64,000 nt of DNA. Origin: Pantoea agglomerans (GTDB lineage Bacteria > Pseudomonadota > Gammaproteobacteria > Enterobacterales > Enterobacteriaceae). The notes below the pieces were generated by a model that saw only the letters and a program-made list of their open reading frames with translations, searched no databases and had not been told where the DNA came from. Both the position numbers and the translations under genes were made by a program. The stretch spans positions 1,798,001 through 1,862,000 of the forward strand of contig NZ_CP083809.1 in the NCBI RefSeq assembly GCF_020149765.1, read 5' to 3'. Position 1 is the stretch's first letter. Every line of letters starts with the position of its first letter. Below, one piece after another: positions 1 to 64,000 of the stretch.

Positions 1-1
1 C

Positions 2-538
2 GCCACGGTTCGCCCCACCGAGGGTTCCGATAACGTGCTGGGCATGGGCGGCTTCGACGTCAGCAATAATACCCAGCTCGGCCTGACCTTTACCTGGATG
101 GCCACCGACAATATCGGCGTCGAACTGCTCGCCGCGACGCCGTTCCGCCACAAGGTAGGCCTGGGCGCGACCGGCACCCTGGCGACGGTGCGTCAGCTGC
201 CGCCGACCCTGATGGCGCAGTATTACTTCTTCGACAGCCAGAGCAAGGTGCGTCCCTACGTCGGCGTGGGTATCAACTACACCACCTTTTTCGACACGGA
301 CCTCAATCAGACCGGTCGTGATGCAGGGCTAAGCGATCTCAGCGTGAAAGATTCATGGGGCGTGGCCGGACAGGTCGGGCTCGACTATCAGATTAACCGC
401 GACTGGATGCTGAACGCCTCGCTCTGGTATATGGATATCGACACGGAAGTGAAGTTTAAGGCGGGGGGCAAGCAGCAGAATATCGATACGCGCATCGATC
501 CTTTTGTCTTCTTTTTCGGTGCCGGTTACCGCTTCTGA
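2..538 (+). CDS. ompW: Outer membrane protein OmpW, 3' part
   Basis: This is the C-terminal 178 residues of an OmpW-family eight-stranded outer-membrane beta-barrel, a small porin for hydrophobic molecules. The reading frame is open from the window edge (ATVRPTEG is visible before the first internal GTG), so the true start lies outside. The stretch NNTQLGLTFTWMATDNIGVE and the motif LLAATPFRHK are typical of the family, and the chain ends in the expected aromatic GAGYRF terminus used for outer-membrane insertion. It sits next to the trp operon as in E. coli. The GTG at 35 is an internal codon, not the start. Confidence 0.95.
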   Translation, partial: ATVRPTEGSDNVLGMGGFDVSNNTQLGLTFTWMATDNIGVELLAATPFRHKVGLGATGTLATVRQLPPTLMAQYYFFDSQSKVRPYVGVGINYTTFFDTDLNQTGRDAGLSDLSVKDSWGVAGQVGLDYQINRDWMLNASLWYMDIDTEVKFKAGGKQQNIDTRIDPFVFFFGAGYRF

Positions 539-540
539 TA

Positions 541-570
541 AAAAAGGCCGCGAATCGCTCGCGGCCTTTT
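541..570. terminator. Bidirectional terminator between ompW and the BON lipoprotein
   Basis: A 12-bp perfect stem (542-553 with 559-570, loop of 5) has A-rich and T-rich outer ends, so it can terminate both convergent genes. Confidence 0.85.
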
Positions 571-586
571 AGCTTCTGCGTTCAGG

Positions 587-901
587 TTATTTTATCTGCA
601 TATTGTTCACAACAGACTTCACGCCCTTCACGGTACGGGTCACTTCTACCGCGCGGCTGGCCATCTGCGGCGAGCTGACAAAACCGCTCAGCTGCACGCG
701 GCCCTTAAAGGTTTCCACGTTAATCTCGCGTGATTTGAGTTCATCGTCATTCAGTAGCTGTGCTTTGACTTTGGTGGTGATCACCGTGTCGTCGATATAA
801 CCGCCGGTGCCTTCTTCCTTCGCGGTAGGCGCGCAAGCGCTCAGCGTCAGCGCGACCACAACGGCGACCAGTGCGCCTGCAAGGACTTTAAACAGTTTCA
901 T
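587..901 (-). CDS. BON-domain lipoprotein
   Basis: A 104-residue small secreted protein. It has a signal sequence with a lipobox (LSAC, cysteine about residue 22) followed by one BON domain (about residues 35-104: a TTKVKAQLLND helix, then the VETFKGRVQLSGFV strand pair and the VKGVKSVVNNM end). BON domains bind phospholipid or the cell envelope, as in OsmY and the DolP/YraP proteins. The start chosen is the Met of MKLFKVLAG, with a GGGAGAGA ribosome site just upstream; the longer ORF start lacks one and would bury the signal peptide. It lies downstream of trpA but has its own 145-bp upstream gap, so it is probably transcribed separately. Confidence 0.8.
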   Translation of the reverse strand: MKLFKVLAGALVAVVVALTLSACAPTAKEEGTGGYIDDTVITTKVKAQLLNDDELKSREINVETFKGRVQLSGFVSSPQMASRAVEVTRTVKGVKSVVNNMQIK

Positions 902-1046
902 TGCTTCTCTCCCTGTCTCGAACAAGATGCGCCGTTACCATAACGGCGCGCAAATCAAGTGTGGGCGGGAAAAGCGAAAGCGGCAACGTCGGGATGTAAA
1001 AAAGAGTGAAAAATCATGCTCCCTCAGCGGAGAGAGCATGAAAAGA

Positions 1047-1853
1047 TCAGCGGGTGGCGGCTTTCAGGCTGCTGACGAAAGCGGTCAGTTTTGCCAGCAT
1101 CTCTTCCGGCTGCGCATGGTGCTGCTCAATAATCTTCACGATAGCCGAGCCGGAGATCGCGCCCGCTGCGCCCGCGTCGAGCGCCTCTTTCACCTGCGCG
1201 GGTTCAGAGATGCCGAAACCCTGCAGCGGCGGCGCGGCGTTATACTCGCGCAGTTTGTCGATCAGGCGCTGCAGCGGCAGGCTGCTGGCGCGATTTTCCG
1301 CGCCGGTCACCCCTGCGCGCGACAGCAGATAGGTGTAGCCGCGGCCGTGGGAGGCGACTTCACGCAGCAGATCGTCGCTGGCGTTGGGCGGACAGATAAA
1401 GATCGGCGCGATGCCGTGGCGCAGCGCCGCCTGACGGAAAGGCGCCGACTCTTCCACCGGCACATCCGCCACCAGCACCGAGTCCACGCCCGCTTCAGCG
1501 CAGCGCGCATAGAAGGCGTCGATGCCGTTAGCGAACACCAGGTTGGCGTACATCAGCAGGCCGATGGGCAGATCGGGATATTTGCGACGCACGCTGCTGA
1601 GCAGCTCGAAGCACTGCGCGGTGGTGGTGCCAGCCGCGAAGGCGCGCAGGGTGGCGTTCTGAATGGTCGGGCCATCCGCCAGCGGATCGGAGAAGGGGAT
1701 GCCCAGCTCCAGCGCGTCGGCGCCGCCGGCCACCAGCGCGTCGATGACCTGCAGCGACAGTGCGGGCGAGGGATCGCCCAGCGTGACGAAGGGCACGAAG
1801 GCGCCTTCTTTACTCGCCTGTAAACGCGTAAACAGCTGTTGATAACGCTCCAT
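1047..1853 (-). CDS. trpA: Tryptophan synthase alpha subunit
   Basis: 268 residues, normal length. It cleaves indole-3-glycerol phosphate to indole and glyceraldehyde-3-phosphate, and indole is channelled to TrpB in the alpha2beta2 complex. The catalytic region [20 protein letters not shown] carries both acid residues (Glu about 49 and Asp about 60), and [26 protein letters not shown] is the usual phosphate-binding end of the TIM barrel. Its ATG shares one base with the trpB stop (TGATG), so translation is coupled. Last gene of the trp operon. Confidence 0.98.
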
Positions 1854-3043
1854 CAGATCTCTCCCTGCGCAGTCAGAATATCGTGAACGGTAAAGATGTC
1901 TTTATCGCCGCGGCCCGAAAGGTTAACCACCAGCAGCTGCTCTTTCTCCGGGTTCTCGCGGATCATCTTCAGCGCATGGGCAAGGGCGTGAGAAGACTCC
2001 AGCGCCGGAATAATGCCTTCCGCGCGGCAGAGTGCTTTAAAGGCGGCCAGCGCTTCATTGTCGGTAATCGACACATAGTCGGCGCGGCCGATGCTGTTAA
2101 GGTGCGCATGCTGCGGGCCGACAGAGGGGAAATCGAGCCCGGCGGAGATGGAGTAGGACTCTTCGATCTGACCCTCTTCGGTCTGCATCATCGGCGACTT
2201 CATGCCGAAATAGATGCCGACGCGGCCATGCTTGAGCGGCGCGCCGTGCTCGCCGGACTCAATGCCGTGTCCGGCCGGTTCGACGCCGATGAGGCCGACG
2301 CTCTCATCATTGATAAAGTCGGCGAACATGCCAATGGCGTTGGAGCCGCCGCCGACGCAGGCGATAACCGCATCCGGCAGGCGACCCTCTTTCTCCAGAA
2401 TCTGCGCTTTGGTCTCTTCGCCGATCATACGCTGGAACTCCCGCACGATGGTCGGGAAGGGGTGCGGACCGGCGGCGGTGCCGAGCATATAGTGCGCGGT
2501 TTCATAGCTGCCGGACCAGTCGCGCAGCGCCTCGTTGCAGGCATCCTTCAGGGTGGCGGAGCCGCTGTGCACCGGGATCACCTCTGCGCCCATCAGACGC
2601 ATGCGGAAGACGTTGGGCGACTGACGCTCCACATCTTTTGCGCCCATATAGATGCGGCACTTCATACCGAGCAGCGCACACGCCAGCGCCGAGGCGACGC
2701 CGTGCTGTCCCGCGCCGGTCTCGGCGATAATTTCGTTTTTACCCATGCGTTTCGCCAGCAGCGCCTGGCCCAGCACCTGGTTGGTTTTGTGCGCGCCGCC
2801 GTGCAGCAGATCTTCGCGCTTCAGGTAGAGGCGCGTTTTGGTGCCTTTGGTCAGGTTGCTGCAGAGGGTCAGCGCCGTCGGGCGGCCCGCATAGTTTTTC
2901 AGCAGGTCGGTGAATTCCGCCTGAAATGCCGGATCTTTCTGCGCCTCGACAAAAGCCGCTTCCAGCTGCTGCAGCGCCGGCATCAGGATTTGCGGCACAT
3001 ACATGCCGCCAAAGTCGCCAAAATAGGGGTTCAGTAAAGTCAT
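1853..3043 (-). CDS. trpB: Tryptophan synthase beta subunit
   Basis: 396 residues. A PLP enzyme that condenses indole with serine to give tryptophan. The PLP lysine is in [12 protein letters not shown] (about residue 87) and the glycine-rich phosphate loop is [10 protein letters not shown]. The start is [13 protein letters not shown], preceded by AAGGAAGATATCACC; the frame runs 30 codons further upstream, but that stretch overlaps trpC and matches nothing in the family. It lies about 43 bp after trpC and overlaps trpA by one base, which keeps alpha and beta subunits equimolar. Confidence 0.98.
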
Positions 3044-3086
3044 GGTGATATCTTCCTTTTGGGCCCGCCGCAGCGGACCTGACAAA

Positions 3087-4448
3087 TCAGTAGGCGCGCA
3101 GCGTGCGGAAAACCGCCGCGATTTTGCTGGCATCTTTAATGCCGGGCGCGCTTTCTACGCCGGAGTTGAAGTCGAGGCCCGCGCAGCCGAGGCGCGCCGC
3201 TTCGACGCAGTTATCCGCCCCCAGGCCGCCAGCAAGCAGCACATTACTTAACTCCTGGTCCTGCAGCAGCGACCAGTCAAAACGTTCGCCGCTGCCGCCG
3301 TTGCCGTTGTCAAAAACGTAGCGGTCGACGTGCGGCCAGTCCCGCGCGGGCAGCGCGCTTTGAATGCTCAGTGCTTTCCAGATGGCGACGGTGGCCGGAA
3401 GTGCGGCGCGCAGCTGCGCCACATAGTCGCGATCTTCGTCGCCGTGCAGCTGAACGGCGCTGAGCTGAAGGGTGTCGGCAAGCGTGACAACGTCACTGAT
3501 GGCGGCATTGCGGAACACGCCCACGTAGCGCAGCGGCGCGCCCGCTATCACCTGCCGCGCCTGCGCTGCGTCGATGCGGCGCGGCGATCCTTCGGCGAAG
3601 ATCAGGCCGCCGTGAAGCGCGCCAGCCTCAAAGGCAGCGCGCGCATCTTCCGCACGCGTCAGGCCGCACACTTTGTTGTCGCCCAGCAGCACGCGGCGCA
3701 CCGCGCCCGCTAAATCGCGCTCTTCCATCAGCGCCGAGCCGATCAGAAAGCCGTTAGCGAAGTGGCTCAGCTCGCGCACCTGTGCATAGTTATGAATGCC
3801 CGATTCGCTGATCACCGTGACGCCGTGCGACAGGCGCGGCGCCAGCTGGCGCGTGCGGTTGAGATCGATCGACATATCGCGCAGATCGCGGTTATTGATG
3901 CCGACAACTTTCGCTTCCAGCGCAATGGCGCGCTCCAGCTCCGCTTCGTTGCTGACCTCGGTCAGCACGCCCATCTTCAGGCTGTGCGCCACGGCAGCCA
4001 GCTGGCGATACTCGTCATCACTCAGCACCGAGAGCATCAGCAGCACTGCGTCCGCCTGATAGTGGCGCGCCAGATAGATCTGATAAGGGTCGATAATAAA
4101 GTCTTTACACAGCACCGGCTGCGTGAGCGCCGCGCTGACGATCGGCAGAAAATCGAAGCTGCCCTGGAAATATTTCTCATCGGTCAGCACCGATACGGCA
4201 GAGGCGTAGTGGCGATAGATACCCGCAATAGCCGCCGGATCGAAATCTTCACGGATCAGCCCTTTAGAAGGGGATGCTTTCTTGCACTCCAGAATAAACA
4301 CGGTGCGGGCACCCTGCAGCGCATGATAAAAGCTGCGAGAGGCGGGCTGCACGTCATTCTGAAAGGAGGCGAGCGGCTGCTGTGCCTTGCGCGCTTCAAC
4401 CCACTGCGCTTTGTCCTGAACAATCTTCTCTAAAATTGTACCTTGCAT
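3087..4448 (-). CDS. trpC: Bifunctional indole-3-glycerol-phosphate synthase / phosphoribosylanthranilate isomerase
   Basis: 453 residues, the enteric fused form. The N-terminal half (about 1-255) is indole-3-glycerol-phosphate synthase, with [15 protein letters not shown] near residue 50 and VISESGIH. The C-terminal half (about 256-453) is phosphoribosylanthranilate isomerase, starting [11 protein letters not shown] and ending with a phosphate-binding [15 protein letters not shown]. It carries out two consecutive steps of tryptophan synthesis. Two bases separate it from the trpD stop. Confidence 0.98.
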
Positions 4449-4450
4449 GG

Positions 4451-5455
4451 TTATCCTCTTGCTGCCAGAGCGACAACGCGTTCATAGGCCTGTCCGCTGC
4501 GGATAGCCTGAAGCGCACGCTGCGCGTTTTCACGCAAATCTTCATGGCCGAACACTTTTAATAACATCGCCACGTTGACGGCGACCGCTTCCTCATGGGC
4601 CTGCTGGCCATTACCCTGAAGTAAACGCGTCAGAATGTCACGGTTTTCTTCCGGCGTGCCGCCCGCCAGCGCTTCCTTGGGATGGAAGCCGAAACCAAAG
4701 TCTTCCGGTGTGAGCTGATAGCGGGTGATCTCGCCGTCGCGCAGCTCGGCAACGTGGGTTTCGCTGTGCAGCGCCACCTCGTCCATGCCGCCGCCGTGTA
4801 CCACCGCGGCGCGCTGGTAGCCCAGCACCTTCAGCGTCTGGGCGATCGGCAGCACCAGCTCGGGACTGTAGACGCCAATCACCGCCAGCGGCGGCCGCGC
4901 CGGATTGATCAGCGGGCCGAGCACGTTGAACAGCGTGCGGGTTTTCAGCTGCTGGCGCACCGGCATGGCGTGGCGAAAGCCGGTGTGATACTGCGGCGCG
5001 AACAGGAAGCAGACGTTGAGATCGTCCAGCGCCGCGCGCGCCTGCTCAGCGGGCATATCCAGGCTGATGCCGAACGCCGCCAGCAGATCGGAGGAGCCCG
5101 ACTTGCTGGAGACGCTGCGGTTGCCGTGCTTCGCCACTTTCAGCCCGCAGGTGGCAGCGACAAAGGCGCTGGCGGATGAGATATTGATGCTGTTGCTGCC
5201 GTCCCCGCCGGTGCCGACGATATCGGCAAAGGCGTAGTTCGGCCGCGGAAAAGGCCGGGCATCTTCCAGCAGCGCGCTGGCCGCACCGGCAATCTCCTGC
5301 GGCGATTCGCCGCGCACCTTCATGGCGATGAGCGCGGCGGCGAGCTGGGTGGGCTCCAGCTGGCCGGTAATAATAGCGCTGAACAGCTGATGGCTTTCGC
5401 CCTGAGTCAGCGACTGCGCCTGATAAAGTTTTTCCAGGATGGCATGCATGATCAT
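4451..5455 (-). CDS. trpD: Anthranilate phosphoribosyltransferase
   Basis: 334 residues. It transfers phosphoribose from PRPP to anthranilate. The PRPP and Mg-binding motifs [13 protein letters not shown] (about residue 81) and [13 protein letters not shown] are intact. It is a stand-alone gene; in E. coli the glutaminase TrpG is fused to its N-terminus. The ATG at 5455 overlaps the trpG stop (ATGA); a second ATG two codons on gives [10 protein letters not shown], closer to the E. coli domain, so the start could be either. Confidence 0.97.
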
Positions 5456-6045
5456 TCTCCCTGTGATGTCGCCAGCGCCCAGGCCAGCGTCTGCTCCAGC
5501 AGACGAGCGCCCTGAGTGGTCAGGATGGATTCCGGATGGAACTGGAAGCCGCAGACGCGATCGGCGTCGTGGCGTACCGCCATCACCATGCCGTTATAGC
5601 TGGCGTTAACCGTCAGCTCCGCCGGCGTATTGCTGCCCACCAGCGAGTGATAGCGCGCCACCGGCAGCGGATTGCTCAGCCCGGCGAACATCGCTTCGCC
5701 GTCGTGATTAACGGCCGAGGCTTTGCCGTGCAGGATCTCGCCCGCCTGGCCGACATGGCCGCCGTAGGCTTCGACAATCGCCTGGTGGCCGAGACAGATG
5801 CCGATAATCGGCAGGCGACCGCGCAGGGTCTGCAGCAGCTCCGGCATGCAGCCAGCATCCTTCGGCGCGCCCGGACCGGGTGACAGCATCAGCACCGGAT
5901 TCTCCATGCGCTGCAGCCGTTCGGTCAGTACCGACGCCGGGACGTTGTTGCGATAGATCACCACGTTGTGGCCGAAGGCTCGCAGCTGGTCAACGAGGTT
6001 ATAGGTAAAGGAGTCGATGTTATCGAGCAGCAGGATATCGGCCAT
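5452..6045 (-). CDS. trpG: Anthranilate synthase glutamine amidotransferase component
   Basis: 197 residues, a class I glutamine amidotransferase that supplies ammonia to TrpE. The triad is visible: the cysteine of [15 protein letters not shown] and the His and Glu of FQFHPESIL. The oxyanion loop is [12 protein letters not shown]. It is split from trpD with a 4-base overlap, as in Serratia and Erwiniaceae. Its ATG shares one base with the trpE stop, so the complex partners are translationally coupled. Confidence 0.97.
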
Positions 6046-7607
6046 CAGAAAATCTCCTTGCAGTGATGGGCGGTCGCGATGGCGCGCAGCACGGCGCGCG
6101 CTTTATTACGGCTTTCGTCCGCTTCGGCCTGTGGATTAGAGTCGAGCACCACGCCGGCACCCGCCTGCACCGTGGCGACGCCATCTTCCACCCAGGCAGA
6201 ACGAATAACGATGCAGGTGTCGAGGTCGCCGCTGGCGGTAAAGTAGCCGACCGCGCCGCCGTAGCTGCCGCGGCGCGTGCCTTCCGCCGCGGCGATCAGC
6301 TGCATGGCGCGCACTTTCGGGGCGCCGCTCAGGGTGCCCATATTCATACAGGCGCGATAGGCGTGCAGCACGTCGAGGTCTTCGCGCAGCGTGCCGACCA
6401 CGCGCGACACCAGATGCATCACGAAGGAGTAGCGGTCGACCTTGGTCAGATCGGCGACGTAGCGGCTGCCCGGCACGCAGATGCGCGCCAGATCGTTGCG
6501 CGCCAGGTCCACCAGCATCAGGTGTTCGGCCAGCTCTTTGTGATCGGTGCGCATCTCCAGCTCAATGCGGCTGTCGAGATCGCGATCCAGCGAGCCGTCG
6601 GCGTGTCGGCCGCGTGGGCGCGTGCCGGCGATCGGGTAGATCTCGATCTGGCGCGTGGTGGCGTCATACTTCAGCGAACTCTCCGGCGAGGCGCCGAACA
6701 GGGCGAAGTCGCGATCCTGCATAAAGAACATATAGGGGCTGGGGTTGCTGTTTTTCAGCGTCTCATAGGCGGCGAGCGGCGACGGGCAGGGCAGCGAAAA
6801 GCGGCGCGACGGCACCACCTGAAAAATTTCGCCGATGCGAATCGCTTCCTGCATTTGCCGTACGGTGTCGCAATAGTCTTCGTCGCTCTGGCTAAGGCTC
6901 AGCGTCATGCGCTCAACCTTCTGCACCGGCAGCGCCGGCGCGGGCTGCAGCATCTGACCGTGCAGCTGCTCGATACGGCTTTGCAGGCGCTGGAATTCGC
7001 TGGTGGAAGGGCAGAACAGGCTCGCCTGCAGCGTGGCGCTGCGCGTCTGGTGATCCAGCACCAGCAGCGTCTCCGCCAGATAGAAACAGTAGTCTGGGCA
7101 GCGCTGCTGATTCTCCAGCGCGGGCAGCGCTTCAAAGCCCGCCACCAGGTCATAAGCGAACAGGCCGCCGAGCAGCACCGCTTCGCGCGCATCCGCTGGC
7201 GCATTGACCAGCTGTGGAATAAGGCGCAGCGCGTCAAAAACCGACAGCGCCTGCAGGCGCGAATCTTCATCCTGCACCGCCTCGACGGACGGGAAGTGCA
7301 GCTCGCGGCCATCCGGGCGCGGTTCAATCTTAACGCTGTCGGGCAGTGCCGCATCGAGCAGCGGCAGCAGCGCGCGGCCGTTCTCGGAAAGGGCCTGCAC
7401 CGTCACGCAGGATCCCAGCGCGCTGACCCGCAGAGCGCTGTCGACAATCAGCAGGCTCTTCAGATTCTGTTTGCTGTCGATATCCGCCGACTCGAGCAGC
7501 AGCGTTGCCGGACGTGCGCCGCATAACTGGTGAAATACTGCGGCCGGATCTTCGCGATAAGGCGCGGTCCCGGTAATCAACTTCACTGTAGGTTTCGCAT
7601 TTGGCAT
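6045..7607 (-). CDS. trpE: Anthranilate synthase component I
   Basis: 520 residues. It converts chorismate to anthranilate with ammonia from TrpG. The N-terminal [11 protein letters not shown] (about residue 35) is the LLES element of the tryptophan feedback site. The chorismate-binding C-terminal half shows [21 protein letters not shown], the [20 protein letters not shown] block and [12 protein letters not shown]. First structural gene of the operon, reached through the trpL attenuator. Confidence 0.98.
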
Positions 7608-7637
7608 GATGTTCTCTCTGAAATTCGCCTAAAAAAA

Positions 7638-7656
7638 AGCCCGCTTTAAGCGGGCT
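7638..7656 (-). terminator. trp attenuator terminator hairpin
   Basis: Seven-bp GC-rich stem (7638-7644 with 7650-7656) with a 5-base loop, followed on the minus strand by eight T (7630-7637). It lies between the end of trpL and trpE, the position of the 3:4 attenuator hairpin. Confidence 0.92.
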
Positions 7657-7674
7657 CCGGGTCTCTGCATCAGT

Positions 7675-7755
7675 TTACGCAAGAGGGACTGGACGTCGCC
7701 CGTCAGGGGAAACATCGCGCCACCAGCCTGCAGAAAGCATAAAAATCGTCGTCAT
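7675..7755 (-). CDS. trpL: trp operon leader peptide
   Basis: A 26-residue ORF beginning MTTIFMLSAGWWRDV and ending PVPLA. The tandem Trp codons (TGG TGG) at residues 11-12 are the diagnostic feature: ribosome stalling there when charged tRNA-Trp is scarce prevents formation of the terminator at 7638-7656. It lies directly downstream of the trp promoter. It is about twice as long as the 14-residue E. coli leader and continues for 14 residues past the Trp pair. No strong ribosome site is visible in front of the ATG. Confidence 0.88.
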   Translation of the reverse strand: MTTIFMLSAGWWRDVSPDGRRPVPLA

Positions 7756-7785
7756 GAGAGAGGACCCGTTTAGTTGTGAACTTGT

Positions 7786-7819
7786 GTACTAGTTAACGGG
7801 TTCAGGACATAAAAGTCAA
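7786..7819 (-). promoter_or_regulatory. trp promoter with partial TrpR operator
   Basis: On the minus strand TTGACT (7814-7819) and TTAACT (7791-7796) are separated by exactly 17 bases, the same geometry as the E. coli trp promoter. The sequence GTTAACTAGTAC across the -10 box preserves one half of the TrpR operator palindrome (CTAGT); the other half is less conserved. Expected control is TrpR-tryptophan repression plus attenuation. Confidence 0.85.
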
Positions 7820-7887
7820 TACGCTTTTTCACCCGCGCATAAAATCGTTATCATGCTGGCCGCTTCAACGTTCAGCAGGAGTGCCAT

Positions 7888-8772
7888 TTGAACGACATTG
7901 CCCGTTTTCCTCTTTATGATTTACATAGCCATACCCGCGCCTCTGACGGGCTACTGACGCCCGAGGCGCTGGTGCAGCGCGCCGTCGACATGCGCGTCGG
8001 CGTGCTGGCGATTACCGATCACGACAGCGTGGCGGGGGTTGCCGCAGCGCAGCGCGCCGTCAGCGAGCAGGCGCTGCCGCTGAAGGTGCTGGCGGGCGTG
8101 GAGGCATCGACGCTGTGGGAAAACCATGAGATTCATATCGTCGGGCTGAACATCGATATCAGCCACCCGGCGATGATCGCCTTTCTGGCGGAGCAGGCGC
8201 GCTGCCGTCAGGCGCGTGCGGCGCAGATCGCCGAGCGGCTGGAGAAGGCGCGCATCCCCGACGCGCTGGCGGGTGCGGCGCGGCTGGCGGATGGCGGCGT
8301 GATTACGCGCGGCCACTTCGCGCGCTTCTTAATTGAGCAGGGCAAAGCCGACACGGTGGCGCAGGTTTTCAAAAGCTATCTGGCGCGCGGCAAAACCGGC
8401 TATGTTCCGCCGCAATGGTGTACAATTAAACAAGCCATTGATGCCATTCACCATTCTGGCGGCTGCGCGGTGCTGGCGCACCCTGGCCGCTACGGTCTGT
8501 CGGCTAAATGGCTCAAGCGGCTAATCGCACATTTCCGCGAAGCGGGCGGCGACGCCATGGAAGTGGCGCAGTGTCAGCAGGCGCCAAATGAGCGCACGCA
8601 GCTGGCGCAGTACGCCCGCGACGCCGATCTGGCTGGATCGCAGGGTTCCGATTTTCACCAACCCTGTCCGTGGATTGAGCTGGGCCGCAAACTCTGGCTG
8701 CCGGCCGGCGTGGAGCCGGTATGGGAACGTTTCCCGGCGCTGGCGCCCGCAGGCTCTGACGCGGACAGGTGA
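7888..8772 (+). CDS. rnm: 5'-3' exoribonuclease / 3',5'-nucleotide bisphosphatase, PHP family (RNase AM)
   Basis: 294 residues, the E. coli YciV family, a metal-dependent PHP-domain enzyme that removes 3'-phosphates from bisphosphonucleotides and trims RNA 5' ends. Metal ligands are visible in DLHSHTRASDGLLTPEALV (about residue 10), ITDHDSVAG (about 48) and VLAHPGRYG. The start is a TTG with AGCAGGAG upstream. Divergent from trpL, as in E. coli; the intervening 130 bp holds both promoters. yciO follows 13 bp downstream. Confidence 0.93.
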   Translation: MNDIARFPLYDLHSHTRASDGLLTPEALVQRAVDMRVGVLAITDHDSVAGVAAAQRAVSEQALPLKVLAGVEASTLWENHEIHIVGLNIDISHPAMIAFLAEQARCRQARAAQIAERLEKARIPDALAGAARLADGGVITRGHFARFLIEQGKADTVAQVFKSYLARGKTGYVPPQWCTIKQAIDAIHHSGGCAVLAHPGRYGLSAKWLKRLIAHFREAGGDAMEVAQCQQAPNERTQLAQYARDADLAGSQGSDFHQPCPWIELGRKLWLPAGVEPVWERFPALAPAGSDADR

Positions 8773-8785
8773 TACGAGGTTTGTT

Positions 8786-9406
8786 ATGAGTCAACTGTTT
8801 CATATTCACCCGGACAATCCGCAGCCGCGCCTGGTTTCGCAGGCGGTCGACTACCTCAATAAGGGAGGCGTGATTGTCTATCCTACCGATTCCGGCTACG
8901 CGCTGGGCTGCCGTCTGGAAGAGAAAAACGCGCTGGAGCGCATCTGCCGCATTCGTCAGCTGGACGGCAATCACAACTTCACGCTGATGTGCCGCGATCT
9001 GTCGGAAATCTCCAACTATTCGCAGGTGGATAACAGCGCGTTTCGCCTGCTGAAAAACAACACGCCGGGCAGCTACACCTTTATCCTCAAGGCGACCAAG
9101 GTGGTGCCGCGTCGTCTGATGAACGATAAGCGCAAAACCATCGGGCTACGCGTGCCCTCTAACCCGATCGCGCTGGCGCTGCTGGAGGCACTCAACGAGC
9201 CGATGATGTCGACCTCGCTGATCCTGCCGGGCAACGATTTTACCGAATCGGACCCGGAAGATATTCAGCACAGCATCGGCAAGCTGGTCGATTTAATTAT
9301 CGACGGCGGCACGCTGGGCCAGCAGCCGACAACGGTGGTCGATCTTACCAGCGATGCGCCCGCCATCATGCGCGAAGGCTCAGGCGATCCCCGCCCGTTC
9401 CTGTAG
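8786..9406 (+). CDS. yciO: Sua5/YciO/YrdC family protein
   Basis: 206 residues with a YrdC/Sua5-type fold that binds double-stranded RNA and ATP-like ligands. It shows KGGVIVYPTDSGYALGCR (about 25-42) and TIGLRVPSNPIALALLEAL. TsaC relatives make threonylcarbamoyl-AMP for tRNA t6A, but YciO itself is a paralogue of unclear role. The start is the ATG at 8786; the frame extends upstream within rnm without support. Likely co-transcribed with rnm. Confidence 0.93.
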   Translation: MSQLFHIHPDNPQPRLVSQAVDYLNKGGVIVYPTDSGYALGCRLEEKNALERICRIRQLDGNHNFTLMCRDLSEISNYSQVDNSAFRLLKNNTPGSYTFILKATKVVPRRLMNDKRKTIGLRVPSNPIALALLEALNEPMMSTSLILPGNDFTESDPEDIQHSIGKLVDLIIDGGTLGQQPTTVVDLTSDAPAIMREGSGDPRPFL

Positions 9407-9418
9407 CAGCCTGGCTGT

Positions 9419-10066
9419 TCAGGCGCCGCTCTGCGGCGTCTGTTCAATATTCTGTTTCAGCCAGTTTTTAAAGTCGGAATAAGGGATATAAAGCGATACA
9501 TCTTTTAATACCACTCTGCCGCTGCTGCTGCTTTTTATTTCGTCGCTAAAGCCCACAATTACGCCGCCCAGCGTATTATCCGCGTTATAGACCGCGCCGC
9601 CCGACATACCTTTTACTACGCCGGCATTTGACGCCATCGCCATACAGGGTTTTTTATTCCAGCTGTTGCGAATAGCGGTGCGCGCTAAATTACTGCCTGA
9701 CGACTCGACCGGCATAGCGGAAATAAAACTGTAGCCGTACATTTTTACCGGATCGCCGATGGCACCGCTGCGGAATTTCGCCAGCGTGGTCGCGTCGTTT
9801 TTGTGGTAAATAATTGCCAGATCGCAATAGGGGTGATAAGCCTTAACGCGCTGCACGGCAAATTTCGCCACGTGTGCTGCCGTCAGACTATATTCAGGCG
9901 TGATGGGAATGCTGCTGCCCAGCGTGCCAAGGCCGAGAACCGTAGGAATGCCGGTGAAACTTAAGTCCACGTGCTGCATTGCCGTACGGCTGTATTCGGT
10001 ATGGCCCACAGAGCAACCGCTTAAAGCCAGCGCAGCAAACGCCGGCCATAAGAACAGTTTTCTCAT
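9419..10066 (-). CDS. Trypsin-like serine protease lipoprotein
   Basis: A 215-residue protein with a signal sequence and lipobox (LALSGC, Cys about residue 18) and a small chymotrypsin-fold domain. The catalytic triad can be placed: His in LTAAHVAKF, Asp in YCDLAIIYHK and Ser in VVKGMSGGAVYN, the usual GxSGG oxyanion motif. It is therefore probably an active envelope-anchored S1-type protease. The second Met (MRKLFLWPAF) is chosen because AAGA lies before it and it gives a clean signal peptide. It occupies the place of yciQ in E. coli and is convergent with yciO; no partner gene is next to it. Confidence 0.72.
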   Translation of the reverse strand: MRKLFLWPAFAALALSGCSVGHTEYSRTAMQHVDLSFTGIPTVLGLGTLGSSIPITPEYSLTAAHVAKFAVQRVKAYHPYCDLAIIYHKNDATTLAKFRSGAIGDPVKMYGYSFISAMPVESSGSNLARTAIRNSWNKKPCMAMASNAGVVKGMSGGAVYNADNTLGGVIVGFSDEIKSSSSGRVVLKDVSLYIPYSDFKNWLKQNIEQTPQSGA

Positions 10067-10698
10067 GGTGATTATCTTCATGCTGGCATGTCGGAAAATC
10101 CCTGGTGAAGACTTTTGACATGCAATTTCAGACTCATCATTGAGCCGTATTAACGCTGCATTTCCGGTAGCGCCGGTCTATTTTTTAAAGAAATCGCAAA
10201 GAGTAAGTTAAAATCTCGTTAATAACTTTCGCTGAAGCAACACTGTAAGATTAATAATACGAAAGTGATTGTTTGCGTTTCTGGCTCTGATTTTACCTGC
10301 AAATAATCGTCAAACAATCGATTAAGATTAATCTTAAAGAGAAATGTGAATAAATAGGGCCTTAAATCAATCTGCGGTTTTAAAGGCGGGTGTTAAGTGA
10401 ATCAACGCTGTCATCGAGGCGTTGTTTAGCAAATTGTCAGAACAATTCACTGGCGGGGGTGGGGATGCCAGATGAAAAAATGCTGCGGGAAGAGAGATAA
10501 AGCTTAACGCTCTTTTAATTGTCCCGTATCTCTAATGGATCCCGTGCTAACGCCATATATTAGCGGCAGCAATCAGAGGCTGCGGCGGCTAAAAGCATTT
10601 TTGCTTCAGCAGGTTGGCGAAAATCCGCTCACCGCGCTGCCGCGCGGCAAATTAATCATTGCCGCGCGCAGAGGGCCGTTGCGGTTAACAAGGTCGGG
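10067..10698. other. Long intergenic region, AT-rich on its left half
   Basis: About 630 bases with no convincing gene. The left half is AT-rich and probably carries the promoter of the protease at 9419-10066. It contains a perfect 16-bp palindrome at 10322-10337. The GC-rich right end has an open 61-codon frame (10535-10720) that has no ribosome site or recognisable motif and overlaps the MFS gene. Confidence 0.5.
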
Positions 10699-12048
10699 TC
10701 AACGCCGCTGCCAGCTGTGATATTCCGCATTACGCCGTCCCGGCGCGGTCTCCGGCAGCCGCGCCAGCCCCGCCAGCGAAATCAGCCCCAGCACCCCCAC
10801 ATAGATCGCCAGTCCATACCAGTGGCCGTTCGTGACCTGCAGGATTTTTACCGCAGTCAGGCCAAGGATGCCGCTGCCGATTAACGAGCCGATTTGCCAG
10901 ATTACGGCAATGCCGCTGCAGCGGATGTGGGTGGGAAACAGTTCGGGAAACCAGGACGCCTGCGGCGCGTAGCACATGCTGTGGCCCAGGGTCAGCGCCA
11001 CGATCATGGCGATCTGCGTCAGCCAGTAGCTGTTTTGCTGCAGGGCGAGGAAAAAGGGCACGATTGACAGCACGATCAGCAGCGCACCCAGCAGAAAGAC
11101 CGGTTTGCGACCGATGCGATCGGAAAGCGCGCCCATAAGCGGAATGGCGAAGATTTCCAGAATCACCGCCACGATCATGCTCTCCATCAGTACAGAGCTG
11201 TCGAGCTGATTCGCTTTGCCCCAGGCCAGGATAATCACCGTAAACAGCGCGAAAGCGCAGGCTTCAATCAGCTTTGCCGCTACGCCGTTGAGCACCAGGC
11301 CCGGCGAGGTCTGCATCACCTCTTTCAGCGGCCGCGATTCTGCCGCTTTGGTGGCGCGGATCTCGGCGAAAACCGGCGACTCGTCAATGCGCAGCCGAAT
11401 AAACAGGCCGACGATCACCAGCAGGGCGCTCAGCAGAAAAGGCACGCGCCAGCCCCAGCTCATCATCTGATCCGCCGTCAGCAGCGCATTCAGGCTTGCG
11501 AACAGCGCCAGCGGCAGCAGAAAGCCGGTCGGCGCGCCAATCTGCACCCAGCTGGCAAAATAGCCGCGCCGCGCGGGCTGCGCATACTCCGCCGTCATCA
11601 GCACCGCACCCGCCTGCTCGCCGCCAACGCCGAAGCCCTGCAGCAGGCGGATAACGATCAAGGATACCGGCGCCCAGATACCGATGGTGGCGTAGGTCGG
11701 CAGTAGCCCGATGCAAAAGGTGCCCAGGCCAACGATCAAAATAGTGACCACCAGCGCTTTTTTACGGCCCACCTTATCGCCGATATGGCCGAAGATAATT
11801 CCGCCGATCGGCCGCGCCAGAAAGCCGACGGCGTAGGTGGCGAAGGCGGCCAGGGTGCTGACCAGCGGATTATCGCTGGGAAAGAAAAGGTGGCCGAAGA
11901 AGAGTACCGCAGCGGTGCCGTAGGCGAAAAAGTCATAATATTCCGCAGCGGTGCCGATGGCGGATGCGCTGGCAACCCGGCGTATTACGCTGTTGTTGTC
12001 GGCGCGCGCGGCGCTAGCGCGTGCAGACTGGCTGGAGAGAGAGGTCAT
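10699..12048 (-). CDS. MFS transporter, metabolite:proton symporter (ShiA/ProP type)
   Basis: 449 residues and about 12 hydrophobic segments. The N-terminus ASAIGTAAEYYDFFAYGTAA, the loop-2 signature GHIGDKVGRKKALV and its repeat GALSDRIGRKPVF after helix 8, and RLLQGFGVGGEQAGAVL after helix 4 place it in the metabolite:H+ symporter branch that includes shikimate, alpha-ketoglutarate and proline/betaine carriers. The substrate cannot be read. The start MTSLSSQS is chosen (AGGCGA upstream); a Met 16 codons earlier lacks a site. Divergent from rluB. Confidence 0.88.
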   Translation of the reverse strand: MTSLSSQSARASAARADNNSVIRRVASASAIGTAAEYYDFFAYGTAAVLFFGHLFFPSDNPLVSTLAAFATYAVGFLARPIGGIIFGHIGDKVGRKKALVVTILIVGLGTFCIGLLPTYATIGIWAPVSLIVIRLLQGFGVGGEQAGAVLMTAEYAQPARRGYFASWVQIGAPTGFLLPLALFASLNALLTADQMMSWGWRVPFLLSALLVIVGLFIRLRIDESPVFAEIRATKAAESRPLKEVMQTSPGLVLNGVAAKLIEACAFALFTVIILAWGKANQLDSSVLMESMIVAVILEIFAIPLMGALSDRIGRKPVFLLGALLIVLSIVPFFLALQQNSYWLTQIAMIVALTLGHSMCYAPQASWFPELFPTHIRCSGIAVIWQIGSLIGSGILGLTAVKILQVTNGHWYGLAIYVGVLGLISLAGLARLPETAPGRRNAEYHSWQRR

Positions 12049-12274
12049 ATCAAGTCGCCTGTTAGTCAGAAGTGAGGCTACCATACAAGTCTGCATGCCG
12101 TTCTGTTGCGAAGAGGATCACAGTTGTTAAATAAGGTGCGCGGCGTCTATCCTGATTAAGCAGGTTACAAGTCGGTAAATTACAGGTATAATGGGCGGAA
12201 TGTCATAACTTAAGTTATTGATTTTAAAGAAAATTAACCCAAATGACGCCTGGGAAGGCGACAGTGAGGCCGCT

Positions 12275-13159
12275 ATGAGCGAAAAGTTACAGAAAGTCCT
12301 GGCACGTGCAGGCCACGGTTCCCGTCGTGAAATCGAAGCAAAAATCGCCGCCGGTCGCGTCAGTATCGATGGCAAACTCGCCACCCTGGGCGACCGCATT
12401 GAAAATGATAAATCCCTGAAAATCCGCATTGACGGCCATCTGGTCTCTATCGCCGAGTCGGCGACGGAAGTGTGCCGCGTGCTGGCCTACTATAAGCCTG
12501 AAGGCGAACTCTGCACCCGCAGCGACCCGGAAGGGCGCCCAACGGTGTTCGATCGTCTGCCGCGCCTGCGCGGCTCGCGCTGGATTGCGGTAGGGCGTCT
12601 TGACGTCAATACCTGCGGCCTGATGCTGTTTACTACCGACGGCGAGCTGGCGAACCGTCTGATGCACCCAAGCCGCGAAGTCGAGCGCGAATATGCCGTG
12701 CGCGTGTTTGGTCAGGTTGACGACGACAAAATCCGTCAGCTGAGCAAAGGGGTGCAGCTGGAGGATGGTCCGGCAGCCTTTAAAACGCTGCGCTTCGCCG
12801 GCGGCGAAGGGGTCAACCAGTGGTATAACGTTACCCTGACCGAAGGACGCAACCGCGAAGTGCGTCGCCTGTGGGAAGCGGTCGGCGTGCAGGTCAGCCG
12901 CCTGATGCGCGTGCGCTACGGCGATATCACCCTGCCGAAAGGCTTGCCGCGCGGCGGCTGGATGGAGATGGATCTGACGGCGGTGAACTATCTGCGCTCG
13001 CTGGTGGGGATGGATGACGAGACGGTCACCAAGCTGGCGGTGGAAAAAGATCGTCGCCGCACCAAGGCGAATCAGATCCGTCGCGCGGTTAAGCGCCACA
13101 CGCAGGTAAGCGGCAGCGGTCGACGCAGCAGCAACGGCGGCGGCGGCAAACGCGGCTAA
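12275..13159 (+). CDS. rluB: 23S rRNA pseudouridine(2605) synthase
   Basis: 294 residues. RluB isomerises U2605 of 23S rRNA. An S4-like RNA-binding domain ([20 protein letters not shown], about 1-60) precedes the catalytic domain; the catalytic Asp is in [10 protein letters not shown] (about residue 110). The basic tail ([18 protein letters not shown]) is typical of the enteric protein. The start MSEKLQK matches the family; the frame is open 19 codons upstream. Neighbours as in E. coli. Confidence 0.95.
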
Positions 13160-13161
13160 TA

Positions 13162-13191
13162 AAAACGCAGCTCTCGGGCTGCGTTTTTTTT
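13162..13191. terminator. Terminator between rluB and btuR
   Basis: Ten-bp stem (13162-13171 with 13178-13187) followed by a run of eight T from 13184 on the plus strand, with A residues on the other side. It serves rluB and probably the convergent btuR. Confidence 0.9.
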
Positions 13192-13193
13192 AC

Positions 13194-13784
13194 CTACCAG
13201 TCGATGCCTTGCTGCGCCTGTATCCCGGCGTCAAAGGCGTGCTTAACCGGCCGCATTTCGGTGACGGTGTCCGCCCTCTCTGTCAGCGCGCGATGGCAGC
13301 CACGTCCGGTCAGGATAACGCTCTGGTGCGCCGGACGCGCGTCCAGCGCGCGCTCCAGTTCGTCCAGCGGCAGATAATCCATGCTCACCATATAGGTGAT
13401 CTCGTCCAGCAGGACCAGATCCAGCGCCTCGTCCGCCAGCATGCGTCTGGCGTGCTGCCACACCGCCAGACAGGCCTCGGTGTCGGTTGCGCGGTTCTGC
13501 GTCTCCCAGGTAAAGCCGGTGGACATGACCTGAAACTCCACGCCGTGCTGCGACAGCAGATTGCGCTCGCCGTTGGGCCATTCGCCCTTGATAAACTGAA
13601 TCACACCCACCTTTTTGCCGTGCCCGACGGCGCGCAGCGCGGTGCCGAAAGCGGCGGTGGTTTTGCCTTTGCCGTTGCCGGTAAAGACCATCAGGATACC
13701 GCGCGTTTCCGTAGCGGCGGCGATGCGCGCATCAACCTGCTCTTTCAGCCGCTGCTGCCGCTGCTGGTGGCGATCGTCGCGCAT
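13194..13784 (-). CDS. btuR: Corrinoid adenosyltransferase
   Basis: 196 residues. It transfers adenosyl from ATP to cob(I)alamin, making adenosylcobalamin from scavenged corrinoids. The P-loop is FTGNGKGKTTAAFGTALRA (about residue 34), with LVLLDEITYMVSMDYLPLDE as the Walker B-like region and VILTGRGCH near the end. The ATG shares one base with the yciK stop, so the two are translationally coupled. Confidence 0.96.
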   Translation of the reverse strand: MRDDRHQQRQQRLKEQVDARIAAATETRGILMVFTGNGKGKTTAAFGTALRAVGHGKKVGVIQFIKGEWPNGERNLLSQHGVEFQVMSTGFTWETQNRATDTEACLAVWQHARRMLADEALDLVLLDEITYMVSMDYLPLDELERALDARPAHQSVILTGRGCHRALTERADTVTEMRPVKHAFDAGIQAQQGIDW

Positions 13785-14545
13785 TACTCTGCCGCTCCGG
13801 GCTTGCGTCCGGGCTGCGCGTCGAAGCTGATGCCGCTTTTGCGGCGGCTGTCGTCGCCCATAACATAAAGGTAGAGCGGCATTAAGTCCGCTGGCGTTTT
13901 CAGCTTGCCGGCATCTTCCTGCGGAAAGGCGGAGGCGCGCATTTTGGTGCGCGTGCCGCCTGGGTTAATGCAGTTTACCCGCAGCGACTGATTCTTATAC
14001 TCATCCGCCAGCACCTGCATCATGCCTTCGGTGGCGAACTTCGATACCGCATAGGCGCCCCAGCCCGCGCGGCCGGTGCGGCCAACGCTGGAGGTGGTGA
14101 AGACCAGCGAGCCGGCGCTCGACTTCAGCAGCAGCGGCAGCAGGGCCTGGGTCAGAAAGAAGGTGGCGTCGAGGTTGATTTTCATAACCTGCTGCCAGAC
14201 CTGCGGATCCAGCTCGGCCAGCGGCACGATCTCGCCTAATATGCCGGCGTTGTGCAGCACGCCGTCGAGGCGCGGGAACTGCTGCGCCAGCCGATCGGCC
14301 AGCTGCTGACAGGATGCCGGGGTCGCCTGCGCCAGATCGAACACCAGGCAGTGCGCCGGGCGCAGGCCCAGCTGGGCGATTGCCTGCTGCGTTTGCTCCA
14401 GCCGCGGCAGATTGCGGCCCAGCAGAATGACTTCCGCGCCGTAGCGCGCATAGGTAATGGCGGCTTCCCGGCCGATGCCGTCTGAGGCGCCGGTGACGAG
14501 AATAATGCGGTTTTGCAGCAGGTCGCTTTTCGGTTGATAGTGCAC
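13784..14545 (-). CDS. yciK: YciK-family short-chain oxidoreductase
   Basis: 253 residues, a classical SDR. The NAD(P) motif GASDGIGREAA is at about residue 19, NNAG-like LHNAGILGE follows, and the catalytic Tyr-Lys pair is in YAVSKFA. The substrate is not known. The order btuR-yciK with overlap and divergence from sohB matches E. coli. Confidence 0.94.
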   Translation of the reverse strand: MHYQPKSDLLQNRIILVTGASDGIGREAAITYARYGAEVILLGRNLPRLEQTQQAIAQLGLRPAHCLVFDLAQATPASCQQLADRLAQQFPRLDGVLHNAGILGEIVPLAELDPQVWQQVMKINLDATFFLTQALLPLLLKSSAGSLVFTTSSVGRTGRAGWGAYAVSKFATEGMMQVLADEYKNQSLRVNCINPGGTRTKMRASAFPQEDAGKLKTPADLMPLYLYVMGDDSRRKSGISFDAQPGRKPGAAE

Positions 14546-14719
14546 GGCGATGTCCTTGAGCGCGTAAACGGGTTTTTGGCTTTATGCCTCAATTCGCCGC
14601 AGGGCGCAATCATCCTCAGGCGCTTTCTGTGCCGGCCGCTGGCATTTCAGGCGACGCGCGGCGCTAAACCCGGTAAACTCTCCGATCGGTGCTAATTCTC
14701 TGTTTAATAAGGCGGCAGA

Positions 14720-15769
14720 ATGGATTTACTCTCCAGTTATGGATTATTTCTCGCTAAAGCGGTAACGGTGGTGGTCGCCGTCGCCGCCGTTGTGGCGATT
14801 ATCGTCAACGCGGCGCTGCGCAAGCGCGGGCAGGCGGCCGGTCAGCTGCGGCTGACGCACCTGGGCGACGACTATCAGCAAATGAAGGACGATCTGCAGC
14901 TGGCTAAAATGAAGCCGCAGGTGCAGAAAGTGTGGTTGAAACAGCATAAGAAAGCGGAAAAGCAGAAGGTGAAAGCGGAGAAGCGCGCTGCGAAGCAGGG
15001 CGCTGTCGCCAGCCAGAAGCCGACGCTCTACGTGCTCGACTTTAAGGGCAGCATGGATGCCGGCGAAGTGGCCGCGCTGCGCGAAGAGGTCTCCGCCGTG
15101 CTGGCGGTGGCGGAAAAGGGCGACGAAGTGCTGCTGCGGCTGGAGAGCCCGGGCGGCGTAGTTCATGGCTATGGCCTGGCGGCGTCGCAGCTGCAGCGCC
15201 TGCGCGATCGCGGCCTGCGCCTGACGGCGGCGGTCGACAAGGTGGCCGCCAGCGGCGGCTACATGATGGCCTGCGTCGCTGACCGCATCGTAGCGGCGCC
15301 TTTCGCCATTCTCGGCTCTATCGGCGTGGTGGCGCAGATCCCTAACTTCAATCGTCTGCTCAAGCGCAACGATATCGACGTCGAGCTGCATACTGCCGGG
15401 CAGTACAAGCGTACCCTGACGCTGTTTGGTGAAAATACTGACGAGGGCCGCGAAAAGTTTCAGGAAGATCTTAATGAAACCCATCTGCTGTTTAAAGACT
15501 TTGTACACCAGATGCGTCCGTCACTCGATATCGACAAAGTCGCGACCGGCGAGCACTGGTATGGCCGACAGGCGATCGCGTTAAATCTTATCGACGATAT
15601 CATCACCAGCGACGAGCTGATCATTAGCCAGATGGATCTCTTTAATGTGCTGGGCGTTCACTATGCGCGCCGCCGCAAGATGATCGACCGCGTGACCCAC
15701 AGCGCCGGCTCGGTGGCAGAACGCCTGCTGATGAAGTGGTGGCAGCGCGGCGAGAAACCGCTGCTTTAG
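14720..15769 (+). CDS. sohB: Inner-membrane peptidase SohB (S49 family)
   Basis: 349 residues. An N-terminal membrane helix (about 8-32) precedes a charged Lys/Glu-rich linker (HKKAEKQKVKAEKRAAK) and a SppA-type protease domain. The nucleophile serine is in VAASGGYMMACVADR (about residue 180) and the general-base lysine lies in the YKRTLTLFGEN region. In E. coli multicopy sohB suppresses degP mutants. The start at AAGGCGGCAGA-ATG is supported. Confidence 0.95.
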   Translation: MDLLSSYGLFLAKAVTVVVAVAAVVAIIVNAALRKRGQAAGQLRLTHLGDDYQQMKDDLQLAKMKPQVQKVWLKQHKKAEKQKVKAEKRAAKQGAVASQKPTLYVLDFKGSMDAGEVAALREEVSAVLAVAEKGDEVLLRLESPGGVVHGYGLAASQLQRLRDRGLRLTAAVDKVAASGGYMMACVADRIVAAPFAILGSIGVVAQIPNFNRLLKRNDIDVELHTAGQYKRTLTLFGENTDEGREKFQEDLNETHLLFKDFVHQMRPSLDIDKVATGEHWYGRQAIALNLIDDIITSDELIISQMDLFNVLGVHYARRRKMIDRVTHSAGSVAERLLMKWWQRGEKPLL

Positions 15770-15931
15770 CAGGTTGTCAGGCTGACGCGAGCGGACTCCC
15801 GCAGGCAGGCGTCCCGCGCAAGAGTCTGCGCGGGACCCGCACGCAGGGAGACGGCGTTGGCCGCTGTGCCATCGGGGCCAGCCATCGCGCAGCCCCCTCC
15901 CGCTAAACCAACCCGGCTGACGCCGGATTTT
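15770..15931. other. Intergenic region with two hairpins after sohB
   Basis: A perfect 10-bp GC-rich stem with a 6-base loop (15811-15820 with 15827-15836) has no T tract. A second stem (15913-15917 with 15922-15926) followed by TTTTTT is a likely rho-independent terminator for sohB. Confidence 0.7.
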
Positions 15932-16180
15932 TTATGCCAGGTGATAGCGCGACGAGAGGGTCAGCGCCAGGTATTTAAAGACGTTAAACACCGCTGTGGT
16001 TTTCGCCGTCGGCAGCCCTTCGTCATCAAGAAAAAAGGGGCCGCGAAACACCAGCACGTCGCCCTGCTGAATCACCTCGTCAGCTTCCATCCCGGCAAAA
16101 TAATCGTCATGTTCGCGGATAAGCGAATTGGCTTTTTCCAGTAGCGCCTGGCGTGAAATGGGTTGGGTATTTTTCTGCAT
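15932..16180 (-). CDS. yciN: YciN family protein (DUF2498)
   Basis: 82 residues, the usual length. The motifs [36 protein letters not shown] and the LSSRYHL end follow the E. coli YciN pattern. It is soluble and its function is unknown. Convergent with sohB and divergent from topA, as in E. coli. Confidence 0.93.
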
Positions 16181-16551
16181 TAATTATCGCCTTTTTGACA
16201 TGCTCAAAATCCTTTCTATATTACGTGCCGAAAGCGCTGCGCGGCAAATCAGCAAAACGTCTGAAAATCTGGCGCAAAATTCAACTGAGTGCTAATTAAG
16301 TTGCGTAACGAATTTTATCAGGTAGAGTGTGGGCGATTCAGATTTCAGGGAGATCACACCGGGATGTGTGATTGTGTCAGATGAAAAAGTCGCTCTTATT
16401 CATACCCTTGCATAAACATATGCCAGCTGGCCCGAGATTGACCCCGCAGCCTTGAAAAGCAAAAGAGGCGCAACAATATTGAACCCAATGGGTTTCTGGG
16501 CATCAAATCCTCTCCCGTTTATCAGGACGTTTTCATTAGGTAAAGGTACAT
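16181..16551. promoter_or_regulatory. topA/yciN divergent control region
   Basis: 370 bases between divergent genes, partly AT-rich, expected to hold the topA promoters (several supercoiling-sensitive ones in E. coli). A perfect 7-bp inverted repeat with a 6-base spacer lies at 16353-16372 (ATCACAC and GTGTGAT). The topA ribosome site is AGGTAAAGGTACAT before the ATG. Confidence 0.55.
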
Positions 16552-19149
16552 ATGGGTAAAGCACTCGTCATCGTTGAGTCCCCGGCAAAGGCCAAAACAA
16601 TCAATAAATACCTCGGTAGTGACTACGTGGTGAAATCCAGCGTCGGTCATATCCGTGATTTGCCGACCAGTGGTTCAACCGCGAAAAAGAGTGCTGACGG
16701 GGCCGGCGACAAAAAAGCGAAAAAAGTTAAAAAAGATGAAAAGGCTGCGCTGGTCAGCCGCATGGGCGTCGACCCGTATCACGGCTGGAAGGCGGATTAT
16801 CAAATCCTGCCCGGCAAGGAAAAAGTCGTCTCTGAACTGAAAGCGCTGGCGCAGAATGCCGACCACATCTATCTCGCAACCGACCTTGACCGCGAAGGGG
16901 AAGCCATCGCCTGGCACCTGCGGGAAGTGATCGGCGGCGACGACAAGCGCTTCAGCCGCGTGGTGTTTAACGAAATCACCAAAAATGCGATTCGTCAGGC
17001 GTTCGAAACGCCGGGCGAACTTAATATCGACCGCGTCAACGCCCAGCAGGCGCGCCGCTTTATGGACCGCGTCGTCGGCTATATGGTTTCGCCGCTGCTG
17101 TGGAAGAAAATCGCCCGCGGTCTCTCCGCCGGCCGCGTGCAGTCCGTCGCGGTGCGTCTGGTGGTTGAGCGCGAGCGCGAGATCAAAGCGTTCGTGCCGG
17201 AAGAGTACTGGGAGCTGAACGCCGATCTGCATACGGCGAAAGGCGATCTGCTGGCGATGTCCGTCACGCACCAGAACGACAGCCCGTTCCGTCCGGTCAA
17301 CGGCGAACAGACGCAGGCCGCCGTCGCGCTGCTGGAAAATGCGCGCTATGAAGTCGTGGATCGCGAAGATAAACCGACCAGCAGCAAGCCTGGCGCGCCG
17401 TTTATTACCTCGACGCTGCAGCAGGCGGCAAGTACGCGACTCGGCTTCGGCGTGAAGAAAACCATGATGATGGCGCAGCGCCTGTATGAAGCGGGCCACA
17501 TCACCTACATGCGTACCGACTCCACCAACCTGAGCCAGGATGCGCTGGCGATGGCGCGCGGCTATATCGACAAAAACTTCGGCAAAAAGTATCTGCCGGA
17601 GACGGCGAACACCTACGCCAGCAAAGATAACTCGCAGGAAGCGCACGAAGCGATCCGTCCTTCTGACGTCAACGTAGTGGCGGAAAAGCTCAAGGATATG
17701 GAAGCGGACGCGCAGAAGCTCTATCAGCTGATCTGGCGTCAGTTCGTCGCCTGTCAGATGATGCCGGCGCAGTACGACTCTACCACGCTTACCGTTGCCG
17801 CCGGCGACTTCAGGCTGAAGGCAAAAGGGCGCACGCTGCGCTTTGACGGCTGGACCCGCGTAATGCCAGCGCTGCGCAAAAATGATGAAGACCGCACGCT
17901 GCCGCACGTAGCCAAAGGCGAGACGCTGGATCTGCAGCAGCTGATGCCAAGCCAGCACTTTACCAAGCCGCCGGCGCGCTTCAGCGAAGCTTCTCTGGTG
18001 CGCGAGCTGGAAAAGCGCGGCATTGGCCGTCCGTCTACCTACGCCGCTATTATCTCGACCATTCAGGACCGCGGCTACGTGCGCGTTGAGAACCGCCGTT
18101 TCTACGCCGAGAAGATGGGCGAGATCGTCACCGATCGCCTGGAAGAGAACTTCCGCGATCTGATGAACTACGACTTTACCGCCACCATGGAAGACAGCCT
18201 CGACCGCGTCGCCAATAACCAGGCGGAGTGGAAAGGGGTGCTGGATAACTTCTTTAGCGACTTTACGCAGCAGCTGGACAAAGCTGAGAAGGATCCGGAA
18301 GAGGGCGGCATGCAGCCGAACCAGATGGTGCTTACCTCTATCGACTGTCCTGCCTGCGGACGCAAGATGGGCATCCGCACCGCCAGCACCGGCGTATTCC
18401 TCGGCTGTTCGGGCTATGCGCTGCCGCCGAAAGAGCGCTGCAAGCAGACCATCAACCTGATCCCGGAAAACGAAGTGCTGAACGTGCTGGAAGGCGACGA
18501 CGCCGAAACCAATGCGTTGCGCGCGCGCCGCCGCTGCCAGAAGTGCGGCACGGCGATGGACAGCTACCTGATCGATCCGCAGCGCAAGCTGCACGTCTGC
18601 GGTAACAACCCGGAGTGTGACGGTTATGAGATCGAGCAGGGCGAATTCCGCATCAAAGGCTACGACGGCCCGGTGGTGGAGTGTGAGAAGTGCGGGTCGG
18701 AAATGCACCTGAAGATGGGGCGTTTCGGTAAGTATATGGCCTGCACCAACGACGACTGTAAGAACACGCGTAAAATCCTGCGTAACGGTGAGGTCGCGCC
18801 GCCGAAAGAAGATCCGGTGCCGCTGCCAGAACTGCCGTGTGAGAAATCGGACGCCTATTTCGTGCTGCGTGACGGGGCGGCCGGCGTCTTCCTCGCCGCC
18901 AACACCTTCCCGAAATCGCGCGAAACCCGCGCGCCGCTGGTGGAAGAGCTGCAGCGCTTTAAAGATCGTCTGCCCGAGAAGCTGCGTTACCTGGCTGATG
19001 CGCCGGCGACCGATGCTGACGGCAATAAGACCATGGTGCGCTTTAGCCGCAAAACGAAACAGCAGTATGTCGCCTCTGAAAAAGAGGGGAAAGCGACGGG
19101 CTGGTCTGCGTTTTACATCGACGGCAAGTGGCAGGAAGCGAAAAAGTAA
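16552..19149 (+). CDS. topA: DNA topoisomerase I
   Basis: 865 residues, the E. coli length. A type IA enzyme that relaxes negative supercoils. The Toprim domain has [13 protein letters not shown] (about 111), and the nucleophile is Tyr319 in [15 protein letters not shown]. Three C-terminal four-cysteine zinc ribbons are visible (CPACGRKM..., CQKCGTAM..., CEKCGSEM...) before the tail domains. The GATGAAAAAG-rich N-terminal insertion ([11 protein letters not shown]) is a lysine-rich loop. Followed by cysB in the same direction. Confidence 0.98.
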
Positions 19150-19167
19150 TCTCCTCCCTCCTTATCT

Positions 19168-19192
19168 AAGGCCAGCAATGCTGGCCTTTTTC
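19168..19192 (+). terminator. topA terminator
   Basis: Nine-bp stem (19168-19176 with 19180-19188), three-base loop and T run. Confidence 0.9.
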
Positions 19193-19269
19193 TTAGCCTT
19201 ATATCAAAACGTTCTACATTCTTTCCTGCGATGATATAGTGGTTATAGCATTTCCGACACTTCCTGTGA

Positions 19270-20322
<1,053 letters not shown>

Positions 20323-20346
20323 GTCCGCGTTTCGTTTAGCATTTTT

Positions 20347-20372
20347 AAAGGCTGCCCCGGGCAGCCTTTTTT
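20347..20372 (+). terminator. cysB terminator
   Basis: Ten-bp stem (20347-20356 with 20360-20369) with three-base loop and six T. Confidence 0.9.
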
Positions 20373-20817
20373 GTGCGTAGTCGTTAGCGCCACCTCAATG
20401 TCGAAAAATTTTATTATTTTTTTGTAAATGAAACATCGATCACATGTTTTCTTGTTTGCATTACTTAAATGAGAAACAGTACACAAATTTTACTTTGCCG
20501 CTTTGCGCACTGCCAGGATAATTCCCATACTCCAGTTAAGACCTGATGTGAAAGCGCTTTTTATCAGGACTTATAAAGTTAACTCAAGAATAAGTTGGCC
20601 CTAATCGCAATTTAACTCAAATTTGCAATGTAATAATTCAATTAAGGAAATGTGTCGCGGTTCATTATTTCTTAAGTTTGCAGGCCACGTTGATTAATAG
20701 TCTTAATCGTTGTGCTCAATAAAAATAACTGGATTTTCGGCCTTAATGAGTTTAGGATTCGTCCTAAATCTTAATCGATGTTATCAATCGTTTTATTGAG
20801 AGTGATTATCAAAAACT
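20373..20817. promoter_or_regulatory. AT-rich leader upstream of the small-protein cluster
   Basis: About 445 AT-rich bases without a gene. It must hold the promoter for the ymiA cluster. A perfect 7-bp inverted repeat with a TTCG loop lies at 20751-20768 (TTTAGGA and TCCTAAA), about 50 bases before the ymiA start, either an operator or a 5' UTR hairpin. Confidence 0.5.
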
Positions 20818-20976
20818 ATGGATACGAGACTGACTGTACAACCGGACTTCCGGGCAAAAAGCACCAAGGTTGAGCGTTCTGGTAACATCCGTCGCAAAGC
20901 CTGGTTAACCGTAATAGCTGCTTCTGCGCTGTTCTGGGTGGTTGTAGCATTGATGATCTGGCGTATATGGGGCTAA
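20818..20976 (+). CDS. ymiA: YmiA family small membrane protein
   Basis: 52 residues. A basic cytoplasmic N-terminus (RSGNIRRKAWLTV) is followed by one hydrophobic helix, ASALFWVVVALMIWRIWG, closely resembling the E. coli YmiA end. It lies between cysB and acnA as in E. coli. The function is unknown. It was found by reading the frame directly; no strong ribosome site precedes the ATG. Confidence 0.8.
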   Translation: MDTRLTVQPDFRAKSTKVERSGNIRRKAWLTVIAASALFWVVVALMIWRIWG

Positions 20977-20979
20977 ACC

Positions 20980-21159
20980 ATGTGGGCGAACACACTCAGC
21001 CGTAAACAGTCGTTATCCGCGCCACAGCTGCAGGCTCCAGGTTGCAAAAGCAAAGAGAGCAGCGTGACGGAACACAAAGTGACTATCCCGGATAGCTGGG
21101 AACTGAGTGAAAATAAGCGTCACTTCATCGAGTCTTTCATGGACACGAAAGCCAAATAA
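20980..21159 (+). CDS. Small soluble protein downstream of ymiA
   Basis: 59 residues beginning MWANTLSRKQSL and ending HFIESFMDTKAK, hydrophilic with one Cys. It begins 3 bases after the ymiA stop, with GGGG eight bases before its ATG, so the two are probably co-translated. Its position corresponds to E. coli yciX, but I cannot assert homology from sequence. The C-terminal half (IPDSWELSENKRHFIESFM) looks like an ordered helical motif. Confidence 0.6.
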   Translation: MWANTLSRKQSLSAPQLQAPGCKSKESSVTEHKVTIPDSWELSENKRHFIESFMDTKAK

Positions 21160-21317
21160 TCAGCAGGCGCTACTGGCTTCGCCAGTGTAATACCTCTTTC
21201 CGGTTATCCGGCGAGCAAATTAAAAGCCAATCTTTACACTCAGCATATAAAAAGGGTGTCATCACATAACGGATGACAGCAGGACTTTTTTACGCCCGAA
21301 TTCGGGAGGAGTGACGT

Positions 21318-21413
21318 ATGAATATGACTATCAATACCATCAAAATCTCCTGGCTGAGCGCATATGCATTCTCGTTTGCATTCTGGGCTGCGGCCGTCTG
21401 GATTGCTGTATAA
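21318..21413 (+). CDS. 31-residue membrane protein (YmiC-like)
   Basis: 31 residues: a short polar start (MNMTINTIKISW) and one transmembrane helix (AYAFSFAFWAAAVWIAV). A very strong ribosome site (GGGAGGAG, 7 bases before ATG) argues that it is real. Length and position just upstream of acnA match the E. coli small protein YmiC. A strong terminator follows (21450-21477). Confidence 0.7.
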   Translation: MNMTINTIKISWLSAYAFSFAFWAAAVWIAV

Positions 21414-21449
21414 ACTGAAAGCGGTATTTCTCCTTATTCTTTTCGCCAG

Positions 21450-21477
21450 CGCCCCGCAGAGTCTGCGGGGCGTTTTC
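21450..21477 (+). terminator. Terminator after the small-protein cluster
   Basis: Ten-bp GC-rich stem (21450-21460 with 21463-21472) followed by TTTTCGTTT. It separates the ymi cluster from acnA, so acnA needs its own promoter in 21480-21600. Confidence 0.85.
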
Positions 21478-21607
21478 GTTTGTCTGCACAATGGTGTAGC
21501 ATTTCGTGTTGTAATCAAAACGTTAAAGAAAATGTAGTCTATCTTTAACATAAACCTTGTTCTCTCTGAGGTTAACGCGATCACGATAAGAAAGAAAAGG
21601 AGGAGCT

Positions 21608-24289
<2,682 letters not shown>

Positions 24290-24465
24290 GCGCAACGCCG
24301 GGGTCGCCCGGCGTACTGCGGCACGGCGCTCACGCGGGCGGCCGTGCCCGACCGCAAAAAAGAAGGCAGCTGGCCTGCGCTATTTATAGCGCAGGCCGCT
24401 TTGATCTTCGGCCTTGGCTGCCGCCTCTCTGTACTGACGATGGGTGAGTAAGAAGGTGAGGGCGG
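24290..24465. terminator. acnA/ribA intergenic hairpin
   Basis: A perfect 11-bp stem with a TTTA loop (24372-24382 with 24387-24397) lies between these convergent genes. No long T tract follows on either strand, so termination may be weak or rho-assisted. Confidence 0.55.
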
Positions 24466-25062
24466 TTATTCCGGTTTTGACAGCAGATGGCCCATCTTTT
24501 CCGCTTTGGTATCCAGATAGTGCGCGTTCTTTGGGTTGCGACCGACGATCAGCGGCACGCGCTCGACGATATTGATGCCCGCTTCGCTGAGGATCTCTAC
24601 CTTACGCGGATTGTTAGTCAGCAAACGCACCTCGTTTACCCCCAGCAGCTTGAACATATCGGCACACAGCGTGAAGTCGCGCTCGTCGGCGGCAAAGCCG
24701 AGCTGGTGGTTGGCCTCAACGGTGTCATAGCCTTTATCCTGCAGCGCATAGGCGCGGATCTTATTCAGCAGGCCGATATTACGTCCTTCCTGGCGGTGAT
24801 AGAGCAGTACGCCGCGGCCCTCTTCGGCAATGGCGTTCAGCGCCGCTTCCAGTTGAAAACCACAATCGCAGCGTAAGCTGAACAGCGCGTCGCCGGTCAG
24901 GCATTCCGAATGAACGCGTGCCAGCACGGGCGTGTTATCGCTGATGTCGCCAAATACCAGCGCGACGTGATCGTGACCGGTTGCCAGTTCTTCAAAACCG
25001 ACCATGAGGAAATCGCCCCAGGGCGTGGGCAGTTTGGCTTCTGCCACCCGTTTAAGCTGCAT
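24466..25062 (-). CDS. ribA: GTP cyclohydrolase II
   Basis: 198 residues. First step of riboflavin synthesis from GTP. The zinc cysteines are in [19 protein letters not shown] (about 54-67), with [21 protein letters not shown] containing the catalytic region and [12 protein letters not shown] near the end. The start [13 protein letters not shown] is chosen; the frame runs 30 codons upstream without a start of the family. Divergent from pgpB. Confidence 0.97.
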
Positions 25063-25291
25063 GTGACTCTCCAGAACCTTCAGAGGATGCGCTATTCTAA
25101 AACAGCGCACAGGCCAGTATGGCCTGAAAAAATTGGCAATATTGTGCCACAACGTGAAGTTGGGCTGCTAATTTGTCAGAGCGATTGTAGTGATAAAGCA
25201 CGAATATCCAATGCGCAACAAGTTATGTTATTATTTTTTAAGATAAAGTTATTTGCAAGCGGCAGAAAGAGGCCGCATCAGAGGAGAAAGG

Positions 25292-26056
25292 ATGCTGCAG
25301 ATTTTGCGTCGCACTACGGCAGGCATGCTGCTGCTGATGATCATTCCGCTCGTGGTCTGGGCGACCGGCTGGCGCTGGCAGCCGGGCGAAAGCGATGCGC
25401 TGCTGCGCGTCCTCTACTGGATGACCGAAACCGTCACGCGCCCCTGGGGCACGCTGACCAGTCTGCTGCTCAGCCTGTGGGTGCTCTGGTGTCTGCGCTT
25501 TCGCCTTAAGCCCGCGCTGCTGCTGCTGCTAATCATGAACGCGACGATTCTCACCGGGCAATACAGCAAGTCCTATATCAAAGATCAGGTTCAGGAGCCG
25601 CGTCCTTATGTGGTCTGGCTGGAGCATAACCACGGTCTGGACGCGCGCGAGTTCTACAGCATGACGCGCAAAGAGCGCGGCCAGCGCGTCGATCAGCTGC
25701 TCGCCAGCGACCAGATGCTGCCGGGCTGGCTAAAGCGCCACTGGGCATTTGAAACCGGCTTCGCCTTTCCTTCCGGCCATACGATGTTTGCCGCCAGCTG
25801 GGCGCTGCTGGCGCTGAGCCTGCTCTGGCCGCGTCGCCGCTATATCACCATCGCGGCGATTGGCGTCTGGGCCGGTGCGGTGATGGCCAGCCGTCTGCTG
25901 CTCGGCATGCACTGGCCGGGCGATCTGGCGGTGGCGGTGGCCTTCTCCTGGCTGCTGGTCACCTTCGCCACCTGGCTGGCGCAGCGCTTTTGCGGCCCGC
26001 TCACGCTACCGCCGGAAGAGCGAAAGGAAGTGGCGCAGAGGGAAAACGGATTGTAA
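25292..26056 (+). CDS. pgpB: Phosphatidylglycerophosphatase B / undecaprenyl pyrophosphatase
   Basis: 254 residues with six hydrophobic segments. It dephosphorylates PGP, C55-PP and other lipid phosphates at the inner membrane. The PAP2 motifs are visible: KDQVQEPRPY, FPSGHTMFAASW and SRLLLGMHWPGD. The ATG at 25292 follows GAGGAGAAAGG and gives exactly the E. coli length; the frame is open 13 codons further up. Confidence 0.96.
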   Translation: MLQILRRTTAGMLLLMIIPLVVWATGWRWQPGESDALLRVLYWMTETVTRPWGTLTSLLLSLWVLWCLRFRLKPALLLLLIMNATILTGQYSKSYIKDQVQEPRPYVVWLEHNHGLDAREFYSMTRKERGQRVDQLLASDQMLPGWLKRHWAFETGFAFPSGHTMFAASWALLALSLLWPRRRYITIAAIGVWAGAVMASRLLLGMHWPGDLAVAVAFSWLLVTFATWLAQRFCGPLTLPPEERKEVAQRENGL

Positions 26057-26184
26057 TTGCGATCTTTATCCCCATATTATTGATTGCGCTTGCCTAAAAG
26101 CCACGCGCCTGGCGCCGCAGGGAGCAGCAATGTTGCCGCTTTTTTGGCATACTTCTACCAGATAACCTCACAACAGGATGCACT

Positions 26185-26493
26185 GTGAAATATTTGCTGA
26201 TTTTCTTAGTGGTATTGGTCATTTTTATCATTTCCGTCACCTTAGGCGCGCATAACGACCAGGTCATCACCTTTAACTATCTGCTGGCGCAGGGCGAATT
26301 CCGTATCTCTACGCTGCTGGCTTCGCTGTTCGGCGCGGGGTTTGTGCTGGGCTGGGCCATCTGCGGTCTCTTCTGGCTGCGCGTTCGCGTTTCCCTGGCG
26401 CATGCGCAGCGCAAAATCAAACGTATGCAGACCCAGCTGGATAAAAGCGCGCCGCCTGCTGCCGCATCGACTGCCGTCACGGGTCGGGAATAG
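26185..26493 (+). CDS. lapA: Lipopolysaccharide assembly protein A
   Basis: 102 residues with two membrane helices (about 1-23 and 44-66) and a charged coiled C-terminus (AHAQRKIKRMQTQLDK). With LapB it regulates LPS synthesis through LpxC turnover. Six bases separate it from lapB. Confidence 0.95.
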   Translation: MKYLLIFLVVLVIFIISVTLGAHNDQVITFNYLLAQGEFRISTLLASLFGAGFVLGWAICGLFWLRVRVSLAHAQRKIKRMQTQLDKSAPPAAASTAVTGRE

Positions 26494-26499
26494 TCCTCC

Positions 26500-27669
26500 A
26501 TGCATGAATTGCTGTTTCTGTTACTGCCCGTCGCCGCGGCTTACGGCTGGTATATGGGGCGACGCAGCGCGCAACAGGACAAGCAACAGGAAGCGAGTCG
26601 CCTGTCGCGGGATTACGTTGCAGGCGTTAACTTTCTGCTCTCCAACCAGCAGGATAAAGCGGTCGATCTCTTTCTCGATATGCTGAAAGAGGACAGCGGC
26701 ACGGTGGAGGCGCACCTGACGCTGGGTAACCTGTTCCGCTCGCGAGGTGAGGTGGATCGCGCGATACGCATTCATCAGTCGCTGATGGAGAGCGCCTCGC
26801 TTAACTACGACCAGCGCCTGCTGGCGATACAGCAGCTGGGCCGCGACTATATGGCCGCCGGGCTGTACGATCGCGCCGAAGATATGTTCAAGCAGCTGAC
26901 GGATGAGACCGATTTTCGCATCAGCGCGCTGCAGCAGCTGCTGCTGATCCATCAGGCGACCAGCGACTGGCATCAGGCGATCGACGTCGCCGAGCGCCTG
27001 GTGAAGCTGGGTAAAGATAAGCAGAAAGGGGAGATCGCTCACTTCTACTGCGAGCTGGCGCTGCAGGCGATGAGCAGCGACGATCTCGATCGCGCGATGA
27101 GCCTGCTGAAAAAGGGCGAGGCGGCCGATCGCCAGAGCGCGCGCGTCTCAATCATGATGGGACGCATCCTGATCGAAAAGGGCGAATACGCCAAAGCAAT
27201 CGACCATCTGCAGCGCGTGCTGGATCAGGATAAAGAGCTGGTGAGCGAAACCCTGCCGATGCTGGAGACCTGCTATCAGCGATTAAATCAGCCCGACGCC
27301 TGGGCGGCGTTTCTGCAGCGCTGCGTGGACGAGAACACCGGCGCGGCGGCCGAGCTCTATATGTCCGATATCCTCGAGCGTCAGGAAGGGCCGGAATCGG
27401 CGCAGCTCTATATCAATCGCCAGCTGCAGCGTCATCCTACCATGCGCGTTTTCCATCGCCTGATGGACTTCCACCTGCACGAAGCGGAGGACGGGCGCGC
27501 AAAAGAGAGTCTGATGGTGCTGCGTGATATGGTGGGCGAGCAGATCCGCACCAAGCCGCGCTACCGCTGCCAGAAATGCGGTTTTACCGCTCATGCGCTC
27601 TACTGGCACTGTCCCTCCTGCCGCACCTGGTCCTCGGTGAAACCGATACGCGGACTCGACGGTCAGTAA
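26500..27669 (+). CDS. lapB: Lipopolysaccharide assembly protein B
   Basis: 389 residues. An N-terminal membrane anchor (MHELLFLLLPVAAAYGWYMG) is followed by TPR repeats (about 60-340) and a C-terminal rubredoxin-like metal site (CQKCG and CPSC, about 357-374). It links FtsH to LpxC and controls LPS amount. E. coli length and neighbours. Confidence 0.97.
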   Translation: MHELLFLLLPVAAAYGWYMGRRSAQQDKQQEASRLSRDYVAGVNFLLSNQQDKAVDLFLDMLKEDSGTVEAHLTLGNLFRSRGEVDRAIRIHQSLMESASLNYDQRLLAIQQLGRDYMAAGLYDRAEDMFKQLTDETDFRISALQQLLLIHQATSDWHQAIDVAERLVKLGKDKQKGEIAHFYCELALQAMSSDDLDRAMSLLKKGEAADRQSARVSIMMGRILIEKGEYAKAIDHLQRVLDQDKELVSETLPMLETCYQRLNQPDAWAAFLQRCVDENTGAAAELYMSDILERQEGPESAQLYINRQLQRHPTMRVFHRLMDFHLHEAEDGRAKESLMVLRDMVGEQIRTKPRYRCQKCGFTAHALYWHCPSCRTWSSVKPIRGLDGQ

Positions 27670-27873
27670 TCTTGACCGTCGCGGTCTGACTTACCGCAAT
27701 GCTCTTAGTTACAACATACTGATAGGGACGATACTTGCACCCATGCAGCAATGTGCAACTTCTCGCCACGCAGGCGGCGAGGGCGCCGCAAACGTTGTCC
27801 CTGGCATAAGGCGCGGGTAGAATGCTTGCCGTTTGTCCCCTTTGCCTGCCGCCGTCAACTACGAGGAAATGCC

Positions 27874-28596
27874 ATGCCTTTATCGTCAACCGTGACCACG
27901 TCGCCCATTCTGGTGGCGCTCGACTATCACGACCTCAACAGCGCATTGCGTTTTGTCGACCAGATTGATCCGCAGAGCTGTCGCTTAAAAGTCGGCAAAG
28001 AGATGTTTACCCTGTTTGGCCCCGCGCTGGTAAAAGATCTGCAGCAGCGCGGCTTCGAGGTCTTTCTGGACCTGAAATTCCACGATATTCCCAATACCAC
28101 CGCCCATGCGGTTGCCGCAGCGGCGGATCTGGGCGTCTGGATGGTGAACGTACACGCCAGCGGCGGCGCGCGCATGATGAACGCCGCGCGCGAAGCGCTG
28201 CTGCCGTTCGGCAAGGATGCACCGCTACTGATTGCCGTCACGGTATTAACCAGCATGGACGCCGACGATCTGCGCGGCCTGGGCATTACCCTGTCGCCCG
28301 CCGAGCAGGCGGAGCGCCTGGCGAAGCTGACCCGCGAGTGCGGCCTCGACGGCGTGGTCTGCTCCGCGCACGAAGCCACGCGTTTTAAAACCGCTATCGG
28401 CGCCGATTTTGCGCTGGTCACGCCGGGCATCCGTCCGGCAGGCAGCGACGCCGGCGATCAGCGCCGCATTATGACGCCGCAGCAGGCGCAGCAGGCGGGT
28501 GTAGACTATATGGTGATCGGGCGTCCGATTACCCAGTCGGCCGATCCCGCCGCCACGCTGTCAGCTATTTTAACCTCGCTTAAGGAGTCCGCATGA
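27874..28596 (+). CDS. pyrF: Orotidine 5'-phosphate decarboxylase
   Basis: 240 residues. Last step of UMP synthesis. The catalytic Asp-Lys-Asp cluster is in [17 protein letters not shown] and the phosphate loop in [17 protein letters not shown]. The ATG follows ACGAGGAAATGCC; the longer frame back to 27751 lacks support. It overlaps yciH by four bases (ATGA). Confidence 0.97.
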
Positions 28597-28916
28597 GCCG
28601 CGACAATCCGCTGGTTTACTCAACCGACGCAGGCCGCATCGCGCCGCCGCAGGAGAAGGTCGAACGTCCAAAAGGGGACGGCATCGTGCGCATTCAGCGC
28701 CAGACCAGCGGCCGCAAAGGCAAAGGCGTCTGCCTGATTACCGGGCTCGATCTTGACGACGAGGCTCTGAATAAGCTGGGCGCGGAGCTGAAGAAAAAAT
28801 GCGGCTGCGGCGGCTCGGTAAAAGAGGGCGTTATTGAGATTCAGGGCGACAAGCGCGATCTGCTTAAGCAGCTGCTGGAAGCCAAAGGCCTGAAGGTAAA
28901 ACTGGCGGGCGGGTAA
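28593..28916 (+). CDS. yciH: SUI1-family translation factor homologue
   Basis: 107 residues. An eIF1/SUI1-fold protein: [20 protein letters not shown], then [20 protein letters not shown]. In E. coli it influences initiation fidelity and start selection. Coupled to pyrF by an ATGA overlap. Confidence 0.95.
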
Positions 28917-28922
28917 ATAAAA

Positions 28923-28946
28923 ATCGGGCTACGTCTGTAGCCCGAT
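28923..28946. terminator. Terminator between yciH and osmB
   Basis: Perfect 10-bp stem with GTCT loop. The T run is on the minus-strand side (TTTTTAT), so it is strongest for osmB. Confidence 0.85.
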
Positions 28947-28998
28947 GGTTAGATTAATACGCTGTGTAGCCTTTATTATTAAATTTGCCTTTCGGTCA

Positions 28999-29214
28999 TT
29001 AATCGATCTGATGGCCGATGACACCGCCGACTGCCGCGCCGCCCAGGGTGCCGAGCGCGCTGCCGTGCGTTAACACCGAACCACCGATTGCGCCGGCGCC
29101 GGCGCCGATAGCGGTGTTACGATCGCGTTTTGACCAGTTTGAACAGCCGCTCAGCGCGACAACTAAAGTGGTAGCCAATACAGCTGCGGTAATACGTTTC
29201 ATATTTGTTGTCAT
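28999..29214 (-). CDS. osmB: Osmotically inducible lipoprotein B
   Basis: 71 residues. A lipoprotein signal (LSGCSNWSKRDRNTA) followed by a glycine-rich hairpin domain (AIGAGAGAIGGSV and LGTLGGAAVGGVIGHQ), nearly identical to E. coli OsmB. The start at ATGACAACAAAT follows AAGGAG; eight further in-frame codons upstream are unsupported. In E. coli it is induced by osmotic stress and by RcsB/RpoS. Confidence 0.95.
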   Translation of the reverse strand: MTTNMKRITAAVLATTLVVALSGCSNWSKRDRNTAIGAGAGAIGGSVLTHGSALGTLGGAAVGGVIGHQID

Positions 29215-29565
29215 AAACTTCTCCTTGGTTGTGCTCACAGAGGCAACACCCTAAGTATAGGTGGTTTTTTCCTCTGTTATTATCTCTACCCGTATTACGC
29301 CATCGCTTCTTCCCTGAAGATGCCGATATGCCTTTCACTATGGACAATGTTGTCTCGGGCAGATAAATGCAGTCGGCAAACAGATCCGCCCATTGCATGA
29401 GTGAATTCTAAGCCTTATGCAAATTTTCCGAAGATGGAAGATTCCTAATTCACGCCACATTTTTCATTTATCAGCCGTTTTCCGCCGCTTTTCCAGCCAC
29501 TCTCTCCATAACCTTTTTAGCCAGCGCCTGCACAATTCAGAGATCAATCTGAGCAGGAGAAAACA
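29215..29565. promoter_or_regulatory. Divergent osmB/araD control region
   Basis: About 350 bases between divergent genes. It must carry the osmB promoter near 29230-29350 and the araD promoter near 29450-29540. I see no convincing operator, and no AraC-type gene adjoins. Confidence 0.4.
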
Positions 29566-30266
29566 ATGCTGGAACAACTCAAACAGCAGGTTCTGGAAGC
29601 GAACCTGGATTTGCCGCGCTACAACCTCGTCACCTTTACCTGGGGCAACGTCAGCGCGGTGGATCGCGAGCAGGGCCTGCTGGTGATCAAGCCTTCAGGC
29701 GTCAGCTACGCCAGCATGCAGCGCGACGATATGGTGGTGGTGGATCTCGCCAGCGGTGCGGTTATAGAGGGCGACAAGCGCCCGTCGTCCGATACCGCTA
29801 CCCACCGCGCGCTCTATCTGGCGTGGCCAGAGGTCGGCGGCATCGTACACACCCATTCGCGTCATGCCACCATCTGGGCGCAGGCGGGGCGGGCAATTCC
29901 AGCCTGGGGCACGACGCACGCAGACGATTTTTACGGTGAGATCCCCTGTACCCGCGCCATGCGCGACGACGAAATTCAGCACGACTACGAATGGAATACC
30001 GGCGGCGTGATTATCGAGACCTTCGCCCAGCGCGATCTCTCTCCCAGCGCCATACCGGCGGTGCTGGTGAACTCGCACGGGCCTTTCGCCTGGGGAAGCG
30101 ACGCCACGCGGCGGTACACAGCGCCGTGGTGCTGGAGGAGGTGGCTTATATGGGGCTGTTCAGCCAGCAGCTGCGCGCCGATTTGCCCCCCATCAATCAG
30201 ACGCTGCTCGATCTGCACTACCTGCGCAAACACGGCAAAAACGCCTGGTACGGGCAAAAAGCGTAA
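29566..30266 (+). pseudogene. araD: L-ribulose-5-phosphate 4-epimerase, frameshifted
   Basis: The first frame (29566 to about 30105) is clearly Ara[28 protein letters not shown], zinc ligands in [27 protein letters not shown] and [10 protein letters not shown]. The expected end ([17 protein letters not shown] and [19 protein letters not shown]) is in another frame ending at 30266. One base appears to be missing near 30108-30113 (GACGCCACGCGGCGGTACAC, where DA..AVH is expected). The first frame would run on to 30288 with an unrelated 57-residue tail. The enzyme interconverts L-ribulose-5-P and D-xylulose-5-P. There is no araB or araA beside it. A sequencing error is possible. Confidence 0.88.
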
Positions 30267-30597
30267 CCCGCCGCGCCCGCGCGCCTGAAAACACGCCAGC
30301 TTCATTAACGCAGGCGGCACGATCGAAAAGCAAAGCGTCCCGCGCCAGAGAAGCGCAGACAGCATTGCTATCGGTTATGCCGCCTGCGTTCGCATCGGAT
30401 CCAGCGCAGCGGACGAAGCCAATCCCTCTGGTATGGCGACGGCGGTCAAAATAACGAAACATACCCACAATAAAAAATAAAACAGCGTTTCAATTTTGTG
30501 GGGAGATCACTGTTTTCCGTCGCCGCCCCCCGTACTTTGCTGTCACGCCCTCGGGCATAAAAACGCACCTCCCTCTGGACAGCAAAGGTGATCCCTT
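30267..30597. other. araD-kdgT intergenic region
   Basis: About 330 bases, GC-rich on the left and AT-rich on the right. It contains the KdgR-like box at 30477-30494 and otherwise no recognisable element. Confidence 0.4.
30477..30494 (+). promoter_or_regulatory. Candidate KdgR operator upstream of kdgT
   Basis: ATAAAACAGCGTTTCAAT has imperfect dyad halves TRAAAC and GTTTYA around a short centre, like the KdgR boxes that control 2-keto-3-deoxygluconate and pectin genes in enterics. It lies about 105 bases before kdgT. Matched by eye only. Confidence 0.55.
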
Positions 30598-31581
30598 ATG
30601 CATATCAAACGTGCTATCGATAAAATCCCTGGCGGCATGATGCTTATTCCGCTCTTTCTCGGCGCGCTTTGCCACACCCTGACGCCGGGCGCGGGCAAAT
30701 ACCTCGGCTCTTTCAGCAATGGCCTGATGACCGGCACGGTGCCGATCCTCGCCATCTGGTTCTTCTGCATGGGCGCCTCCATCAGGCTCAGCGCCACCGG
30801 CGCGGTCCTGCGCAAGTCGGGCACGCTGGTCATCACCAAAATCGCGGTGGCGTGGGTTGTTGCGGCGATCGCCGCGCGCGTGGTGCCAGAGAACGGCGTC
30901 GAGGTTGGCATGTTCGCTGGCCTCTCGACGCTGGCGCTGGTCGCCGCGATGGATATGACCAACGGCGGCCTGTACGCTTCGATCATGCAGCAGTACGGCA
31001 GCAAGGAAGAGGCGGGTGCCTTTGTGCTGATGTCGCTGGAGTCGGGGCCGCTGATGACGATGGTGATCCTCGGCACGGCCGGCATCGCCTCCTTTGAACC
31101 GCACGTCTTCGTCGGCGCGGTTCTGCCGTTTCTGATCGGCTTTGCGCTGGGCAATCTGGATCCAGAACTGCGGGAATTTTTCGCTAAAGCGGTGCATACG
31201 CTGATTCCTTTCTTCGCCTTCGCGCTGGGCAACACCATCGATCTCACGGTTATCGCTCAAACCGGCCTGCTGGGTATCCTGCTGGGCGTGGCGGTAATTA
31301 TCGTCACCGGTATTCCGCTGATTATCGCCGACCGCCTGATTGGCGGCGGCGACGGCACGGCAGGCATCGCCGCGTCGAGCACGGCGGGAGCAGCGGTGGC
31401 GACGCCGGTGCTGATAGCGGAAATGCTGCCGCAGTTTAAACCGGTCGCGCCAGCCGCCACTGCGCTGGTGGCGACATCGGTGATTGTTACCTCGGTGCTG
31501 GTGCCAGTGATAACTGCTGTCTATTCAAAACGCATTAAGCGTTCGCGCGTTGCGGTTGGCCAGCGCGCGGCGATTAAGTAA
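30598..31581 (+). CDS. kdgT: 2-keto-3-deoxygluconate permease
   Basis: 327 residues and about ten hydrophobic segments. [39 protein letters not shown] and [18 protein letters not shown] are KdgT-family motifs. It imports KDG, a breakdown product of pectin and hexuronates. Together with the KdgR-like box this points to use of plant polymers. It stands alone, without kdgK or kdgA nearby. Confidence 0.94.
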
Positions 31582-31721
31582 GCCCGCTTAAACATCCCCG
31601 GCCACTAAGTCGGGGATATCTCTGGATTTTACTTTATAAATCAATCTCTCATTTGGTCTGGCCTCTCTCTGCATTACGCTGATGTGGCGTTTAACGCATC
31701 AAATAAACAGAGGATGAGACG

Positions 31722-32588
31722 ATGACAGTAATTAACCAACCAACCTGCCGACTGTTCACCGAAGTGGGACAGACTACTCAACTTGCCGCGTACTACGAAG
31801 AGGGCCGCCGCACCATGTGGATGATGTTGCGGGCGCAGCCGCGCCCCAGCTTTAACCACGAATTAATCGAGGAGATCATGAACCTGAGCTATGCGGCACA
31901 GCGCTCCGGTCTGCCGATCGATTTCTGGGTCACCGGCTCGCTGGTGCCGCAGATGTTCAACGCGGGCGGCGATCTGCGCTTCTTCGTCGAGTGCATTCGC
32001 AACAACCGCCGCGAAGCGCTGCGCGCCTATGCCCGGGCCTGCGTCGACTGCATTCACTCGGCGGCGCGCGGTTTTGACACCGGCGCGGTGACGCTGGCGA
32101 TGATTGAGGGCAGCGCGCTGGGCGGCGGCTTTGAAGCCGCGCTGGCGCACCACTTTATCCTGGCGCAAAACAACGCCCGGCTCGGCTTCCCGGAAATCGC
32201 TTTTAACCTGTTCCCCGGCATGGGCGGCTACTCTCTGGTGGCGCGTCGGGCCGGTATGAAGCTGGCGGAAGAGCTGATATGCGAAGGGGAGTCGCACAGC
32301 GCAGAATGGTATGAAACGCGCGGCCTGGTGGACAAGGTGTTCCAGCCCGGCGAAAGCTACCGCTGCACGCGCACCTTTATCGATACGCTGCGGCCGAAGC
32401 TCAACGGCGTGCGCGCCATGCTGAAAGCGCGCCAGCGCGTGCTGCAGCTGTCGCGCGCCGAGCTGATGGATATCACTGAGGACTGGGTCGACTATGCCTT
32501 TACGCTGGAGCCGAAAGATATCGCCTATATGGAACGTCTGGTGCAGTTACAAAACCGCCATAGCGCATCCTTGCGTAAAGCGGGTTAA
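31722..32588 (+). CDS. rpfF: RpfF-type DSF synthase (crotonase family)
   Basis: 288 residues, the size of Xanthomonas RpfF (289). It shows the RpfF form of the crotonase fold: FNAGGDLRFFVECIRNN, EGSALGGGFEAALAHHFILA, ARLGFPEIAFNLFPGMGGYS, and SAEWYETRGLVDKVF. The two catalytic glutamates of the family (Glu141 and Glu161 in Xanthomonas) correspond to Glu138 and Glu158 here. Such enzymes dehydrate and hydrolyse 3-hydroxyacyl-ACP to cis-2-unsaturated fatty acid signals (DSF, BDSF). The convergent neighbour ending 12 bp away is an RpfR-type receptor, which supports the call strongly. Confidence 0.88.
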   Translation: MTVINQPTCRLFTEVGQTTQLAAYYEEGRRTMWMMLRAQPRPSFNHELIEEIMNLSYAAQRSGLPIDFWVTGSLVPQMFNAGGDLRFFVECIRNNRREALRAYARACVDCIHSAARGFDTGAVTLAMIEGSALGGGFEAALAHHFILAQNNARLGFPEIAFNLFPGMGGYSLVARRAGMKLAEELICEGESHSAEWYETRGLVDKVFQPGESYRCTRTFIDTLRPKLNGVRAMLKARQRVLQLSRAELMDITEDWVDYAFTLEPKDIAYMERLVQLQNRHSASLRKAG

Positions 32589-32600
32589 TAACGCGGAGTT

Positions 32601-34586
32601 TTAAACGCGGGCAGGATGCTTAGCCAGCCAATGCCCAAACTGTTCCGCGGGCATTGGTTTTGCGTAGAAGTAGCCCTGACGCCCGTCTACGCCGTTGAGG
32701 AGGACAAACTCTTCTTCCGCTTTCGTCTCGATGCCTTCGGCGATCACCTCCAGCGTCAGCGCCTTGGCGACGGCAACGATGGCGCGCACCAGCGACTGGG
32801 AAACCGGCTGCTCATTAATATTACGAATAAAACTTTGATCAAGCTTGATGGCGTTGATCGGCACGCGCGCGAGCTGCGACAGCGAAGAGTAGCCCGTGCC
32901 GAAATCGTCAAGATGCACCTGCGCGCCCAGCTCCTGGAACTGCTTCATCAGGGTCAGCGCCTGCGCTTCGTTCTCAATCAGGCAGCTTTCGGTGAGCTCG
33001 ATATCGATCGGGCACTCCGTCAGGCCGCTGTCCATCAGCGCCAGCTTGAGATCGCTGTAGATGCTCTGGTCAATCAGCTGTCGCGCCGAGACGTTGACCG
33101 CCACGCGCAGGTTAATGCCCTGTTCGCGCCAGGCCAGAATCTGCCGCAGCACGGTCAGCATCACCCAGCGGCCGAGCGGCACAATCAGCCCTGACTCTTC
33201 GGCATAGGGAATAAAATCGGCGGGCGAAACCATGCCGCGCTCCGGCGAATTCCAGCGCACCAGCGCTTCCGCGCTGCGCACCGCGCCGTCGCGATCGAGC
33301 TTCGGCTGATAGAACACCGTCAGGTGATCCTGTTCGAGCGCCTTGCGCAGGTTGGTGTCGAGCCAGAGATACTCAAACACGCGCTGGTTCATCTCCGCAG
33401 CGAAAACGCAGAACTTGCCGCGCCCGTTCTCTTTGGCGTGATACATCGCGGTGTCGGCGTTGCGGATCAGGCTCTCGCGGTCCTCGCCGTGCAGCGGCGC
33501 CAGCGCGATGCCGATAGAACAGCCGCTGTAGACTTCAATCAGGCCGATACGGAAGGGCTGGCGCAGGCGTTCGAGAATGCGCGACGCCATCGCCTCCAGC
33601 GCCGCCTGGCTGGTGTGCTCTGCCAGCACCACGAACTCGTCGCCGCCGAGGCGCGCCAGCGTCTGGTCTTTGCCCAGGCAGCTGAGGATCGCCAGCGACA
33701 CCGCCTGCAGCAGCTGATCGCCGAACATATGACCGTAGGCGTCGTTCACCTTCTTGAAATTATCGAGATCGAGGTAGACCACGCCGGTCTCATCCTCTTT
33801 CGCCAGCTCCAGCGCCAGGCTAATTTGCTGGTGGATCGCGTTGCGATTGGGCAAACCGGTCACGGTATCGGTGTTTGCCATCACCCGCAGGCGCTCCTGC
33901 GCCCGTCGCTCCTCGGTTATGTCCGTTCCGGAACAGATGAGGAAAATTTCATTTTTGCCGCTGCCGCTGTGAACGAACTTATTACGAAACAGAAAGAGTC
34001 GCTGGCCCTTACGGGTCTTCACCCAGCGTTCCACCTCATAGGAATTGCCGTCGCGGAAGAAGCCGGCGATATTGCGGCGCGAGGCGGCCGCCTCCTGTTT
34101 GGTCATAAACAGCTGAAACACGTTGCGGCCGATAACTTCGTGCTCGTTAAGGCCGGTGTACTCCTCGCTGAGGCGGTTAAAGCGCTGAATATTGCCGCGC
34201 TGATCGACAATCACAATCACCGAGTTGGCTTCAGATACCACCTGTTCGGCGAAAGAGAGGCCCTGCGTCAGATCGCGCGCGACGGCGGAGGTATCGCCCC
34301 AGGCGGAGGCGGTGCCGGCCCAGCTCGACTGGTTTACCTTGCGGCCGACAAAGTGCATCGGCACCGGCGTGCCGTGCAGCGGCAGCGTCAGGTTCACACT
34401 GGAGGTGATTAACGTCATGGCGCGCAGCAGGCTGGCCTGCGCGGGCGTCAGCGCAACGGCGATATTAGTGTGCGCGTTTTCATCCTCTGCGAAATGCAGG
34501 GCATCGCTGTCGGTGGTCAGGCGCCAATGAGGGCTGGTCGTGCCAAACAAGGTATACAGCAACGTTTGCCCTTGTTCATCGGTCAT
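32601..34586 (-). CDS. pdeR: RpfR/PdeR PAS-GGDEF-EAL cyclic-di-GMP enzyme
   Basis: 661 residues, exactly the E. coli PdeR (YciR, Gmr) length, and at the same locus beside rnb. Order: an N-terminal domain (about 1-90) corresponding to the RpfF-interaction domain of RpfR, a PAS domain (about 110-225, AEQVVSEANSVIVIVDQRGN), GGDEF (about 240-400, TVTGLPNRN and RLGGDEFVVLAEH, active motif intact) and EAL (about 410-655, AEALVRWNSPERGMV, ELTESCLIEN, LDDFGTGYSSL, AEGIET). In RpfR, BDSF binding to PAS turns on phosphodiesterase activity. Convergent with rpfF. rpfR would be an equally valid name. Confidence 0.93.
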   Translation of the reverse strand: MTDEQGQTLLYTLFGTTSPHWRLTTDSDALHFAEDENAHTNIAVALTPAQASLLRAMTLITSSVNLTLPLHGTPVPMHFVGRKVNQSSWAGTASAWGDTSAVARDLTQGLSFAEQVVSEANSVIVIVDQRGNIQRFNRLSEEYTGLNEHEVIGRNVFQLFMTKQEAAASRRNIAGFFRDGNSYEVERWVKTRKGQRLFLFRNKFVHSGSGKNEIFLICSGTDITEERRAQERLRVMANTDTVTGLPNRNAIHQQISLALELAKEDETGVVYLDLDNFKKVNDAYGHMFGDQLLQAVSLAILSCLGKDQTLARLGGDEFVVLAEHTSQAALEAMASRILERLRQPFRIGLIEVYSGCSIGIALAPLHGEDRESLIRNADTAMYHAKENGRGKFCVFAAEMNQRVFEYLWLDTNLRKALEQDHLTVFYQPKLDRDGAVRSAEALVRWNSPERGMVSPADFIPYAEESGLIVPLGRWVMLTVLRQILAWREQGINLRVAVNVSARQLIDQSIYSDLKLALMDSGLTECPIDIELTESCLIENEAQALTLMKQFQELGAQVHLDDFGTGYSSLSQLARVPINAIKLDQSFIRNINEQPVSQSLVRAIVAVAKALTLEVIAEGIETKAEEEFVLLNGVDGRQGYFYAKPMPAEQFGHWLAKHPARV

Positions 34587-34715
34587 GGAAAGGTCCTCCG
34601 GGGGAGTGCTCTGCTGGCGTTATCTCATTATTTTATCAACAGTATTCGGCATCTCACTTCAGTACAAGATGCCAGCCAAATATATTTTCCAGTCTGGTAA
34701 CCAATGGCACAAAAA

Positions 34716-34734
34716 AGCCCCGCGTCGCGGGGCT
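34716..34734 (-). terminator. Terminator after the ybdD-like gene
   Basis: Nine-bp GC-rich hairpin (34716-34724 with 34726-34734 in register) followed on the minus strand by six T (34711-34716). Confidence 0.85.
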
Positions 34735-34745
34735 AAATTACCGGC

Positions 34746-35030
34746 TTAACAAGGACATTTACCCAGCTTGCCGGCCTGACTGGGGAACCGGGCATCAAGA
34801 CAGTAGCGGTGAAAATCGCGCTCGCTCATTGGGGTAAGATCCGGGTGCTGACGCTGCATATGCTGAAGATAATTTTGATAATCCTGCACCCCGACCATCA
34901 GACGAAAACTTTGCTGCAGGCCGCGCCACAGCGTTCGCCAGCGAAAGCGCCGGGGGGCGTCGAGCGGGCGGCAGCGGTGAATGGCCTCGAGGCGCGCCGG
35001 ACGGGCGGCGCGATGAATTGCATCAGACAT
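34746..35030 (-). CDS. YbdD/YjiX family small protein (DUF466)
   Basis: 94 residues. The core LMVGVQDYQNYLQHMQRQHP, then DLTPMSERDFHRYCLDARF and a CPC end, is the YbdD/YjiX pattern. Family members always accompany CstA/BtsT transporters; their role is unknown. It overlaps the 3' end of the cstA-like gene by eight bases, so the pair is co-translated. The N-terminal 30 residues are Arg-rich and longer than in E. coli. Confidence 0.88.
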   Translation of the reverse strand: MSDAIHRAARPARLEAIHRCRPLDAPRRFRWRTLWRGLQQSFRLMVGVQDYQNYLQHMQRQHPDLTPMSERDFHRYCLDARFPSQAGKLGKCPC

Positions 35031-37089
35031 GGCGTACCTCCTTGCGCAGCGACGGCTCCGCCTCGTGCGTGGTTGGCACGCTGCTGCGCAGGGCGCGGCG
35101 AATCACAAAGAAGGCGGCGATCAGCATGGTGACCGCCACCAGCATAAAGAAGCCGCACAGCACGGCGTTGATCTGGTTGCTGAAGACGATGGTCTGCATA
35201 TCCGCCACGCTCTTCGCCGGGGCGATAATGACCCCCTCGTCGATCCCCTTGCGGAACTTATTCGCCTGCGCCAGGAAGCCGATTGAGGGCTTCTCATGGA
35301 AAATCTTCTGCCAGCCCGCCGTCATCGAGGTGATAAACAGCCAGGCGGTCGGCAGAATCGTTACCCAGGCGTAGCGCTGCTTCTTCATCTTGAACAGCAC
35401 CACGGTGCCAAGGATCAGCGCCATAGAGGCGAGCATCTGGTTGCCGATGCCGAACAGCGGCCACAGGGTATTGATGCCGCCCAGCGGATCGACCACGCCC
35501 TGGTAGACAAAGAAGCCCCAGCCGGCCACCGCGACCGCCGTGCCCGCCATATTGCCCGCCCACGAGCGGTTATTCGCCAGCGACGGCACCACCGTGCCAA
35601 CCAGGTCCTGCACCATAAAGCGACAGGCGCGCGTGCCGGCATCCACCGCGGTGAGAATAAACAGCGCTTCGAACAGGATAGCGAAGTGATACCAGAAGGC
35701 CATCATCGCCCGGCTGTTAAAGACGTCGGTAATGATATGCGCCATGCCCACCGCAAAGGTCGGCGCGCCGCCGGCGCGTGACAATACCGACGCCTCGCCG
35801 ACGTCGCGCGCAATGCCAGAGAGCATTTCAGGCGTCACCACAAAGCCCCAGCCGTTAATCACCTGCGAAGCGTTCTCTACCGTGGTGCCGATCAGCGCCG
35901 CCGGGGAGTTCATGGCAAAGTAGACGCCGGGATCGATGACCGAGGCGCAGATCAGCGCCATGATGGCGACGAAAGATTCCATCAGCATAGCGCCGTAGCC
36001 GATAAAGCGAATATGGCTCTCTCGCTCTACCAGCTTCGGCGTGGTGCCGCTGGAGACCAGTGCGTGAAAGCCAGAGATGGCACCGCAGGCGATAGTGATA
36101 AACAGGAAGGGGAAGAGCTGGCCGGAGAAGACCGGGCCGCTGCCGTCGATAAAGCGCGTCACCGCTGGCATCTTCATTTCCGGCATGGCGAACAGAATGC
36201 CGATTGCCAGCCCGACGATCACGCCGATTTTCAGGAAGGTGGAAAGATAGTCGCGCGGCGCCAGCAGCAGCCAGACCGGCAGCACCGAGGCGACAAAGCC
36301 GTAGATCACCAGCACCCAGGTCAGCGAAGTGCCTTTCAGGGTAAAGAAGGGGCCCCAGTAAGGATCCTGCGCCACGTTGCCGCCGTAGATAATCGCCGCC
36401 ATCATCAGCACAAAGCCGATCAGCGACACCTCCGCTATCTTGCCGGGGCGGATAAAGCGCATATAGACGCCCATCAGCAGCGCGATGGGAATGGTCGCGG
36501 CGATGGTAAAGAGTCCCCACGGCGAGTTAGCCAGCGCTTTCACCACCACCAGTGCCAGCGCGGAGAGGATGATAATCATCACGCCGAGCGCGCCGAGCAT
36601 GGTAATCACGCCCGCAAAGGCACCCAGCTCCTGACGCGCCATTTCGCCCAGCGAACGGCCGTCGCGGCGGGTAGAGATAAACAGCACGAGGAAATCCTGC
36701 ACCGCGCCCGCCAGCATTACGCCGACAAGGATCCAGATGGTGCCGGGCAGAAAGCCCATCTGCGCCGCGAGGATCGGCCCGACCAGCGGCCCGGCGCCGG
36801 CGATAGCGGCAAAATGGTGGCCGAACAGCACCCATTTGTTGGTCGGTACATAGTCGAGGCCGTCGTTGAAACGCTCGGCGGGCGTACGGCGACGATCGTC
36901 CAGCTCGAAAATATTGCGGGCGATAAACAGGCTGTAAAAGCGATAGGCGATGCTGTAGCAGGCGACCGCGGCCACCACCAGCCAGACGGCGTTAACGTGC
37001 TCGCCGCGATTTAACGCCAGCATGGCGAATGCGCCCGCGCCGACTAACGCCACTGCTAACCAGATGACGCTGGTTTTGACGTTCTTCAT
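35023..37089 (-). CDS. cstA: CstA-family carbon starvation transporter
   Basis: 688 residues with about 17 hydrophobic segments. NDGLDYVPTNKWVLFGHHF, then GAGPLVGPILAAQMG, LVLFISTRRDGRSLGEMARQ, LFITIACGAISGFHALVSSG and FILTAVDAGTRACRFMVQD are CstA motifs. E. coli CstA takes up peptides and pyruvate in starved cells; BtsT (YjiY) is the pyruvate paralogue. By overall sequence it is nearer CstA. Not located here in E. coli, so it is an added or moved operon. Confidence 0.9.
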   Translation of the reverse strand: MKNVKTSVIWLAVALVGAGAFAMLALNRGEHVNAVWLVVAAVACYSIAYRFYSLFIARNIFELDDRRRTPAERFNDGLDYVPTNKWVLFGHHFAAIAGAGPLVGPILAAQMGFLPGTIWILVGVMLAGAVQDFLVLFISTRRDGRSLGEMARQELGAFAGVITMLGALGVMIIILSALALVVVKALANSPWGLFTIAATIPIALLMGVYMRFIRPGKIAEVSLIGFVLMMAAIIYGGNVAQDPYWGPFFTLKGTSLTWVLVIYGFVASVLPVWLLLAPRDYLSTFLKIGVIVGLAIGILFAMPEMKMPAVTRFIDGSGPVFSGQLFPFLFITIACGAISGFHALVSSGTTPKLVERESHIRFIGYGAMLMESFVAIMALICASVIDPGVYFAMNSPAALIGTTVENASQVINGWGFVVTPEMLSGIARDVGEASVLSRAGGAPTFAVGMAHIITDVFNSRAMMAFWYHFAILFEALFILTAVDAGTRACRFMVQDLVGTVVPSLANNRSWAGNMAGTAVAVAGWGFFVYQGVVDPLGGINTLWPLFGIGNQMLASMALILGTVVLFKMKKQRYAWVTILPTAWLFITSMTAGWQKIFHEKPSIGFLAQANKFRKGIDEGVIIAPAKSVADMQTIVFSNQINAVLCGFFMLVAVTMLIAAFFVIRRALRSSVPTTHEAEPSLRKEVRHV

Positions 37090-37270
37090 GACCTCACTCC
37101 TTGTATGAACCGAAAGGGACGTTCAAAGACAACGAGTCAAAGGTAATGTAATGGAATGTAAGTGAAAGTTAATGTGTTAAGAAGTGTGAAGCGGGGAACA
37201 AATATAACATTTGTGTAAAGAGAGAAGTGAAAATGCGGGATAACGGCGATTATCCCGCAGGGTTTGATGC

Positions 37271-39205
37271 TTAGACGGCCGGGCGCGCCACGACGCTGCG
37301 CGTTTCCATGCGCACTTCGGCGATGGTCACGTCAATAACGTCGGTCACGCGGAAGGCAACTTCGCCTTTGATCTGCACGGTGCCGTTCTCCTGGCTGCAC
37401 ACCAGTTCGTCGCGTACCGCGTGGATAAAGGGCGCCGGAATAAAGGCAACCGCGCCGTTCTCCAGCAGGCGCACGCGCATGCCACCGCGGGAGACGTCGA
37501 TAATCTCAGCGCTGAACTTGCGGTCGGTACCGGCGTGCGGCGCCAGCCAGCGAGCATAGAGCCAGTCGCCCACGTCGCGCTCCGCCATGCGGTTCAGGCG
37601 ACGACGCTCGCTCATAATGGTGGTTAACGCCTCATCCGGACGCGCGCCTTGCTCGCCGCGAATAATCGCTTTCAGCAGACGATGGTTGATCATATCGCCC
37701 GATTTACGGATCGGTGAGGTCCAGGTGGCGTACGCCTCCAGACCCAGACCAAAGTGCGGGCCCGGCTCGGTGCTGATCTCAGCGAAGGACTGGAAGCGAC
37801 GGATACGGCTGTCGAGGAACTGCGTCGGCTGGGCATCCAGCTCGCGGCGCAGCTGGCGGAAGCCCTCCAGCGTGGTAATGGCGGTGGCGTCAACGGTGAT
37901 GCCGTGGCTGGCCAGCACGGCGGCGGCCTGTTCGGCATTGGTGGCGTCGAAGCCGGTATGCACGTTGTAGACGCCGAAGCCCAGCTTCTCGCGCAGCACC
38001 TTACCGGCGCAGACGTTGGCGAGGATCATCGCCTCTTCTACCATACGGTTGGCGATGCGGCGCGGCTCGGCGACGATATCCAGCACTTCGCCTTTCTCGC
38101 CGAGGACAAAGCGGTAATCCGGGCGATCCTTAAACACCAGCGCATGGTTCTGACGCCACTCGCTGCGCGCCAGGCAGATGCGGTGCAGCAGACGGATCTG
38201 CTGAGCAATCGCCTCGCTCTGCGGCTGCCAGTCGCCGCTGTTTTCCAGCCAGTCAGAGACCTGGTCATATACCAGTTTGGCTTTCGATTCGATCCAGGCG
38301 GCAAAGAAGTGAACGTCGTCGCCCAGCGAGCCATCCTGCGCCACGGTAACGCGGCAGACCAGCGCGGGGCGGCGCTCGTTGGGACGCAGCGAGCAGACGT
38401 CGTCAGAAAGCTCGCGCGGCAGCATCGGGATATTAAAGCCCGGCAGGTAGTTGGTAAAGGCGCGCTGCGCCGCCAGCTTATCCAGTTCACTGCCTTCAGG
38501 CACGTAGGCGGTAGGATCGGCAATGGCAATGGTCAGGCTCAGCGTGCCGTCGGCGTTCTCTTCGACGTAGAGCGCGTCATCCATATCTTCGGTGCTGGCG
38601 CTGTCGATGGTAACGAAGTCAAGCGCGGTAAGATCTTCGCGCGTCAGCTGTTCGTCCAGCATCTCGCCAAAGCCGACCTGCGGCGCTTCGCGCTCGAGGT
38701 TATGGCGCGACAGGGTGACCCACCACGGCGCCAGATGATCGTCGGCTTTAACGATAAATTCGGTCAGTTCGGCATAGAAGCCGCGGTCGCCTTTCAGCGG
38801 ATGGCGGCGCATTTCCGCGACGGCCCAGTCACCCGCCTGGAAATCATGGCTCAGGCCACGCACCGGACGGCAGGGGATGGCGTCTTTTAACAGCGGATGG
38901 TCCGGGACGATGGAAAGACGGTCATCTTTCTTCTGCACGCGGCCGACAAAACGGCTGAGAAAGGGTTCGATCAGCGTTTCAGGCTCGGCGCTTTCACGAT
39001 CCTTGTCGCTGTGGATGATGGCGGAGACACGGTCGCCGTGCATCACTTTCTTCATCTGCGGCGGCGGAATGAAATAGCTTTTCTGCGCGTCGACTTCAAG
39101 GAAGCCGAAACCTTTTTCGGTGCCTTTAACAACACCTTCTGCGCGGGGAGTCTGCGCGTGGAGCTTCTCTTTAAGCTGCGCGAGCAGCGGATTATCCTGG
39201 AACAT
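37271..39205 (-). CDS. rnb: Exoribonuclease II
   Basis: 644 residues, the E. coli length. A processive 3'-5' exonuclease that degrades single-stranded RNA. Cold-shock domains ([20 protein letters not shown], about 30-50) precede the RNB core, whose acidic cluster is in [15 protein letters not shown] (about 201-215), and an S1 domain at the end ([20 protein letters not shown]). Neighbour of pdeR in E. coli; here cstA-ybdD separates them. Confidence 0.98.
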
Positions 39206-39283
39206 AGTCAGTTTAGTTTCGTGGCCTAAGAGCGGCTGCTAGTTTTACGCGAATCAGGGGCGCGCGGCAAGGCAAAAAGGGGT

Positions 39284-39309
39284 AAAAAAGCCGGATTAAC
39301 CGGCTTTTA
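39284..39309 (-). terminator. Terminator of the YdeP-type gene
   Basis: Nine-bp stem AAAAGCCGG/CCGGCTTTT (39286-39294 with 39300-39308) with a 5-base loop, followed by T on the minus strand. It lies between the ydeP-like gene and rnb, which are in the same direction. Confidence 0.85.
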
Positions 39310-39327
39310 ACTAAGGAAACTCTGCGC

Positions 39328-41631
39328 TTACGCGATGCGCTGAGTCGGCAGGGAAACCGACAGTTCCAGCTTCACCGGAACCGATTTTGAGGTGGGGGTG
39401 CCGCTGATATCGCCAAAGCTGTTCAGCGGGACCAGCGGGTTGGTTTCCGGATAATAGGCCGCGAGGTTGCCGCGCGGAATATTGTAGGGCACCAGTTTGA
39501 AACCGCTGACGCGACGCGAAATATTGTCGTTCCACAGGGTCTCAATATCCACCAGCTGACCTTCGGTAAAGCCGAGCGCCTGCATATCTTCCGGGTTGAT
39601 AAACACCACTTCGCGCTGGCCGTAAACGCCGCGGTAACGGTCGTCGAGGCCGTAGATCGTGGTGTTGTACTGGTCATGGGAGCGCAGGGTTTGCAGCGTA
39701 AAGGGCACTTCCGCGACGTCCTGCGGGAAGAGCGAGGCCGGCAGCGCCGCGCTGCTGAACTCCGCTTTCTGGGTCGGGGTGTTGAAGCGCAGCTCTGCTG
39801 CCGCGTTGCCGAGATAGAAACCGCCCGGCAGATCGCACTTCTCGTTAAAGTCGGCGAAGCCCGGGATCGTGGCGGCGATATGGTCGCGGATCAGGTTGTA
39901 GTCGGCGGCCAGCTTCAGCCACTGCACCTTCTCATCGCCCAGCACCGCGTGCGCGATGCCCGCGACGATAGCGGTCTCAGAGCGCTGCGTCTCCGCCAGC
40001 GGAATGCCGATGCCTTCGGAGGCGTGCACCATGCTGAAGGAGTCTTCTACGGTGATAAACTGGTTGCCGGTCGCCTGGGTATCACGCTCGGTGCGGCCCA
40101 GCGTCGGCAGGATCAGGCTCTCCGCGCCCGGTACCAGATGGCTGCGGTTAAGCTTGGTGCTGATATGCACCGTCAGACCGCAGCGCTGCAGCGCCTCTTC
40201 GGTGCGCGGCGAATCGGGCGCCGCCGCGGCGAGGTTGCCGCCCAGCGCGATCAGCACTTTGATCTCGTCACGCAGCATGGCGTTCAGCGCGTCAACGGTG
40301 TTATGGCCGTGCTCGCGCGGCGGCTCGAAGTTGAAGTGGCTGCCGAGCGCGTCGAGGAAGGCTTTGCTCGGCTTCTCGTCGATGCCCATGGTGCGGTTGC
40401 CCTGCACGTTGCTGTGGCCGCGCACCGGGCAGAGGCCTGCGCCTTTCTTGCCGAGCTGGCCGAACAGCAGCTGCAGGTTGACGATCTCGCGTACCGTGTC
40501 CACCGAGTGTTTGTGCTGCGTGATGCCCATCGCCCAGGTAACGATAACGCGATCGGCGCTCTGGTAAATCGCCGCCGCTTCGCGGATCTGCGCTTCACTC
40601 AGGCCAGACTGCTGTACAATCTGCATCCAGTCGGTGCTGTCGACCGCGTCAAAATAGGCTTCGACGCCGTGCGTGGTGGCGTTAATAAAGGTTTCGTCGA
40701 ACAGGCCTTTTTGGCCCGCCGCGACGCGCGCGCGATGGGTCTCCAGCAGCGCTTTCACCATGCCGCGCACCGCCGCCATATCGCCGCCGAGATTCGGCTG
40801 ATAATAGGCGGAGCTGATGGTGCCCGCTTTAGACGTGACCACTTCCAGCGGCTTCTGCGGATCGGCGAAGCGCTCGAGGCCGCGCTCGCGCAGGGTGTTG
40901 AAGGTAACGATTTTCGCGCCGTGATCGGCAGCATGACGCAGGCTGTGCAGCATACGCGGGTGGTTGGTACCCGGGTTCTGGCCGAAAACGAAGATGGCGT
41001 CAGCATGGTCGAAGTCGTCGAGGCGAATAGTGCCTTTGCCGACGCCGATGCTGCGCTTCAGACCGGCGCCGCTCGCTTCGTGACACATATTGGAGCAGTC
41101 CGGGAAGTTGTTGGTGCCCGCCAGGCGGCCAAACAGCTGATAGAGCCAGGAGGCCTCGTTGCTGGCGCGCCCTGAGGTGTAAAGCTCCATCTGGTTCGGG
41201 TTATCCATCGCCTTGATGTGCTTTGCGATCAGCGCAAAAGCGTCGTCCCAGCCGATCGGCTCATAGTGATCGGTCTCGGCGTTATAGCGCATCGGGTGGG
41301 TCAGACGGCCCTGATATTCGAGGAAGTAGTCGCTCTGCGCATAGAGTTTAGTCACGCTGTGCTGGGCGAAGAAGTCGCTATCGACCACGCGACGCGTCGC
41401 TTCCCAGGTCACCGCTTTGGCGCCGTTTTCACAGAAACTAAAGGTGCTTTTGTTATCGTCGCCCCAGGCGCAGCCGGGGCAGTCGAAGCCGCGCGCTTTG
41501 TTCATACGCATCAGGTTGCGCATATTTTTCAGGGCGGCTTTGCTGTCAAAAACGAAACGGGTGGTGGCTTCCAGCGAACCCCAGCCGCCCGCCGCAGCGC
41601 GGTAAGGCTTAATTTTACGTTTGAATTTCAT
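39328..41631 (-). CDS. FdhF/YdeP-family molybdopterin oxidoreductase
   Basis: 767 residues. The start GGWGSLEATTRF and the motif GFDCPGCAWGD (Cys about 51 and 54) are those of E. coli YdeP, a protein linked to acid resistance. TSGRASNEASWLYQLFGRLA, FVFGQNPGTNHPRML and ITQHKHSVDTVREIVNLQLL form the molybdopterin-binding core, and the C-terminal domain (PRGNLAAYYPETNPLVPL) closes the cofactor cleft. The electron acceptor and substrate are unknown. No fdhD gene lies beside it. Confidence 0.9.
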   Translation of the reverse strand: MKFKRKIKPYRAAAGGWGSLEATTRFVFDSKAALKNMRNLMRMNKARGFDCPGCAWGDDNKSTFSFCENGAKAVTWEATRRVVDSDFFAQHSVTKLYAQSDYFLEYQGRLTHPMRYNAETDHYEPIGWDDAFALIAKHIKAMDNPNQMELYTSGRASNEASWLYQLFGRLAGTNNFPDCSNMCHEASGAGLKRSIGVGKGTIRLDDFDHADAIFVFGQNPGTNHPRMLHSLRHAADHGAKIVTFNTLRERGLERFADPQKPLEVVTSKAGTISSAYYQPNLGGDMAAVRGMVKALLETHRARVAAGQKGLFDETFINATTHGVEAYFDAVDSTDWMQIVQQSGLSEAQIREAAAIYQSADRVIVTWAMGITQHKHSVDTVREIVNLQLLFGQLGKKGAGLCPVRGHSNVQGNRTMGIDEKPSKAFLDALGSHFNFEPPREHGHNTVDALNAMLRDEIKVLIALGGNLAAAAPDSPRTEEALQRCGLTVHISTKLNRSHLVPGAESLILPTLGRTERDTQATGNQFITVEDSFSMVHASEGIGIPLAETQRSETAIVAGIAHAVLGDEKVQWLKLAADYNLIRDHIAATIPGFADFNEKCDLPGGFYLGNAAAELRFNTPTQKAEFSSAALPASLFPQDVAEVPFTLQTLRSHDQYNTTIYGLDDRYRGVYGQREVVFINPEDMQALGFTEGQLVDIETLWNDNISRRVSGFKLVPYNIPRGNLAAYYPETNPLVPLNSFGDISGTPTSKSVPVKLELSVSLPTQRIA

Positions 41632-41881
41632 GGTGAGTGCAGGCTTATGTTTTTTGTAGGAAGTTTGTTATCAGGATATATCCTGACGGTGAGGGAAGTG
41701 TGCGACTGCAATCATAAGTTGTCTAATTGATTGACTTAATGGTGCGATAGCCGGCGTTTATCGCGCGAGACGGAAAAATGTGATGCTGTTCAAATTTTAC
41801 TCTCTGGCAACCTGTTGATAACGGGAGTTACTGGCGCATCGGGTCAATACTTGCACCTTCACTTCTGAAAGGGCGCACCCC
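41632..41881. promoter_or_regulatory. Divergent ydeP-like/PTS control region
   Basis: 250 bases between divergent genes, AT-rich in the middle, likely carrying both promoters. I see no clear operator. Confidence 0.4.
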
Positions 41882-43468
41882 ATGAAACAGCTCACCAGCC
41901 AGATCCATGCGTTTGGCAAAGCGTTGATGATGCCGATTTCGGTGATTGCGGCGGCGGGGATCTTCCTCGGCCTCGCGGCCGCGTTGCAGAACCCGGCGAT
42001 TACCGGCGACGCCTTTGCTCAGATGCAGGTGCCGCAGCTGATTATCGGCTTTATCCGCAAAGTGGCGGGCGCGCTCTTCGCCAACCTGCCGGTCTTTTTT
42101 GCCGTGGCGAGCGCCATCGGCCTGGCGAAGGCGGAAAAGCCGACGGCGGCCTTCGCCGCGGTGATCGGCTATATCTCGATGAACGTCGGCATCAGCGCCA
42201 CGCTGGCGGCGAAGGGGCTTACGGCGGCGACAACCACCCCGGCCGCGCTGCAGCAGGCGGGGATGGACCAGACCACGGCGATGATGACCTCGGCGGAATA
42301 TATCCAGATGCTCGGTATCTTTACCTACAACATGAGCGTGCTGGGCGGCGTAATCGCCGGTCTGCTGACGGTGCTGCTGCACAACCGCTTCTATACGCAG
42401 CAGCTGCCGACCGCCATTAGCTTCTTTGGCGGACGCCGCTTCGTACCGATCGTCACCGTGGTTTTCCTGCCGCTGGTGGGCGTGCTGCTGGCGCTGATCT
42501 GGCCGACGCTGGGCGCGGGCATCGCCTGGGTGGGCGAGATGATCGGCAAAAGCGGGCAGTACGGCGCCTTTCTGCTCGGCACGGCGGAACGCATCCTGAT
42601 CCCGACCGGGCTGCACCATATCCTTAATGAAACCGTGCGCTTTACGCCGATTGGCGGCATCGCCACCGTGGACGGGCAAATGCTGGTGGGCGCGCTGAAT
42701 ATCTTCAACGCCTCGCTGACGCATCCCGGCTCGGTGCCTGACGACGCCCTGCGCAACGCCACCCAGTTTCTCGCCCAGGGCAAAATCCCGGTGATGATGT
42801 TCGGCCTGCCGGCCGCCGCGCTGGCGATCTACCACACCGCGCGTCCTGAACATAAGCAGCGGGTTAAGGCGCTGATGATGGCGGGCGCGCTGACCTCGTT
42901 CACCACCGGCATCACCGAGCCGCTGGAGTTCTGCTTTATCTTTGTATCGCCGGTGCTCTATCTGCTGCATGCGCTGCTGACCGGTCTCTCCTTTATGCTG
43001 ATGTCGATGCTGCACCTGATGATCGGCAACGTGCAGGGCGGCATTATCGATCTGGTGGTGTTTGGCATTCTCGGCGGCAGTAAAACCCACTGGTGGTGGA
43101 CGCTGGTGCTCGGCGTGATTTATGCGCCGCTCTACTACTACGCCTTCCGCTTTATTATCACCCGCATGGGCGTCGAAACGCCGGGGCGCGAATCAGAGGA
43201 TGAGAAGCCGCAGCAGGTGGCGGCGGATGAGCGCACCAAAGTGATTATCAGCGGCCTCGGCGGAGAGGCCAATATCGAGGATGTTGACTGCTGCTTTACC
43301 CGTCTGCGCGTCAGAGTAAAAGATATGAAAGAGGTGGTGGATCAGACGCTGCTCACCACCGGCGCCAACGGCATTAACCGCGTCAGCGAGCACGATATCC
43401 AGGTTATCTATGGCCCGCAGGTCGAGAAGATCGCTAACGAGGTAAAAAGCGCGCTCGGCGTAGCCTGA
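41882..43468 (+). CDS. PTS EIICB permease, glucose/maltose/alpha-glucoside type
   Basis: 528 residues. The EIIC domain (about 1-400, ten hydrophobic segments) shows MPISVIAAAGIFLGLAAAL, GTAERILIPTGLHHILNETV and GITEPLEFCFIF, as in MalX and GlvC. After a charged linker a short EIIB domain (about 440-528) has DVDCCFTRLRVRVKD, with the phospho-accepting cysteine, and INRVSEHDIQVIYGPQ. It would take up and phosphorylate a glucoside using a separate EIIA-Glc. No hydrolase or regulator lies beside it, so the sugar is uncertain. Confidence 0.88.
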   Translation: MKQLTSQIHAFGKALMMPISVIAAAGIFLGLAAALQNPAITGDAFAQMQVPQLIIGFIRKVAGALFANLPVFFAVASAIGLAKAEKPTAAFAAVIGYISMNVGISATLAAKGLTAATTTPAALQQAGMDQTTAMMTSAEYIQMLGIFTYNMSVLGGVIAGLLTVLLHNRFYTQQLPTAISFFGGRRFVPIVTVVFLPLVGVLLALIWPTLGAGIAWVGEMIGKSGQYGAFLLGTAERILIPTGLHHILNETVRFTPIGGIATVDGQMLVGALNIFNASLTHPGSVPDDALRNATQFLAQGKIPVMMFGLPAAALAIYHTARPEHKQRVKALMMAGALTSFTTGITEPLEFCFIFVSPVLYLLHALLTGLSFMLMSMLHLMIGNVQGGIIDLVVFGILGGSKTHWWWTLVLGVIYAPLYYYAFRFIITRMGVETPGRESEDEKPQQVAADERTKVIISGLGGEANIEDVDCCFTRLRVRVKDMKEVVDQTLLTTGANGINRVSEHDIQVIYGPQVEKIANEVKSALGVA

Positions 43469-43517
43469 AGGATTTACGTCTACACTTAACAGACTGGAAG
43501 CGAACGAGGAGACGGAA

Positions 43518-43727
43518 ATGTTTAAACATAAAACCAACGAAGAACGTAAACAGGAAGGGGACGTCAGCAAGAGCGCTCCCGAAAGCACGCCGCACGTTCA
43601 CAACGCCTATGAAGAGGACGATCATCCGGCGGCCGATGCGCCCGCTGAACACGGTGAGATCCCGCGCACCCGTGACGATCATAATGATGACAAAAAAGAT
43701 CCCTACGAGGATCGCGAGAAGAAATAG
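43518..43727 (+). CDS. Small acidic, low-complexity protein
   Basis: 69 residues, almost entirely charged and His/Asp/Glu-rich (HVHNAYEEDDHPAADAPAEH, then RTRDDHNDDKKDPYEDREKK), with no hydrophobic core, so probably disordered. A good ribosome site (GAGGAGACGGAA-ATG) supports it. 50 bases after the PTS gene and possibly co-transcribed. Not recognised; the composition recalls small stress or desiccation-related proteins, but that is inference. Confidence 0.65.
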   Translation: MFKHKTNEERKQEGDVSKSAPESTPHVHNAYEEDDHPAADAPAEHGEIPRTRDDHNDDKKDPYEDREKK

Positions 43728-43738
43728 CACCGCGCCGC

Positions 43739-43776
43739 ATTCCCACCTTGCTGAGTCAGTAAGTGAAGGTGGGAAT
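43739..43776. terminator. Hairpin between convergent small genes
   Basis: A perfect 11-bp stem (43739-43749 with 43766-43776) with a 16-base loop between the acidic protein gene and the minus-strand gene at 43784. No T run; the terminator role is inferred. Confidence 0.45.
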
Positions 43777-43783
43777 CACCCCA

Positions 43784-43996
43784 TCATGACTGCAGGGAGA
43801 ATTGCCAGGAACCGATCGCTTTACGTTCCAGCACCATCGTCGTTTCTTTGCCGTCGATAACCACAAAATATTGCTCTTTAACCTTCAGGCGCTTAGGAAA
43901 GTTTTCGTTTCCTTCATAGCGGACCCGAAGCTTATTGCCAAATATCTCCACGTCGGCGCTGATATCGAACTGCGGAAGATAAATTTTACTTTTCAC
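43784..43996 (-). CDS. Small hypothetical protein, GTG start
   Basis: 70 residues beginning at a GTG (KSKIYLPQFDISADVEIF), mixed beta-rich composition, ending RKAIGSWQFSLQS. Two GTG codons stand in tandem; the second is six bases after AAGGAG and is preferred. No Met is in frame nearby, and the upstream extension to 44095 is unlike the rest. Not recognised. It lies just outside the prophage remnant. Confidence 0.6.
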   Translation of the reverse strand: MKSKIYLPQFDISADVEIFGNKLRVRYEGNENFPKRLKVKEQYFVVIDGKETTMVLERKAIGSWQFSLQS

Positions 43997-44377
43997 CACT
44001 TTCTCCTTCTCGATGCTCAATGCATAGTTGTAGCCGGGTGCAGGACGCCGTAAAGAGTGTAACAGCAAAGCTGTAGCACGGTGGCGTGAAAGCATTTGCG
44101 CTCCGCTTTACCGATTTGCTTACGCGTTCAGGAGCCGCAAAAGCGATAACGCTCCGCTTTTTTACTCGCTTGCAATTGCGGTCGATGCATGCGTTAATGA
44201 CCACCTGGTCTGATCAGCAGACAACCTCATCCTTCGCTCCTGTCGTATCTCTCATTTACGTTAGTGCCGCTCCTGAGCCTGCCTGTTTGAGTTTTATCTC
44301 AATCGTACCGATGTGTCGCTGCAATTCAGCTATAGTTATTAACAGGCTTGAAGTAACGGGACGTTATCTCTCATAAC
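43997..44377. other. Intergenic region at the left edge of the prophage remnant
   Basis: About 380 bases without a gene. Two similar short stretches with GCTCCGCTTT occur at about 44099 and 44150. The 12-mer GTTATTAACAGG at 44335-44346 recurs at 57342-57353. Confidence 0.4.
44335..44346 (+). repeat. Candidate prophage attachment repeat, left copy
   Basis: GTTATTAACAGG is repeated exactly at 57342-57353. The two copies bracket all the phage-like genes. Twelve bases is short for an att core, so this is a candidate only. Confidence 0.35.
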
Positions 44378-44738
44378 ATGCCCGGCACGGCTAAAGGTTA
44401 ACGCAGAAAAGGCTTCGGCTATATTTCGCCAGTAGATGGCCGCAAGGATGTGTTCATGCACCTTTTTGCTATCGAGGGCAACGATTTCCGCACTCCAGAC
44501 AGGAGGCAGAAAGTAGAATTCACCGTGCAGGATGGCCCAAAAAGGTCCGTCAGCTGCCAACGTCACAGGACGCAAAAAAATTATCTCAGCTATTATTTAT
44601 CTTCGCTGCCCGCACTGTCAGGGCTCGCAATATCGCCGCTCCGTTTATGACATCAACGTCAAAAACCCGCTTGGCGCTAAATGTATTTTTTGTAAATCGG
44701 CCATGATTCAAATAAACCCGCAGCCGATGGCTGCCTGA
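44378..44738 (+). pseudogene. Cold-shock protein gene with C-terminal zinc ribbon, broken
   Basis: The frame from ATG 44378 gives MPGTAKG then a stop, but continues as [20 protein letters not shown] and KVEFTVQDG, the CspA-fold RNP1 and RNP2 strands. The expected FNAE lies in another frame, so at least two small indels occurred. The end ([11 protein letters not shown], then [20 protein letters not shown] and AKCIFCKSAM) is in a third register, ending at 44738, and has two CxxC pairs, a zinc-ribbon. Cold-shock genes are frequent prophage cargo, as in the E. coli Qin prophage. Non-functional as read. Confidence 0.7.
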
Positions 44739-45236
44739 TGTTCTTTTGTTCATCCGAACCTCTCCCCATTCAAGGCTGCCTCCGGGTAGCCTTTTTACGT
44801 TTCTGGTTAAACACTCAGCCTGCCGCTTAAAAGCGGGCTGGTCTCACCGCTAACCACCACCGTTCAGTTTTGAGCAAAGAGCCTGAAAGTTATGCGAGAA
44901 AAGCACTCGTTTCGCTGTCCGCGTACTGGAAAAGGGGAGAGCCTCTCGAGGCATTACCTTTTTGCCGGTAAACAGCGGCGCGCTGCCCCAGGGGGCTATC
45001 CGGCTCTGAAGCGAAGGCGGCTCGTGATAAACGGCTCACAATCAGGTGCGTTTATAAGCACGTTCTTGATGTTCTCCTCGACGTTCTGCCTGGCACACCC
45101 TGAAAGCTGCGCGGGTTCGCCCTGCGTAACAGCTTCACTGGCGGCTTCACCTGAAGACGTTATCGGTTTTCAGAATGTTGATATTTCCGGCGCGAAATCA
45201 CGCTTATATGATGGTCTCTTTGCAGGGAGAAAAGCC
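44739..45236. other. Region before the IraP-like gene
   Basis: About 500 bases. A hairpin with T run (44772-44796) terminates the cold-shock unit. An open frame from 44892 continues into the IraP-like gene, but its upstream part has a basic, irregular composition and is unlikely to be translated. Confidence 0.5.
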
Positions 45237-45602
45237 ATGAAGAACGTTGTACTGAGTATGCTTGCCAAAATTTCTCAAATAGATGCGAGCACGAAACAAC
45301 TCACAGCACGCGTTGAGGCACAGTCTCTGTTGATCAGTGCACTGGTGCTGGCCGTAAGCAAACAGGGCGGCGTAACCGAGATGATCGAGGGCGCCAACAA
45401 GGCCATTAATACGGTTATTGATTCTGCCGATTCAGACGAAGTGCTTAAGTCAGATGCTGCACTCCTGTTAAGCGAGCTTCAGGATTTGCTTATTATTTCG
45501 CGTGCTGTAGATAGCGCTGATGAAAAAATAAACCATGAGGGGCTTAATGAGCTTGCTGGGGTCAGTAAACCGGCAGACCAACTGCAGTCAGACAATAATT
45601 AA
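45237..45602 (+). CDS. IraP-like anti-adaptor (putative)
   Basis: 121 residues. The N-terminus MKNVVLSMLAKISQIDASTK followed by LTARVEAQSLLISALVLAV resembles E. coli IraP in order and spacing (MKN, then L..K..Q, then QVEALEIIVTAM), a helical coiled-coil protein that blocks RssB and stabilises sigma-S. The rest (EGANKAINTVIDSADSDEVL and later) is longer than IraP (86 residues). The start at 45237 follows GCAGGGAG. Alternative: an unrelated helical phage protein. Confidence 0.55.
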   Translation: MKNVVLSMLAKISQIDASTKQLTARVEAQSLLISALVLAVSKQGGVTEMIEGANKAINTVIDSADSDEVLKSDAALLLSELQDLLIISRAVDSADEKINHEGLNELAGVSKPADQLQSDNN

Positions 45603-45614
45603 CGCATCTCATCG

Positions 45615-45636
45615 GGCCCGCAGCCTGCGGGCCTTT
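45615..45636 (+). terminator. Terminator after the IraP-like gene
   Basis: GGCCCGCA/TGCGGGCC stem with a short loop and a TTT tail. Confidence 0.65.
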
Positions 45637-45650
45637 AACGTTACGATTAT

Positions 45651-45977
45651 TTATGCAGCCATCTGTCGGCACTGTTCAGCGCAATGATGGCAGGTTTTCG
45701 CACATTCCTGACAGTGGTCGTGTTGATGCTTCCTGCACTCATCACCACACTTCTGGCAAATATCTGCACAAATCTGACAAATCGCGCTGGCTGACTCACT
45801 TTTTAACGCCATAAATTGCGCCGCGAGTCGGCATATATTTGCGCATTGCATATCCATTTTGATGCACTGGCGCATCATTTCCAGATTTTCTTCTTCAAGG
45901 CACGATGCCGCACAGTTATCACAAGCCGCTGCGCACAGGTAACAGGCTTCGATGCATTTTTTGTACTCTTCTGACAT
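45651..45977 (-). CDS. Four-helix-bundle copper-binding protein (Csp/YhjQ-like)
   Basis: 108 residues with 19 cysteines in helical spacing (CIEACYLCAAACDNCAASC, later CQICADICQKCGDEC and CAKTCHHCAEQCRQM), plus HQHDHC. This is the pattern of Csp copper-storage proteins, whose bundle core binds many Cu(I) ions. No signal peptide, so the cytosolic form. The start at 45977 follows AGGAGGAAAT. Found as cargo within the prophage remnant, on the opposite strand to the phage genes. Confidence 0.88.
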   Translation of the reverse strand: MSEEYKKCIEACYLCAAACDNCAASCLEEENLEMMRQCIKMDMQCANICRLAAQFMALKSESASAICQICADICQKCGDECRKHQHDHCQECAKTCHHCAEQCRQMAA

Positions 45978-46167
45978 ATTTCCTCCTGGGCTGAAGTCAC
46001 CTGTTAAGCCTGGAAAACCTGGCTGATTATGCAAATGCAGAATGCGTAAATAAGTTTTTCAGCGCTTCGTCTACTCAACAATCCGCATAATGCCTTTTTA
46101 GCGACGACAATGTGGGCGGGTTCGGTGTCGCCATAGATGCGTTCTTTTATGGATTTTTGGCAATAAA

Positions 46168-46187
46168 AAACCTGCCGGAGCAGGTTT
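46168..46187 (-). terminator. Terminator after the zinc-ribbon gene
   Basis: Eight-bp AAACCTGC/GCAGGTTT stem followed on the minus strand by TTTTTT. Confidence 0.75.
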
Positions 46188-46197
46188 AATTAATTTA

Positions 46198-46362
46198 TCA
46201 GCTTTTGCTGACTGGCTTGTCCAGGGGTTTAGTTTTAATCCACCCTCTATCTCCGCAATCGAAGCAAACCCAGTTACCCGTCTTTACTCCAGCGGGGCCT
46301 CGTTGCTCTTCTGGATGAGCTGAGCCGCAATCAGGGCATGCATTTGGAATTCCTGCTGGCAC
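46198..46362 (-). CDS. 54-residue zinc-ribbon protein
   Basis: The ORF runs from a GTG at 46362 (VPAGIPNACPDCGSAHPEEQ) to WVCFDCGDRGWIKTKPLDK and stops at 46198. CPDCG and CFDCG are two knuckles of a classic four-cysteine zinc ribbon. GGAAG lies about 9 bases before the GTG, and a terminator follows directly. Too short to be found by a length filter. Function unknown; similar tiny ribbons occur in phage early regions. Confidence 0.65.
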   Translation of the reverse strand: MPAGIPNACPDCGSAHPEEQRGPAGVKTGNWVCFDCGDRGWIKTKPLDKPVSKS

Positions 46363-46415
46363 TATTAGCCGCTTCCGCTTCCCGTGGAGCCTCTTCGACT
46401 ATTAGCTGTAAGAGT

Positions 46416-46640
46416 TTAACGATCCCTTCTGAAATCAGCCCATTCTTCCCAGCATTTTTCTGGATTGATATCACGATACCCACGGTTTTCAACAAGAGCC
46501 AGTGCGGTATTGGCATCAACCGCAATAGCTGTGGCGTTATCTCGAATAGTGTTCACCTCTTCCTCAGTCAGGGGAAATCCTTTCTCAATCTCTTTACTGA
46601 GCAGCACGGCAATAAGAGGAGGCACAAAAATTATGCTCAT
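46416..46640 (-). CDS. Small hypothetical protein, phage-associated
   Basis: 74 residues. A short hydrophobic N-terminus (MSIIFVPPLIAVLLS) is followed by an acidic helical region (GFPLTEEEVNTIRDNATAIA) and YRDINPEKCWEEWADFRRD. AAGGA lies upstream of the ATG. The N-terminus may be a membrane or signal-anchor segment. Not recognised. It lies upstream of the zinc-ribbon gene on the same strand and may form an operon with it. Confidence 0.6.
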   Translation of the reverse strand: MSIIFVPPLIAVLLSKEIEKGFPLTEEEVNTIRDNATAIAVDANTALALVENRGYRDINPEKCWEEWADFRRDR

Positions 46641-46904
46641 TTATCAGTGTCCTTTTCTGAACAGGTTTTGACCTTAAAGATAATCCGCCGATGCGGGAGT
46701 GAAAGACTATTTAAAGTCACCCTGACAAATAGGGAGATTAGTGTAACCCGGTTGACTTGCCATCGCCAAAGGTGAACAGGTTGGTAGAGTATTCTGGCTT
46801 GCCTGTTGAGGCTGTAGCTGATCCTGATAATTACTGGATGTTGAGCTTCTGGCAGCCTGGTGTCCTTTCTCGCGCACATAAGAGGGACGGGAAGGAGTAA
46901 TAGC

Positions 46905-47165
46905 ATGACTCAGGTAACACAGCTAATTATCCGACCTCCGCAGAACCAGGCGCACAACCTTGTGCTGGCAATCATCGACGTCGCACGGAAGCAGCCTGCA
47001 TCATATGAAACGCTGACGCATATCCGCACGCTGGCCACAGAAGCTCTCGACCTGATGAGCGATTCAAACGGCAAGCAAAAGAGGGGGGTTTTGATGAAAA
47101 TTCCAACTCCAGGCTGGCATGGTAATTGGTGGCTAGCTATTAGTTGGCAAAGAAAAACAAAGTAG
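46905..47165 (+). CDS. Small hypothetical phage protein
   Basis: 86 residues: MTQVTQLIIRPPQNQAHNLV, then ATEALDLMSDSNGKQK and a basic, Trp-rich end. A strong ribosome site (GGAAGGAGTAATAGC) supports the start. The body up to about residue 62 looks like a folded helical protein; the last 25 residues (WHGNWWLAISWQRK) are atypical and may be an altered end. Divergent from 46640. Confidence 0.55.
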   Translation: MTQVTQLIIRPPQNQAHNLVLAIIDVARKQPASYETLTHIRTLATEALDLMSDSNGKQKRGVLMKIPTPGWHGNWWLAISWQRKTK

Positions 47166-47385
47166 AATTATTTCAAAGCATGGATGGATGGCCCGATGCG
47201 ACCTGTGTGGATAGGACATCTTTGCATCGTGTGGTGATGGCGATGAAGGATCTAAAAGCTAAGGAGCCATGACACATGGTTGTTGGGGATGATTTCCACA
47301 AAACTGGAGCGGGACAGACTAATTGTTGATGAATTTATTTTGCAAGATTAGTATAAAGCATCTTGAGTTTAATAGAGGATTAGTG

Positions 47386-47763
47386 ATGCGTAAGGGAAAA
47401 ATTTTTGATTTGTTGATTGATTTGATTTTTAGCAAAAAACCAAGTCGGTATCAGAGAGATTACAGCAAAGATTGGGATAAAATTCTCAACAAGATCATTG
47501 ATGAAGCTATTTTCGAGGGTGAAAAAAACTACTGTGCAAAATTTAAGCTCAATGATGTTACTTATACTATCTGGGCTTCGAACTATCCTTATTCTTACGG
47601 ATACGCCCATAAAATAAATGGTGAGGATGTTCCACACTCTCTTCAATATCGGGCAAGTGAAAAGACTATGAAAAAGCTATACGAATTTTTGAATGAACCT
47701 CGGTTTATTGATGAGCAAGCAAGAGTAAAGAAAATGAAAAAATATATAACCGGTAAAGATTAA
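47386..47763 (+). CDS. AT-rich orphan gene
   Basis: 125 residues with strong AT bias compared with the surrounding core. Basic N-terminus (MRKGKIFDLLIDLIFSKKPS), middle with YCAKFKLNDVTYTIWASNYP, then YGYAHKINGEDVPHSLQYRA and a Lys-rich end (RVKKMKKYITGK). GAGG lies upstream of the chosen ATG; an earlier TTG/ATG would add 21 residues. Unrecognised. No membrane helix. Composition marks it as recently acquired cargo. Confidence 0.65.
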   Translation: MRKGKIFDLLIDLIFSKKPSRYQRDYSKDWDKILNKIIDEAIFEGEKNYCAKFKLNDVTYTIWASNYPYSYGYAHKINGEDVPHSLQYRASEKTMKKLYEFLNEPRFIDEQARVKKMKKYITGKD

Positions 47764-49068
47764 GAAGAGGGTTTTTCATAAAGGCAACATTATGAGTAAC
47801 ACGATCCTACTCGATAGCAAATCAATAACAATCTCAAAACGACATCACTTCCAGATCTGCAACGCCTATATCAACGCCGTAACCCCTATCAACAGCACCT
47901 CATGGTTCATCGTGGTGACAACCCGTTTTCAGACGTAGCCGTAGGGCGACTTGAAAATTGCATTTCACATAATTATTCAGCAACTGAAGAATGTTGTTGA
48001 TGGAGATTCCGAAGGACGACATACGGCTTCATAGGTCGAACTTCACCATTATCGGGCAGCAAATCCTCCCAATGCTGGACTCTGGTGAAACTTATTGGCT
48101 AATAATCAGACCGTGGCGTGAGAAGCGCAGCCTCAACCAGAACGCCCTATCCCACAGGTGATAAACGGAAATCTGTGACTGGCTCATCCGGCGCGTCAAA
48201 GACTTTGACTCTTCTGAATGGGTGAAAGATGCGATGAAGCACACCTACCTCGGCTACGTAGAGCGCAAGATGGTTGTTATGGTGACAGTGGAAACGACAA
48301 TGATCCGTTCGCTATGGCATACTTCAGACCTTGACACCGGCCACTGCATTTCTACCTGACTCAGGTGGAAGGCAGGGCGCTGAGCCTCGGCTGCAAAATG
48401 ACGGTGCTGGCTGACAGCGAATACATGAAACTAAAAAAAACAAAATGGGTAGGCGAAGCACCTGAACACAGCAGAAATTTGAATACGTCGAGTGCGTGGC
48501 CGGAGAGGTCCTTGCGCCGGTTATCGCCAGTGCGATCAACAAACTGCTCAGCACGCTGAAAACCAAAGCCAACGACTTGGTGCTTTCGTAACCAAGCGCA
48601 TTCTCGAAAAGCACTGGCCGGAGTATATGAGAAAAAACGGAAGCCGCCATGCAGTAAACGTGGTTCACTTATGATCCAGTAGACATCAAAACTGCAAAAG
48701 AACTCCTTTGAAGCTACGCCGCCCGCAACATCCAGACCTAAAAGACATTCGCGATCGATCCCCGCCTCTGGCTGGTCAGCAGCGCTGCTGCTCGAAGGAA
48801 ACCGCGAACCACGAATAGACTCGACCTATGAGCACAAATGCTGGGCGTGAGCGCTGATGTAAATGCCTTACCGTTCTCACCAGTGAGGACAAACACCGGT
48901 TCGGGAGCAACTGTGAAATCTGCAAAGAAGACACCTGGTATTTCGCGCACTTCGAGTATGTCCCTTTCCATGCTATCTGGCGATATATCTGCTACCAGCT
49001 GCGCTGGCTACGGTTCGGCATTGTCGCCTAGATGCAAGACGACAACTTCAGAATGCACGGAGGGAGTG
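47764..49068. pseudogene. Decayed phage early genes, including a ninB relic
   Basis: 1.3 kb without an intact gene. Around 48060-48430, broken frames spell SGETYWLIIRPWREKRSLNQ, then WLIRRVKDFDSSEWVKDAMK, TYLGYVERKM, TMIRSLWHTSDLDTG and VEGRALSLGCKMTVLADSEY, the NinB recombination-protein family, with at least four stops or frameshifts. Around 48890-49030 another relic reads CEICKEDTWYFAHFEYVPFH then AIWRYICYQLRWLRFG, a small phage protein. Nothing here looks translatable. Confidence 0.65.
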
Positions 49069-49701
49069 ATGAGGAGGAGCAGACGACGCTGTAAAAACCC
49101 TGACTGCCGGGAATGGTTCCATCTAGGCTTCCAGAATCAAAAGTGGTGCTGCGCGGAGTGTGGAACCGTAATTGCACTGGCCAAGAGAGAGAAAGACCGG
49201 CAGAAAGCGAAACAGGAAGCAGAACGACGACGAAGAGAAGAGACCCAGCAGGAAAAACGACACGCCAAAATCCGCAAGTTAGCCCTCAAGCCCGACAGTT
49301 ACTTCAAGAAGCAAGCCTTCAACCAGTTCATCCGCCTTCGTGACCATGACCAGCCCTGTATCAGCTGCGGCGAAACCCATTCACCCGATCTGCATGGCGG
49401 CCAGTGGGATTGCGGCCACTTCAAAACGGTCGGCGGTTTCCCTGAGCTAAGGTTCGAAGAGTGTAACGCTTATCGCCAGTGCAAATCTTGCAACGCCGGA
49501 TCGGCAAAGCATGGTGCCAAGGCGGCGGTGGTAGCACAGCAGTATGAAGCGAATCTGGCTGAGCGATATGGTCAGGAGCTGGTCGACTGGCTGAATGGAC
49601 CGCATGAGATGACGCATTACCGCCGCGATGACTTCATCCGGATCCGGGATATGTACCGGTCTAAATGCCGTGAACCTACAAAGCAGAGGCAGGCAGCATG
49701 A
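49069..49701 (+). CDS. ninG: Lambda NinG-type recombination protein
   Basis: 210 residues. The N-terminal zinc motif RRRCKNPDCREWFH with WCCAECGTVIAL, a charged coiled coil (about 45-85) and an HNH-like region (CISCGETHSPDLHGGQWDCG, then RQCKSCNAGSAK) match NinG/Rap, a Holliday-junction nuclease. The ATG at 49069 follows GGAGGGAGTG; the frame is open but unsupported back to 48838. It overlaps the Q gene start by four bases (ATGA), the usual order in lambdoid phages. Confidence 0.9.
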   Translation: MRRSRRRCKNPDCREWFHLGFQNQKWCCAECGTVIALAKREKDRQKAKQEAERRRREETQQEKRHAKIRKLALKPDSYFKKQAFNQFIRLRDHDQPCISCGETHSPDLHGGQWDCGHFKTVGGFPELRFEECNAYRQCKSCNAGSAKHGAKAAVVAQQYEANLAERYGQELVDWLNGPHEMTHYRRDDFIRIRDMYRSKCREPTKQRQAA

Positions 49702-50470
49702 GCCTTGAATCAACAGTGAAGTACCACTTCCCGAAAAGTCAGAACTTCAGCGGCACAGCGCCTCAGACATCGCCCGTCACGATGACCGGCACCGACTATG
49801 TTGCCGCAATGGGTATGACGCAAAGTCGCGCGCCGCTGGGTATGCTGCGTTCATGAGGGAATGAGGGAGTAAGGGAGAACGACACCCGACGCGCTGTATC
49901 CCTGTTAACTGAATTTGCACTGCAGACCTGCGATAAGGTTACTGCCTTACGCAAGCTTGATACAGATATTAAACCGGCTGTGATGCAAGTGCTCGCAACT
50001 TACGCCTACCTCAATTACTGCCGCAGCGCCGCCAGCATTAAACCGTGCGAGTGCAGCAACGCCACCGGCTTTATCGCCGCGAAAGTCGTTACGATGAAGT
50101 CGATGCTGTCTGGCGACGGCCGACGCGAGGAACGTGGGCAGGTCAGTGTGCGCTGCAAAACCTGCGCAGGCAAAGGAGCTGTGTCTTCGGCATGCCGGGA
50201 CTGCAACGGGCGAGGTCGCGCAGTAATGCGCAAAGAGTCAGGGCTGCAGGGCGTGCCAGTGATAGGTGACTGTAAGCGCTGCTGCGGTCGGGGATATGAG
50301 CGTATCCCGCCTACCGAAGCCCATGGTGCTATTTGCGGCATCACTGATGCCATAACCTGGATACCTGGAAGAAAAGCGTTAAGCCGTTCTATGAAACGCT
50401 GTTCAGCAAACTGGAGATTGAAGAGCCGTGGGCCAATGCAGCTCTGAATAAAGTCACTGCATATAGTTAA
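49698..50470 (+). pseudogene. Phage antitermination protein Q, frameshifted
   Basis: The ATG at 49698 opens MSLESTVKYHFPKS, then GTDYVAAMGMTQSRAPLGML and a stop at about 49857. The protein resumes in another frame (AVSLLTEFALQTCDKVTALR, then ATYAYLNYCRSAASIKPCEC), with the zinc-ribbon region VRCKTCAGKGAVSSACRDCN and CKRCCGRGYERIP. A second shift near 50360 leads to WKKSVKPFYETLFSKLEIEE and a stop at 50470. This is the Phage_antitermQ type. Q normally lets RNA polymerase read from the late promoter into lysis and head genes; here it is probably dead. Confidence 0.82.
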
Positions 50471-50689
50471 ATAAAATTGCCTGTTATTTTATCGTGGGCT
50501 ATTTACTTTTTACCGTAACTGAGGATGCGATCCCTAACAATGAAAGCTACGTCTTGTTGTTGAGCGGCAACAAAACAGTCCGCTGTTTCTAGACGGACAC
50601 AAAAAGCCCTGCGGATTCGCCTTCTGCGAGGGCTTTTTTTATGCCAGTAAGATCATGTATGTTGTTTCCTTTTTGACAAGGAAATCATT
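50471..50689. terminator. Late-leader region with terminator
   Basis: A hairpin AAAAGCCCT/AGGGCTTTTTTT (about 50601-50640) lies between Q and the moron. In lambdoid phages the late promoter and the Q-dependent terminator sit here. Confidence 0.6.
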
Positions 50690-51295
50690 ATGAATTGGCA
50701 GGGTATACCTTTTCCATTTGCTGGATTCTTAGCCGAAAACCATTCTTACTTTCAGATTGATAAATTACCCACAATCATTATTGATAGCGGATTTCCTTGG
50801 GAAAATGTGATTGGTTCTTTTATAGCGTCATGTATTCCCGCAGTAATTGCATGGAAAACAATTAAGAACAATAATGATTTGATAAAAAGACAAATATTCC
50901 TAAGTGCTCAACAAAGGAAAGTTGAATATTTACGAGAAATGGTTACTGATTATATTTCACAGTTAGAGTTATCAGTTCATAGTGCTGATGTGTTACTAGC
51001 GAAATATAAAGACAAACCAGAAGAAATTCCATTTGAAGACATGATGGTCGTCCTTAAATTAATAGGTGAGTCGTCTTCGTGTGCCACTAAGATAAAATTG
51101 ATTTTGGGCGGTAATCATCCAAAGTACCAAGAATGTAAAAAATTAATGAAAGAGGCGGAAGATAAGATTAATGACGCAATATTTGAACCTGGAAATGAAA
51201 ATGATGAAGATAATGTAGTGATTGATAATGAAAAAGAAAATCTTGTAATTTTCTTTTCTAAAATATTGGAGATAGAAGAGCAGAAATTAGTGTAA
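50690..51295 (+). CDS. AT-rich membrane-anchored orphan (moron)
   Basis: 201 residues, clearly AT-rich. After a periplasmic-looking N-terminus (about 1-35) there is one hydrophobic helix (NVIGSFIASCIPAVIAW, about 38-55), a conserved-looking WKTIKNNNDLIKRQIFLSAQ junction, a long amphipathic helical domain (about 70-175) and an acidic tail (EPGNENDEDNVVIDNEKEN). It has its own terminator before it and lies between Q and the holin, the classical moron slot. No known domain is recognised. Superinfection exclusion or another lysogen trait is possible but unproved. Confidence 0.7.
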   Translation: MNWQGIPFPFAGFLAENHSYFQIDKLPTIIIDSGFPWENVIGSFIASCIPAVIAWKTIKNNNDLIKRQIFLSAQQRKVEYLREMVTDYISQLELSVHSADVLLAKYKDKPEEIPFEDMMVVLKLIGESSSCATKIKLILGGNHPKYQECKKLMKEAEDKINDAIFEPGNENDEDNVVIDNEKENLVIFFSKILEIEEQKLV

Positions 51296-51594
51296 CCCTG
51301 ATCATCGATTCATTGCTAACTAATCATTTTCTATATAAATCCATAAAGGCTCGCTTTGGCGTGCCTTTTCTGTTTTTCGCCCCTGCCAATCAATGCACAC
51401 TTCGGTTTAGCGACCTGTGGAATAGGGCGATTTTATCCATAAAAAAATCCGCGCTTAGGCGGATTCTTCAACGTTGACTACGCAACGGCAGAGCGGTGCT
51501 TTTTTCTCTCGACAAGATTAAAGCTAACCGGGCTTGATCAGTTCAGAAAGTAGACAATTCCTAATTGAGCTAGCCCCCTCACCGAGGGGGGCAT
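51296..51594. other. Gap between the moron and the lysis cassette
   Basis: About 300 bases. Two hairpins: AAAGGCTCGC/GCGTGCCTTT-like near 51347-51372, and AATCCGC/GGCGGATT (about 51447-51466). Both are terminator-like. No gene seen. Confidence 0.45.
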
Positions 51595-51837
51595 ATGAGT
51601 ATCGATATGAGCAAACTGGCTTCAGGCGCAGCATATGGCGCGTCAGCCGGGACGATTGCCAACGGTCTTCTGACCCGGCTTAGTCCCGATGAGTGGAGCG
51701 CTGTAGGCGTCCTGGCCGGTATTCTGGTCGCCCTGCTGACGCTCGGCATCAACTGGTATTACAAACGCAAAGCCACACTGGCGCAGATTAAGGCGCTTCA
51801 GCGCTGGCCCACCGCGCCCGGCCTCACAGAGGAATAA
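51595..51837 (+). CDS. Phage holin, class II (S21-like)
   Basis: 80 residues. MSKLASGAAYGASAGTIANG, then PDEWSAVGVLAGILVALLTL and a basic end resemble phage 21 S holin, with two membrane segments, the first a weak SAR-type helix. It would form pinholes that release the SAR endolysin encoded 3 bases downstream. Confidence 0.9.
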   Translation: MSIDMSKLASGAAYGASAGTIANGLLTRLSPDEWSAVGVLAGILVALLTLGINWYYKRKATLAQIKALQRWPTAPGLTEE

Positions 51838-51840
51838 CCC

Positions 51841-52353
51841 ATGGCAATGTCAAACTCACTGCGGAACAAGCTGATCGCTGCCGCAGGTGGCGGAGCCATG
51901 CTTATCGCTACGGTATTTCTCGGCGGCAAGGACGGTGTGGAGGGGCGGGTGTACGAGCCCTACAAAGATGTTGCCGGAGTCTGGACGGTCTGTGATGGCC
52001 ACACCGGCACAGACATCATCAAAGGCAAGAAGTACACCGACCGCGAATGCGATCGCCTTCTGTGGAACGACCTGCAGCCGGTAAAGAAGACGGTCGATAG
52101 CCTGGTGAGAGTACCGCTGAATGAATATCAGCGCGCAGCACTCTACAGCTTCACCTACAACGTAGGCTCCGGTGCGTTTTCTAAATCGACGCTGCTGAAG
52201 AAACTTAACGCAGGCGATCAGGATGGAGCTTGCGAGGAGCTGCGCCGCTGGGTCTATGCCGGCGGCATGAAGTTTCGCGGCCTGATGAATCGCCGCGACA
52301 TGGAGCGCTCAATGTGCCTGGCGGAGAGTGCAGATGATCAGGCTGGCAAATAA
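51841..52353 (+). CDS. SAR endolysin, lysozyme family GH24 (R21-like)
   Basis: 170 residues. An N-terminal weak hydrophobic segment (LIAAAGGGAMLIATVFLGG) acts as a signal-arrest-release anchor. The catalytic region GVEGRVYEPYKDVAGVWTVC followed by DGHTG contains the Glu-8-Asp-5-Thr triad, and YSFTYNVGSGAFSKSTLLKK and GLMNRRDMERSMC are lysozyme motifs. Overlaps Rz by 20 bases. Looks functional. Confidence 0.93.
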   Translation: MAMSNSLRNKLIAAAGGGAMLIATVFLGGKDGVEGRVYEPYKDVAGVWTVCDGHTGTDIIKGKKYTDRECDRLLWNDLQPVKKTVDSLVRVPLNEYQRAALYSFTYNVGSGAFSKSTLLKKLNAGDQDGACEELRRWVYAGGMKFRGLMNRRDMERSMCLAESADDQAGK

Positions 52354-52786
52354 CTGGCGTTCTCTGGTAGCCATACTGCTGAGCATCTGTCTTTGTCTGT
52401 TTGCCTTACTGGCTGACAGCTACAGGGATAAATACCAGGCAGCAAAGAGCCTGGCTAAAACCCAGCAGGAAACCATCAACGACATGCAGCGCCGGCAGCA
52501 AAGCGTTGCTGCTCTCGACGCGAAATACACGAAGGAGTTAGCTGATGCTCAGGCAACTATCAATCAGCTGCATGATGACGTTGCTTCTGGCAAGCGCCGG
52601 TTGCAGCTCAATGTCACCTGCACGAAGCAATCCGCCACCGGCACCGCCGGCATGGATGATGCAGCCAGCCCCCGACTTACTGACGCCGCTCAGCGGGATT
52701 ATTTCACCCTCAGAGAGCGAATCGAAACCATCACCAAACAACTGACGGGTCTGCAAGCGTATGTGCATGAGCAGTATATGAAGTAA
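52334..52786 (+). CDS. Rz inner-membrane spanin subunit
   Basis: 150 residues. An N-terminal transmembrane anchor (SLVAILLSICLCLFALLA) followed by a long alpha-helical periplasmic domain. With Rz1 it fuses the two membranes at the end of lysis. The ATG at 52334 has GGAGAG upstream; a GTG two codons earlier is the alternative. Confidence 0.9.
   Translation: MIRLANNWRSLVAILLSICLCLFALLADSYRDKYQAAKSLAKTQQETINDMQRRQQSVAALDAKYTKELADAQATINQLHDDVASGKRRLQLNVTCTKQSATGTAGMDDAASPRLTDAAQRDYFTLRERIETITKQLTGLQAYVHEQYMK
52545..52745 (+). CDS. Rz1 outer-membrane spanin lipoprotein, nested in Rz
   Basis: 66 residues in the +1 frame, wholly inside Rz. A lipobox (LLASAGC, Cys about 20) is followed by the proline-rich segment PPPAPPAWMM typical of Rz1. 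The nested arrangement is the lambda architecture. The start ATG at 52545 is the likely one. Confidence 0.88.
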   Translation: MLRQLSISCMMTLLLASAGCSSMSPARSNPPPAPPAWMMQPAPDLLTPLSGIISPSESESKPSPNN

Positions 52787-52821
52787 TCTGAGAAAACCGC
52801 ATATTTCTATGCGGCAACTTT

Positions 52822-52992
52822 TCACTGATCTTTTTTGGCTTCGACGTTTGCCTCTCTGATTAATTGCTCTGCTTCATCCATTGAAGAAGCTTCGAAATCA
52901 AATCCGCCAATGCGGATTCCGTCTTCATCATAGAAAATGACTTCGTAACGGGAATTTGGCATCAGTTCAGTTACTTCGACTTGCCATTGCAT
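52822..52992 (-). CDS. 56-residue hypothetical protein, opposite strand
   Basis: ORF from ATG 52992 (MQWQVEVTELMPNSRYEVIF, then YDEDGIRIGGFDFEASSMDE and KKDQ), preceded by AAGGAG at optimal spacing. Acidic, beta-alpha-like and too short for a long-ORF filter. It lies between Rz and terS with the next gene on the same strand. Unrecognised. Confidence 0.65.
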   Translation of the reverse strand: MQWQVEVTELMPNSRYEVIFYDEDGIRIGGFDFEASSMDEAEQLIREANVEAKKDQ

Positions 52993-53036
52993 TGTTAACT
53001 CCTTACTTGACGAATGAATAATGATGAAGGACTACG

Positions 53037-53297
53037 TTAGAGGCTTGCACTCTTCTCGGCTATCAAGGTCCTGAGTGTGTCGATTGCTGAATTACCAGCA
53101 GCCTGAACATTTCTGGCTCCTTCAGGATCTTGATGAGTATTAACGGCGTGATTAGTTCGAAGTTCAGTTTGCATGATATAGGCGTTTAACTCTTCAACCG
53201 ACTTATCTCTGAGTACTGCTAAAAGCAAAAGCTTAAGCGATAGGTTGTCAGTTAAAAGCTGATTGAGAATTGCGTTTAGATCGCCAGAAGCACTCAC
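53037..53297 (-). CDS. 86-residue hypothetical protein, GTG start
   Basis: Helical protein ([20 protein letters not shown], then [20 protein letters not shown]) starting at a GTG with AAGGAGTTTTAC upstream. Together with the gene at 52992 it forms a two-gene minus-strand unit. Unrecognised; may be a small regulatory or anti-phage accessory gene. Confidence 0.65.
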
Positions 53298-53324
53298 GTA
53301 AAACTCCTTTTCTTTAGGTTAAAT

Positions 53325-53870
53325 ATGGCACTCACTGACAAACAAGAGATGTTCTGTCGCGAGTACCTCATCGATTTGAACGCCACGCAAGCGGCCATTC
53401 GGGCGGGATACAGCGAAAAGACCTCGAGCGAGCAGGGCGCCCGACTGTTAGCAAATGTTAGCGTCCAGAACAGAATCTCCGAACTTAAAGCACAACGCAA
53501 TGATCGGATCGATGTTGATGCTGATTATGTGCTGAAGCGTTTGTTTGAGATTGACCAGATGGACGTCCTCGACATCCTCTTAGCCAATGGTGAGCTAAAG
53601 CCCATCAAAGACTGGCCTAAAGTGTGGCGCACAACTCTGTCGGGAATGGACGTTACCGAGATGGCTGGCGAAGCTGCCGGACTGCTGAAAAAGATTAAAT
53701 GGCCGGATAAGGTCAAAAACCTCGAACTGCTTGGCAAGCACGTCACAGTCCAGGCATTCAAAGACAACGTTAAAAACGAACTGGTTGGCCCCAACGGTTT
53801 GCCGCTGGCTGCACCTACGTTCGTTGTTAGCTTCGGAGCGGATGATGACGACAGCGGAGAAGAAACTTAG
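53325..53870 (+). CDS. Phage terminase small subunit
   Basis: 181 residues, Terminase_2 type. The N-terminal [23 protein letters not shown], then [20 protein letters not shown], binds the packaging site. The C-terminal part ([22 protein letters not shown] end) contacts the large subunit. It overlaps terL, the usual arrangement. Confidence 0.92.
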
Positions 53871-55062
53871 CTTCGCGCCCAAATTCAAACCTCTATTTAA
53901 GCCCATTCGCTACAAAGTATTCCATGGCGGTCGTGGCGGCGCTAAATCATGGGGCATTGCCCGCGCGCTGGTCATCATGGCTGCCTCTAAAAAGCTCCGC
54001 GTTCTCTGTACCCGTGAGGTGCAGAACTCGATCAAGGATTCAGTGCACAAGCTGCTGAAAGACCAGATTGAGATGCTCGGCCTTAACCCGTGGTTTCGCA
54101 TCACCAACGAGACGATTACCAGCGCCTGCGGCAGCGAATTCTTGTTTAAGGGGCTGCGCTTCGACCCGCTCGGCATAAAGTCGACTGAGGGCGTGGACAT
54201 CTGCTGGGTGGAAGAGGCTCAGTCTGTCTCAGCGGATTCGTGGGACATCCTTGTGCCGACCATCCGTAAAGAGGGTTCGGAAATTTGGGTGTCGTTTAAC
54301 CCCGGCGAAGAGAAAGACCCGACCTATCAGCGCTTCGTGGTTAAACCGCCTGATGACAGCATCACGGTTGAGGTGAACTACTACGACAACCCGTATCTGC
54401 CCGAGACGCTGCGCAAAGAGATGGAGTACTGCAAGCGGGTCGATTACGAGGCGTACGAACACGTCTGGCTGGGCAAGCCTAAGTCGATATCTGAGGCGGT
54501 TATCTTCAAGCAGCGTTACCGCGTTGAGGCGTTCCCGGATGACCTCTGGCAGCAGGCCGATCGGCTGTTCTTCGGCGCTGACTTCGGTTTCGCCAACGAC
54601 CCGAGCACGCTGATCCGCATGTTCATGCTGGGCACGAAACTCTATATCGAATATGAGGCCTATGGCGTCGGCGTAGAGCTCGACGAAATGCCGCAGTTTT
54701 ACGATTCAGTCCCGGAGGCGCGCCGCTGGCCGATCAAAGCCGACAGCGCGCGCCCGGAGACAATCAGCCACATTGGTCGGCAGGGTTTCAGCATTGACGC
54801 TGCGGCGAAGTGGAAAGGCAGCGTAGAGGATGGCATCACCTACCTTAAAGGGTTTGAGGAAATCATCATTCACGAGCGCTGTAAGCACACCGCCGACGAG
54901 TTCCGGCTCTACTCCTACAAAGTCGACAAGAAGACCAACGAGATTCTCCCGGTAATTGTAGACGCACATAACCACTGCATAGACGCCATACGCTACGGGC
55001 TGGACGGTTACATCACCAGCTCTGACAGCCTTGGCACTTGGGCGCAACTTGGCAGAGGCTGA
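53845..55062 (+). CDS. Phage terminase large subunit, PBSX type
   Basis: 405 residues. ATPase domain: [20 protein letters not shown] (Walker A-like, about 25), [10 protein letters not shown] (Walker B). Nuclease domain: [34 protein letters not shown] and [19 protein letters not shown] carry the metal-binding acids. The start lies inside terS; ATG 53845 has better spacing to GGAG than ATG 53842. Intact. Confidence 0.93.
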
Positions 55063-55064
55063 AC

Positions 55065-55850
55065 ATGTCCGAAACACAAAACGTGTCGCAGCCTGTACCG
55101 ACGCGTGACAGCTATGAAAACTTTGTCGCCCGCATGGGCGTTAACGAATCGAACCAGTCTGGCGCTGGCACCTACCGCAACAACTGGACGTCGCGCAACA
55201 GGCTACTGATAGAGCAGGCTTACCGGTCGTCCTGGCTGGTGGGCGCTGGCGTTGACGCCATTCCCGATGACATGACCCGAAAGGGCGTAACCATCACTTC
55301 CAAGCTGGAAGACGGCCGCAAGAAGCAGCTCGATAACGCATGGGATGAGATGGCACTATGGGAAGCACTCAACGACACGCTGAAGTGGGCGCGGCTCTAC
55401 GGTGGCGCTGTGGGCGCAATCCTGATAGACGGACAGAACTATTCAACGCCGCTGCGCATCGACGCTATTGCGCCAGGCGCATTCAAAGGTGTCATGGTAA
55501 TGGACCGCTGGATGCTAAACGCCACGACCGAGCGGCGCGTGACTGAGCTGGGGCCGGACTTCGGCATGCCTGAGTTTTACCGCGTCGTGACATCGGCAAC
55601 AGGTATCCCGCCATGGCGCATTCATCACTCCAGGCTGATCCGCTTCGACGGCATCCCGCTGCCTTATCAGCAGCGCCTGACAGAAAATGACTGGGGCATG
55701 TCGGTAATTGAGCGCTGCTTCGATCGCCTGCTGGCATTCGACAGCATCACGACCGGCGTGGCTCAGCTCATCTATAAGGCGCATCTGCGCACGTACAGCA
55801 TCAAGGACCTGCGTAAGCTCCTGGCATTTGGTAAAGACATGGCGTATTGA
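55065..55850 (+). pseudogene. Phage portal protein (DUF1073 type), C-terminally truncated
   Basis: 261 residues of a portal protein: SYENFVARMGVNESNQSGAG, TYRNNWTSRNRLLIEQAYRS, WLVGAGVDAIPDDMTRKGV, ARLYGGAVGAILIDGQ, PPWRIHHSRLIRFDGIPLP. This is the phage_portal_3/DUF1073 family, which databases often lump with Acb1-named proteins; I see portal features, not an Acb1 nuclease. Usual length is well over 400, so about 40% is missing. It ends at a junction with a tail-protein fragment at about 55850, so it is dead. Confidence 0.85.
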
Positions 55851-56044
55851 CCAGCACCTCAGCAGGTTCATCAGGTAATGGCGGGGACTCACCACCTGGC
55901 AATGGCGGTTCAGGCTTTCAGAGTGGAAACGATGGAACAGGAGCGGGATCAGGTGGCGGGGGAGCAATAAACCTGTCTACTGGAGCAACTTCTCGTCCGG
56001 GTGGGAAAGGCGCTCTAGGCGCAGTAATTATTTGGGAGTATGCA
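55847..56044 (+). pseudogene. C-terminal fragment of a phage tail/fibre protein
   Basis: About 65 codons of glycine- and serine-rich sequence (TSAGSSGNGGDSPPGNGGSG) ending GATSRPGGKGALGAVIIWEY and a stop at 56044-56046. This Gly-rich end with AVIIWEYA is typical of lambdoid tail-fibre or minor-tail proteins. Its N-terminal part is gone: it starts exactly where the portal is cut, so a deletion joined the two. Confidence 0.75.
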
Positions 56045-56046
56045 TA

Positions 56047-56454
56047 ATGGGTAGCTACGCACTAATTGAAGACAGAATGGTAATCAATACCATCGCATGG
56101 GAAGGCCCAGACGTTGCGCCAGTTGATTTTGGTGAAGGAGTAGAAGCAGTGAGCGTTCCAGACGAACTGTTTATTAGCGCTGGATACTCATACTCAAATG
56201 GTAAATTCACCGCGCCGGAACCTACTGCTGAATAATTAGCTGAGCAGCAAGGCGAGCAAAAAGCTGCTAATTCATCATTAAAAGATTCCCTTATGGCAGA
56301 AGCTACACATACTATTTCAATTCTGCAAGATGCAGTGGATCTTGATATGGCGACAGATGAAGAATCCACCTTACTACCCCTGTGGAAAAAGTATCAAGTT
56401 TTACTAAGCAGAATTGATGCTAGTACTTCCGAAGAAATTAAATGGCCTCAATGA
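56047..56454 (+). pseudogene. Tail fibre assembly protein with internal stop
   Basis: The ATG at 56047 opens MGSYALIEDRMVINTIAWEG and reaches ...APEPTAE, then TAA at 56233-56235. The same frame goes on as LAEQQGEQKAANSSLKDSLM and ...LLSRIDASTSEEIKWPQ to 56454, the usual chaperone end. Tfa-type proteins help fold tail fibres. Either a nonsense change (GAA to TAA, for example) or an unusual two-part gene. Follows the tail fragment by 0 bases. Confidence 0.7.
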
Positions 56455-56467
56455 CCGTCATGAAAAA

Positions 56468-56483
56468 GCCCCGGCGACGGGGC
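56468..56483 (-). terminator. Hairpin after the tail assembly gene
   Basis: GCCCCG/CGGGGC stem; the T run is on the minus strand (TTTTT). Confidence 0.55.
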
Positions 56484-56636
56484 AGAGGTAGTCCGCGCCG
56501 ATCTGAGCAGGCTACGGGGCGGGGTGGCTAAAGATTAACCGCTCACGCCTTGGTTATCCAGACTCAACTCCGTGCCAGAGCCAGCTTTACAAAAATCCGA
56601 ACCGCAACGGCTTGCCAAAAACACACCTCAATATAA

Positions 56637-56652
56637 CTGTGTTTATATGCAG
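56637..56652 (+). promoter_or_regulatory. LexA-like SOS box
   Basis: CTGTGTTTATATGCAG keeps the invariant CTG-N10-CAG of LexA operators, with AT-rich centre, 20 bases before the next gene's start. One position differs from the CTGT...ACAG consensus. Confidence 0.6.
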
Positions 56653-56672
56653 TCAATTTACAGGGTAGTTTT

Positions 56673-56912
56673 ATGCCACGCGATCATGAAATCACCGCGG
56701 CTTTCAAAGATGCGATCAAGCTGAACGCTAAAAACCGGCGGTTAGTGACAACAAATGACTTTCGCTTAGCGCTCAAAAAGTACAACCATCACTCGCCTAT
56801 GGAGGAGTGCAACCGGTGGATTAAGCGCTATCAGACGTTCTTTTTCGAACTCGTCACGGACGGCGGAGAGAACAAGACGTGGGCCCTGCGCAACATGGGG
56901 TATGTGAGATAA
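56673..56912 (+). CDS. Phage hypothetical protein under an SOS-like box
   Basis: 79 residues, basic and helical: MPRDHEITAAFKDAIKLNAK, RRLVTTNDFRLALKKYNHHS, MEECNRWIKRYQTFFFELVT. It resembles small phage proteins found near the tail end of enteric prophages; no biochemical role is known to me. Likely damage-induced given the box at 56637. Confidence 0.65.
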   Translation: MPRDHEITAAFKDAIKLNAKNRRLVTTNDFRLALKKYNHHSPMEECNRWIKRYQTFFFELVTDGGENKTWALRNMGYVR

Positions 56913-57010
56913 GCGCATCATATATAGAAGAAAGCTTCTAGCCTCCATTGTGCAGCGCCTTCCGCATCGAGACGTCAGGCAGGTCTGTCATCCTTGACCG
57001 CTGCGTAAAG

Positions 57011-57199
57011 ATGAAGCAAGACCACGAGGTGGCGTTCCAGTACGACGGTTATCCAATGGTGGGCAAGCTGTTCGCTTCCGGGCTGATAACGCACTACGAC
57101 GCAACCATCCCCGGGGAAGGGCTGAAAGGAATCATCGTGCAGGGTAAAGTTACTGCCACGATGGTCGATGATAATAGTAAGTTCCGGCCGACGATCTGA
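57011..57199 (+). CDS. Small hypothetical protein at the prophage edge
   Basis: 62 residues from ATG 57011 (MKQDHEVAFQYDGYPMVGKL, then TIPGEGLKGIIVQGKVTATM); the frame is open back to 56942 and a TTG at 56948 is another possible start. Beta-rich and soluble. Not recognised. No strong ribosome site precedes the ATG, so it may be a fragment. Confidence 0.4.
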   Translation: MKQDHEVAFQYDGYPMVGKLFASGLITHYDATIPGEGLKGIIVQGKVTATMVDDNSKFRPTI

Positions 57200-57290
57200 G
57201 TGCAGCAACTTCGATTCTCATTTTGGGCTTCACGTTGACAAGCCGCCAGCGCTACCTGAAGATTAATCCTAAATAACAGCCATTTTTATT

Positions 57291-57311
57291 GAGTACATCT
57301 GCGAGTACATC
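57291..57311 (+). repeat. Direct repeat GAGTACATC x2
   Basis: GAGTACATC occurs at 57291-57299 and 57303-57311, a 12-base period. It lies 31 bases left of the candidate right att copy. Closely spaced direct repeats beside an att core are typical of arm-type integrase sites. Confidence 0.4.
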
Positions 57312-57341
57312 ATTTTAATTGCACACAGAAATCGTTTTTAC

Positions 57342-57353
57342 GTTATTAACAGG
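57342..57353 (+). repeat. Candidate prophage attachment repeat, right copy
   Basis: GTTATTAACAGG, identical to 44335-44346. It ends nine bases before the first codon of the LysR frame. Confidence 0.35.
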
Positions 57354-57361
57354 TAATCAAA

Positions 57362-58279
57362 ATAGACATAAAGCAACTCATCTACCTCTGCAACCTCGAG
57401 CGAGAGCGCCATTTCGGCCGCGCGGCTGAAGCCAGCTTCGTCAGCCAGCCGACGCTCTCTATGCGTCTGAAAAACCTCGAGCGTGAACTCGGCCTGTCGC
57501 TAATCAACCGCAGCAATAACTTTGTCGGCTTTACGCCGGAAGGGGATCGGGTGCTGGCGTGGGCGCGGGAGATCGTATCGGTCTATCAGGGCCTGAAGCT
57601 GGAAGTGGAGTCGTTAAAGCACGGCGTTAACGGCACGCTGCGCATCGGCGTCATGCCGCAGTGCAGCGTGGCGCTGCCCGATCTGCTGAAAAAAGTGCAG
57701 AGCCGCTACCCGCAGCTTAACTACCGCATCGCCGCACTGAGCGCCGATCAGCTGCTGGAGGCGCTCAACAGCCATACGGTCGACGTCGGCATCGGCTTTT
57801 TCGAGCTGGCGACGCTGCGCGAACTGCACTTTCAGACGGCGTTTCTGCCTGAGCGCGGCGTCGAAGCGATATTCGATCCGGCGCAGTTCCCTGAACTGCT
57901 GGGCGACGAGCCGCTGTCGCTCGCCGCGCTGGCCGCCTTGCCGCTCTGCCTCTCCGAGCCGACCCGCTATTTTCGCCGCTATCTGGATATGGCCTTCCGC
58001 GAGGCGGGGCTGACGCCGCAGGTGATGGTAGAGAGCGCAGCGATCCTTGAACTGGTGCAGAGCGCCCAGGTGGGGCTGGGGGTGCTGGTATCGCCTGTCG
58101 GCCACCTGCTACCGTCAATGCTGCAGGGCATGGCGCAGCGGCCGATAGCCATCACCACTATGGCGCGCCAGGCGGCGCTGGTCATTGCCGAACCGGGTCG
58201 CGCCTCGCCGCTGTCACAGCACTTCTTCGACGAGGCGCGCAGCCACCTTGAGGGCTACGCCGCTTCGCCCATGGCGTAA
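57362..58279 (+). CDS. LysR-family regulator without a normal start codon
   Basis: 305 residues if begun at ATA 57362 (I-DIKQLIYLCNLERERHF, RAAEASFVSQPTLSMRLKNL). This is a full LysR winged HTH followed by an effector domain (TLRIGVMPQCSVALPDLLKK onward). The only in-frame ATG upstream of the effector domain is at 57461, which would remove most of the HTH. Upstream in-frame codons are TAA (57347), CAG, GTA, ATC, AAA, ATA. AGG lies about 9 bases before ATA, so ATA is probably a mutated or a rare start. It overlaps yciW by 25 bases, convergent. Effector unknown. Confidence 0.7.
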   Translation: MDIKQLIYLCNLERERHFGRAAEASFVSQPTLSMRLKNLERELGLSLINRSNNFVGFTPEGDRVLAWAREIVSVYQGLKLEVESLKHGVNGTLRIGVMPQCSVALPDLLKKVQSRYPQLNYRIAALSADQLLEALNSHTVDVGIGFFELATLRELHFQTAFLPERGVEAIFDPAQFPELLGDEPLSLAALAALPLCLSEPTRYFRRYLDMAFREAGLTPQVMVESAAILELVQSAQVGLGVLVSPVGHLLPSMLQGMAQRPIAITTMARQAALVIAEPGRASPLSQHFFDEARSHLEGYAASPMA

Positions 58280-59382
58280 AACAGTCGACTGTTCCAGTTG
58301 CCGATCGCCACCGCCTGGATCAGGGCGAACAGCGCATCCGGCTGCCAGCCTTCGTTAACCAGCGGCTGCAGATGCGCGGCGCTGAAACGCTCCGGCGAAC
58401 GGGTCAGCTGCGCCGCCAGCGCAACGATGCGGCCCTGGGTCGTCGGCTGGTCGGCAGCGTCATCCACCGACGCCAGCAGCACCTCGCGAACCTCATCCGG
58501 GAAAAACTGAAACGCCCAGCGGCTGCCGAGCGCGCGCGCGCAGGTCGCCTCCGCCAGCGGGGTAAAGGCGGTCGGGGCGATGCGCTGGCGTAGGGTTTGC
58601 CAGCCATAGAGCGCGGCAGGGTCGTGCGCCAGCAGCCAGACCGCATCAGCGAGATCGGGACGCGGCTGGCAGAAGGTCACGGCAGCCAGCTGCTCGGCGC
58701 TGGCGTAGCGCAGCTCCAGCGGCTTAACGCCTGGTTTCCACAGGTGCTTTTCCGCAAACCCGTCGCGGTCGGCGTCAGGCGGCGGCGTCACCCCCGGCAA
58801 CCAGCGAACCGGCAGCGCCAGCAGCGCCTGTAAACCGGCCACCACGCGCGCCTGATAGCTGACGAAGCCGACGATCTGATTCAGCGTCACGATATCCGGC
58901 TCGGTCAGGCCAACGGCATCGAGCGCCCTGAGCGCCGCCGCGTTGATCAGCTCGGGCTGCATCGCCAGCTGGCGCGCATATTGCGTCAGCTGGGTCAGGC
59001 GGTTATTGCTTTCGCGCGACGAGTCGGGGCCGGGCAGCGGATTAAGCCGCGCCGAGTAGTGATTGCACAGCCGCTGCACTCCCGCAACCTGCGCCACGGT
59101 CAGCGCGGTGCTGAGGCGATCGTAAAGGGTAAGTGTATGGGTCAGCGTCGCCGTCAGGCGATCGGGGAACAGCAGCTGGCAGAGATCGCGGGAGGCCAGC
59201 AGCATCGGCTGGCTGGCCTGCAACAGCGGCTGAAGCGCATTCGCCTCCTGCTGCAGGCCGAGCAGAAAACGGTCGTTAATAAGGGCTGCTTCGGGAACCA
59301 GCGGCTCGGCCTGAATGGCGTGCGGGCTGGTCTGGCTCTCGTAAAACCAGTGGTTGTGGCCAGGGTAGCGGCGTTGTTCCAT
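58255..59382 (-). CDS. yciW: YciW, peroxidase-related CMD-domain protein
   Basis: 375 residues. HNHWFYESQTSPH, PLVPEAALINDRFLL, TEPDIVTLNQIVGFVSYQAR (the AhpD/CMD-like helix pair) and LSPERF-like repeats match E. coli YciW, a CysB-linked protein implicated in cysteine/sulfur metabolism and oxidative stress. It lies before fabI, as in E. coli. The catalytic CxxC of AhpD is not seen, so peroxidase activity is doubtful. Confidence 0.88.
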   Translation of the reverse strand: MEQRRYPGHNHWFYESQTSPHAIQAEPLVPEAALINDRFLLGLQQEANALQPLLQASQPMLLASRDLCQLLFPDRLTATLTHTLTLYDRLSTALTVAQVAGVQRLCNHYSARLNPLPGPDSSRESNNRLTQLTQYARQLAMQPELINAAALRALDAVGLTEPDIVTLNQIVGFVSYQARVVAGLQALLALPVRWLPGVTPPPDADRDGFAEKHLWKPGVKPLELRYASAEQLAAVTFCQPRPDLADAVWLLAHDPAALYGWQTLRQRIAPTAFTPLAEATCARALGSRWAFQFFPDEVREVLLASVDDAADQPTTQGRIVALAAQLTRSPERFSAAHLQPLVNEGWQPDALFALIQAVAIGNWNSRLFYAMGEAA

Positions 59383-59550
59383 GGTTATTCCTTTTGCAAA
59401 TAACTGGCACGTCGCGCATGGCGTGAATCCGAAACCGTGACGCGCGCCCGGGGGCTGGCTTATCGTCGCTTAACGGCAGAGAAGGGCAAAAGACCGATCG
59501 GTGATAATTAATAGCGCGTAGCTATAAGGCGGGAAAAACAGGCAAAAAAA

Positions 59551-59571
59551 AGGGCGAGCCAGGCTCGCCCT
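59551..59571 (-). terminator. fabI terminator
   Basis: Ten-bp stem AGGGCGAGCC/GGCTCGCCCT followed on the minus strand by TTTTTT. Confidence 0.9.
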
Positions 59572-59577
59572 TGAAAC

Positions 59578-60366
59578 TTATTTCAGTTCAAGCTCGTTCA
59601 TCGCGGCGATGCTGAAGCCGCCATCTACGTGAACGATCTCGCCGGTGATGCCGCCGGCCAGGTCAGAACAGAGGAACGCCGCCGAGTTGCCGACGTCTTC
59701 GATGGTGACGGTACGGCGAATCGGGGTAACCGCTTCGCAGTGTGCCAGCATCTTGCGGAAATCCTTGATGCCTGACGCCGCCAGAGTACGGATCGGACCG
59801 GCGGATACGGCATTGACGCGCACGCCTTCCGGACCCATCGCGTTCGCCATATAGCGCACGTTGGCTTCCAGCGACGCTTTGGCCAGACCCATAACGTTGT
59901 AGTTCGGGATCGCGCGCTCTGCGCCCAGGTAGGAGAGCGTCAGCAGGGCTGAATTCGGGTTCAGCATCTCGCGGCACTCTTTCGCCATCGCCACAAAGCT
60001 GTAGGCGCTGATGTCGTGCGCGATTTTGAAGCCTTCGCGGGTAACGGCGTTCACATAGTCGCCATCCAGCTGGTCGCCCGGGGCGAAGCCGATTGAGTGA
60101 ACGAAACCGTCAAATTTTGGCCAGGTTTTTGCCAGCTCAGTAAACAGCGATTTGATGCTCTCGTCTTCAGCCACATCGCACGGCAGAACAATGTCTGAAC
60201 CCAGTTCTTTAGCAAACTCTTCCACACGACCTTTCAGTTTGTCGTTCTGGTAGGTGAAAGCCAGTTCTGCGCCCTGCTTGTGCATCGCCTGCGCAATTCC
60301 GTAGGCAATAGAGAGTTTACTGGCAACGCCAGTAATCAGAATGCGCTTACCGGAAAGAAAACCCAT
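59578..60366 (-). CDS. fabI: Enoyl-ACP reductase (NADH)
   Basis: 262 residues, E. coli length. Last reduction step of type II fatty-acid elongation and the triclosan target. [16 protein letters not shown] binds [22 protein letters not shown] holds the Gly93 region, and Tyr156/Lys163 are in [19 protein letters not shown]. Start ATG 60366 follows AAGGATTACAGCT; the upstream 13 codons are unsupported. It also reduces the enoyl pool feeding RpfF-type signal synthesis. Confidence 0.97.
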
Positions 60367-60485
60367 AGCTGTAATCCTTATGGTCATTGTTGTTGGCGGT
60401 CGCATTGGTTAAAAAAAAGACGACCGACGTTAATCGACGTGCGGATTCTAGCACGTCTCAGGTAAATGGGGTAAACCAACCTGAA

Positions 60486-61289
60486 TCAGGACTCGCGCCG
60501 CCAGGCTTCTGCGGTCAGCGCTTCGCCAAAGTGGCTGGTAATCAGTCGCTTAGTCAGATCGTGCAGCGGCGAAGCCAGCACGTCGGCGGTGCCGCCGCGC
60601 TCGACGACCTCTCCCTGATGCATCACCAGCACCTGATCGCTGATGTGCTTCATCATGCCGAGATGCTGCGTCACATAAATATAGGTGATGCCGTGCTGCT
60701 CCTGTAGCTCCAGCATCAGATTGACCAGCTGAGAGCGCATTGTCATATCGAGCGAGGCGAGGGCCTCGTCGGCGATAATCACCTTCGGCTGCAGGATCAG
60801 CGCGCGCGCCAGGCCGAGGCGCTGCTTCTGTCCCGGCGCCAGCATATGGGGATAGTAGCCGGCGTGATCGCGCAGCAGTCCCACCTGGCGCAGCGTGGCG
60901 ATGATGCGCTTCTCGCGCGCTTCCGGCGTCAGATCGCTGTTCAGGCGCAGCGGCAGGTCGAGGATCTGGCTGACGCGCTGGCGTGGATTAAGCGACGTTG
61001 AGGGATCCTGAAAAATCATGCGGATGCGCTGGCTGCGGTAGCCGTAGTCGCCAAACTCCAGCGGATGGTCGTTAATCACAATTTCACCGGTGGTGGGTGC
61101 CACCATGCCGCTCAGCATTTTTGCCAGCGTCGATTTGCCGGAGCCGTTTTCGCCGATAATCGCCAGCGTCTGCTTCTCGCGCAGAATAAAGCTCACCGAC
61201 TTCACCGCCTCGACGTGCTGGCGGCGAAAAAGTCCGGTGCGATAGCGGAAGGTTTTGCTCAGATTGCGCACTTCAAGCAGCGTCTCCAT
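60486..61289 (-). CDS. sapF: Sap transporter ATP-binding protein SapF
   Basis: 267 residues. ABC ATPase: Walker A GENGSGKSTLAKMLSG (about 46), signature LAPGQKQRLGLARALI, Walker B KVIIADEALASLD. With SapD it powers the Sap peptide/putrescine importer. Starts the base after the sapD stop. Confidence 0.96.
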   Translation of the reverse strand: METLLEVRNLSKTFRYRTGLFRRQHVEAVKSVSFILREKQTLAIIGENGSGKSTLAKMLSGMVAPTTGEIVINDHPLEFGDYGYRSQRIRMIFQDPSTSLNPRQRVSQILDLPLRLNSDLTPEAREKRIIATLRQVGLLRDHAGYYPHMLAPGQKQRLGLARALILQPKVIIADEALASLDMTMRSQLVNLMLELQEQHGITYIYVTQHLGMMKHISDQVLVMHQGEVVERGGTADVLASPLHDLTKRLITSHFGEALTAEAWRRES

Positions 61290-62285
61290 CTACTGCTCCT
61301 CCATATTCAGCGGAAAATGGCAGGCAAAAAGGTGCGTCTTGCTGCCGCTCAGGCGCGGGGTTTCCACGCATTTGCGCTGCGCATAGGGGCAGCGCGGGCC
61401 GAGCCGACAGCCAATCGGCAGGCTCTCCAGCGACGGAATAGCGCCGGAGAGGGTGTTAAGACGGCTCTTGTGCGGCAGCGCGCGGCCGAAATCGGGCATC
61501 GCGCGGATCAGCGCCTGAGTATAAGGATGATGCGGCGTGGCGATCAGATCGTCGCTGCCGGCGGTTTCAACGGTCTGCCCGCAGTACATCACGTTAATGC
61601 GATCCGCCCACTGGCTCATGGTGCGCAGGTCGTGGCTAATCAGCAGGATCGTGGTGTTGTTGTTCTGGTTAAGGCGGCTCAGCAGGCGAAAAATTTGCGC
61701 CTGGGTCGTTGGCTCCATGGCGTTAGTAGGTTCGTCGGCGATCAGCAGCCGCGGCTGGTTGGCCAGCGCGATGGCGATCATCACCTTCTGGCATTCGCCT
61801 TCGGTCAGCTCATAGGGGAAGCTGCGCATAATATCTTTATGATCTTTGATGCCGACGCGGTGCAGCAGCTCAATGGCGCGCGTTTTGCGCCAGAACCAGA
61901 AGCGTCCCATCCACGCACCTTTATAGGTCCAGCGCGGAATCGCCTGCATCAGCTGGCGGCCGATGCGCTCAGAGGGATCGAGACAGGACTGCGGCTCCTG
62001 AAAAATCATCGACACGTTATGGCCGACGATGCGACGACGCTCGCGCGGCGACAGGCGCAGCAGGTCGATATCGTCGAACACCATGCGATCGGCGGTGACG
62101 CGCCAGTTATCTTTGGTCACGCCGCAGATCGCCTTCGCCACCAGGCTCTTGCCCGATCCCGACTCGCCCACTAACCCACGAACTTCGCCTTCCATCAGCG
62201 TCAGGTTGATGCGGTCAACCGCCTTTACGGGACCGTCGGCGGTCATAAATTCAATGGTCAGATTACGAATATCGAGTAACGGCAT
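61290..62285 (-). CDS. sapD: Sap transporter ATP-binding protein SapD
   Basis: 331 residues. Walker [17 protein letters not shown], Walker [16 protein letters not shown], and the signature position reads [14 protein letters not shown]. The C-terminal extension with four cysteines ([14 protein letters not shown], then CHF) is the oligopeptide-ABC tail. Its ATG overlaps the sapC stop by one base. Confidence 0.96.
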
Positions 62286-63175
62286 TATTCCACTCCCGCC
62301 TCTACAGCGCGGCGAATACCGTCGCCCAGCAGGTTAACGATTAATACGCTGATCATCAGCGCGACGCCCGGCAGCATCACGGTCCAGGGCGCGACATAAA
62401 CCAGCTCCAGCGAATCGCCGAGCATCGCGCCCCATTCGGGCGAGGGCAGCTGCGCGCCGAGATCGAGAAAGCCGAGCGCGGCGATATCGAGAATCGCCAG
62501 CGACAGCGAGCGCGTCACTTCGCTGATCAGCATCGGCAGCACGTTGGGCAGAATCGCATGGCGCAGAATATCGACGTTGCTGGCACCGTCGAGACGGGCC
62601 GCCACCACATACTCTTTTTCCAGCTCGTCATGCACCGCGCTGTAGGTGGCGCGCACCATACGCGGCAACAGCGCCAGCCAGACCGCCAGCAGCGCGTGCT
62701 CAAGGCGCGGGCCAAGAAACGCCACCACGATAATCGCCAGCAGCAGCGTGGGGATCGACAACAGGGTATCCAGCACGTGATTCATAATGGCCGAGCGCAA
62801 GCCGTGCGTAATGCCCGCCAGCACGCCAAGCGCCAGTCCGCACAGCGTAACCAGGAGCGTCACCAGAATCGCCGAACCCACGGTCGGTGCCACGCCGCTC
62901 AGCAGGCGGCTCAGCACGTCGCGCCCCAGATCGTCGGTGCCAAGGAAAAACGAAACGTCGCCGTAGCGCGACCAGGAGGGCGGCAGCAGCTGATAGCCGA
63001 GGAACTGCTGATCGATGCCGTAGGGCGCCAGCAGTCCGCCGAACAGGCAGAGAAACAGCAGCACGCCAAAGCCGTAAAGCCCAATCATGGCGGTGGTGTT
63101 GCGATAGAAATGGTGCCAGCTGCGGCGAAATGCGCCGGGCAGCCGTTTTTCGGCGTAGACGTTATCGTAGGCCAT
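62285..63175 (-). CDS. sapC: Sap transporter permease SapC
   Basis: 296 residues, exactly E. coli length. Six hydrophobic segments and the EAA loop ([20 protein letters not shown], then HAILPNVLP). The start [14 protein letters not shown] matches SapC; five further codons upstream are open. In E. coli sapB would overlap this start and sapA precede it; here neither is present (see 63176-63574). Confidence 0.95.
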
Positions 63176-63233
63176 ACGCCACCGCCTCAAGGGAAATCAG
63201 CGTAAAGTGCAGCGCTTTACGTTTTTCATTCAT
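63162..63233 (-). CDS. Possible 23-codon ORF overlapping the sapC start
   Basis: [20 protein letters not shown] then GLR and a stop at 63162; the sapC ATG lies inside it in another frame. It might couple translation to sapC after loss of sapB, but no good ribosome site precedes it. Speculative. Confidence 0.3.
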
Positions 63234-63574
63234 ATCAATGCTTTGCCTAAATTTTCAGCGTTATTGCGTCGGGCTGCGCCTTAGCAGAGTCAGCGTGACG
63301 AAGTCATCAGGGGATTATCCGTCGATAACCCGCTTACAGGCAAGGAAAGGGCGGCAGCAATTTCGTTCGGGGCTGACGGACGCTCAGGATTTGCGCCGAT
63401 AGATCGACAATCACCACGCGGTCAGACAGGCTGAATGGTAGGCGCAAAAGTCGTTCAATAATTTTGTGGTTTAAAAGCAAATATCTCAGCTTTTAAAGCA
63501 GGGTGAGCAGGCGCATTATCTCTCCATCGAGGCAGAACGCCTCACCAACTGAAAACATACTCAAGGAAATGACC
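63176..63574. other. sapC upstream region lacking sapA and sapB
   Basis: 400 bases between divergent genes with no sapB or sapA coding remnant that I can read on the minus strand. It presumably now supplies the sapCDF promoter and that of the plus-strand gene at 63575. Confidence 0.6.
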
Positions 63575-63784
63575 ATGAAAACCATCAAAACTTTCGTTGT
63601 AGTTGCTGCTCTCTCACTCGTCTCATTTGGCAGCTTCGCTCAGAGCGTGACCGCTTCAGCCCCGACGCTCGACGCGGCGGAAGCGCAGATCGCCGCACAG
63701 GCGCATCAGGCTGGCGCATCTTACAAAATCACCGGGGCTCGCTTTGATAACGGCGCCTACGTTTCAGCGGAACTGATCAAATAG
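63575..63784 (+). CDS. YdgH/BhsA-like small periplasmic protein (DUF1471)
   Basis: 69 residues. A signal peptide (MKTIKTFVVVAALSLVSFGS, then FAQS) followed by a compact domain with AQAHQAGASYKITGARFDNG and AYVSAELIK, the DUF1471 pattern shared by BhsA/McbA proteins of stress and biofilm control. ATG 63575 is seven bases after AAGGA; a Met two codons earlier is too close to the site. Confidence 0.8.
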   Translation: MKTIKTFVVVAALSLVSFGSFAQSVTASAPTLDAAEAQIAAQAHQAGASYKITGARFDNGAYVSAELIK

Positions 63785-63804
63785 CGCTGTAATATCGGTT
63801 TCAG

Positions 63805-63823
63805 AGGCCGCGTAATGCGGCCT
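63805..63823 (+). terminator. Terminator after the YdgH-like gene
   Basis: AGGCCGC/GCGGCCT stem with a five-base loop and a short T tail. Confidence 0.65.
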
Positions 63824-63886
63824 TTGGCATGTCTGACGCGTCGGGTCCGCTACACTCTGTTAAGAGATTAACGGAGAGGAGAGACC

Positions 63887-64000
63887 ATGACGGAGAGTAA
63901 GCCCACCTCAGAGCCACGCCCAGCAGAGGTTACGCACAGGCAGGTATTGCAGAGCGGAAGCGCCTGGAACGGCCAGCCGTATCACGCCTATCCAGCCGGC
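63887..64000 (+). CDS. Cupin-like protein, 5' part
   Basis: The first 38 codons (MTESKPTSEPRPAEVTHRQV, then LQSGSAWNGQPYHAYPAG) after GGAGAGGAGAGACC. The SAWNGQPYHAYPAG segment resembles the entry strand of small cupin-domain proteins. The gene runs off the window, so the fold is an inference. Confidence 0.55.
   Translation, partial: MTESKPTSEPRPAEVTHRQVLQSGSAWNGQPYHAYPAG

Follow-up and report, generated by a model that had tools for sequence, protein, structure and literature searches.

The window, a 64,000-nucleotide stretch of Pantoea agglomerans DNA, carries an rpfF-rpfR pair that is very probably an ordinary, and probably working, quorum-sensing pair of the BDSF type; the same reading holds that the pair is ancestral, that rpfF was repeatedly lost, and that in the orphaned receptor the sensor half drifts and the enzyme half is conserved. 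The pair, the FI (RpfF-interaction) domain of the receptor and the synthase-less E. coli are already in print (Waldron 2019, PMC6361424; Suppiger 2016, PMC4698668). New here is the change that the receptor sensor half appears to undergo after rpfF loss. Sequence comparison, in our view, establishes what the two genes are, their domains and contact residues, the loss of rpfF, its scars and the residue pattern.

The RpfF-RpfR pair of the window

The rpfF and rpfR reading frames are convergent and, with the stop codons counted within the frames, end 12 bases apart. The first-pass annotation had described a 288-aa RpfF lying 12 bp from a facing 661-residue receptor, and its coordinates were reproduced exactly. 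The features of the locus are as follows:

31722..32588, + strand: rpfF, DSF-family signal synthase/thioesterase of the Burkholderia/Cronobacter type, 288 aa, with E138 and E158, F44 and F88
32589..32600, no strand: intergenic gap, 12 bp separating convergent rpfF and rpfR
32601..34586, - strand: rpfR (pdeR/gmr/yciR orthologue), FI-PAS-GGDEF-EAL, 661 aa; PRK10060 at 1204 bits
34302..34586, - strand: FI domain, RpfR residues 1-95; whole length of 6dga_A, E 3.2e-26
33903..34244, - strand: PAS domain; residues 115-224 match 6dgg_A, E 3.8e-57; BDSF contacts S169, N172, Y183, R187 and N202
33402..33902, - strand: GGDEF domain, motif intact, residue 314
32637..33359, - strand: EAL phosphodiesterase domain, EAL at residue 440
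34500..34502, - strand: A29 codon, start of FI strand 2; invariant in examined RpfR with RpfF, mostly replaced without
34371..34373, - strand: G72 codon, turn between FI strands 4 and 5; pattern like that of A29, weaker

A pattern scan found no terminator-like site touching the 12-bp gap.

Among solved structures, the window RpfF matches B. cenocepacia RpfF best (6dgn_A, E 4.9e-129, 433 bits; also 5fus_A); Xanthomonas RpfF 3m6m_A (151 bits) and the top ordinary enoyl-CoA hydratase (56 bits) follow at a distance. In a tree of 13 sequences, the protein did not fall among ordinary enoyl-CoA hydratases, the outcome that the first-pass annotation had set against its own reading, and clustered with Burkholderia RpfF, away from FadB/FadJ. 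These closest relatives place it in the BDSF-type RpfF and bear out its description as a full-length RpfF-type crotonase. The two family glutamates named in that description, E138 and E158, are present but not diagnostic: FadB and FadJ from the same genome have Glu at both aligned positions, so that the two residues mark the crotonase family and alone do not prove a DSF synthase.

These shared glutamates could equally belong to an ordinary enoyl-CoA hydratase that adjoins pdeR by chance. The protein is Pfam ECH_1, most of its named database entries read crotonase or enoyl-CoA hydratase, and it reached 175 of the 550 bits required by the NCBIfam equivalog NF053515 (diffusible signal factor synthase RpfF), so that we did not file it as a member of that family, which we take to be a Xanthomonas-type model. 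However, it passed PRK08788 (409 bits, cut-off 177), some JGI entries name its close relatives DSF synthase, it adjoins and is co-inherited with RpfR, and FI residues of the receptor track its presence (see below). Together with the bit scores and the tree position, this makes a chance-placed hydratase barely credible.

The receptor has the FI-PAS-GGDEF-EAL architecture and converges with rpfF, as expected of RpfR. The GGDEF motif, the EAL motif and the additional EAL-domain motifs are intact. The interaction domain that had been proposed for the N-terminal region is there: beyond the match to 6dga_A, structure prediction, which the first-pass annotation had suggested might fail to show the domain, returned the FI fold with six strands and two helices (helix 7-14, strands 20-24, 29-33 and 40-45, helix 48-55, strands 62-70, 73-85 and 88-94). 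The loop between strands 4 and 5, the site of position 72, is said to be buried in the RpfF complex. All five published BDSF contacts of the PAS domain (PMC6361424) are present. On these alignments, the identity of RpfF and RpfR lies far beyond chance.

By analogy with published Burkholderia and Cronobacter work, from which RpfF activity, the signal made, FI inhibition and phosphodiesterase activation are carried over, RpfF would dehydrate 3-hydroxyacyl-ACP and free a cis-2-unsaturated fatty acid, probably BDSF-like, and the FI domain would dock onto RpfF and restrain it. Free signal would bind the RpfR PAS domain and turn on the EAL phosphodiesterase, and c-di-GMP would fall; for Burkholderia and Cronobacter, increased phosphodiesterase activity upon signal binding is reported (PMC6361424; PMC4698668). 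DSF signalling is a reasonable prediction for the window strain, as the first-pass annotation had also held. In C. turicensis, the biosensor was triggered only by a strain with plasmid-expressed rpfF (PMC4698668), so wild-type culture extracts may read negative.

Repeated loss of rpfF

The pair is not special to the window strain: RpfF is present in 34/35 other genomes of the genus, and the pair is widespread in the family. Nor is it known only from Burkholderia and Cronobacter, the two genera that the first-pass annotation named; the published range was already wider. Convergent orientation was found in all 80 named loci kept out of 290, and in 125/125 loci with both genes, a count in which some genomes appear twice. 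The window pair is therefore ordinary.

E. coli has PdeR at this place without rpfF, and the first-pass annotation had left it open whether the synthase was lost there or gained here. Comparison of the flanks agrees with the first point, since the E. coli gene order is the Enterobacter order minus rpfF, with an identical arrangement of genes on either side of a precise gap. Acquisition of rpfF beside pdeR in the Pantoea, Erwinia and Enterobacter lineages, with the E. coli ancestry lacking the gene throughout, would fit the absence of RpfF from 225/295 genomes in the family draw and 364/394 in the order draw, but in most of these genomes RpfR, too, was missing at the chosen cut-off (RpfR was found in 100/295 family-draw genomes, among them all 70 with RpfF). 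Fitch parsimony on the midpoint-rooted RpfR tree (topology from FastTree) gave 10 changes with RpfF present at the root, and 10, 10, 8 and 7 loss groups were counted at support 0.7, 0.8, 0.9 and 0.95, with weak nodes collapsed manually. RpfF largely tracks the RpfR tree: patristic distances of the two proteins correlate at 0.83, a value reached by 0/1000 permutations, and 26/29 strong splits of the RpfF tree conflict with no strong split of the RpfR tree. Burkholderia, moreover, has the same convergent pair.

Scars were sought in 31 RpfF-less loci; since the contig of L169 ends 2 bases behind rpfR, 30 were counted. Collapsed rpfF fragments lie in situ behind pdeR in three of the 30, and no clear remnant was found in the other 27, which gain would also explain. 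One of the three, in L161, is weak (E 0.07, 17-18 residues) and was kept because its residues sit where the end of rpfF is expected. A match in L163 was put down to chance, being weak (E 0.09) and from another stretch of the gene. E. coli YmiD, encoded exactly where rpfF would lie and in the same orientation, was likewise rejected as a remnant: its translation shows no similarity by eye, and its stretch gave no RpfF match at E 0.1 or E 1. On tree, synteny and scars, we rejected gain, which we hold to be very unlikely. Gene order, co-inheritance, the RpfR tree and the fragments instead indicate that rpfF was lost in E. coli, and that the common ancestor of this part of the Enterobacteriaceae already had the pair, with repeated losses, among them one on the branch leading to E. 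coli, Salmonella and Citrobacter.

Probable drift of the sensor half after loss

For a training set of receptors, six of 157 were dropped for odd length (L066, L075, L169, L170, L171, L197) and the remaining 151 were cut to 86 at 94% identity, with RpfF-less sequences kept first. A29 is kept in 67/67 receptors with RpfF versus 3/19 without, and three FI columns conserved at 97% or more with RpfF drop under 60% without it; no such column was found in PAS, GGDEF or EAL. The prediction for A29 was set down before 40 held-out genomes were fetched, and in these the residue is kept in 27/27 receptors with intact rpfF, 2/2 with broken rpfF and 1/11 without rpfF. Of the 27, 11 are at least 98% identical to some training receptor; without such near-copies the count is 16/16. 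Two held-out genomes, G758 and G775, represent new loss lineages, and A29 is changed in both. Two Burkholderia RpfR likewise retain A29 and G72.

The contacts of the PAS domain show a looser pattern. Four BDSF contacts are intact in all receptors with rpfF (67/67 + 29/29 = 96/96, two of the 29 with broken rpfF), whereas at least one is changed in 12/19 training and 7/11 held-out receptors without it, and all four are kept in 7/19 and 4/11. We do not claim enrichment of these contacts above other conserved PAS columns, as 14/69 such columns fall below 90% without RpfF; the pocket thus drifts in step with the PAS domain as a whole.

These changes could also reflect a generally fast evolution of RpfF-less lineages, unrelated to RpfF. 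The residues were chosen after the training data had been viewed, RpfF-less lineages cluster, many held-out genomes are closely related to training genomes, and the excess of FI over the rest on RpfF-less terminal branches of a 38-taxon clade was not significant (permutation p 0.06). However, RpfF-less branches make up 20.7% of the tree length and hold 30.0% of the FI and 31.6% of the PAS changes, with no excess in GGDEF (20.6%) or EAL (14.9%). The confinement of the column collapse to FI, the advance prediction with its two new losses and the retention of A29 and G72 in Burkholderia likewise argue against a general acceleration, which we judge unlikely. By Fitch parsimony, 2/12 events at position 29 and 2/4 at position 169 fall on RpfF-bearing branches, though no RpfF-bearing tip differs there, and we put these down to ambiguous inner nodes; at position 72 it is 1/11, and one RpfF-bearing tip has Asp. 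The p-values attached to these counts are given no weight as tests, being uncorrected for the choice of columns.

Under the preferred reading, an RpfR that has lost its synthase drifts at the docking surface, and in many lineages at the fatty-acid contacts too, with the enzyme half conserved; we infer from the substitutions that RpfF docking and DSF sensing have been lost. Alternatively, orphan RpfR may still sense the DSF of neighbours, rpfF loss turning producers into listeners. All five contacts are kept in 115/120 listed Citrobacter-type proteins, and the BDSF contacts are kept in the recent losses L160 and L161. Against this stand the many orphans with a changed contact, as alanine mutants of the same four residues raised c-di-GMP in B. 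cenocepacia (PMC6361424), and the E. coli receptor, in which the carboxylate-contacting R187 is missing (Leu in 6/6 strains checked). We consider such eavesdropping somewhat unlikely.

Implications for E. coli PdeR

The presence of the pair itself was expected, and it makes Pantoea a further genus in which signalling of the BDSF type is likely. The comparison also presents the fate of a receptor after deletion of its signal synthase as a case repeated across several lineages. The description of E. coli PdeR as receptor-like is right as to its orthologous place but understates the difference, as the protein is more than a partnerless receptor: its FI surface and R187 are changed. We lean towards the view that the pdeR/yciR products of Enterobacteriaceae lacking rpfF, E. 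coli and Salmonella included, are retired quorum-sensing receptors, in which at least seven losses of rpfF were followed by release of the FI docking surface (A29, S27, G72) and often of the PAS carboxylate clamp, leaving a signal-blind or re-tuned trigger phosphodiesterase. If so, the sequence at FI residue 29 would by itself identify an RpfR that lost its partner long ago. A response of E. coli PdeR to dodecanoic acid (C12:0) has been speculated (PMC6361424); set against the missing carboxylate arginine, this gives the question of the PdeR ligand a testable answer.

Comparison with known systems

The closest parallel is C. turicensis RpfF/RpfR (6dga, 6dgg), a convergent pair as in the window (PMC6361424, PMC4698668). 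Its RpfR has the same domain order and the same five PAS contacts, identically numbered, and its FI domain aligns gap-free with that of the window; its activity has been shown, whereas that of the window pair is predicted. In the BDSF system of B. cenocepacia, also convergent, RpfF is 64% and RpfR 57% identical to the window proteins; its RpfR keeps A29, S27 and G72 but has Phe at contact position 183, where the window has Tyr. X. campestris RpfF (3m6m) is a crotonase-fold DSF synthase that resembles the window RpfF, but at 151 bits only. Its receptor is the RpfC/RpfG system (PMC4698668). E. coli PdeR (YciR, Gmr) shares the orthologous place and the domains with the window RpfR, to which it is 68% identical, but has no RpfF partner and, unlike the window receptor, carries V29, E72 and L187.

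The rpfF/rpfR gene pair

The pair comprises two genes with 12 bases between them:

31722-32588, + strand: rpfF, 288 aa
32601-34586, - strand: rpfR, 661 aa, convergent to rpfF

Coordinates, lengths, convergence and spacing of both reading frames are exactly as the first-pass annotation had them. Against solved structures, the window RpfF scored 433 and 431 bits with B. cenocepacia RpfF, 151 bits with Xanthomonas RpfF and 149 bits with 7zq7, a 305-aa crotonase, versus at most 56 bits with other hydratases. It passed PRK08788 (409 bits, cut-off 177) and missed the cut-off of the NCBIfam equivalog named RpfF (175 of 550 bits). In a 13-sequence tree, the protein grouped with the RpfF of Enterobacteriaceae and Burkholderia, far from FadB and FadJ of its own genome, which upholds the proposed RpfF-type identity; this cluster had as its neighbour a set of distant sequences belonging to a different family within the order. 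The glutamates E138 and E158, put forward as family residues, are indeed present, but both are common to FadB/FadJ.

Cronobacter RpfR has a crystallised RpfF-interaction (FI) domain, with which the window RpfR aligns gaplessly over residues 1-95 (E 3.2e-26); residues 115-224 match the Cronobacter RpfR PAS domain (E 3.8e-57), and all five BDSF contacts named by Waldron et al. (S169, N172, Y183, R187 and N202) are retained. The AlphaFold2 model of residues 1-228 (overall mean pLDDT 63.2, pTM 0.47) was good in the FI part only, with block means of 78-94 for residues 11-90, while the PAS half was mostly below 70 and its end below 50. The FI part is predicted to begin with a helix, followed by six strands, with a second helix placed between the third and the fourth strand, the same topology as described by Waldron et al. 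(PMC6361424). The alignment and the predicted fold thus support the suggested interaction domain in the receptor.

The gap between the genes (32589-32600) was touched by no terminator-like site in a pattern scan, which gave 7 sites in the region versus 3.7 in shuffles; the nearest was a weak + strand site within rpfR (32699-32718). The two transcripts may overlap. Nearby, an araD-like L-ribulose-5-phosphate 4-epimerase gene (29566-30288), intact in near relatives, has a frame broken after about residue 181 with the remainder in another frame. Either pseudogenisation or faulty assembly might account for the break.

Among the best 80 of 290 relatives, the nearest named loci by RpfF were those of Pantoea piersonii, P. 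septica, P. latae and Candidatus P. deserta. DNA identities over ~20 kb were 93.0% (P. septica), 90.7% (P. latae), 90.6% (P. piersonii) and 87.6% (Ca. P. deserta), so that the window strain is probably a separate Pantoea species, its genus being read from these same matches.

Distribution and gene order

Elsewhere in the genus, RpfF was found in 34 of 35 genomes, the sole exception having a 2.4-Mb genome; the source genome of the window has 4.84 Mb. Of 295 genomes drawn from the family (cut-offs E <= 1e-150 for RpfR and E <= 1e-60 for RpfF), 100 had RpfR and 70 had RpfF, all within those 100. The genes were convergent in 80/80 loci of a genome-contig search (the best 80 of 290 relatives) and in all 125 loci carrying both, some genomes being counted twice from two sources. 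The distance between the rpfF and rpfR alignment ends was <=100 bases in 121 of these 125 and 1.5-6.3 kb in four; the two wide-spaced loci inspected (L214, L183) have unrelated genes inserted, which by look we take to be carboxymuconolactone decarboxylase-like and LysR-like genes in one and a kinase-like gene in the other.

The order lapB pyrF yciH osmB yciT yciZ rpfF rpfR rnb yciW fabI was seen in 15 named loci, and E. coli has lapB pyrF yciH osmB yciT yciZ (ymiD) pdeR rnb yciW fabI. In most of the Pantoea/Erwinia relatives among the 80, yciT-yciZ is replaced by an araD-like gene, frequently accompanied by kdgT, and cstA lies between rpfR and rnb. By blastn, rpfR matched in 5372 of 5426 E. 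coli genomes and rpfF in none, which, with the shared gene order, corroborates the earlier statement that E. coli carries pdeR at the same place without rpfF.

Three further occurrences were noted. First, nine genomes of one genus in another family of the order have RpfF relatives of 34-38% identity (L052-L060), with no RpfR match within 1.5 kb on either side. Second, one genome (G661) has an extra RpfF, 73% identical to that of the window, away from its usual pair (L213). Third, a 25-kb record labelled Burkholderia ambifaria plasmid (L260) has rpfF adjoining an rpfR annotated in pieces.

Repeated loss of rpfF

The first-pass annotation had left two readings, loss of the synthase in E. coli or gain in the present lineage. 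Root state, gene order, co-inheritance and fragments elsewhere decide for loss. In a tree of 86 RpfR sequences the root state was RpfF present, 10 changes of state were counted, and the RpfF-less sequences formed 10 groups (10, 10, 8 and 7 after collapsing nodes at support 0.7, 0.8, 0.9 and 0.95), and five genera (g33, g35, g172, g180, g236) contain both states. RpfF and RpfR distances were correlated (r 0.83, a value reached in 0/1000 permutations). Of the 29 strong RpfF splits, 26 were compatible with strong RpfR splits and three were incompatible. Of 31 RpfF-less loci searched for remnants behind pdeR, 30 were countable (L169 lacks sequence there) and three held rpfF fragments: L160, with residues 18-39 and shortly thereafter 271-288, whose RpfR is 98% identical to that of the rpfF-bearing Enterobacter asburiae locus L134; L170, with the RpfF start and then an apparent RpfF end (E 7e-4), from a genome (G445) rated 49% complete and with a partial RpfR frame; and L161, in which the final 17-18 residues are matched, though weakly (E 0.07). 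The same search found no fragment in E. coli itself.

E. coli ymiD (L141, 7704-7832) occupies exactly the place vacated by rpfF, runs in the same direction as that gene and overlaps the pdeR end; a search at E 1 and inspection of its translation by eye showed no similarity to RpfF, and it was rejected as a remnant. Two genomes have broken rpfF, matched only to residue 245 in G781 (L238) and split in two frames in G719 (L252), possibly losses in progress or sequencing errors.

The FI domain after rpfF loss

We compared 67 receptors from genomes with rpfF (RpfF+) with 19 from genomes without (RpfF-). Of 21 FI columns conserved at >=97% in RpfF+, three fell below 60% in RpfF-: A29 (100% to 16%), G72 (98.5% to 37%) and S27 (100% to 53%); no such column was found in PAS, GGDEF or EAL. 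In the model, residue 72 lies in the turn of strands 4/5, a loop reported as buried in the complex with RpfF (Waldron et al.), and residue 29 opens strand 2.

This residue prediction was fixed before testing on 40 further RpfR genomes from a larger draw. S27, A29 and G72 were kept in 27/27 receptors with intact RpfF and in both with broken rpfF (G781, G719), while among 11 without RpfF, A29 was missing in 10, S27 in seven and G72 in six. The set is only partly independent: 11 of the 27 were >=98% identical to an earlier receptor (four identical), leaving 16/16, and none of the 11 RpfF- exceeded 97.3%, nine having an RpfF- nearest relative. The independent weight is carried by three genomes: G758 and G775, two losses not represented before, which fall within RpfF+ genera and show V29 and D29, and G784, which is RpfF+ and keeps A29 although its nearest training receptor is RpfF-.

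RpfF- branches, 20.7% of tree length (residues 115-655), held 30.0% of changes in FI, 31.6% in PAS, 20.6% in GGDEF and 14.9% in EAL. Terminal-branch rates compared within a 38-taxon clade showed no significant difference (p 0.06).

The BDSF pocket after rpfF loss

According to Waldron et al. (PMC6361424), alanine mutants at four BDSF contacts raised c-di-GMP in B. cenocepacia. These four were unchanged in all receptors with rpfF (67/67 training, 29/29 held-out, two of the latter with broken rpfF) and in two receptors from Burkholderia, where position 183 is different. In contrast, 12/19 training and 7/11 held-out RpfF- receptors were changed at one of the four (S169A, N172Y/K/H/D or R187L; never N202). 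Leucine 187 occurs in 6/6 E. coli strains and in locus L151, whereas L158 of the same genus as L151 keeps R187. Salmonella-type proteins covering position 172 have Y172 (P0247, named S. enterica); in P0243, also named S. enterica, the stretch around this position is absent. Citrobacter-type proteins had all five contacts intact in 115 of the 120 listed among 2140 matches. Judging from these residues, the ability to read BDSF in the manner of RpfR has probably been lost in E. coli PdeR, whereas the Citrobacter receptor might still have it.

Comparison with known systems

The observation is confirmed, and the window pair is a known kind of system, ordinary for its genus. Among the open-licence papers listed by our searches we found none on RpfF/RpfR in Pantoea, and no account of repeated rpfF loss or of FI or pocket decay in E. 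coli PdeR, including in passages of PMC5052742, PMC10333796 and PMC9285882. The convergent pair, the FI domain, FI inhibition of RpfF and the lack of the synthase in E. coli are already published (PMC6361424, PMC4698668), and in the latter a biosensor was triggered only by a strain with plasmid-expressed rpfF. To these the present analysis adds that the direction of change is resolved and that the receptor was repeatedly altered once the synthase was lost.
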